From Candidatus Dadabacteria bacterium (GTDB lineage: Bacteria; Desulfobacterota_D; UBA1144; Nemesobacterales; JADFKM01): 33,775 nt of DNA. The notes below the pieces were generated by a model, which had not been told where the DNA came from, did not search any database, and was given only the letters and a program-made list of their open reading frames with translations. The stretch lies in NCBI GenBank assembly GCA_022564935.1, contig JADFKM010000016.1:1-33775 (forward strand), read 5' to 3'. This document shows, piece by piece, positions 1 through 33,775 of the stretch. Position 1 is the first letter of the stretch. Each line of letters begins with the position of its first letter. The position numbers and the translations under genes were made by a program.

Positions 1-102
1 TGGAAACTATGGGTTACCAGGGTGTATTTGATCGCGCTCTTTATCTTCCTTGCCGCTTTGGTGGTAATATCAAGCAGGAGGGGTAAACAACATGGAAATT
101 GA
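1..102 (+). CDS. C-terminal end of a membrane protein, cut by the window edge
   Basis: Frame 1 is open from the window start to a TGA at 100-102. The 33 visible residues form one hydrophobic membrane segment (about residues 8-24) followed by a basic tail (SSRRGK), the positive-inside pattern expected of a last transmembrane helix ending in the cytoplasm. The next gene starts inside this one, which implies translational coupling. The fragment is too short to name the family. A CcmC-like heme exporter permease is conceivable because the next ORF is CcmD-like in size, but this is a guess. Confidence 0.5.
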   Translation, partial: WKLWVTRVYLIALFIFLAALVVISSRRGKQHGN

Positions 103-226
103 TTCCTTGATATTGATGTTTTTATCTTGGGCTATAGCTCTCGGCCTTTTGGGTTTCTGCGTATTTATGCTGAGAAAACACCCCAGCTCCGCGAACTTTA
201 CCGGTGATGATTCCTCCGAGGAGTAG
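92..226 (+). CDS. Small single-span membrane protein (44 aa), possibly CcmD/CcoS-like
   Basis: The ATG at 92 lies 11 nt inside the preceding reading frame, with AGGAGGGG-type bases at about 76-83 as ribosome binding site. The product has a short acidic N-terminus, one hydrophobic helix (about residues 6-26), an Arg-Lys-His stop-transfer patch and a polar acidic tail ending in DDSSEE. Size, topology and overlap with an upstream membrane gene resemble the tiny accessory proteins of cytochrome maturation or cbb3 oxidase operons (CcmD, CcoS), but no diagnostic motif is visible, so function is open. Confidence 0.5.
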   Translation: MEIDSLILMFLSWAIALGLLGFCVFMLRKHPSSANFTGDDSSEE

Positions 227-253
227 TGGTAGAGCCTTCCTCCCAACATAAGT

Positions 254-303
254 CCGCAGACCCATCGGAGCGTAGAGGTGAAAACGGGTCGTCGGTTTTA
301 TTT
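254..303 (+). terminator. Probable Rho-independent terminator of the first operon
   Basis: Bases 254-263 can pair with 286-295 (3 bp, a 2-nt internal loop, then 5 bp GACCC/GGGTC), followed directly by TTTTATTT. It lies 28 bases after the stop of the 44-aa membrane protein. Confidence 0.55.
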
Positions 304-404
304 CCGTTGCCTTTCTTAAGAGAATTCCCCTAAACGGATGAAGTTGTGATTTATTGGTGCGCGGATTTTCGGCCGTGCTTTATAGGTTTGTCTGTGTTTG
401 ATTT

Positions 405-1577
405 TTAGTGTTCTTGTATCCCTAATGAGCCGCTCAGAGTCAATGAGACCCCCGTGTCCTGAAAGATCGTAGCCACCCTGTTTTCTAACGAATACCCCCT
501 CGAATCGTTCTGCGCCTGAGATGCTATTCGCTCGCACAGCCCCCTGTCGGAAAGTGCATTTTTTATGCCGGAAACTATAGCCCCAGCGCTGTCGGGCTCG
601 ATGAGGATTGAGTTAACGCCGTCTTTCAGAGCCGAGGTTACGGCAGGAATATTGGTTGAGATTATCGGGCGGCCCGAAGCCATATACTCTGAGAGCTTTA
701 GAAGGGAGGCCACTTTGGTCTCGATCCTACCCCATTTGGTGGTCATTTTGGAAGTGTATGGGAGGATTAAAAGGTCTGTGGCAATGAAGTGTTTGAACAC
801 TCCTCCGGGTGGTATGAAGCCTGTGAACTCCACGTTGTCCGCGCCCCTGTGCAAAGAGATCTGTTTATACCGGTCGATATCGCTCTGCTCCCCTCCGACG
901 ATGAGGAACAGTAAATCGGGCAGCTCGAGGGCAGCTTCTATGAGGAGCTCTATTCCCCTGCCCGGATAGATGTTTCCGATGTGTGAGATTATGGTTTTGC
1001 CCTCGGGTAAACCCAGTTCCTTCCTTGCGTCCCGTGGGGCGAGGTCGGTGTTGAATCTTTCAACATCGACAGCGTTTGGGGCGATGGCAAGTTTTTTCCT
1101 CGGAAGGCCCAGCTCAACGCATATGTCCCCGATACCTTCGGAGATGGCGACGAACTTGATCAGATTCTGGGCGTCTTTTAACAGTTTGAGCACTGCGATC
1201 GAGCCGGGGTTGTCAACCGGGTGATGCGCGTCGAAGATTGTGGGGAGGTTAAGAACCCTTGATGCTAGAAGGGCGTACAGGATGTTTCGCGACAGGACCA
1301 GGTCGTACTCGGCCCTCTTTCTGTAAGTGTAGAGTGCGCTCCGTAGTCCGTGGTAGATGTGCCTTGTGGACAGGCCCGGAGCCTCGGGAATTAATTTCAG
1401 TTTGAACGAACGGTTCACTCCGTAGTATTCGAATATGTCACTGTCTCCAGAGCTGCCGGGTATGATGAGCTCCACATCGAGGCCAGCCCTGCCCATGGCC
1501 TCGGCAAGCCTTAATACCTCTATAGAGCTTGCGCCCCTGGAAAAGAGCTTTGGACTTGCCACGTAAGCTATTTTCAT
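405..1577 (-). CDS. Glycosyltransferase family 4 protein
   Basis: 390 residues, the usual size of a GT-B fold GT4 enzyme, which transfers a sugar from a nucleotide sugar to an acceptor at the cytoplasmic membrane face. Visible features: an N-terminal Rossmann start with an SRGASS glycine/serine loop typical of GT4 acceptor domains; the hinge IAPNAVDVERF; the second-domain opening ISHIGNIYPGRGIELL; a GGEQSD donor-domain loop; and the donor-binding stretch around Glu297 (KLSEYMASGRPII), characteristic of family 4. It is the last gene of a leftward set, 122 bp after the CDP-alcohol phosphotransferase gene, so it may decorate the product of that pathway. Donor and acceptor cannot be read from sequence. 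Confidence 0.85.
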   Translation of the reverse strand: MKIAYVASPKLFSRGASSIEVLRLAEAMGRAGLDVELIIPGSSGDSDIFEYYGVNRSFKLKLIPEAPGLSTRHIYHGLRSALYTYRKRAEYDLVLSRNILYALLASRVLNLPTIFDAHHPVDNPGSIAVLKLLKDAQNLIKFVAISEGIGDICVELGLPRKKLAIAPNAVDVERFNTDLAPRDARKELGLPEGKTIISHIGNIYPGRGIELLIEAALELPDLLFLIVGGEQSDIDRYKQISLHRGADNVEFTGFIPPGGVFKHFIATDLLILPYTSKMTTKWGRIETKVASLLKLSEYMASGRPIISTNIPAVTSALKDGVNSILIEPDSAGAIVSGIKNALSDRGLCERIASQAQNDSRGYSLENRVATIFQDTGVSLTLSGSLGIQEH

Positions 1578-1699
1578 CGTTTTCTGTAGCCCTTTCTGTG
1601 TATTACGAGTCGGTTTAAAACATCTGGTAAAAATTTAAAATGGCTGATGTTGAGGATTGCCGGGGGAGGTGATTTATTGCCGTAAGGTGCTTGCGGCCG

Positions 1700-3013
1700 C
1701 TAAATTGCCTTTGCCCTTTTGAGTTTGATTAAGTCGTCAACCTGATGGATGAAGGCCGCACCCAATCCCAGAGTTGTAAGTCCCAACACCCAGGGGTAGC
1801 CTCCCAAAATGGCCGCGATTAGAAATACAAGCGAGAAGAACTCTCTTTTGAACATCGGTCTCAATTTTATAATAATTTTGTGAATAAGTGTTCTGTCTTG
1901 TACGGGTATAAGGTCGTCGACAACTTTGGTATATGTAGTCATACTGCCTGAATGGGTGAGCCTGAAGAGGAAATATAGAGTCCATACTACGAAGAACAGG
2001 AATATGAGCGTGTTGATGCTGCCGAGAATTACCGCCATAGGGCTTCCTGAGAGCAGGTAGTATCCTATGGGCACTCCGACTACAAAGGATAGAAAGGACA
2101 ACTGATCGAATATAGTGTCGACCCATTGACCGTATTTGGTCTCCATCAGTTTGACTCTGGCCACCTCTCCGTCGCACCTGTCGACTATTGTGGAGACCTC
2201 AAGGCAAAGCGCCCCTACGACAGGATGTCCGATTATATAGAACAGCCCCGAAAGCATCCCTATGAACCCTATCAATCCGCTTATCATGTTAGGGGTTAGA
2301 GGGGTTTTTATAAGGAGCCTGCTCAGAGGGATGGACATCTTGCTGTGGATGTTCCTGGAGAGCCATCCGCTTGAGGACTTGGTTACGTTTTCAAAGAGTA
2401 GGTCTTCGGCGATTTCGGTGGTGTTGCCTGCCGAGTCCATACGCATCCAGTATCCGTTCTCGAATTTTATTGATTTCAGCTCGCCCCCGGTCGTTGCGTT
2501 GTCAAGGAGTGTGGTTATGTGGGCCTGGTCGGTCAGGGTTTTTTCGAGAAGCTTGCCGTCTGCAGCAAAAGCTCCCACGACCCTTCCCCCTCCGGAAAAG
2601 AGCTCCTCGATTTTATTGTCGCCGTTTGATTTGACAAGGGGTCCCTCAGACTCCTCTACAAGAACGGCGACTTCGTTCTCCGAGACCGGGGACTCTATTA
2701 TGCTCTCGAGGGCGTTTGGGGTCGTGATTAGGTTGGATTGGATCACCAGGTAAGGGTTGGAGTCGAGATCAAGCGGCGTGCCCAAATGGTGCCAGCTGAT
2801 CTCGCTTTTGATTCTCTTTTCTTTATTTATGTATTCTTTCAGGGGGGCTTCGTTGCCGTCTACAATGATTGTAAATTTCTTGATGCCGGCTCTTTCGGCG
2901 GTTATCAAGAGGCGTTTAATTTGGGGATTGCCCCCAAAAACCTTTTCTCCATACCGGCTTAAGTTCTCACCATCGATGCCGGTACCAGCAACTAATACTA
3001 ATGCATGATCCAT
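1700..3013 (-). CDS. Fused nucleotidyltransferase-like / CDP-alcohol phosphotransferase membrane protein
   Basis: 437 residues. The C-terminal half carries the complete CDP-alcohol phosphotransferase signature at residues 281-303 (D281-G-x2-A-R-x8-G-x3-D299-x3-D303), whose Asp residues bind the metals, plus several membrane helices to the end. Family members move a phospho-alcohol from a CDP carrier onto a second alcohol. The N-terminal ~210 residues have the layout of a nucleotidyltransferase (VLVAGTG start; a WMRMDSAG segment resembling the W-x-x-VDTPED stretch of inositol-phosphate cytidylyltransferases). The Arg/Lys of the usual GxGTRL...PK loop and the GDD-type metal site are not evident; QSNLITT sits where the metal site should be. 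The architecture resembles IPCT-DIPPS enzymes that make di-myo-inositol phosphate. It lies 6 bp after the stand-alone nucleotidyltransferase, so that protein may supply the CDP substrate. The exact alcohol is unknown. Confidence 0.8.
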   Translation of the reverse strand: MDHALVLVAGTGIDGENLSRYGEKVFGGNPQIKRLLITAERAGIKKFTIIVDGNEAPLKEYINKEKRIKSEISWHHLGTPLDLDSNPYLVIQSNLITTPNALESIIESPVSENEVAVLVEESEGPLVKSNGDNKIEELFSGGGRVVGAFAADGKLLEKTLTDQAHITTLLDNATTGGELKSIKFENGYWMRMDSAGNTTEIAEDLLFENVTKSSSGWLSRNIHSKMSIPLSRLLIKTPLTPNMISGLIGFIGMLSGLFYIIGHPVVGALCLEVSTIVDRCDGEVARVKLMETKYGQWVDTIFDQLSFLSFVVGVPIGYYLLSGSPMAVILGSINTLIFLFFVVWTLYFLFRLTHSGSMTTYTKVVDDLIPVQDRTLIHKIIIKLRPMFKREFFSLVFLIAAILGGYPWVLGLTTLGLGAAFIHQVDDLIKLKRAKAI

Positions 3014-3019
3014 AGTAGT

Positions 3020-3796
3020 TTAACGAGACGTCCCAACTACTTTGAGCAACCTTCCCTCGCCCGGTTTGTTTATAAACTGGTTGGAGAGGAACCTTGCCTT
3101 GAACAGATCGCTTGGATAGTCGACATCCATCCAAAAACGGTCTTCGACATCTATCGAATTTACCCTGTAACCTTTGCTGATGAGTCTTCGGACGGCTGAC
3201 ACGTACCATTTGCTCTCGGCGCTCTCAGCCCTCAACTCCTCTTCTATGGCTCTTTTCAAAAGCTCGACCCCCGTGTCTCTAAAGACCCTGATGCCCACGG
3301 ACTCTGCCGACACTCCGTTGGTGAGAGACTTGGAGATATCCACGATGGCACCGCTCAGGACCTCGACCTTCATATCCTCTTCTTCGTAGGAAGGTTTTTT
3401 CTTTATGGGAAGGCAGATTTTCTCGTCTCTGAACGATAGGGCGTAATCCAGAACGTCGAACTCGTACACATCGTCCCCGTTCATAATCACTATGTCTTCA
3501 TCCATCTCCCCTCTGGCAATCGCCAGGGAAACGAGGCTGTTTGTGGTTTGATAAAACGGGTTATACAGGGTTTTGATCTTCATTCCCAACCCGTTATAGC
3601 TTCGCAGGAAGTTCTCGACCTTATCGAATCCGAAGCCGACCACTATTATCACTTCGTCAATGCCACAGTCTCTGACATGGTTTATCTGGTTTTCGAGGAT
3701 GGTTACTCCGCCTATGTCTAGAAGGCATTTCGGGATGTATTTGGTATAAGGATATAACCTCGTGCCTCTGCCTGCTGCTAAGATAACTGCTTTCAT
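3020..3796 (-). CDS. Sugar/alcohol-phosphate nucleotidyltransferase
   Basis: 258 residues. The N-terminus has the full nucleotide-binding signature (AAGRGTRLYP, then Pro22-Lys23), and Asp108/Asp109 in NGDDVYEF supply metal ligands. NPFYQTTNSLVSLAIA is the pattern seen in phosphocholine/phospho-polyol cytidylyltransferases (LicC-like) and inositol-phosphate cytidylyltransferases. FWMDVDYPSDLFKAR near the C-terminus matches the W-x-x-VD-x-P-x-D element of the same group. Likely reaction: CTP + phospho-alcohol gives CDP-alcohol + PPi, feeding the phosphotransferase encoded 6 bp downstream. CTP rather than another NTP is inferred from the neighbour. A strong promoter lies 60 bp upstream. Confidence 0.82.
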   Translation of the reverse strand: MKAVILAAGRGTRLYPYTKYIPKCLLDIGGVTILENQINHVRDCGIDEVIIVVGFGFDKVENFLRSYNGLGMKIKTLYNPFYQTTNSLVSLAIARGEMDEDIVIMNGDDVYEFDVLDYALSFRDEKICLPIKKKPSYEEEDMKVEVLSGAIVDISKSLTNGVSAESVGIRVFRDTGVELLKRAIEEELRAESAESKWYVSAVRRLISKGYRVNSIDVEDRFWMDVDYPSDLFKARFLSNQFINKPGEGRLLKVVGTSR

Positions 3797-3856
3797 ATTG
3801 CGTTACTCCGCTCTAGGTTAATGATTAAGGTTAACAGATGGTAAAAATAGATATCA

Positions 3857-3885
3857 TTTATAACAGTATCAAAGGGCTCTGTCAA
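3857..3885 (-). promoter_or_regulatory. Sigma70-type promoter for the nucleotidyltransferase / phosphotransferase / GT4 unit
   Basis: On the minus strand, TTGACA (3880-3885) and TATAAA (3857-3862) are separated by exactly 17 bp. The predicted start, near 3850, leaves a leader of about 54 nt before the ATG at 3796. Confidence 0.7.
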
Positions 3886-4578
3886 TATTTATTTAGGTAA
3901 TGGGAGTTAATAAACAGTAGGCTTCATGTCTACCGTACTGCTTTGGGTACATGTACCGAGCACTACGGGAGAAGTAGTATTAATAAAGTGCTTGGATCTG
4001 TTTCGACATTTATATATTTCCCATCCCTATTAAAGATCTAATAATACGCAATATCGATGCCCGACAAAACTTTTTCCGAAAGTAGGGATTATATTACAAA
4101 CGCTTTTTTCATAATCATAGAATTTCTGCATCTTTGTAAAGGCTAACATTTTGTGTGGGAGGGCGAGCGGGATCAGCGACCCGTAATTTCTCTTAGCCCT
4201 CAGCTCTCCTCTAATATTCAAGCTTTTGTACATTAGACAGGCGGAAAAGAAAAAAGTTTCTTCAAACGATCGTGTTTATCCTACCCTTGGTTTGTTTCAC
4301 CGGCGCTTATCTCGGAGGTAGGGAACAGGCGTGTTTAACTCTCTATGGCCGGATGAATATACATTTGGCATGCTGAAATGCAGTTAGTGAGCTTCGAGTC
4401 GATTTTAAGCTCCCATGCCGGGTGATAAGATTTGCCCTCCCCTGCAAGTGAGCTCAGGGCTCAGTCGCTCTGATGACACTCCTAGGTAGTTGGGGTATAA
4501 TTAGCAGTCCGATGACAGAGACTCTTGGTTTTAAATTTCCCTTCAGCCCTCAATTATGTGTCACCGTTGATGGGGATT
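3886..4578. other. Gene-free AT-rich stretch
   Basis: About 700 bp between the leftward operon promoter and the tRNA-Cys promoter. I find no ORF with a ribosome site and family-like composition, and no recognisable tmRNA, SRP RNA or RNase P core. A 67-codon open frame on the minus strand (4030-4233) lacks a ribosome binding site and looks spurious. A small RNA cannot be excluded. Confidence 0.5.
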
Positions 4579-4607
4579 TTGAAGAGGTTGCAGCCAAGCC
4601 CTTTTAT
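4579..4607 (+). promoter_or_regulatory. Candidate promoter for tRNA-Cys
   Basis: TTGAAG (4579-4584), 17 bp spacer, TTTTAT (4602-4607), each 4/6 to consensus. The predicted start, near 4614, is a short distance before the tRNA 5' end at 4623. Confidence 0.4.
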
Positions 4608-4622
4608 CAGAAATTAAGTATC

Positions 4623-4694
4623 GGCGGCGTAGCCAAGTGGTAAGGCAGCGGTCTGCAAAACCGCAATGCCCCGGTTCGATTCCGGGCGCCGCCT
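4623..4694 (+). tRNA. tRNA-Cys (GCA)
   Basis: The full cloverleaf is visible. The acceptor stem GGCGGCG (4623-4629) pairs with CGCCGCC (4687-4693). The anticodon stem GCGGT/ACCGC encloses loop CTGCAAA with anticodon GCA at 4655-4657. The T arm is CCCGG-TTCGATT-CCGGG. The discriminator is U73 (4694), the identity base of cysteine tRNAs. The 3' CCA is not encoded, so the cell needs a CCA-adding enzyme. Confidence 0.96.
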
Positions 4695-4787
4695 CTCAAA
4701 TACCCTTTTAAATTCCGTTCGTTTTACTTCAGACCGAGAGCGGTTTGGGTTTGAATATATATTGAGCGCAAACACCAGGCTCCGATA

Positions 4788-4816
4788 TTGATTTTTCACA
4801 TCAAAGTGGTGACAAT
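4788..4816 (+). promoter_or_regulatory. Candidate promoter for tRNA-Leu
   Basis: TTGATT (4788-4793), 17 bp spacer, GACAAT (4811-4816), 4/6 in each box, placed about 12 bp plus a start site before the tRNA. The two tRNAs could instead be co-transcribed across the 140-bp gap. Confidence 0.3.
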
Positions 4817-4834
4817 AGATTGAAATCCCCCCGT

Positions 4835-4918
4835 GCCCGGGTGGCGAAATTGGCAGACGCATTGGACTTAAAATCCAATGGGCTTCGGCCCGTGCTGGTT
4901 CGAATCCGGCCCCGGGCA
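4835..4918 (+). tRNA. tRNA-Leu (UAA)
   Basis: Class II tRNA with a long variable arm. The acceptor GCCCGGG (4835-4841) pairs with CCCGGGC (4911-4917). The anticodon stem TTGGA/TCCAA (4862-4866) encloses loop CTTAAAA with anticodon TAA at 4869-4871. The variable arm is a GGGC-TTCG-GCCC hairpin, the T loop is TTCGAAT, and the discriminator is A73 (4918) as in leucine tRNAs. CCA is not encoded. Confidence 0.96.
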
Positions 4919-5100
4919 CATAATGATTCCAGGGAGTTACGTCTCATCACTGATCACGTTTCTATTGTCTGAGTTGCTGAGGAAACAGTTGAAGCCGTTT
5001 TGGGGTAGTGGGGTGTTATAGAGGGCCGTAGTTATTGCCCGTCATGACTGCATGAAATAAATGTTTCTGAAATAAAAAGGGTTGCATTATAAACTTGATG

Positions 5101-5129
5101 TTGCGCTTTAATTTTTAATATAGTATAAT
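5101..5129 (+). promoter_or_regulatory. Sigma70-type promoter for the LysM/NlpC gene
   Basis: TTGCGC (5101-5106), exactly 17 bp, then a consensus TATAAT (5124-5129). The predicted start near 5136 gives a leader of about 113 nt. The rest of the 4919-5248 gap shows no gene. Confidence 0.6.
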
Positions 5130-5248
5130 GCAAACAATTCCCTTGATCAATCTGTTTTATAACTATCCGTAGTGGATATATTCAAAACGATTCGTTATAC
5201 CCCAGAGATTAAAATATAGGTTTCAAATTCGGCTTAAGGGAGGCGTTT

Positions 5249-6772
5249 ATGGTACTGTTGCGCTTGGCGTTGCTGTCGATATCGTTGATTGTTCTCAGTC
5301 CCCTCGGCGCAGTTGCCGATAGCGTGTACACCGTCAGGAAAGGGGACACATTATCGAAGCTGGCAAAGAGGTTCCACACCACTATAGGGGCGCTGAAAAA
5401 GGTAAACGGGTTAAAGTCCGACAGGTTGTATGCGGGTGAGGAGATTGCGCTTCCTGACACGGGCAGCTCTGCGGTTACCCATGTGGTTACTCACAGGGTC
5501 GTGTCCGGAGATACGCTCTCGAAGATATCTTATAAACATAAAGTGTCGGTCGATGATTTGATGACACTGAACAACTTGAGAACCACCAGGCTGCTTGTTG
5601 GACAGAAGCTGCGTATAGCAAAAATCGGCGCCGCACAGACTACGGCGTCAGTTAATGTCTGCAACGGTTTGAATAACGGCGGCTCGGCTCCTCTGTACCG
5701 CGCACACACCATTAAACGAGGCGACACCCTCGGGAAGCTGTCGGCGCGTTTCGGGGTCTCGATAGGAGAGATGAAGAGGATTAACGGTCTTAAGAGCAAC
5801 ATGATAGTCGCCGGCAAGGTTATTTACTTCCCGCTATCGGGGAGTAACGGCTCGGGTACCGGCGGGCCGGATAGCTCCGGAGGGGTTATTAAGGCTTCGC
5901 GCAATTACCCTTCTATCGCTACCCATATAGTCAAGCGCGGCGATACTCTAGGACGCATAGCTAAGAAGCACGGCTCGACTGTTAAGGACTTAAAGAGAGC
6001 CAACGGATTAAAGGGTCATATTATAAGGCCGGGGCAAAGACTCATAGTTCCGGTGGACAGGGGTGTTGTAGCACGGTGCGGCTCCTCGGCTCCTTGGTTA
6101 AGCGCAGGTCACGCGGGCAGCGGGAAACCCGTGATAGTTCGGCATGTGGTGAAGAAGGGAGAGACACTGGGCCGGATATCAAAGAAGTACCGGGTATCGG
6201 TTAAAACCATCAAGTCTGCAAACAAGATAAAGGGCTCACTTATTCGTACCGGGCAGAAATTGGATATCCCTACTACTGATGTATTGACCGCCGAGGCCGC
6301 GGGCGGAACTGTAGTCAGGCCCTCTTTGGTGCCCGACTCCATAGACATCGGAAAACTCATTAAAGAAAATGGGTTGATCGGGGAGAGTGTGGTCAAGATT
6401 GCTAAAACTTTTATCGGGTCTCCTTACAAGTTCGGCGGCACCTCTTTTATCACCGGGATCGACTGCTCGGCATATGTTTCGAAGGTGTTCAGGTTTTTTG
6501 AAGTTAAACTCCCAAGAACGGCCAGGGAGATCTTTAAGGTGGGCCTCAAAGTGGACAAAAGCGATCTTCAAATAGCAGACCTCATATTCTTCAGAACGTA
6601 CGCAAAATACCCGTCACATGTGGGGATTTACATAGGTAACAATAAGTTCATCCATGCTTCTTCGAGGGCCAGGGGTGTGACCATCAGCAGCATAGAAGAG
6701 CGTTACTTCCGAAAGAGGTATATCGGAGCCAGGAGAGTGGCCAGCTCAATAAAGAAATATTTTAGAAATTGA
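5249..6772 (+). CDS. Secreted peptidoglycan endopeptidase with five LysM domains and NlpC/P60 domain
   Basis: 507 residues starting at an ATG preceded by TAAGGGAGG. A signal peptide (residues 1-23, cleavage near AVA-D) exports it. Five LysM repeats, each with a (R/K)xGDTL or GETL core, lie at about 26-69, 80-123, 151-194, 225-267 and 298-340, and should bind glycan chains. The C-terminal NlpC/P60 domain (about 380-500) has catalytic Cys406 in DCSAYV, His457 in SHVGIYIG and His469 in FIHASS, so it is likely an active D,L-endopeptidase cutting stem peptides in the periplasm. Five LysM domains is a high number; Gram-negative relatives often have one to four. It is a monocistronic unit between its own promoter and a small terminator. 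Confidence 0.93.
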   Translation: MVLLRLALLSISLIVLSPLGAVADSVYTVRKGDTLSKLAKRFHTTIGALKKVNGLKSDRLYAGEEIALPDTGSSAVTHVVTHRVVSGDTLSKISYKHKVSVDDLMTLNNLRTTRLLVGQKLRIAKIGAAQTTASVNVCNGLNNGGSAPLYRAHTIKRGDTLGKLSARFGVSIGEMKRINGLKSNMIVAGKVIYFPLSGSNGSGTGGPDSSGGVIKASRNYPSIATHIVKRGDTLGRIAKKHGSTVKDLKRANGLKGHIIRPGQRLIVPVDRGVVARCGSSAPWLSAGHAGSGKPVIVRHVVKKGETLGRISKKYRVSVKTIKSANKIKGSLIRTGQKLDIPTTDVLTAEAAGGTVVRPSLVPDSIDIGKLIKENGLIGESVVKIAKTFIGSPYKFGGTSFITGIDCSAYVSKVFRFFEVKLPRTAREIFKVGLKVDKSDLQIADLIFFRTYAKYPSHVGIYIGNNKFIHASSRARGVTISSIEERYFRKRYIGARRVASSIKKYFRN

Positions 6773-6773
6773 T

Positions 6774-6790
6774 ATGCCTTCCGGCATTTT
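6774..6790 (+). terminator. Small hairpin terminator after the LysM/NlpC gene
   Basis: ATGCC-TTCC-GGCAT (5-bp stem, tetraloop) followed by TTT, just after the stop codon. The stem is short, so termination may be partial. Confidence 0.4.
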
Positions 6791-6817
6791 ATGCCTGTCT
6801 TTTACGAGGCGCCTTAA

Positions 6818-6846
6818 TTGAAATAACACTGCGTCAAGTGTATATT
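6818..6846 (+). promoter_or_regulatory. Promoter for xerC-hslVU, placed for a leaderless transcript
   Basis: TTGAAA (6818-6823), 17 bp, TATATT (6841-6846), 5/6 in both boxes. The -10 box ends only 5 nt before the xerC ATG at 6852, so transcription should begin at or within a base or two of the start codon. Confidence 0.6.
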
Positions 6847-6851
6847 AAAAT

Positions 6852-7745
6852 ATGATTCCCGAGGTTGAAAAATTCAGGGTCTTCCTTGCCTATGAAAGAA
6901 ATTATTCTGGAAATACTCTAAGGGCTTATTTAAGTGACTTAAAGGGATTTATTAATTTTCTTATCGATAGAGAATTAGCTTTCCGCGACGGCGAGTTGGA
7001 CATCGTTTCTGTGGACGACCTGACCGTGAGGGCCTATATTGCTTCTCTTCACTCCTTGAATTCTAAGAGGTCCGTTTCGAGAAAACTGGCCGCCATAAGG
7101 ACGTTTTTCGATTTTCTCATGAGGGATAACCCTCTTGAGTATAACCCTGCTAGGATTGTCCCCACCCCTAAGATCGAAAAAAAACTGCCGACTTTTTTGA
7201 CGGTCGATGAGGTTTTTAAACTCCTCGAGGCTGATTTCAGCGCGAGCGCTCTCGGCCTAAGGGACAAGGCAATACTCGAGGTTCTTTACTCTAGCGGCAT
7301 CAGGGTGAATGAGCTCCACCTCCTCGACATCGATGATGTTAAGCTCTCCGAATTGCTCGTGAGGGTGTATGGTAAGGGGGGTAAGGAGCGGATCGTTCCG
7401 ATAGGTCGCAAGGCAGCCCATGCCTTGAGCGGCTATTTCGATAAGAGGCACGAGCTTAAGCCGAAGGGGGAGTTCGTGTTCGTAAACCGTTTTGGAGGCA
7501 GGCTTACGAGCAGGAGCGTCGGTAGGGTTGTGAAAAAGTATGCTGTAGTAGCGGGGGTTCCTAAAAATGTACACCCGCATGTGCTCAGACACAGCTTTGC
7601 CACCCATCTGCTTGGAAACGGGGCGGATCTGAGGTCGATCCAGGAGATGCTCGGGCACTCAAGCCTGTCGACCACGCAGTCCTACCTCCACTTGTCAATT
7701 GAAAAAATTATGGAAATATATGACAAGACACATCCTAGGGCATAG
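6852..7745 (+). CDS. xerC: Tyrosine recombinase XerC/XerD family
   Basis: 297 residues, the normal Xer length. The N-terminal SAM-like core-binding domain (1-100) begins with the typical ERNYSGNTLRAYLSDL. The catalytic domain has Arg151 (SSGIRVNEL), a Lys in the VYGKGGKER beta-hairpin, His243-x-x-Arg246 (HVLRHSF), His269 (LGHSS) and nucleophile Tyr278. Family role: resolution of chromosome dimers at dif with a partner recombinase. Its place directly before hslV-hslU matches the codV/xerC-clpQ-clpY order known from other bacteria and argues for housekeeping Xer rather than a phage integrase. No Shine-Dalgarno precedes the ATG; a promoter abuts it. XerC versus XerD naming rests on context. Confidence 0.9.
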   Translation: MIPEVEKFRVFLAYERNYSGNTLRAYLSDLKGFINFLIDRELAFRDGELDIVSVDDLTVRAYIASLHSLNSKRSVSRKLAAIRTFFDFLMRDNPLEYNPARIVPTPKIEKKLPTFLTVDEVFKLLEADFSASALGLRDKAILEVLYSSGIRVNELHLLDIDDVKLSELLVRVYGKGGKERIVPIGRKAAHALSGYFDKRHELKPKGEFVFVNRFGGRLTSRSVGRVVKKYAVVAGVPKNVHPHVLRHSFATHLLGNGADLRSIQEMLGHSSLSTTQSYLHLSIEKIMEIYDKTHPRA

Positions 7746-7754
7746 AGAGATATT

Positions 7755-8285
7755 ATGAAGATTCACGGAACTACTATTGTTTGCGTTAAAAAAGACGGGA
7801 AGATGGCAATGGGGGGGGACGGACAAGTGACCCTTGGCCAGACATCCCTCAAGCACACGGCGGTGAAAGTGAGAAAAGTCCACGAAGACAAGATCCTTAC
7901 GGGTTTTTCGGGTGCGACTGCCGATGCGTTCACTCTGTTTGATAAGTTCGAAACCAAGCTGGATGAGTATAGGGGAAACCTCCGAAGGGCGGCGGTGGAG
8001 CTTGCCCGGGACTGGCGTACAGACAGGATTCTCAGAAGGCTGGAGGCGCTTTTGACGGTTGCCGACAAGGAATTCATGTTTATAATATCCGGTAGCGGTG
8101 ATGTGATAGAGCCTGATGACGATGTGATTGCCATAGGCTCAGGCGGTCCGTACGCTCAGGCCGCGGCGAAGGCGCTCCTGAGGCATTCAGAGTTGGAAGC
8201 CAAGGGAATAGTTGAGCAGGCGCTGCGAATTGCCTCCGAGATATGCATATACACAAACGACACTATAGTAGTTGAAGAGCTTTGA
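7755..8285 (+). CDS. hslV: ATP-dependent protease, proteolytic subunit HslV
   Basis: 176 residues, 9 bp after xerC and 10 bp before hslU. HslV is the N-terminal threonine peptidase ring that degrades unfolded proteins fed by HslU. The catalytic Thr is Thr6 in GTTIVCV, so a five-residue propeptide must be removed, as in many non-enterobacterial HslV proteins. [37 protein letters not shown] and the C-terminal ICIYTND...VEEL are family hallmarks, and the length is standard. Confidence 0.97.
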
Positions 8286-8295
8286 GGTGAAATGA

Positions 8296-9621
8296 ATGAA
8301 TCCGACCTTTTTTACTCCAAGAGAGATAGTTTCGGAGCTTGACAAATACATTGTTGGGCAGAACAAGGCCAAGCGCTCCGTCGCCATAGCCCTGCGAAAC
8401 CGCTGGAGGCGTCAGAGGGTCAGTCCCGAGCTGCGGGATGAGATCGCTCCCAAGAACATATTGATGATGGGCCCCACGGGAGTGGGCAAGACCGAGATTG
8501 CCCGAAGACTTGCAAAGCTGGCTCAGGCCCCGTTTTTAAAGGTCGAGGCTTCAAAGTTTACCGAAGTAGGCTACGTGGGCAGGGATGTCGAGAGTATGAT
8601 AAGGGACCTGACCGACATAGCGGTAAAAATGGTGACCGACGGAGAAAAGCAGACCCTCAGGGCTAAGGCCGAGGAGATGGCCGAGGAGAGGGTGCTTGAC
8701 CTGTTGTACCCCAGGGCCGGTGCGGATGAAGCCTCTGAGGGTACAGACGATACCAGGGAGAAGATGAGAAAGCTCCTGCGTGACGGCAAGCTCAATGAGA
8801 GATTGGTGGACGTCGAGGTTAATACAAAGAACCTTCCCATACAGGTGTTCACCCCATCGGGAATAGAGGAGATGGATGTGAACATATCCGACATGCTTGG
8901 AAGCCTGTTTCCAAAGCGCACGAAGAAGAGGAAGGTAAAGGTGACCGAGGCGATGGATTTGCTGGTTCAGGAAGAGGCGAATAAGCTTGTGGATATGGAT
9001 AAGGTCGTGAAGTTGGCGGTGGAAAGGGTTGAGCAGTCCGGGATCATATTCATAGACGAGATCGACAAGGTGGCCGGGCGCGAGAGCGGGGGCGGCCCGG
9101 ACGTTTCCCGTGAAGGAGTACAGAGAGACCTGTTGCCGATAATCGAGGGATGTACCGTGAATACCAAGCACGGCATGGTGCGCACCGACCATATTCTTTT
9201 CATCGGGGCCGGGGCGTTTCATGTATCAAAGCCCTCCGACCTTATCCCCGAGTTACAGGGAAGGTTCCCCATCAGGGTGGAGCTTGACCCCCTTACCAAA
9301 GAAGATTTCGTCTTGATACTCAGGGAGCCTAAGAACGCACTGGTTAAGCAGTATGTTGAGCTCCTCAAGACCGAGGAGATCGAACTGGTTTTCACCGAGG
9401 ACGCCATTTGCGAGCTTGCCGAGATCGCAGCCAGCGTCAATGAGAGTACGGAGAACATCGGGGCTCGGAGGCTCTATACGATATTGGAGAAAACCCTTGA
9501 CGAGATATCGTTTAACGCCCCCGACCTCTCAAAGGAAAAGCTGGTGATTGACGCCGTCTACATTAGGGAAAAAATAGCCGATATTGTCAAGGACAAAGAC
9601 CTGAGCCGTTATATCTTGTAG
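8296..9621 (+). CDS. hslU: ATP-dependent protease, ATPase/unfoldase subunit HslU
   Basis: 441 residues. The start at 8296 has a GAGGTGA site 5 nt upstream; the ATG at 8292 is in another frame. AAA+ ATPase that unfolds substrates and threads them into HslV. N-terminal [16 protein letters not shown] is canonical. Walker A is GPTGVGKTE (about 59-67). The intermediate I-domain covers about residues 105-240. Walker B is IIFIDEIDK with Asp254/Glu255. The sensor-2 region is IGARRLYT. The C-terminal tail DLSRYIL is the family peptide that inserts into HslV to activate it. Confidence 0.97.
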
Positions 9622-9663
9622 CTCTCCTCAGCCTTTGTGTATTCCATAAGCTAGAAAAAAGTC

Positions 9664-10542
9664 ATGGATGAGTTGATTCAAAAAGCTCAAACATTAATTG
9701 AGGCTCTCCCGTATATAAGGGAGTTCTACGGGAAAACCATAGTCGTGAAGTACGGTGGGAGCATAGGGGGAGAGGAGCTGTTTAACTTCGCCAGCGACAT
9801 AGTGCTCATGAGGTATGTGGGGATGAACCCGGTAGTCGTACACGGCGGAGGGCCTCAGATAGGGAACTTTATGTCCCGCCTTGGGATTGAGTCGGAGTTT
9901 ATAGCCGGACTGCGGGTCACGGACGAGCTGACTATGGAGATAACGCTGATGGTTCTGATAGGGAAGGTAAACACCGAGATTGTAACGGCAATCAACACCC
10001 ACGGGAGCAGGGCAGTCGGGATTTCGGGCAACGCGGCCACGACTATCATGGCTAAGAAGATCGATATTTCAAAGGTGGTGTCCGATAAAAAAGACCTTCC
10101 AAAGGATGCGGACCTGGGCATGGTGGGGGAGGTGGAGAAGATTTCTCCCGAGCTTATAAACACCCTCCAGGCCTCGGGGTTCATCCCCGTGATCGCCCCG
10201 ATCGGGTTCGATGAGGGGGGCAAGTCTTACAATATCAACGCCGATCACGTGGCCGGTAAAATAGCGGGAGCGCTTCAAGCGGAAAAACTGGTGCTGCTAA
10301 CCGATGTGGCCGGTATAACGGACGGGGGAAATAAGCTCATCTCTTCGTTGTCGAAGCGTACTGCGATGGAGCTTATCGACAGCGGGGTGATATCGAGCGG
10401 GATGATACCTAAGGTAGGCTGCGCCCTTGACGCCCTCCAATATGGCGTGCGCAAGGTGCACATCATTGACGGCAGGGTAGAGCGGGCGTTGATCCTAGAG
10501 ATCTTTACCGATTCGGGCATAGGTACCGAAATCGTGCTATGA
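9664..10542 (+). CDS. argB: Acetylglutamate kinase
   Basis: 292 residues of the amino acid kinase family. It phosphorylates N-acetylglutamate, the second step of arginine synthesis. KYGGSIGG near the start binds phosphate, VVHGGGPQIG and the GLRVTDE segment form the substrate site, and ISSGMIPKVGCALDAL is the usual C-terminal signature. The extra N-terminal helix before IVVKYGG (residues 1-24) is a feature of arginine-inhibited hexameric enzymes, so feedback inhibition is likely, though inferred. The stop overlaps the argD ATG by 4 nt. No clear Shine-Dalgarno is seen before the ATG. Confidence 0.95.
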   Translation: MDELIQKAQTLIEALPYIREFYGKTIVVKYGGSIGGEELFNFASDIVLMRYVGMNPVVVHGGGPQIGNFMSRLGIESEFIAGLRVTDELTMEITLMVLIGKVNTEIVTAINTHGSRAVGISGNAATTIMAKKIDISKVVSDKKDLPKDADLGMVGEVEKISPELINTLQASGFIPVIAPIGFDEGGKSYNINADHVAGKIAGALQAEKLVLLTDVAGITDGGNKLISSLSKRTAMELIDSGVISSGMIPKVGCALDALQYGVRKVHIIDGRVERALILEIFTDSGIGTEIVL

Positions 10543-11738
10543 ATACCGACACACTGAGATCAAAGTTCGAAAGGTATGTGATGAGCACCTACAGCCGCTT
10601 CCCGGTAGCCCTTGTGCGCGGGAAGGGGAGCTGGGTTTGGGATGTGGAGGGAAAGAAGTACCTGGACTTTACTTCCGGGATAGCTGTAAACAGCCTCGGC
10701 CACAGCCATCCGATGATCATCAAAGCGGTGCAGGAGCAGTCAAAGAAGCTCATACACTCCTCAAACCTCTTCTACAACGAGTCTCAGGTGGAGCTGGCCG
10801 AAATTCTTGTGAAGAACTCCTTTGCCGACAAGGTTTTTTTTTGCAATACGGGAACCGAAGCCAACGAAGGGGCCATAAAACTGGCGCGCAGGTGGGGGCG
10901 CGCTAACGGCGGGAGGTACAGAATCATCGCGGCTCACGGCTCTTTCCATGGCAGGACAATGGGTTCGCTGAGCGTTACGGGGCAGAAGGTCTATCATGAC
11001 GGTTTCAAGCCGCTTGTTCCAGGCATGAAGTTCGTTGGCTACGGCAAGGTGAAGTCCCTGCGTAAGGCACTCGATGACAGCAGGGTTTGCGCGGTGATCG
11101 TCGAGCCCATACAGGGCGAGAACGGAGTGGTAATACCGCCCCGGGACTACCTGAGAGAGGTTAGGGAGCTGTGCACGGAAAAGGGCGTCCTCTTGATACT
11201 GGATGAGGTTCAGGTTGGGTTGGGGAGGACGGGAAGGCTCTTTGCCTATGAGCACACGAACGTCGTGCCGGACGTGATGACGCTCGCCAAATCCCTTGGA
11301 GGCGGGGTGCCGGCAGGAGCCGTTCTTGCCACCGATGAGGTGGCAGTTCATTTTACGCCCGGCTCACACGGCTCCACCATGGGGGGAAACCCCCTTGCCA
11401 TGCACACGGCCAGTGTTTTTATAAATACCTTGATTGGTGACGGGCTTTTGGATAACGCCGCAAGAATGGGAGATTATTTCCTCGACGCCCTGAGCTCCAT
11501 AGGCGCTAAATACAAGGGCATGGTAAAAGACGTCAGGGGGATGGGGCTTATCCTTGGAGTGGAGCTTAGATCGGCCGATATGGGCCCGGAGCTGTTTTCG
11601 AGCTGTCTTGAGAGGGGTTTTTTGTATATACCCACCGTAGAAAAAGTGATTAGGATTCTCCCACCGCTTAATGTGAGTACTGAAGAGATCGATTTTGCCT
11701 TGGAAGCGCTCGACTGCGCGTTTGGAGAGCTATCTTGA
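10539..11738 (+). CDS. argD: Acetylornithine aminotransferase
   Basis: 399 residues, class III PLP aminotransferase that converts N-acetylglutamate semialdehyde to N-acetylornithine. Visible landmarks: the [13 protein letters not shown] opening, [15 protein letters not shown] (phosphate contact), HGSFHGRT, the [13 protein letters not shown] Asp that holds the pyridine nitrogen, and Lys251 in [13 protein letters not shown] as the Schiff-base lysine. STMGGNPLA completes the family pattern. Start and stop overlap the neighbours (ATGA with argB, TTGA with argF), indicating a tightly coupled operon. Succinyl-diaminopimelate or ornithine side activity is possible, but the operon supports arginine. 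Confidence 0.95.
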
Positions 11739-12679
11739 CAGCGCGTCACTTCCTCAGCATTTTTGATCTCACGAAAACGGAGCTTGAGAATTTGATCGAG
11801 AGGACGTTCGTTCTTAAAGACCAAAGAAAGAGCGGCGTGCCTAACGGCTCTCTAACCGGCAAAACTATAGGGCTCCTTTTTGAAAAGCTTTCCACCCGGA
11901 CAAGGACGTCCTTCGAGGTTGGGATCAATGATATGAGTGGCCGGTCGATCTTTTTCAACCCCCGCGACATGCAGCTTGGAAGAGGAGAAACCATTACCGA
12001 TACGGCCAGGGTGCTCTCTTCGTATCTCGACGGGGTCATAATACGCACCTACGCCCAGCAGAGGATAGCGGAGTTTGCCTCTTATTCGTCGGTGCCTGTA
12101 ATAAACGCCCTGACCGACCTGGAGCACCCCTGCCAGATCGTGTCAGACTTGTTCAGCATTAAGGAGGCCGGCCTTAACATAGAAGATATGAAGCTCGCCT
12201 ACGTTGGGGACGGCAATAATATAGCTAATTCATTGATCGGCGCCGCTTCAATCCTGGGTTTTAACCTTGCCGTAGCCACCCCCGAAGGGTTCGAGCCTGA
12301 CCCTGCAATAGTGGAGAGGGCAGGGCACACGTCCGGTGCGAATATTGAGATTTTACGCGACCCGAAAGAAGCCGCCACAAACTCCGATGTTTTGTACACC
12401 GACGTGTGGGTGAGCATGGGGCAGGAAAGCAGTCAAGAACGCAGCCGTGAGATGTTTTTGCCATACCGGATAAATTCAAAGCTCGTTTCGCTGCTCAAGC
12501 CCGGCGCTCTCGTGATGCACTGCCTTCCGGCGCACAGGGGGCAGGAGATAACGGCTGAGGTGATTGACGGGCCGGGCTCCATTGTTTTCACTCAGGCCGA
12601 GAACAGGCTCCACGGGGGTAAGGCCGTACTCGAGATGTTTCTGGGAACTCACTTGGGCACTCACCTGGACGCTCAGTAG
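11735..12679 (+). CDS. argF: Ornithine carbamoyltransferase
   Basis: 314 residues from a TTG codon that overlaps the argD stop (TTGA). It transfers a carbamoyl group to ornithine to form citrulline. The carbamoyl-phosphate loop is STRTRT at residues 53-58, the HPCQ motif starts at His131, and HCLPAHRG includes Cys263, the ornithine-site signature. DVWVSMGQE is the mobile SMG loop that distinguishes ornithine from aspartate transcarbamoylases. The last 7 nt overlap the end of uvrC on the opposite strand, leaving no room for a separate terminator. Confidence 0.96.
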
Positions 12680-14493
12680 TTTAAGCGCTCTTTTATCAGA
12701 CGGGCCGATTCTTTGTTCATACCCGGCAGCTTGGACAGCTCTTCCGTAGAGGCACGGGCTATTGCCCTCGTATTTCCGAAACGGCGCAGAAGCGCCTGTT
12801 TTCTCTTCGGGCCTATGCCCGGGATGAGGTCGAGCTCCGAAGTGAATGACCTCTTTTTCCTCAGTTTCTTATGGTAAGTAATGGCAAACCTGTGGGCTTC
12901 ATCCCTTATTTCCATAAGGAACAGGAGCTCTTTGGATCCCCTGGGCACCGGCAGGGGGTTTTTCCGTCCCGGTTTGTAAATCTTGTCCCAGTCGTCTTGG
13001 TCTGCGGCTTTTGCAATGGAGGCGAGCGAGACCTTAGCGCTCGATCCGAGCTCCTCAAGCGCTTGTTGCGCAATGTTGAGCTGCCCTTTTCCCCCGTCTA
13101 CGAGCATCAGGTCTGGTAGCTCCCACCCCTCGTCCCCGCTGCGACGCAGCCTCCTTGTGAGGACCTCGTGCATCATCGCGTAGTCATTCGGGCCGGAAAC
13201 CGATTTGATCCTGTATTTTCTGTATTTCTTTTTTGCCGGCTTGCCGTGCTCGAACCTCACCATCGATGCGACGGGCTGGGCGCCCTGGGTGTTTGAGATG
13301 TCGTAGCATTCGATCGAGATGGGAACTCTTGTCAATGAAAGTGACTCTTGAACCTTTTTGAGCAGCTTAAGGGATTTTGCGTTTTCACCGCTCTTTATCT
13401 TATGGCTCTCCTCGGCATTCTTCATCGCCAGCTCAAGGAGCTTTACCTTAGCGCCCCTTTTGGGTTGAATTATTGAAACTCTGCCCCCGCGCTTTTCGCC
13501 GAGCCAGTCGCTCATCACTCCTGTGTCATCAATGTTTACGGGCACGAGTATCTCTTTGGGAATGAACCTGTCTGTGCCGTAGAACTGTCCTAGAAATTCC
13601 CTCACTATTTCCCTATCCTCCCAGTGGATGTTCTTGATGGAAAATTCTGCCTTGTCGACGATCGTGCCGCCCCGGGAATACAGCACCTCAAACTCGACTA
13701 TACCGTCGTCTCTGAAGAACCCGATGATGTCTTTATCGTTGAAGGTACCCGGTATAATTTTTTCTATGTCGATGTTTTTCTTGAGGAGCCTTATCTCATC
13801 CCTGTAATTGGCCGCTTCCTCGTAGCGCATCATGTCGGCGGATCTTTTCATGTTCTCGTTAAGGATTTTTAGTATCTCCTTAACCCTGCCTTTTAAGAAC
13901 ATCTTCGCCCGCTCGACCGTCTCATGGTAGGTGGATTCATCCACCTTCCCTGCGCAGGGGCCGAGGCACAGTTTCAGGTTGTAGTTGAGACACGGTCTCC
14001 TCGAATGGCGTTTGTATTTCCCATCGGTGCAGTCGCGTAAAGGGAATATTTTGTGTATCAGCCTTTTAGTTTGCCGTAGAGTTCCTCCAGAGGAAAAAGG
14101 ACCGAAATATACCGCTCCGTCATTCTTAACCCGTCTTGTGAATGAAAGCCGAGGGACTTTCTCACGGGGGTCTAGCCTGAGCGATGAGTAGGTTTTATCG
14201 TCTTTTAAGAGAATGTTGTATTTGGGCTTGTGTTTTTTTATGAGGGAGTTCTCCAGCAGCAGGGCATCGCGTTCGGTTTCGGTTACAAGGAAATCAACGT
14301 CACATATTTCCTTAACGAGGAAGGGTATCTGGGGCCTGGAGTCTCCGCCGGAGCTTAGAAAATACGTGCGAACCCTGCTTCTTAAGTTTTTTGCTTTACC
14401 TATGTATAAGGCTCTGCCGTGTTTATCTTTCATAAGATAAACGCCGACAGAAGCGGGGAGATTTTTCAGGATTTCGGGTTTTGGAGAGTCCAT
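12673..14493 (-). CDS. uvrC: UvrABC nucleotide excision repair endonuclease subunit C
   Basis: 606 residues, standard UvrC length. It makes the two incisions around bulky DNA lesions after UvrA/UvrB loading. Domains: a GIY-YIG nuclease at the N-terminus (Gly17-Val18-Tyr19, Tyr30-Ile31-Gly32) for 3' incision; four Cys in the region around [14 protein letters not shown]; a UvrB-binding UVR motif ([17 protein letters not shown]); the RNase H-like half with CYDISNTQG and [11 protein letters not shown] for 5' incision; and tandem helix-hairpin-helix motifs ([19 protein letters not shown]). No Shine-Dalgarno precedes the ATG, and an AT-rich TATTAT lies 6 nt before it, hinting at a leaderless or near-leaderless mRNA. 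Convergent with argF. Confidence 0.96.
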
Positions 14494-14612
14494 ACCAATA
14501 TAATAACAAATTAATCGGTATGAGTTTATAACCTTTGTCTACAATTGTGAATGGGGTTTCTGCCTGTTTTGTTCATATCAAACGGCAGACGCAATTCCGA
14601 ATGCGTTAGAAT

Positions 14613-14876
14613 TCAATAATCTTCGTCAACTGACATTGTAGTTTTGAATTCGATGTTGAACGCTCTCCTTGTCGGTTGTGAGTCCAGTACGTAATAGCCG
14701 CCCCTGACGAAAATGTTCAGTATGGCGAGGGGAGGTCGGGCAATCAAGCTGAGTAATTTGAATGGGTGAATTGCGTCCAGAGGGTCGTATATGGTTATTT
14801 CCCTTTTGCCTTGGCCGAAGGCGATGGAAGTGGACATCATCAAAAAAAGCATTAAAGTAACGAATAGTTTAGTCAT
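14613..14876 (-). CDS. Small exported protein of unknown function (87 aa)
   Basis: An N-terminal signal peptide (about residues 1-22, ending SIAFGQG) is followed by about 65 mature residues with DPLDAIHPFKLLSLIARPPLA, NIFVRGGYYVLDS and an acidic end. No domain I can name. A GGAG ribosome site and a near-consensus promoter directly upstream make it a real gene. The central hydrophobic stretch could associate with membrane. It is encoded 119 bp before uvrC on the same strand, which may be incidental. Confidence 0.7.
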   Translation of the reverse strand: MTKLFVTLMLFLMMSTSIAFGQGKREITIYDPLDAIHPFKLLSLIARPPLAILNIFVRGGYYVLDSQPTRRAFNIEFKTTMSVDEDY

Positions 14877-14919
14877 TCTCCATTCTCCTTGAACTGTTAA
14901 ATATTTAAAGTTCTACTTT

Positions 14920-14948
14920 ATTATAATGATTTAGTACCCTGGAGTCAA
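14920..14948 (-). promoter_or_regulatory. Sigma70-type promoter for the 87-aa exported protein
   Basis: On the minus strand, TTGACT (14943-14948), 17 bp, and consensus TATAAT (14920-14925). The predicted start, near 14913, gives a leader of about 37 nt. Confidence 0.7.
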
Positions 14949-15539
14949 TAGATAAATTGTGTTTGCCGGTGAAGGGGGTTTATCGATCGGGGATTCTCGA
15001 AGCGAATTCACGATTAATAATGCGTTGTTAACCTATTAGTGTTTGATACGGTCTTGGGGACAGTAGTGGTAGAAGAAAAGGCACTGATTATCGAGTCTGT
15101 GAAGGAATTTACTGATATGTGAAACTTTTCTGAAGTTTATTCATATCATATATTAGGTTAAGTACAAAAGGCTGAGCCGCGGCTTTTTTCTTCACTATCC
15201 TGTTGAGATTATAGTGTGTTGTCATGTATACACTAAACCTGTTGCGTAGCGTCGGCGATCAGCCCGTGCTTAAGGTATGAGGGTCATTGCTGTGTAGCAT
15301 ATTTATGGATGAAATATTGTTTCTTACCGAAAGGTGCGAAGCTGGTGTATTGCAGGTAACATTCATAAAAAGTACTTAAACACTGCCAGGGCAAGAGCAG
15401 GCTTCATTACAATTATTGTCTATGGAAACTTATCTAAATTCATCTCGGCAATAATTAGTTGAAATAAGTTATTGCGTAATGGATATATAGATTTTGTATT
15501 TTAGAAAAATAAATACACAAACACAAAGGAGGGAAAGAT
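14949..15539. other. Gene-poor AT-rich stretch with a possible micro-ORF and hairpin
   Basis: About 590 bp between divergent genes. A short plus-strand open frame at 15039-15122 (GTG start, 27 codons) has coding-like composition but no ribosome site. It is followed by an A-run, an imperfect GC hairpin and TTTTTT at about 15166-15187 that could act as a terminator in either direction. Nothing else is recognisable apart from the AT-rich region that must hold the sulfurtransferase promoter. Confidence 0.35.
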
Positions 15540-16385
15540 ATGGCTGATTATGCAAACCCAGAGGTTTTGGTAAGTACAGATTGGGTGGCTGAGCATTCCG
15601 CCGACGCCGGCATCAGGGTCGTTGAATCCGATGAAGACGTGCTGCTGTACGATACCGGGCATGTTCCCGGCGCTGTTAAGATCGACTGGGAAAACGATCT
15701 TCAGGATCAGCTGATACGCGACTACGTCAGCAAGGAGAATTTTGAGATCCTGCTCTCCGAAAAAGGGATAGCTAACGACACTACAGTTGTTTTCTACGGC
15801 GATAAGAGCAACTGGTGGGGGTGTTACGCCTTCTGGACCTTTAAGCTGTTCGGCCATGAGAAGTGCCTGATTATGAACGGGGGGAGGCAGAAATGGATTG
15901 ACGAGAACCGTCCCCTCACAAAGGAAGTTCCCGTGGTTGAGAAAACCGATTATCGGGTTTCGGGAATAAACAATTCCATCAGGGCTTTTCGTGACGACGT
16001 GAAAGCTCACACAGCTTTAAACAGCCCCCTTATCGATGTGCGCTCACCGAAGGAGTACACAGGGGAGCTGGTGCACATGGAGGACTATCCGCAGGAAGGC
16101 GCTCTGCGGGGCGGCCACATACCCGGAGCCAAGAACGTTCCCTGGGCGACGGCGGCAAACGAGGACGGGACGTTCAAATCCGCAGACGAGCTTAAGGACA
16201 TTTATGAGAACACGCAGGGCTTGAAACCCGACGGTGACACAATCGCTTATTGCAGGATTGGGGAGAGGTCCTCGCACACGTGGTTTGTTCTGTCCTACCT
16301 GCTAGGTCATTCCAATGTCAGGAACTACGACGGCTCCTGGACCGAATGGGGCAACCTGGTTCAGGCCCCGATTGAAAAGCCCTAG
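15540..16385 (+). CDS. Thiosulfate sulfurtransferase, two-domain rhodanese (CysA2/SseA type)
   Basis: 281 residues with a strong AAAGGAGGG ribosome site. Two rhodanese domains: an inactive N-terminal one (about 1-135) and an active C-terminal one (about 150-281). The active-site loop is [11 protein letters not shown] with catalytic Cys238, which forms the persulfide; this CRxGERS loop marks thiosulfate-type sulfurtransferases and the actinobacterial CysA2/SseA group. [11 protein letters not shown] and [12 protein letters not shown] are further family marks. It is followed by sufE 134 bp downstream, the same order as sseA-sufE-like genes in mycobacteria, so it may pass sulfur to SufE. Cytoplasmic, with no signal peptide. 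Confidence 0.92.
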
Positions 16386-16400
16386 TCTAAAAACACGCCG

Positions 16401-16430
16401 GGCGCACCCACGTGAAATGGCGGGTGTGCC
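16401..16430 (+). other. Strong stem-loop between sulfurtransferase and sufE
   Basis: GGCGCACCC (16401-16409) pairs with GGGTGTGCC (16422-16430), 9 bp with one G-U and a 12-nt loop. No U-run follows, so it is more likely an mRNA stability or processing element, or a leaky terminator, than a full Rho-independent terminator. Confidence 0.45.
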
Positions 16431-16519
16431 GTGCCGTTTGCCCGGTAGCGAAAAGTCAAATATAATATCTTCTTAGGCGGTGCGAGTTAAATATTGCACT
16501 CCGCCGACGGTGAGTTGCT

Positions 16520-16948
16520 ATGGCAAGAATTCAAGAGATTATCGAGGAGTTTCAGGGCCTTGATTTTAACACGACCCTCGAGATGCTCCTGGATTACGCA
16601 AACAGCCTTCCCGAGCTTCCGGAGGAGTACAAAGAGGCAAGGGACGCCGGGCTTAACCGCGTGCACGAATGCCAGACTCCGGTTTTCATGTGGGTAAACG
16701 TAAAAGACGGCAGAGTCTCGATGCATGCCGATGTGGCAAGGGAGTCTCCCACCGTAAGGGGGTTCGTTTCCATTCTCGTTGACGCCTTCGACGGGGCAAC
16801 GCCCGACGAAGTCGAGCAGGCCCCGAGCAACCTTTTAACGGAAATCGGCCTCGTCAACAAGCTGGGAATGACGCGCACCAGGGGCCTGGGCGCCGTGTAC
16901 GGCCGTTTGAAGAACGATGTGAGGAAAGCCGCCTCCCCAGCTTATTGA
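16520..16948 (+). CDS. sufE: SufE family sulfur acceptor protein
   Basis: 142 residues, usual SufE length. SufE accepts persulfide sulfur and relays it to Fe-S cluster assembly. The N-terminal IQEIIEEFQGLD, the LLDYANSLPELPEE segment, the sulfur-accepting Cys51 in HECQTPVF, and the GLVNKLGMTRTRGLGAVY end are all family features. The position after a thiosulfate sulfurtransferase suggests that the donor here may be the rhodanese instead of, or besides, a cysteine desulfurase. No sufS or sufBCD is visible in the window. Confidence 0.92.
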   Translation: MARIQEIIEEFQGLDFNTTLEMLLDYANSLPELPEEYKEARDAGLNRVHECQTPVFMWVNVKDGRVSMHADVARESPTVRGFVSILVDAFDGATPDEVEQAPSNLLTEIGLVNKLGMTRTRGLGAVYGRLKNDVRKAASPAY

Positions 16949-17041
16949 CTCAACCCATCCGTGCTCGCGCACATTAGTTATGACTTGGTTTTAATTATCA
17001 ACGGTTTTCACTTATCAGTTTTGTGTGAATAAATTTGCTCC

Positions 17042-17146
17042 GTGGTCTTGACCGCCGTGGCGGGTGAGAAGGTCAAGCTCGGCTTCCTGATGCTGGAGAT
17101 GAAAAAGGCCCGCGATCAGCTCGCCGAGCTTATACTGGGCTCGTAA
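17042..17146 (+). pseudogene. Possible C-terminal remnant of a Roadblock/LC7 domain gene
   Basis: An open frame of 34 codons ending in TAA at 17144-17146 reads LTAVAGEKVKLGFLMLEMKK and then ARDQLAELILGS. This matches the last strand and helix of Roadblock/LC7 (MglB-like) domains, where a KLG turn precedes an amphipathic helix. The frame is closed upstream by TAA near 17029, there is no ribosome site, and base composition is GC-richer than the flanks. I read it as a decayed gene end. Family assignment from such a short stretch is tentative. Confidence 0.4.
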
Positions 17147-17499
17147 TTTCCTTCCGCAATTAACCACGCGGCACTCATTTGGACAAATTATATTGCATTT
17201 CCGATAACATAAAACTGGTTATTTTAACTTTGAGGGGATTGAATACTTTTTTAGACTTTTTTCTACTCAAAGCAGGGCGTCAAACGTACATTTTGCAACC
17301 TTTTTTCACTCACTTCACCACCAGTTTCTTACCGTTCTCGCTCAGCACGAGCCCGTCTTTGTTTTTTTCGCACTACTCTGCGAAAGGTAGTGATTCGGTA
17401 AAATTCCTCCGTAAATTATGCTGCATTCTATAACCATGCATTTTCATAGTAAACTTCGTTGATAGCACGTTAATGAAATTCGGGTACAAGATGCCATTA
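17147..17499. other. Non-coding stretch, probably degraded sequence
   Basis: AT-rich with poly-T runs. A plus-strand 84-codon open frame (17179-17433) is low-complexity and has no ribosome site. A 20-codon coding-like tail on the minus strand (17310-17372) may be another relic. No intact gene is seen. Confidence 0.4.
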
Positions 17500-18423
17500 T
17501 CATTTCACGGGCCTCGTCTCATGGCTTTTCATAAAAGCGAACACCGCTTCGGGGCTTTCGGGGATCCCGCCCGCGGCTCCGAGGGAGAGCGTGTTCATCG
17601 CCGCGGCCGCCGAGGCGAACGGCAGGCTCTCTTCCACCTCCCATCCCGTGAGCCGCCCGTAGAGGAACGCGCCCCGGAAGACGTCGCCTGCCCCCGTGGT
17701 GTCCACGGCGGACACGTTGTAGGCGGGGGTATCGATGATTTCCCCCCCGCAGCTCGTAATCGAGCCTCTGTCTCCCAGTGTGATTGCGATCACCGCCGCG
17801 CCGAACTCGCTCATCTTCTCAAGGCATTTTCGCGGATCGTCCCCCCCGCTGTAGCTCTTCATAAAATCCACCGACGCTATGAGTATGTCGACGTCTCCCC
17901 GCGCATATTCCACCGCCTCGTTGTACTCACCCGCATCGAAGGAAACTGTTAGCCCTTCTTTTCCCACAGCTTCTATTGCTCTGAGTGCCGCCTCGGCGTA
18001 GAGGTCGTCGAAGTGTACAGCGCGCGTGTTTTGTAGAATGTCGGTAGGGATATCTGCGGCCGTTAGCGGTGTGGTCGTTCCCCGCGACCAGAACACGGTC
18101 CTCTTTCCGCTGTGCTTTTCTATGGGGATCAGCGAGACCTGGGTTTTTTTGCCCGGCTCGACAATCAGGTGGGTCGTATCGATACTCTCCTGCTCAAGCT
18201 CTTGAATGAGGCGTTTTCCTTCAGTGTCGTCGCCTATTTTGGAGACCAGGGCTACTTTCAGCCCGAATCTGGAAAGCACGTTGAGAGCGGTGGCCGTGGG
18301 GCCGCCTCTCAGGGTGGAAAGCTGTGTGATCTCCTGCCGTTCATCTACGGAGGGATGGCGGTTTACAACCCCGAGGTAATCCACACAGACCTGACCTATG
18401 CCCACTACATCGAAGCTGCTCAT
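17500..18423 (-). CDS. PfkB/ribokinase-family carbohydrate kinase
   Basis: 307 residues. The ribokinase fold is shown by the N-terminal VVGIGQVCVDYLG, the GGPTATALNVLSRFGL substrate/dimer region, and the second PfkB signature DTTGAGDVFRGAF with catalytic Asp247 and the anion-hole glycines. It transfers phosphate from ATP to a small hydroxyl compound; the substrate cannot be read from sequence. It starts 9 bp after the MoaD-like gene, so it is the third gene of thrC-moaD-pfkB. Co-transcription with a threonine-synthase-like enzyme and a sulfur carrier is unusual and may indicate a substrate outside sugar catabolism. Confidence 0.88.
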   Translation of the reverse strand: MSSFDVVGIGQVCVDYLGVVNRHPSVDERQEITQLSTLRGGPTATALNVLSRFGLKVALVSKIGDDTEGKRLIQELEQESIDTTHLIVEPGKKTQVSLIPIEKHSGKRTVFWSRGTTTPLTAADIPTDILQNTRAVHFDDLYAEAALRAIEAVGKEGLTVSFDAGEYNEAVEYARGDVDILIASVDFMKSYSGGDDPRKCLEKMSEFGAAVIAITLGDRGSITSCGGEIIDTPAYNVSAVDTTGAGDVFRGAFLYGRLTGWEVEESLPFASAAAAMNTLSLGAAGGIPESPEAVFAFMKSHETRPVK

Positions 18424-18432
18424 CCATGCCGC

Positions 18433-18705
18433 TCAACCGCCGGCAATAGCCGGAATGATGGAAACTATATCGCTTTCATTGAGCTCGGTATCCAGGCCGT
18501 TTATGAAACGGATGTCTTCGTTGTTCACGTACAGGTTGATGAACCTTCGCAGGTTCCCGTTTTCGTCGCAAATCCTCTCTTTGATTCCGGGGAACTGCTT
18601 CTCAAGGCCATCTACAAGCTGCCCGACGTTCGGGGCGTCTATCGTTACTTCGTCCTTATCCCCCGTAAGCCTTCTGAGGGGGGTTGGTATTCTAACCGAT
18701 GGCAT
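18433..18705 (-). CDS. MoaD/ThiS-type ubiquitin-like sulfur carrier protein
   Basis: 90 residues, beta-grasp fold, ending in the exposed Gly89-Gly90 that is adenylated and thiocarboxylated in MoaD, ThiS and CysO. TPLRRLTGDKDEV, FPGIKERICDENGNLRRFINLYVN in outline, and DIVSIIPAIAGG are typical of the CysO/MoaD-related group (FVNVYVNDEDIR-like centre). A strong AAAGGAGG lies inside the end of thrC, and the coding regions overlap by 14 nt. It lacks moaE or thiG neighbours, so molybdopterin or thiazole synthesis is not indicated. The association points to sulfur delivery for amino-acid synthesis, as CysO does for CysM. Confidence 0.88.
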   Translation of the reverse strand: MPSVRIPTPLRRLTGDKDEVTIDAPNVGQLVDGLEKQFPGIKERICDENGNLRRFINLYVNNEDIRFINGLDTELNESDIVSIIPAIAGG

Positions 18706-19957
18706 CTTCTCTTTTACCTCCTTTGCTTAACTTCTCATACAGTTCTTCAAATTCTTCCAGCCTGGCTTCTATTAATTCGGGGTCTGAAACCTTTCCTATG
18801 AGGGATTCCTGGGTTTTAAGGCCGTTGCCCGTTATAGCCAGAACAATCGATTCGTCTCGGGGTATGACTCCACGCTTAATCAGCTTCGTAGCAACCGCCA
18901 TTGTGACCCCTCCGGCTGTTTCTGCGAATATCCCCTCCGTCATGGCAAGGAGCTTAATGCCCTCGACTATCTCTTCGTCCGTCGCGTCCTCGGCGGTGCC
19001 TCTGGACTGATTGATAACGTCCATGGCGAAGAAGCCGTCTGCGGGGTTGCCAATTGCGAGGGACTTGGCGATAGTAACGGGGTTTTTAACGGGTTTAAAG
19101 ACTTCCCAGTCGTTTTTGACCGCGGTGGAGATGGGGGAGCAACCGGCGGCCTGAGCGCCGTATAGCTTTGTTCCGTTGCTCTCCACGAGACCTATGGTTT
19201 CAAACTCTTTTATGGCTTTCGATATTTTTGTAAGCAGTGAGCCGCTTGCCATCGGGATGACGAAGTGTTTCGGAGCCCGCCACCCGAGCTGCTCCATCAC
19301 CTCGAACCCAAGGGATTTGGAGCCCTCCGCGTAGTAGGGGCGAATGTTTATATTGACAAAAGCCCAGTTGAATTTCCCGGCGATCTCGTTGCACAGCCTG
19401 TTCACGTCGTCGTAACTGCCCTTTACTTCGATGAGTGTGGAGCCGTAGACGGTGGTGCCCACGACCTTTGCCTGCTCCAGGTCGTATGGGATGAAGATGA
19501 GGCTTTTCAATCTCCCCGCTGTGGAAAGGGCTGCCACTGAGTTCGCCAGGTTGCCCGTTGAGGCGCAGGAGACCGTGTCGAACCCGAACTCCTTGGCCTT
19601 CGAGAGCGCAACAGAAACAACTCTGTCCTTAAAAGACAGCGTGGGGTAGCAGACGGAGTCGTTTTTGATGTAAATTTCTTTGACGCCGAGCGCTCTGGCG
19701 AGGTTTTCCGCTCGTATTAGAGGGGTAAAGCCGACGGATTGGCCGATTGTGGGTGGGTTGTCGATGGGCAGGAGCTCCCAGTAGCGCCATATGTTGTTTC
19801 CCCGCTTCTCGATGGCCTCACGGGAAAGAGACTGTTTTATCTCATCATAATTGTATGTGACTTCCAGGGGGCCGAAGCACATCTCGCACACGTGTACGGG
19901 GGCCTTCGGGAATTCTTCCCCGCATTCCTTGCACCTCAGAGACTTGACGAAGCCCAT
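18692..19957 (-). CDS. thrC: Threonine synthase (PLP-dependent, with N-terminal zinc ribbon)
   Basis: 421 residues. The N-terminus has a zinc ribbon (Cys9, Cys12, Cys24, Cys27), then a type-II-fold PLP enzyme: Lys110 in LSFKDR is the Schiff-base lysine, ASTGNLANS binds the phosphate, and FAETAGGVTMA is a typical late motif. The known reaction is O-phosphohomoserine to threonine. The start at 19957 has GAGAGGT 6 nt upstream. The downstream overlapping gene is a sulfur carrier, which raises the possibility that this enzyme or a paralogue uses a protein thiocarboxylate, as the cysteine synthase CysM does. That idea is inference; the sequence itself looks like a standard threonine synthase. Confidence 0.9.
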   Translation of the reverse strand: MGFVKSLRCKECGEEFPKAPVHVCEMCFGPLEVTYNYDEIKQSLSREAIEKRGNNIWRYWELLPIDNPPTIGQSVGFTPLIRAENLARALGVKEIYIKNDSVCYPTLSFKDRVVSVALSKAKEFGFDTVSCASTGNLANSVAALSTAGRLKSLIFIPYDLEQAKVVGTTVYGSTLIEVKGSYDDVNRLCNEIAGKFNWAFVNINIRPYYAEGSKSLGFEVMEQLGWRAPKHFVIPMASGSLLTKISKAIKEFETIGLVESNGTKLYGAQAAGCSPISTAVKNDWEVFKPVKNPVTIAKSLAIGNPADGFFAMDVINQSRGTAEDATDEEIVEGIKLLAMTEGIFAETAGGVTMAVATKLIKRGVIPRDESIVLAITGNGLKTQESLIGKVSDPELIEARLEEFEELYEKLSKGGKREDAIG

Positions 19958-19985
19958 GCGTTACCTCTCTTTAGAGTATCCAATA

Positions 19986-20014
19986 CTAGTACCTTTTAGC
20001 TATTTTATTGTCAA
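19986..20014 (-). promoter_or_regulatory. Candidate promoter for thrC-moaD-pfkB
   Basis: Minus-strand consensus TTGACA at 20009-20014. The best-spaced -10 (17 bp) is TACTAG at 19986-19991; TAGTAT, 3 bp further on, is closer to consensus but at 20 bp. The leader is about 20-25 nt. Confidence 0.45.
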
Positions 20015-20153
20015 GCAGACGCACGAACGCTGACCGTAGCAATATAAAGATACCCCAGTGGGTGTTGGATTTGAAATTATATGCCCGTACACTACCCTCG
20101 GGATATCCCCTGATTGTTGCCTATTATCACAGAACAGCACAGTATGGTAGGTT

Positions 20154-21911
20154 CTAGCTTGAGGATATCTCCCTTATGATCTCATCGGGCAGGGAGTACT
20201 CCCACCTGTTTATTATCTCCTCTATGACGTGGCTTTTTATCTCTTCCGAGGTGCGCAGCTTTAACGCCCCGCTGAGGATTTCCTCCGAATGTTCCTTTGT
20301 TATTATGCTGAGGAGCTTTTTGACTTTGGGAATTGAATGCACGTTCATGCTCAGCTCCTCTATGCCCATTCCCACGATCAGGGGGACGCACTGGAGCTGG
20401 CTTGCCATCTCGCCGCAGACCCCGACCGGGACATTCTTTTCCTTTGCCTTTTCAATCACGCTCTGCAGCAGCCTGAGAATGGCGGGATGGAAGGGACTGA
20501 AGAGGTAACTTAAATGCTCGTTTGCCCTGTCGACAGCGAGTGTGTACTGGATGAGGTCGTTCGTTCCGATGCTCAGGAAGTCGACCTCGTCGGCTAATTC
20601 GGAGGCTAATATGGCCGCCGAAGGGGTTTCGATCATAACCCCAAGCTCCGGCACGCTGCCGGTGTCCATATCAGAAGCTACCTGCTCGATTATCTCCTTG
20701 ACCTCTATTATCTCCTCAATGCAGGATATCATTGGTATGAGAATCCGTATGCTCCCGCACGTTTGGGCTTTTAGCATCGCCCGTGTCTGATTGATGAACG
20801 TTTCCTTTTCGTTCAGCGAGTACCTGATGCCCCGCATTCCCAGGGCGGGGTTCGTCTCAGTTGCGGTTTCGGTGCCTCTGGGGAATTTGTCGCCGCCGAT
20901 ATCTATGGTCCTGATGGTGACCGTGTAGGGGTTCATCCCCTTAACCACTTTTGCGTAGTTATTGAACTGCTCCTCCTCGGTGGGGAAATATACGGAGTTT
21001 GTGAGCATGAACTCCGTTCTGTACATCCCAATTCCTTCCGCCCCGTAGCGCAGCGCAAGCTCCACCTCTTCGGCAATCTCGATGTTGGCGTTTACCTTTA
21101 TCTTCACGCCGTCAGATGTTTGTCCGGGCAGCGAGCCGTAACTTATGAGCTTCTTTTCCTGCGCGAGGAACTCTTTTTCCCTTCTCTTGAACTGGCGAAG
21201 CTCTTTGGCCGTGGGGTTTATTACCACCGTGCCGCTGTAGCCGTCAATGAATATAACGTCTCCGGGGGAGACCCGGACGGTGATGTCGTCTGTGCCCATA
21301 ACGCTTGGGATTCCGAACGACTTTGCCACAATCGCGCTGTGAGATGTGTAGCCGCCCACGTCTGTGGCGAACCCCACCGCGTTGTGTTTCGCGTACCACA
21401 CCACGTCTACAGTGGATATGTCGTGCGAGACGAGCACGGAGTTGGGCTCGAGCTCGTGCATGTGGTCGTGTATTCCGTGGAGGTTCCGCAGTATCCTGTC
21501 TCCGAGGTGGTTGAGGTCCGTCACCCTGTCCTGCATGTACTGGTCGTCTATCTCCCTCAGCCTTTCGGTTTTCTTGTCTATTACCAGGTTGATAGCCCAT
21601 TCCGCATTTACACCTTCGTTTTTAATCGTCTCCAGCACCTCTTCGCAGAACGATTCGTCGCCGAGCATCATGATGTAGAAATTCAAGATCTGGTCGTAGT
21701 CCACTATGTCTTTAGGGTGGAACTTTTGCTGTATGAGCTGGATTTGCTCCTTGGATTTCTCAAGGGCGAGGAGAAATCTGTTCTGCTCGGCTTCGAGCAG
21801 GGGGTAGGCGACGGATGTTTTTTCGACTACTACTTTGTAGCGGTTCAGCATCACCGCCTTGCCTAGGGCGACGCCGGGGCAGACCGCAATCCCCCTGAGC
21901 TCGTGTCTCAT
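20154..21911 (-). CDS. ptsI: Phosphoenolpyruvate-protein phosphotransferase (Enzyme I)
   Basis: 585 residues, standard length for the general PTS Enzyme I. It takes phosphate from PEP and passes it to HPr. His191 in GGYTSHSAIVAKS is the phosphorylated residue, followed by the PEP-binding barrel with GIGMYRTEFM, the GTNDLIQYTLAVDRANE signature and Cys499 in GVCGEMAS. There is no N-terminal GAF domain, so it is not the nitrogen-type PtsP. It overlaps ptsH by ATGA. No Enzyme II genes are in the window, so it may serve regulatory phosphorylation or distant permeases. Confidence 0.95.
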   Translation of the reverse strand: MRHELRGIAVCPGVALGKAVMLNRYKVVVEKTSVAYPLLEAEQNRFLLALEKSKEQIQLIQQKFHPKDIVDYDQILNFYIMMLGDESFCEEVLETIKNEGVNAEWAINLVIDKKTERLREIDDQYMQDRVTDLNHLGDRILRNLHGIHDHMHELEPNSVLVSHDISTVDVVWYAKHNAVGFATDVGGYTSHSAIVAKSFGIPSVMGTDDITVRVSPGDVIFIDGYSGTVVINPTAKELRQFKRREKEFLAQEKKLISYGSLPGQTSDGVKIKVNANIEIAEEVELALRYGAEGIGMYRTEFMLTNSVYFPTEEEQFNNYAKVVKGMNPYTVTIRTIDIGGDKFPRGTETATETNPALGMRGIRYSLNEKETFINQTRAMLKAQTCGSIRILIPMISCIEEIIEVKEIIEQVASDMDTGSVPELGVMIETPSAAILASELADEVDFLSIGTNDLIQYTLAVDRANEHLSYLFSPFHPAILRLLQSVIEKAKEKNVPVGVCGEMASQLQCVPLIVGMGIEELSMNVHSIPKVKKLLSIITKEHSEEILSGALKLRTSEEIKSHVIEEIINRWEYSLPDEIIREISSS

Positions 21912-22192
21912 ACTTTCTCCCCAAATCCGCTTTCGACAAGCTCCTCTATCTCGTTTAATACCTGCTCGGCGTCGGCGCCGGATGCGTCAATCTGGATCGT
22001 CGTGCCTTTGATGGCGGCAAGGGAGAGAACTCCTAGGATGCTCTTGCCGTTCACTTCGTACCCGTCCTTGCTCAGTGTGATATCCGAGGCAAAGTTGTTC
22101 GCAACATTCACAAGCTGCGCAGCGGCGCGGGCGTGAAGCCCCAGTCTGTTCTTAATCGTAACCGTTTTGGTCTTGGTCGTATCACCGCTCAC
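21908..22192 (-). CDS. ptsH: Phosphocarrier protein HPr
   Basis: 94 residues from a GTG start. The phosphorylated His20 lies in NRLGLHARAAA, and Ser51 in NGKSILGVL corresponds to the regulatory Ser46 used by HPr kinase, so two kinds of phosphorylation are possible. The product is slightly longer than usual at the N-terminus (MSGDTTKTKT precedes the first strand). The gene overlaps ptsI by 4 nt. A near-consensus promoter lies about 85 bp upstream. Confidence 0.95.
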   Translation of the reverse strand: MSGDTTKTKTVTIKNRLGLHARAAAQLVNVANNFASDITLSKDGYEVNGKSILGVLSLAAIKGTTIQIDASGADAEQVLNEIEELVESGFGEKV

Positions 22193-22276
22193 TTGCGCTA
22201 TCTCCCTGAGTCAAGAATTGGAGTTTATATTTTGCAAGGACGCAGTTGCTGTGCCGTATTGACCCGTCAAGTATAG

Positions 22277-22305
22277 ATTATAAGGATTCCCGAAAGATTT
22301 TGCAA
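22277..22305 (-). promoter_or_regulatory. Sigma70-type promoter for ptsHI
   Basis: On the minus strand, TTGCAA (22300-22305), 17 bp, and consensus TATAAT (22277-22282). The leader is about 78 nt. It sits between the end of the lipoprotein gene and ptsH, so ptsHI can be transcribed independently. Confidence 0.65.
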
Positions 22306-22321
22306 TCGGAAATGTTTAGGC

Positions 22322-23071
22322 CTACTGATTAAAGAGGGTTTTGTCGATAGGGGAGTTGAGCTCTGTATCGTCTGAGTACTTTACGGAGATCGAAAATTTT
22401 TCCGTACTCAGTTTTATCTTTGAGGGGAAATAGGCGTTGTCTTGACCTACCACCTTCCAGCCTCCGTACTCTATCGTTACCCAAGAGCCGTCATTAAGCA
22501 AAATGTCTGCCCTCTCGACAAGTAGATTCTCCGGGTTTACGTACAGTTTTTGTCTATCCGGCCAAAAGGCGGGTCTCAGCACCAAAAGACCCTGCTCGCT
22601 TTCCAGGAGCAGCTCTTCATCCCCGAGCGATTCCCCGTCGGGGATGCGGCCGAGCAGGAGGTCTACAAGCTCGAATACGTCCATACTGAGGGGGAGGGAA
22701 GGGAAGATGTAGGCGAGGTTGAACTTCTCTCCGTACTCGAAATGGAGCCTGTCCCGTGGGAGCATCAGCACACCTCCGCTCTCGTCGAATATGAGCTTGG
22801 CTACGGTGGTTCCGAAGAGGGTGAGGGCTTCTATGTAGAGCAGGTCTGGGTCTTGCACAATGGTGACCTGCTTGAAGGAGAGCTCTTCGAAGGGGGTTTG
22901 TATTTTAATCTTCGCCATGCCCTTGATGGAGGTGATGCTCCCCTCGCGTGCAGCTATCGCCCTTGCTATTTCGTCAGCGGAGAAATCCGCAAGGTCGATT
23001 TCGGGCCGTGGGGGGATCAAGTAGCATGCGGTTATAAGAAGCAGGACGGCGGATATGATTAGTTTCTTCAA
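22322..23071 (-). CDS. DUF4292/LolB-like outer-membrane lipoprotein
   Basis: 249 residues from a TTG start. A lipoprotein signal peptide ends in LITAC with Cys16 as the lipidated residue. The rest is a beta-rich domain (IKGMAKIKIQTPFEELSFKQ, then repeated strands such as LLYIEALTLFGTTVAKL) resembling LolA/LolB-like lipid-binding half-barrels and the DUF4292 group found in many deltaproteobacteria and Bacteroidetes. A role in lipoprotein or lipid handling in the outer membrane is plausible but not shown. An extended -10 promoter lies 28 bp upstream. Confidence 0.72.
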   Translation of the reverse strand: MKKLIISAVLLLITACYLIPPRPEIDLADFSADEIARAIAAREGSITSIKGMAKIKIQTPFEELSFKQVTIVQDPDLLYIEALTLFGTTVAKLIFDESGGVLMLPRDRLHFEYGEKFNLAYIFPSLPLSMDVFELVDLLLGRIPDGESLGDEELLLESEQGLLVLRPAFWPDRQKLYVNPENLLVERADILLNDGSWVTIEYGGWKVVGQDNAYFPSKIKLSTEKFSISVKYSDDTELNSPIDKTLFNQ

Positions 23072-23098
23072 GTAAATCTCTGCTGGAAGTTTGTTAGT

Positions 23099-23107
23099 AT
23101 TATATCA
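23099..23107 (-). promoter_or_regulatory. Extended -10 promoter for the DUF4292-like lipoprotein gene
   Basis: TGATATAAT on the minus strand is a perfect TGn-TATAAT extended -10 element with no good -35 box. The predicted start is near 23092, leaving a leader of about 21 nt before the TTG at 23071. Confidence 0.5.
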
Positions 23108-23259
23108 GGTGTGTTGGTTGAGTGAGAGGGTCGCGCTCGAGCAGCCGAGGCGTGAACGGACGGGTAGGGGTATCGCCCCACAATAGAGAATGGGAGTCAC
23201 ACACAACACACTATTACATCCAGCCATGCATAATGAGGTGATTAAATGAGCACTGCTAT

Positions 23260-23301
23260 GAAACAAAAAGCCGGGATACCATTGATTCGATACCCCGGCT
23301 T
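23260..23301 (-). terminator. Rho-independent terminator for the paralogous secreted-protein genes
   Basis: An 8-bp stem AAGCCGGG (23268-23275) with CCCGGCTT (23294-23301). On the minus strand it is followed by TTTTTGTTTC, 40 bp after the stop of the second paralogue. Confidence 0.75.
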
Positions 23302-23342
23302 CATATCCGATAGGAGGACGATATTCTTTCTCTAACTAGTGG

Positions 23343-24737
23343 TTACTGCTCTTCCCTCCTTCGCAGCATGGAGCGAAGCCCAATGCCTAGAAGTGGGATC
23401 AATACAACGAGCGCATTAGCCGCCGCTGTGCCTGCGCTTGCCGTAGAGGCTATGGCGCATCCGCCACCGCCGCCCGGGTCGGCTATGCAAATACCCAGAG
23501 CGCATACCTGGCCCTCGGCGCAATCGGTATCAACGGTACACTCGGGCGGCGCCTCAACACAAGCTCCCGCCTCGCATACCTCGCCCTCTGCGCAATCTGT
23601 ATCAACGGCACACTCCGGCGCCGCAACACATTCTCCCGCCTCGCATACCTCGCCCTCGAGGCAATCTGCATCAACGGTACACTCGGGGAGAGGAGCAACC
23701 GGTGTTGCCGCGCCTTCGGCATGCATCCAGAACGCATAACCCTCAAGCGCGAATTCACTCAATGCGACTATTCCCATCTCGTTCTCAAGTCCATCCAGCC
23801 CGCTAACGGCTATCTTTACCCAGCCTACACGTGTAGGACTGTTGGGACAAAGTTCCTGGCTTGAGAGAAGGGTGTCTGACTGGAAAAACTGCTGGTTGAT
23901 CCCGATGTCGAAGAAGCAGTTCTGAACTATAGCTGAGCACGAAACCGGCTCCTCGTTATCATCGAATATGAGCGGCGTCCACACGGCGTCGCCAGGCACC
24001 GCGACGTAGCCGAACGGTCCGGCGTAGTTGTCGCTGAACGCTATGCTGATAAGATCCGCACTATCTTCACCCAAATCATCCTCAAAGTTGAACTTGAGAA
24101 ACTCGGGCTGGATGAGTACGTACCCGTTCGAAGAGCCGTCGAGCGTGGTGCCGTCGGCTTCCACAATGCCGGTCGAAAAACTGACGGCGTCCCTGCCCAT
24201 CGCGTTCAGAGCGAATGTCTCTGTTGCGTCAAAAACATAGGAGTTTCCGAACATGTGCTGGTGGGCTATGGCGTTGCGAGTGCCGGGGCCGTCTATGGGA
24301 GTTATGACCACAAACCCCTTTGTGTTGGTAAAGCTGCCTATAAAGATTGGAGATGCAACGGGATCGTTTGTGGATACACTTCCCATATCATAGATATGCG
24401 TGTCGTTGGGGGTGTAGAAATCGTTGAAGTCCGTCTCTGCGCATATCACAATGGTTGAGGGAATACAAACATCCTGCGCATCTACTGTACAGCTGCTCGC
24501 GAATATCTGGACGTGAACGTTTACGGCTGTGTCCAAGCTCGCGTTTGTCACCTGGATAAAGGAATCTCTGATGTTATTGATTTGGTCTTCATCGTACCAC
24601 AATATAAGCTGGCTTGACTGCATCTCCGTTTTTCCTACAGGCACGACGACCTGCGAGACTGCCGGGGTCGATACAAGTCCCAAAAGGAGAGCAAAAACAA
24701 TAGCTCCCATAATTTTCTCAATAAATCTGGTTTTCAT
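23343..24737 (-). CDS. Secreted Cys-rich protein with C-terminal sorting-like signal (paralogue of the next gene)
   Basis: 464 residues from the ATG at 24737, chosen because GAGGA lies just upstream; upstream in-frame ATGs at 24773 and 24752 lack a site. A signal peptide (to about residue 29, AVSQ) is followed by a ~330-residue domain shared with the adjacent gene (PVGKT...SQLILWYDE, VHVQIFASSC, ICAETDFNDFYTP, AIAHQHMFG, SIAFSDNYAG.FGYVA). Then come three ~23-aa repeats of the form C-x-VDxDC-x-EGxVC-x(3)-G-x-C and a tail made of GGGGGCAIAS, a hydrophobic stretch (LVVLIPLLGIGL) and RRR. This tripartite tail resembles MYXO-CTERM/myxosortase-type signals for surface anchoring. Function of the large domain is unknown. 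Confidence 0.78.
   Translation of the reverse strand: MKTRFIEKIMGAIVFALLLGLVSTPAVSQVVVPVGKTEMQSSQLILWYDEDQINNIRDSFIQVTNASLDTAVNVHVQIFASSCTVDAQDVCIPSTIVICAETDFNDFYTPNDTHIYDMGSVSTNDPVASPIFIGSFTNTKGFVVITPIDGPGTRNAIAHQHMFGNSYVFDATETFALNAMGRDAVSFSTGIVEADGTTLDGSSNGYVLIQPEFLKFNFEDDLGEDSADLISIAFSDNYAGPFGYVAVPGDAVWTPLIFDDNEEPVSCSAIVQNCFFDIGINQQFFQSDTLLSSQELCPNSPTRVGWVKIAVSGLDGLENEMGIVALSEFALEGYAFWMHAEGAATPVAPLPECTVDADCLEGEVCEAGECVAAPECAVDTDCAEGEVCEAGACVEAPPECTVDTDCAEGQVCALGICIADPGGGGGCAIASTASAGTAAANALVVLIPLLGIGLRSMLRRREEQ
23485..23691 (-). repeat. Three tandem 69-72 bp repeats encoding Cys-rich modules
   Basis: A GCAATCxGxATCAACGGxAC word recurs at 23520, 23592 and 23661 (spacing 72 and 69 bp), giving 24- and 23-residue units with four Cys each within the preceding secreted protein. 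Such CxxDxDCxxGxxC modules are frequent just before MYXO-CTERM tails in myxobacteria. Confidence 0.8.
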
Positions 24738-24777
24738 AAATCCCGTCCTCATTGCTTTTTTTTGTCTAAACATTCTA

Positions 24778-26184
24778 TTACTCGCCGATCATCCAGGTCG
24801 CCCCGGAGAAATTATCGACTTCATCACAAGTCAGAGTGGTCGTACAATCGCCGTCATTAGCGCACGCGAGCCCATCAAGAGTGCAATTGCCTGGTAGACA
24901 GATGAAGCCGCCGACAGAACCGCAATCTTCATTACTCGTACACGGAGAGATAGAACCTAGCAAACATCTACGGCCATCGCATGTCTGGGCACAGCCGGAG
25001 TCTCCAATGCAGAGCGCCCCACCGATAGTGCAATTGCCAACACAGCCCTGTACAATAGGACAGTCAAAAAGGTCAACGCATGAGGCGCCGGATTCACTGC
25101 ATACACGATTTGCGCATGTCAGGGCGCAGTCGGTGCCATCAACGCATGATGGAAGATCGGTATTACCATCACAGAACGATACACCGGTGTCGGTAAACCC
25201 TATCAATCCAAGCTCGTTCTCGAGCCCTTCCACTCCGCTCACGGCTACCTTCACAAAGCCGTCAATCGTAGGATTGTTGGGACAAAGATCCCGGATTCCA
25301 AGAAGCTCATTGGACTGGGGTAATTGGGGATTCAACCCTATATTAAAGAAGCAGTCCTGTACTACGGGGTTGCACGAAATCGGGGTCTCGAACTCATTGA
25401 ATACGAGCGGCGTCCACACTGCGCCGGCAGGCGTGGCGACGTAGCCGAAAGCGCCCGCGTAGTTGTCGCTGAACGCTATGCTGATTATGTCAATTTCGTC
25501 GTACAGGGAGGCGGCAAAGTTAAACTTGAGTTTGTCCGGCTGGAGAAGCACATAGCCATTGTCAACTCCGTCAAGAAGGGTGCCGTCGGCTACGACGTTT
25601 CCCGTGCTGAAGCTCACTGCGTCCCTGCCCGTAGCGCTTACCCCGAACCCCGACCCCACAATAGAATCTTCAACGAAGGAGTGTCCGAACATGTGCTGGT
25701 GGGCAATGGCGGCTCGCGTGCCCGGGGCGTCAATGGGAGTTACGACCACGAAACCCTTGGTGCCGTCAAAGTCGCCTACTAAAAATGTGGGTTGAGTCGG
25801 GTCGTTTGTTAATACCTCATCCATCCAATAGGTATGTGTATCCCGGGGTGTGTAGAAGTCGTTGAAATCGGTCTCGGCGCATATCACAAGGGTTGAGGGA
25901 ATACAAACATCCAACGCATCTAGTGTACAGCTGCTCGCAAAAATCTGGACGTGTACGTTCACGGGCGTGTCTATGCTGGCGTTGGTCACCATTATATGCG
26001 TGTGCCTGTCAGTAGAGGAATTGGCCTCGTCGTACCAGAATACAAGCTGGCTAGCCTGCTGAGTGGTCTTTCCCACAGGCCGGATGTGCTGCGCGGCAAG
26101 GGAGATTGCGGGAGCTAAGAGCATCCCAAAGAAAAAGGCCGTCACCATTACGGCTAAAGCCCTGGAAAGTAACTTATTCTTCAT
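24778..26184 (-). CDS. Secreted Cys-rich protein, paralogue without sorting signal
   Basis: 468 residues from the ATG at 26184, which follows AAAGGAGGA and a strong promoter; the in-frame ATG at 26211 lies in the -10 box and cannot be the start. A signal peptide runs to about ISLAA. Its N-terminal ~330 residues are clearly homologous to the neighbouring protein: RPVGKTTQQASQLVFWYDE, VNVHVQIFASSC, FNDFYTPRDTH, AIAHQHMFGHSF, ISIAFSDNYAGAFGYVATP. The C-terminal ~130 residues are a different Cys-rich array (CVDGTDCALTC, CIGDSGCAQTCDGRRC, CTSNEDCG, CANDGDC) ending in TWMIGE with no hydrophobic anchor. Probably released or bound to the partner. The two genes are 40 bp apart and likely co-transcribed. 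Confidence 0.78.
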   Translation of the reverse strand: MKNKLLSRALAVMVTAFFFGMLLAPAISLAAQHIRPVGKTTQQASQLVFWYDEANSSTDRHTHIMVTNASIDTPVNVHVQIFASSCTLDALDVCIPSTLVICAETDFNDFYTPRDTHTYWMDEVLTNDPTQPTFLVGDFDGTKGFVVVTPIDAPGTRAAIAHQHMFGHSFVEDSIVGSGFGVSATGRDAVSFSTGNVVADGTLLDGVDNGYVLLQPDKLKFNFAASLYDEIDIISIAFSDNYAGAFGYVATPAGAVWTPLVFNEFETPISCNPVVQDCFFNIGLNPQLPQSNELLGIRDLCPNNPTIDGFVKVAVSGVEGLENELGLIGFTDTGVSFCDGNTDLPSCVDGTDCALTCANRVCSESGASCVDLFDCPIVQGCVGNCTIGGALCIGDSGCAQTCDGRRCLLGSISPCTSNEDCGSVGGFICLPGNCTLDGLACANDGDCTTTLTCDEVDNFSGATWMIGE

Positions 26185-26209
26185 TTTCCGTCCTCCTTTG
26201 TATAATTCC

Positions 26210-26238
26210 ATTAAAACATAATTGAAAATTTATGTCAA
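26210..26238 (-). promoter_or_regulatory. Strong sigma70-type promoter for the secreted-paralogue operon
   Basis: Minus-strand TTGACA (26233-26238), exactly 17 bp, TTTAAT (26210-26215). The predicted start near 26203 gives a short leader containing the AAAGGAGGA ribosome site (26191-26199) and fixes the start codon at 26184. Confidence 0.75.
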
Positions 26239-26282
26239 CTGGGAAATTCTCGCAATTAAGCCGCAATAACACCTCGCAATCA

Positions 26283-26325
26283 CAAAAAAAAACCGGAGCG
26301 CCAGCCAAAGTGTCGCGGTCCTGTT
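26283..26325 (-). terminator. Probable terminator for the transglutaminase-TPR operon
   Basis: On the minus strand, ACCG-CG pairs with CG-CGGT (3-nt bulge, loop at about 26301-26313), followed by about eight U residues. The stem is modest but the U-tract is long. It lies some 100 bp after the TPR gene. Confidence 0.5.
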
Positions 26326-26429
26326 TTAACCCCAAAAGGAGGATTGAGAGGTAAATGTCTGGTAGAAACTGTAAGGGGGTAGTGGGATTATGGTGACAGT
26401 TAAAGGCGGCGCATGAGGGAAGCGGATTG

Positions 26430-28196
26430 TCAGTTCACGGAGGTATCTGCGCTTAGCATCTCTTTGATGCGGTTTACCTTTTCGTGAAGTCTGTTGCGAA
26501 GCTCTTTGTCCTCTATTGGCTTAAGGCTCAGTCCCAGCTCGTAGTACTCAAGGGCCTTTATGGAGTCGCCCATATCTGAGTACACGTCCCCGATGTGCTC
26601 CATGATCACGGGGTCTTCGGGAGAGAGGCGAGCGGCTTTTGTCAGCAGCTCAAGCGCTTTATCGAGGATCCCCTTCTTGTAGTACACCCATCCCAGGCTG
26701 TCGATGATGTATCCCTTGCTCGGGGACAGCTCAAGCGCCCTCTGCACGAGCCTTAGCGCCTCGTCAAGTTTTTCTCCCCTTTCTGCGTAGGTGTAGCCCA
26801 GGAAGTTCATCGCATCGGCGTGGTCGGGGTTCATCTTGAGCAGCTTTTTCATGGTGGAAATTGCCTTGTCTTCTTTCTTCAAGAAGTAGTATGTCGCCCC
26901 GATGGAGTAGTAAATCAGCTCGCTTTTGGGGTTTTTCTTCACGAACTTCCGGTAGAGCCGCATGGCATCGTCGTATCTCTCCATTTTCCTGTAAATGCTG
27001 CCGAGGTTGTTCAGGAGCCGCTCGTCGTCTGGAAATGAGCTGTGTGCCGCTTCCGCTATGTGCAGGGATCGCTTGCGGTCGCCCATTTTTTCGTACAGGT
27101 AGGATTTCTGCACAAGGACGTCGGTGTAGAACTCCGAATCGTTGGTAAAGCCCTCCAGTATCTTTTTCGATTTCTCGTATCTGCCGGTTTCGATATAGCA
27201 TAGGGAAATGTAGTACCTGGCCTGCTCATTGGTTCTGTCTACATTGAGCATCGCCTCGAACCGCTCAACGGCCTTGCTCCAGTTCCGCTGCTCTACGTAG
27301 AGCAGTCCGAGCCTGAGGGTAAGCTCCGGGTTAAAGGAGCTTACTTGGGTGGCCTTCTCGAACTGTTTCGTGGCATCGTCCAGCCGGTGGACTCTGAACA
27401 GAAAGTTCCCGTACCTCATACGGGCCTCTTGGCTCAGAGGGAAAAGAGTGACCAGCGTCTTGTATATGTCCTCTGACTCTTTCGTCCTGCCCCGCTTCTC
27501 AAGTAGAATCGCAAGGTCGATGAGCGCCGTGGGGTACTGGCCGTTGATCTCCAGGGCACGCTTGTAGTACTGCTCGGATTTTTCATAGTCTTCCATTTCA
27601 TAGTAAAGCCTTCCCAGAAAGTAGTAGCCGTTTTCGTCATAGGGCAGAAGCTCAATCACCCTCTCGAAGTTCTTCATCGCATTTTTATAGTCCTTTCTTT
27701 CTGTGCGCATGATTCCCAGAAACAGGTGGGCTTCGGGGTCCTCAGGGTTTAACTCCACGGCTTTTTTCAATTCATCTTCGGCCATCCCGACCATGTTCTG
27801 CTCAGGAGACGTAGCGTATATCTTGCCCAGAAGGGTGTGTGCCGGGGCGTATTCGGGGTTGACCGAGACGGCTTCTTTTAGCTTTGCTACCGCTCTAGAG
27901 TACTGGTTGAAGCTCATGTACATGACGGACAGGCTGTATTTCAAGAATGCGGAGGTGGGGTCCAGTTTTTCGGCTTCCTCTAAAGATTTCAGGGAGGCGG
28001 TAAAGTTCCGTCTCTGATACTGGAGCCGGGAGACGGCAAAGTGGTAATATGCCTCAGACCTGCTCTTCGGCGGAGCGGAAGCCGCAGTAGGACCCTCTTG
28101 GGTGCCGGCTGCCATTTTTCCCGTGGCTTTTGGTGCGCAGGAGCAGATCAGAAAAAGCAAACATAGAAGTAGAGCGGTTTTGCAGCCTGTTTTCAT
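26430..28196 (-). CDS. TPR-repeat outer-membrane/periplasmic lipoprotein
   Basis: 588 residues from the ATG at 28196, chosen over 28208 because GAGG sits 6 nt before it. The signal peptide ends in LICSC with Cys20 as the lipid attachment site. The rest is a long chain of tetratricopeptide repeats (at least a dozen, e.g. AHTLLGKIYA, AHLFLGIMRTERKDYKNAM, YYFLGRLYYEMEDYEKSEQYY, YYSIGATYYFLKKEDKAI, IDSLGWVYYKKGILDKALELL), forming a superhelical protein-binding scaffold. Such lipoproteins assist envelope assembly, secretion or polymer export. Upstream and 15 bp away is a transglutaminase-like gene in the same operon. The partner is unknown. Confidence 0.88.
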   Translation of the reverse strand: MKTGCKTALLLCLLFLICSCAPKATGKMAAGTQEGPTAASAPPKSRSEAYYHFAVSRLQYQRRNFTASLKSLEEAEKLDPTSAFLKYSLSVMYMSFNQYSRAVAKLKEAVSVNPEYAPAHTLLGKIYATSPEQNMVGMAEDELKKAVELNPEDPEAHLFLGIMRTERKDYKNAMKNFERVIELLPYDENGYYFLGRLYYEMEDYEKSEQYYKRALEINGQYPTALIDLAILLEKRGRTKESEDIYKTLVTLFPLSQEARMRYGNFLFRVHRLDDATKQFEKATQVSSFNPELTLRLGLLYVEQRNWSKAVERFEAMLNVDRTNEQARYYISLCYIETGRYEKSKKILEGFTNDSEFYTDVLVQKSYLYEKMGDRKRSLHIAEAAHSSFPDDERLLNNLGSIYRKMERYDDAMRLYRKFVKKNPKSELIYYSIGATYYFLKKEDKAISTMKKLLKMNPDHADAMNFLGYTYAERGEKLDEALRLVQRALELSPSKGYIIDSLGWVYYKKGILDKALELLTKAARLSPEDPVIMEHIGDVYSDMGDSIKALEYYELGLSLKPIEDKELRNRLHEKVNRIKEMLSADTSVN

Positions 28197-28211
28197 AATT
28201 AACCTCATATA

Positions 28212-29648
28212 CTATGACGCATCCAGTATTTCCAGTTTCAGCTTTCCCAAAAATCTCATTATTTCCGAGCTCCTGCTGAGGCCTCCTTCGAGCAGTTTTA
28301 TATGCGAAGCGTCGGCGGGCACCTGACCCAGCGTGGAGTCCACCGTTATCCATCCCCCTACGAACATCTCGTTCCAGGCGTGGTAGTAGAACTTGCCGTT
28401 TATATACATCAATCCTAGAACTATCCTTGTCGGTATTCCCGCTGAGCGTGAAAGGGCCGCGAGCAGCGTTGCGTGCTCGTTGCAGTCCCCCTTCTTTGTC
28501 TTGAGCACGTCAAGTGCGTTCGGGATGCTTATGACGGGGACTTTTTCGAGATTATTGTACACCCAGTCGACAAGCTTCCGGCCTGCGAGCAGCGAATCGG
28601 TCTCGCCGTTCAAGATGCTTTGTGTGACGGCGGCGATTTCAGGATGGGCGCTTTGAATCAAGTGGGTCGGTTTTGTGAGTTCTGATTTGTCGCCTCCTGC
28701 ATAGGGGATTGAGTATGGGGTCAGTGACTCAAGCGCCTCGCTGTTGACCTCTACTATCCCGCTCTCGAAGCTCTGTCTTCTGCCGTCGCTAAGCTGAAGG
28801 TCTTCGGTGGAGTCCAGACCCCCGATTTTAACCCTGAGGAGCTTAAGCTCCCTGGCGTCCTTAAGTGACACATTGGAGGAAACGGCCGTTTTCGATACGA
28901 TGTCCAGATTCGCCAGGGGCTCTCTCGTGGCCTTGGCCCTTCCCTCCAGCTTGGAAATGAATCCCGGCTCGGTGAACTCTTTTACCAAAATTCCCCGGTC
29001 GTTAATCCACACTGTGGAAGTGGTCCCGATGAACCGGATCCTGACCCTCAGGGTATCGTAGTACGTGGAGGGGGTTTTAACGGTTTCTTTACCCTCTATG
29101 TCTATATATGCCACCATTTTTTCCGGCGGCACACCGGTTATTATCAGGCTCGGGTCAAAGATACTCATCTGGAGCTTTTCTCCGGCAGGGGGCCCAAGCT
29201 CGGCAAGCCGTTTGTAAAGGAGCGGGAAGACAAGCGCTTTTTCGTCTACGGGATAGGAGAGAGACGAAATTCCAGACACCGTATGCATTTCGATATCGAA
29301 CGCCCCCGCGTTCCTAGTACCCCGGGCGTTTATGGCTGCGGAGCCGGCCTTCATCTCGAACTCGAACGATGTGAGTGAATTAGCCTTCAGGGTGTAGGTG
29401 GCGAGTGTCTCGATGTTCTGAGTGACTCCGAAAGTGGTCATCTGGAATTTTACGTACTCCTTAATTTCAAGACTGTCTCCTGTGTCGACCGAGATTGTTT
29501 GCGAATACCCTATCTTATCCCCCTTAAAATATAGGCCCCACCAGTGCTCCTCTGTCCCGGGTTTGTCGGCCGGGCTTGAGGGGAGTTTTGAAGGGAAGAG
29601 GAAAAAGACAACAAGGGGAATGGAGAGCAGTAAAAAACGCCATTTCAT
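28212..29648 (-). CDS. Exported protein with transglutaminase-like cysteine protease fold domain
   Basis: 478 residues. An N-terminal hydrophobic segment (residues 6-20) targets it to the envelope. Residues ~25-330 form a beta-rich region of repeated strands without a named family (WGLYFKGDKIGYSQTI opening, common in this class). The C-terminal domain carries a complete transglutaminase triad: Cys389 in KKGDCNEHATL, His423 in YYHAWNEMF and Asp437 in WITVDSTLGQ. Bacterial members act as periplasmic peptidases or cross-linking enzymes. It is the first gene before the TPR lipoprotein. Confidence 0.87.
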   Translation of the reverse strand: MKWRFLLLSIPLVVFFLFPSKLPSSPADKPGTEEHWWGLYFKGDKIGYSQTISVDTGDSLEIKEYVKFQMTTFGVTQNIETLATYTLKANSLTSFEFEMKAGSAAINARGTRNAGAFDIEMHTVSGISSLSYPVDEKALVFPLLYKRLAELGPPAGEKLQMSIFDPSLIITGVPPEKMVAYIDIEGKETVKTPSTYYDTLRVRIRFIGTTSTVWINDRGILVKEFTEPGFISKLEGRAKATREPLANLDIVSKTAVSSNVSLKDARELKLLRVKIGGLDSTEDLQLSDGRRQSFESGIVEVNSEALESLTPYSIPYAGGDKSELTKPTHLIQSAHPEIAAVTQSILNGETDSLLAGRKLVDWVYNNLEKVPVISIPNALDVLKTKKGDCNEHATLLAALSRSAGIPTRIVLGLMYINGKFYYHAWNEMFVGGWITVDSTLGQVPADASHIKLLEGGLSRSSEIMRFLGKLKLEILDAS

Positions 29649-29785
29649 ATGAATACTTTACACTTCTCTATGCCTACTCTCAAGGGGTTGCAGCGGCGGG
29701 GGAGGGGGTTTGATTCCCGGAGCGGCATGGGGAAAAACGACCGCTCAGATTGACACGGAACAGTCCATGTGGTTGGATAAATTGT

Positions 29786-30865
29786 ATGATGGGGTTGAAT
29801 GAAATATTTGACAAGGTGCGGGGTCGCGAGAGGATTAGCGCCGATGAGGGACTGGCACTGCTACATGGCGCCCCGCTGATTGAGCTTGGCCGTGCGGCCG
29901 ATTACATTAGGAGCGCGTTCCATCCTGAAGACATAGTGAGCTTCGTTGCGGACACGAACCCCAACTATACCAACGTGTGCGACACCGAGTGTCTTTTCTG
30001 CGCATTCTGGAGGCCGCCCGGAGCCTCGGATGCCTACACGCTCACACACGACGAGCTTCTGGAAATAATGAAGGCCTCCTATCACAACGGCGCCACTACG
30101 GTGCTTCTTCAGGGTGGACACAACCCCGAAATACCGCTTGAGTACTACACAGAGCTTGTAAGGAGGGTGAGGGAAGAGATACCAGGCCTTCATCTGCACG
30201 CATTTTCCGCCCCTGAGATAAACGCAGTGGCAAAATATTCGGGGGTTAGCACCCATGAAGTATTGTCGCAGCTTTGGGACGCTGGGCTCCGCACCATTCC
30301 CGGCGGGGGGGCGGAGATCCTCGCCAACGGTGTGCGCAGGAAGATAAGCCCCCTGAAAATCGATGCCCAGGGGTGGATTAACGTCACAAAGGAGGCGCAC
30401 AAAGTTGGTTTTCGCACCACTGCAACGATGATGTTCGGCCACGCCGAGCAGGACACCGACATCATCGAGCACCTTGAGAGGATAAGAGCCCTACAGGACG
30501 AGACGGGCGGGTTTCTCGCGTTCATACCCTGGACATTCAAGCCCAAAAACACCTTTCTCGAAAAGAAGATCCCCCTGGAAATAGGGGGAGACAGGTACCT
30601 GCGGGTGCTTGCGCTCTCCAGGGTCTACCTCGATAACTTCGAGCATATCCAGGGCTCATGGTTCACACAGGGTAAAAAGATGGGCTCCATCTCGCTGCAC
30701 TACGGCGCAAGCGACCTCGGCGGCACGCTGTACGATGAGAACGTCCTGGGCTGCGCCGAGAACAAGCTCCGGGCAACAATAGGGGAGCTTGTGCATATGA
30801 TAAGGAGCGCGGGCTTCAACCCGGCTCAGAGGGATACCTTCTACAATATTTTGAAGGAGTACTGA
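29786..30865 (+). CDS. mqnC: Cyclic dehypoxanthinyl futalosine synthase (radical SAM)
   Basis: 359 residues. Radical SAM enzyme of the futalosine route to menaquinone; it cyclises dehypoxanthine futalosine. The 4Fe-4S site is Cys65-x3-Cys69-x2-Cys72 (TNVCDTECLFCAF). HAFSAPEI, TIPGGGAEIL, TTATMMFGHAEQ, LQDETGGFLAFIPW and HIQGSWFTQGKK are MqnC-type motifs. The start is set at 29786; an in-frame TTG at 29750 is unlikely because it is the first codon of a TTGACA that could be the -35 box. The related MqnE or CofH is less likely because the GGHNP and IPW elements fit MqnC. No other mqn gene is nearby. Confidence 0.9.
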   Translation: MMGLNEIFDKVRGRERISADEGLALLHGAPLIELGRAADYIRSAFHPEDIVSFVADTNPNYTNVCDTECLFCAFWRPPGASDAYTLTHDELLEIMKASYHNGATTVLLQGGHNPEIPLEYYTELVRRVREEIPGLHLHAFSAPEINAVAKYSGVSTHEVLSQLWDAGLRTIPGGGAEILANGVRRKISPLKIDAQGWINVTKEAHKVGFRTTATMMFGHAEQDTDIIEHLERIRALQDETGGFLAFIPWTFKPKNTFLEKKIPLEIGGDRYLRVLALSRVYLDNFEHIQGSWFTQGKKMGSISLHYGASDLGGTLYDENVLGCAENKLRATIGELVHMIRSAGFNPAQRDTFYNILKEY

Positions 30866-30934
30866 TTACCCATCCGGGGGAGTTCCGTTAACGGGATTGG
30901 CGGAGCCTAGCATATTGCTGAGCTTTTGTTCTCA

Positions 30935-31450
30935 CTACCTGTCCCTCCAAAAGGCTGCCACGTCGGCTCTATACGCCTCCGGTGAGCCCTGCCAGGTTTT
31001 AAATTTCATTAACATGACCTGAACCTGCCTCTGGATGAGCTCGGATTTCGGGTCCCACCCCTCGCCGTAGGACAGTTCGGATAAGAAGATGTCCTGAGCA
31101 ATGCACTGCTCGGCCTCGGTGCCGTTGCCCCCCACCCAGCCCGTCCTCAGGCATGTCAGGGAGTCGGCGAACGCAACGGACAGTTTGTTCTCCAGTCCGA
31201 GGCGGTTGGCGGCCGCTATACACAGGGCTTCGTAGGCGTTCCAGAAAACTTCGCTGATCCCTCCTCCAAGCTCGATAAGCCTCGTCAACAGTGATATTGG
31301 GAGAACGGGCTTCCCGTCCCAAACAACCCTCGGCATGTCTTCGGTTACAAAATCCTCTGCTCTGAACTGCCCGATATCACCGCACAGGGTCAATACCTCT
31401 CGAATCTCGTTCCACATCTTTGCGGCCAGCTCCAGCTCTTCTCTTCCCAT
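30935..31450 (-). CDS. Protein of unknown function (171 aa)
   Basis: Cytoplasmic, with no signal or membrane segment; acidic and helix-rich. Notable stretches are KMWNEIREVLTLCGDIG, an Asp/Pro-rich middle and several Trp residues, with CLRTGWVGGNG and a conserved-looking SYGEGWDPKSE. I do not recognise a family. The ATG follows the preceding gene's stop with no gap (TGA-ATG), so the two are translationally coupled. Convergent with mqnC. Confidence 0.6.
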   Translation of the reverse strand: MGREELELAAKMWNEIREVLTLCGDIGQFRAEDFVTEDMPRVVWDGKPVLPISLLTRLIELGGGISEVFWNAYEALCIAAANRLGLENKLSVAFADSLTCLRTGWVGGNGTEAEQCIAQDIFLSELSYGEGWDPKSELIQRQVQVMLMKFKTWQGSPEAYRADVAAFWRDR

Positions 31451-31831
31451 TCAGGGGCCTTGCGTTTTGTGTATTTGGATTTTCCACGCCCTTCCCGTGA
31501 ACTCCACCATGCAGGTGATGCGGGAGCTGTACATGAAGGCGAAATCGAAGAATTCGTATGCGGAGCCGGTTTCGAAGGGGGTATTTATAAAATCGTCGAG
31601 TGAGATAGTGTCCAGGTCGAGGCAGCTGCAAGGAGAGAGGTCGAAGTCAACGGAGTTTTTTGGGATGGAGTCTTGGGCTATTTGATGCCTTGCCTCGACA
31701 ACCCCTTCGCTTTGGTCGTAAGACAGGGTTAAGTTCAGCCCTTTTCCCGGCGAGGGCCCGAGTACCGACGCAAGGTAGCTGTCTATCTTGGCGATGGGGA
31801 ATTTGTTTATAGTTCGCGGAGGGTTGTTCAT
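31451..31831 (-). CDS. Protein of unknown function (126 aa, start uncertain)
   Basis: A frame with an upstream TTG at 31963 would give 170 residues. I prefer the ATG at 31831 (MNNPPRTINKFP...) because the upstream segment lacks a ribosome site and reads like non-coding sequence; neither choice has a strong site. The product is small and soluble, with a CSCLDLDTISLDDF acidic centre and an IKFP/IDSYL start, and shows no recognised motif. It is the first gene of a two-gene unit with its 171-aa partner. Confidence 0.5.
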   Translation of the reverse strand: MNNPPRTINKFPIAKIDSYLASVLGPSPGKGLNLTLSYDQSEGVVEARHQIAQDSIPKNSVDFDLSPCSCLDLDTISLDDFINTPFETGSAYEFFDFAFMYSSRITCMVEFTGRAWKIQIHKTQGP

Positions 31832-31979
31832 CGCAATAATTTCTATAATTTTACCCGCACTTATGTAGAATGCGGAATAAATTCCTTTTTGTTGCCACCG
31901 GAGCCTTTCGTGTCTCAAGTTATAAAGGGAGGGTAAGGGATATTTAAAGCCGAAGTGACTCAAGAGCAGAGATTGGGGT

Positions 31980-31985
31980 TATAAT
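31980..31985 (+). promoter_or_regulatory. Candidate -10 element for the FIST gene
   Basis: Consensus TATAAT about 65 bp before the ATG at 32050. The -35 region is weak (GTGACT, 19 bp upstream). Confidence 0.3.
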
Positions 31986-32049
31986 TATTTGATGAGGGTA
32001 CGATGGATCTCATTTAAACATAAAACTGTTGTGCAGGAAGAGGTGTTTG

Positions 32050-33231
32050 ATGATTAAAGCCGGAGTAGGGCTTTCCCTTGCTACTGAAAGCGTTTCGGCG
32101 GCAAAAGAGGCCGCAGCTCAAGCCATGGAACAGGGTGGAATCAAAACTACTGATTGGGCGGTTGTGTTCTGCACTTTCCCACACGCTCAAAAATTTGAAA
32201 GCATAATCAGTGTGATTCGCGAGATTACCGGAACGGAAAACATTTCGGGCTGCAGCGGTCTGGGAATTCTCACCGGTTTTGAAGAAATAGAAGCCGAGCC
32301 CGCCGTAGCCGTTATGGTCGTTAGCTCCGAGAGCATAAAGGCGACCTCGTTTCTTGTGAATGCCGGAGGGGATGGCGGCCAATCTTCGGGAATTAAAATA
32401 GGCGAGATGTTCTCACCCCTGGAGAGTGAGAACAACCTCCTTATCCTGCTTCCAGACGCATTTCTCGTACAACCGGAGCTGCTGTTCAGGGGTGTGGAAT
32501 CCAAGCTTGGAGATATAGATATTGTCGGCGCCGCCGCCTCTTTACATCCGGGGATGAACGAAACGTATCAGTTCTCGGCCGACGGTGCCGCAAAGGAGGC
32601 CGTGTCCGGACTGCTTCTCCAGGGGAATTATACCTACGCAATCGGTATTACTCAGGGGTGTCAGCCCGTAGGAGTGCCGTCGGTAATTACCAACGCGGAG
32701 AGCAATATAATCTTCGAGATAAACGAAATGCCCGCATTCGAATTCATGAAGCAGCAGGTGCCTGCGAGGATCCTGAATGACCGCAATAATTTGTTCCACC
32801 TCGTGTTTGCGGCCTTTCCCCTCGACCCTGCCGACACCGAGTTTTCTTCCGGTGAGTACCTGGTCAGGAACATAATGGGAATCAACGAAGACACGGGGGT
32901 TGTCGCCGTTGCCGATAACGTGAAGGAAGGACAGCTTATGCAGTTTACGGTGCGTCATCCCACTATGGCCAGGGAAGATTTAAAACAGATGCTGGATAGG
33001 CTGTCCGGCGGCCTAAGCGATGAACGGCAGATCAAGTTCGGTTTCTACTTCAACTGTCTTGCCAGGGGCTCATCGCTTTACGGCACCAAGGGCATAGATA
33101 CGGCATACATCTCGAGCGCCCTGGGCGATTTTCCTCTAATCGGGTTCTTCGGCAACTCCGAGTTCTCTGTTCTCAAGGGAACGAACTATCTCTTTACCTA
33201 CACAGGGGTGCTTGTTCTGTTTATAGAATAG
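32050..33231 (+). CDS. Stand-alone FIST domain sensor-like protein
   Basis: 393 residues from the ATG at 32050, which has AGAGG 6 nt upstream (an in-frame ATG at 32029 lacks a site). The chain matches FIST N (about 1-190: KAGVGLSLATES, SGCSGLGILTG, LLILLPDAF) followed by FIST C (about 210-370: YAIGITQGCQPVG, NEMPAFEFMK, FYFNCLARGSSLYG, IGFFGNSEF). FIST domains are ligand-binding sensory modules, usually fused to kinase or chemotaxis outputs; here none is attached, so it may partner in trans or act as a small-molecule binder. No signal peptide. Confidence 0.85.
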   Translation: MIKAGVGLSLATESVSAAKEAAAQAMEQGGIKTTDWAVVFCTFPHAQKFESIISVIREITGTENISGCSGLGILTGFEEIEAEPAVAVMVVSSESIKATSFLVNAGGDGGQSSGIKIGEMFSPLESENNLLILLPDAFLVQPELLFRGVESKLGDIDIVGAAASLHPGMNETYQFSADGAAKEAVSGLLLQGNYTYAIGITQGCQPVGVPSVITNAESNIIFEINEMPAFEFMKQQVPARILNDRNNLFHLVFAAFPLDPADTEFSSGEYLVRNIMGINEDTGVVAVADNVKEGQLMQFTVRHPTMAREDLKQMLDRLSGGLSDERQIKFGFYFNCLARGSSLYGTKGIDTAYISSALGDFPLIGFFGNSEFSVLKGTNYLFTYTGVLVLFIE

Positions 33232-33323
33232 CCGTTTATTGCGCGCCGGGCCTGTGTATTAGGCTCATTCCCTGAAAACCCCCCATCTTAAACGCCCGTA
33301 TCGGGATTCCAGCGGGCAACAGG

Positions 33324-33351
33324 TTGAATGATAGCGGGTTGTAATTATTAT
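33324..33351 (+). promoter_or_regulatory. Candidate promoter for the enoyl-CoA hydratase gene
   Basis: TTGAAT (33324-33329), 16 bp, TATTAT (33346-33351). The leader to the ATG at 33388 is about 30 nt. Confidence 0.4.
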
Positions 33352-33387
33352 TATACGACCCGATTTAATTCTGGAAGGAGTTAATGC

Positions 33388-33775
33388 ATGAATTACCAGT
33401 TCTACAATGTGAGGGAAGAAGGCGGAGTGGGGGTGGTGGAGCTTAACCGCCCGCCGGTGAATGCGTTCACGCTGGACATGGTGAAGGAGCTTGGCAAGGT
33501 TATTGAGAACATATCGTTCAATGAGAGTATCAGGGCGGTCGTGATAACCGGAAACAAGAAGTTTTTTTCCACAGGTGCCGATATAGAGCTAATGAATAAG
33601 GGTGGCTGGCTGTATTTGAAGGAGCTTGTTGAGGAGGGCCAGAGGGTGTTCGAGAAGATAGAGACCCTTCCCTACATCGTTGTCGCCGCCATAGACGGCT
33701 ACTGCCTCGGCGGGGGCTTTGAGCTGGCGCTTGCTTGCGACAGGAGGGTAATGAGCGAGGAGGGGGCCTCGGTGG
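33388..33775 (+). CDS. Enoyl-CoA hydratase/isomerase family protein (3' part beyond window)
   Basis: The 129 codons seen start at an ATG with GGAAGGAG 7 nt upstream; the ATG at 33384 is out of frame. This is a crotonase fold: LNRPPVNAFTLDMV opening, oxyanion-hole FSTGADIEL, the second anion-hole stretch GYCLGGGFELALACD with the catalytic Glu, and a typical spacing between them. It could be a single-domain hydratase or the N-terminal half of a FadB-like multifunctional enzyme; length decides. Substrate is not determined. Confidence 0.88.
   Translation, partial: MNYQFYNVREEGGVGVVELNRPPVNAFTLDMVKELGKVIENISFNESIRAVVITGNKKFFSTGADIELMNKGGWLYLKELVEEGQRVFEKIETLPYIVVAAIDGYCLGGGFELALACDRRVMSEEGASV

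Follow-up and report, generated by a model that had tools for sequence, protein, structure and literature searches.

The locus raises the question whether two adjacent genes for secreted proteins, which share a domain and differ in their Cys-rich regions, result from a duplication with subsequent tail replacement, as an earlier note on this DNA had proposed, or belong to a more general arrangement. The window, i.e., the whole stretch of 33,775 nucleotides that was analysed, is contig 95 of a Dadabacteria genome of 1.99 Mb in 104 contigs (the own genome in the following). Both genes lie on the minus strand and are separated by 4 bp (26211..24778, then 24773..23343). Their proteins are identical in 226/428 residues (53%, E=2e-144), such that the two are indeed adjacent paralogues with a shared domain. 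Over the alignable codons the genes show 61% nucleotide identity, which rules out that the pair was duplicated by assembly.

The first gene (24778..26211, minus strand; ORF of 477 aa) is a copy of the own genome's domain family with neither tag nor lipobox, i.e., of the released type. Its likely start is the ATG at 26184, with the protein beginning MKNKLLSRALAV; the signal peptide MKNKLLSRALAVMVTAFFFGMLLAPAISLAA (26092..26184, minus strand), as read from the sequence, is probably cut near AxA. The main part of the shared domain follows at 25174..26091 (minus strand), as placed by the alignment with ten paralogues (alignment A1). Next comes a Cys-rich region of 121 residues with 20 Cys (24811..25173, minus strand; from A1 and a count of Cys spacings). 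All 20 Cys of this array lie within residues 347-467, after which the domain resumes with its final conserved segment FSGATWMIGE (24781..24810, minus strand). This segment aligns with GGASWMIGK, GVASWMYGD etc. in the paralogues, its W and M are invariant in 11/11 copies, and it corresponds to the predicted last strand in the model of the second protein (residues 291-299, of low confidence there). Thus, of the irregular array without anchor that had been described for the first protein, the missing anchor stands, but the array is not the protein's end, since it is inserted before the last conserved segment.

The second gene (23343..24773, minus strand; ORF of 476 aa) is of the anchored type. 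Its shared domain spans 23712..24653 (minus strand) and is followed by three Cys-rich modules of the ECTVDADCLEGEVCEAGEC type (23478..23681, minus strand) and a C-terminal sorting-type tag, GGGGGCAIASTASAGTAAANALVVLIPLLGIGLRSMLRRREEQ (23346..23474, minus strand), with a Gly-run, a Cys, a transmembrane stretch and an RRRE end. The modules match NCBIfam TIGR04201 (Myxo_Cys_RPT) in three stretches with 47.7 bits (cut-off 25) and Pfam PF23416 (DUF7107) with 37.5 bits (cut-off 24.6), i.e., both cut-offs are exceeded, which bears out the reading of three regular modules plus an anchor. The paralogue C73b_long differs in that it carries three DNDGDGLTDC-type modules in the same place.

We also compared the Cys-rich regions of both proteins with each other. 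A profile of the second gene's regular modules does not detect the insert of the first gene, and the first protein's array has no match in Pfam or NCBIfam, TIGR04201 included. The two regions are not wholly unlike, though: four units of the insert fit C-x5-C-x(3-7)-C-x(3,4)-C, close in Cys spacing to the C-x5-C-x5-C-x4-C of the regular modules. Shuffled sequences contain 0.07 such units on average and 0/20,000 shuffles reach four, for a pattern that was picked after viewing the sequence.

With regard to further copies, which had been proposed as a check, the domain is present about 14 times in the own genome, as copies or fragments (15 matched places, of which 11 are complete genes and the rest fragments at contig ends). 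The 11 own-genome copies in A1 share 68 invariant columns. Genes of the first type encode a signal peptide and the domain, stopping at its conserved WMxx end; those of the second type run, in the own genome, from the domain through a tail into the tag. In total, 17 pairs were read, i.e., six own-genome pairs plus eleven from relatives, and the unanchored gene lies upstream in 17/17. Neither tag nor lipobox is seen in the first genes of these pairs, two of which are cut N-terminally by contig ends. Among the 15 readable second genes, 14 carry an anchor, i.e., the tag in 11 and an N-terminal lipobox in three; for the remaining one, in the relative G024 (contig C159), no anchor was found. The second genes of two further pairs are cut and hence left out of the 15, and a lipobox-like pattern in the second gene of G025, which follows its signal peptide, was not counted as a lipobox. 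The 17 pairs are not independent events, since they share descent.

The split into an anchored and a released protein therefore recurs across 17 pairs and persists while the type of anchor changes, such that the earlier idea of one surface-bound and one released version appears, as judged from sequence, correct and far more general than the window pair. The tails of the second genes vary as well. They include Myxo_Cys_RPT modules, DNDGDGLTDC-type modules (C73b_long) and, outside this family, Pro/Thr stalks; RTX repeats (PF00353) are found in the lipobox-type second genes and in G017. All own-genome second genes have three modules. Because the same ordered pair recurs many times in the own genome and in relatives, it seems to be an established, as yet uncharacterised surface system of two proteins and not the outcome of a single duplication.

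The phylum is represented by 57 genomes in the set that was searched, 43 of them in the window's order. A first profile scan of genome contigs with the own-genome alignment as query gave no matches. A second one, with the relatives' long genes as query, gave nine loci, which belong to Dadabacteria by named phylum or genome match wherever a phylum is named. Relatives with matching loci include Candidatus Dadabacteria UBA2774, RBC041 and RIFCSPHIGHO2_12_FULL_53_21 as well as Bacterium HR37. A plasmid search for the domain found no match.

Given these pairs, how did the window genes come about? First genes without a tail are the rule of the family, and the most simple reading of the sequences is thus that the window's first gene gained an internal insertion and not a tail. 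The 121-residue insertion is absent from the other first genes, which have a loop of variable length at this site, e.g., TNQIIISPTPTPFDF in C73a_short. Duplication with subsequent tail replacement, as first proposed, fits neither this rule nor the internal position of the array. A narrower form of the idea, namely that one local duplication took place recently and the window genes then exchanged their C-terminal tails, could draw on their tandem position, on a highly alike tract and on the sister grouping of the two genes, which an AU test does not reject (p 0.27). We nevertheless consider it very improbable. The own genome has the same two-type pair at five other places and further families of the phylum have it too, the Cys array sits inside the domain and not at its end, the second gene is nearer to C57_long across most of its length, and the best tree groups the first gene with C73a_short (86/87).

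The trees further show that partners do not share one simple history. The AU test rejects a domain tree in which short and long genes form two clean clades (p 5e-5). The partners of pair C73b have sister domains (100/100), one with a tail and the other without, whereas those of pair C73a are not sisters (AU p 0.012). In the window, a sliding comparison reveals a tract of unusual likeness (24384..24548, minus strand; residues 76-130 of the second protein), in which both genes show 84-86% nucleotide identity to each other, against no more than 72% to the remaining paralogues, possibly due to gene conversion. Also, the tags are closer to each other (nucleotide identity 0.77-0.95) than the domains are (0.53-0.71), and likewise at the synonymous level. 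Taken together, the alike tract, the higher likeness of tags compared to domains and the tree pattern suggest that an old pairing was overlaid by conversion or recombination among the copies.

We then asked what the shared domain is. Single and profile searches against Pfam, NCBIfam, PHROGs and PDB sequences gave no match; that is, as far as sequence searches go, the domain is assignable to no family, as had been noted, and no known family with a trivial role accounts for it. We disregarded low-scoring candidates, among them thiamin pyrophosphokinase (E 0.026) and designed Ig proteins (E 0.12), as too weak. An AlphaFold2 model of the second protein's domain, built on a 15-row alignment without the own-genome paralogues, reached a pTM of 0.73, with pLDDT mostly 75-93 in the first 160 residues and lower values in the remainder. 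In this model, the N-terminal half (residues 11-156) is a predicted beta-sandwich that matches TM1070 (1nc7) best in VIA-align (Z 12.0, 2.8 A, 106/116 residues), followed by the Anabaena sensory rhodopsin transducer (ASRT; 2ii8) with Z 8.3, and the next unrelated rows score 5.7. The C-terminal half modelled alone gave no confident model (pLDDT 37.6). Foldseek alone found nothing below E 1e-3 in PDB and viral structures; its rows with viral capsids were put down to common beta-sandwiches.

The ASRAH superfamily, whose members are proposed to bind sugars, was founded on the structures of TM1070 and ASRT with their eight-stranded beta-sandwich (De Souza, Iyer and Aravind 2009, PMC2739507). TM1070 and ASRT are tetramers in which the dimer interface partly builds the cleft, a near-invariant Asn ends strand 2, secreted branches exist, and other secreted ASRAH families form dyads or tetrads (PMC2739507). 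The domain studied here resembles this superfamily, which has both secreted and surface-attached branches, in more than the predicted sandwich. The Asn that ends strand 2 is N77 in the second protein and is invariant in 11/11 copies of A1 and in 15/15 distant members (alignment A3), and the domain-wide register of hhalign sets this Asn on that of ASRT. In ASRAH proteins, strand 1 begins with a conserved Trp; here, strand 1 (LILWYD) has a W in 8/11 own copies or else another aromatic residue, which is neither invariant nor clearly at the strand's start.

At the sequence level, hhalign against six ASRT proteins was not significant (E 0.038, 0.5 and 0.8, from thin alignments of 6 to 12 rows). A search of the 57 genomes with PF07100, the Pfam family of the ASRT-like branch of the ASRAH superfamily, matched no domain copy at the gathering score. 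Where ASRT has its ligand signature SHExxCxxN, the stretch here reads RD[ST]F[IV]Q[VI]TN, i.e., H and C are absent. For these three reasons we do not file the domain as an ASRAH member and call it ASRAH-like by predicted fold, which is a resemblance rather than a membership. The earlier view of an unassignable domain is qualified to this extent for the N-terminal half. Further differences are the additional C-terminal half and the paired genes, Cys-rich modules and C-terminal tag, which are not described for ASRAH proteins.

The anchor of the second protein was followed up via its tag, GGGGxC[AS]IA..GTAxANxLxxLIPL..RRR, which occurs at 14 places of the own genome and, at E 1e-3, in 30/57 genomes of the phylum. 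Its Cys is invariant in 12/12 tags. Since two proteins of 959 aa and 923 aa that lack the shared domain end in the same tag (L081:4759-7638; G000:C94:7325-7447), it appears to serve as a general surface signal of the own genome. Curated models do not recognise the 12 tags; the best are JDVT-CTERM (E 0.019, 4/12 tags) and MYXO-CTERM (E 0.073, 1/12). The MYXO-CTERM tag is cleaved by the CPBP protease MrtX (PMC11980579). The tag studied here resembles both in its three parts, i.e., invariant Cys, transmembrane stretch and Arg-rich end, as well as in the predicted presence of a CPBP protease of the Mrt_core type. It differs in its signature (GGGGxC[AS]IA...GTAxANxL) and in its phylum, Dadabacteria.

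The CPBP proteases of the order carry the Mrt_core signature with E 3e-15 to 7e-21 and the own-genome one with E 2.8e-15, in either case under NCBI's curated cut-off. In several relatives, the gene of a putative CPBP protease and the pair are about 17 kb apart. A CPBP protease is encoded in each of the 19 genomes with a strong tag (E 1e-6 or better), and the tag is found at E 1e-3 in 0/18 genomes without such a protease. This co-occurrence is not independent evidence, since it follows phylogeny.

Our preferred reading, which we hold with about even confidence, is that the window genes form one copy of a cassette conserved in Candidatus Dadabacteria, which encodes a released and an anchored protein, both with an ASRAH-like N-terminal half and both binding a glycan or a small molecule. 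The architecture of the pair is well supported, since domain family, pairing, gene order, the split into anchored and released proteins, the conserved tag and the insertion can be seen in the sequences. The fold of the N-terminal half and the Mrt-like protease are predicted; ligand, tag processing and partnership we infer. Both proteins would be exported via their signal peptides and adopt a common beta-rich domain structure of two parts. The first one ends with this domain and would be released to the periplasm or the outside. The second one would be kept at the envelope, where its three modules, as disulfide-rich spacers, lead into the Cys-transmembrane-Arg tag. The tag would most likely be processed by the myxosortase-like CPBP protease, such that the protein stays attached through its Cys. 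The most likely ligand of the domain is a glycan or another small molecule, and repeated duplication together with variable loops would diversify the binding surface; the window's Cys-rich insertion would then be an extreme loop. The first protein may even remain with the second as a complex, since ASRAH domains assemble into dimers and tetramers whose interface holds the cleft.

Taken further, the last step gives an explanation of its own: the partners would be subunits of one complex, a surface-tethered hetero-oligomer in which the released partner would bind to its anchored counterpart through the ASRAH dimer face, with the binding cleft between them. This would account for the strict pairing and the fixed gene order of the 17 pairs. 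The sister domains of C73b and the converted-looking tract in the window are as expected if partner faces must match, and the dyad/tetrad rule published for secreted ASRAH families (PMC2739507) points the same way. On the other hand, long and short genes interleave in the tree, i.e., most partners show no plain co-evolution, and the copies read in the genome with 35 domain matches (G006, see below) are untagged. On balance, we regard such a complex as conceivable but somewhat doubtful.

Alternatively, the domain could be part of a structural coat or stalk protein that expanded in copy number and has no particular ligand, with the Cys-rich and RTX parts providing only mechanical length and stability. 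Many copies, a beta-rich fold, disulfide-rich or RTX spacers and a tag common to unrelated surface proteins would all suit such a role. A coat has no need of a conserved unanchored partner, however, and the polar residues N77, H87, D118, D124, H126 and the GRDAV block, which are highly conserved across copies down to 40% identity, suggest a function beyond scaffolding. We therefore think a mere coat or stalk unlikely.

With regard to novelty, the cassette is an undescribed variant assembled from known kinds of parts. The stronger statement, i.e., a new, repeatedly duplicated recognition pair of a soluble and a tag-fixed protein, with an Mrt-like protease, a secreted ASRAH branch of its own through which the two join, and variety in loops and spacers, is at present tentative and rather improbable. 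To our knowledge, Dadabacteria are represented by assembled genomes only, and their surfaces have hardly been described. Since the domain family reaches about 14 copies in one genome of 2 Mb and 35 matches in a second one, and its pairs combine a released with an anchored protein, it is likely central to the contact of these cells with their surroundings. In addition, the new sorting tag with its candidate protease is open to testing, and the fold possibly marks a new secreted branch of ASRAH, whose natural ligand has been a question since 2009.

Some observations concern the surroundings and variants of the pair. In the window, the flanking genes at 22322-23071, 26430-28208 and 28212-29648 (all minus strand) are outer-membrane lipoprotein-like, TPR lipoprotein-like and transglutaminase-like, respectively, and this neighbourhood differs from that beside the relatives' pairs. 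Small lipoproteins that contain the SurA-like stretch ARVNGxPIYxxDL (L081:10297-11133 and 17649-18473; L046:10988-11881; L048:10882-11688) adjoin pairs both at C73 of the own genome and in another family's relatives, and may help the pair's export or folding. The genome G006 (OFTM105, L054, L088; family f7) contains 35 domain matches within 2.1 Mb, arranged in tandem runs; several of its copies have lipoboxes and those read lack the C-terminal tag, which we interpret as a probable lineage-specific expansion with another anchoring mode. Second genes of relatives (L046:6967-8997, L048:6972-8936, L087:651-2678) show an insertion of roughly 230 residues between the domain halves, which has no Pfam match and whose start resembles a carbohydrate-binding module (xNGSFxxGxxxxW). 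Finally, G017 (L017; L089:5941-7428) has a single unpaired copy that ends in RTX repeats and adjoins a secreted protein, possibly a glycoside hydrolase.
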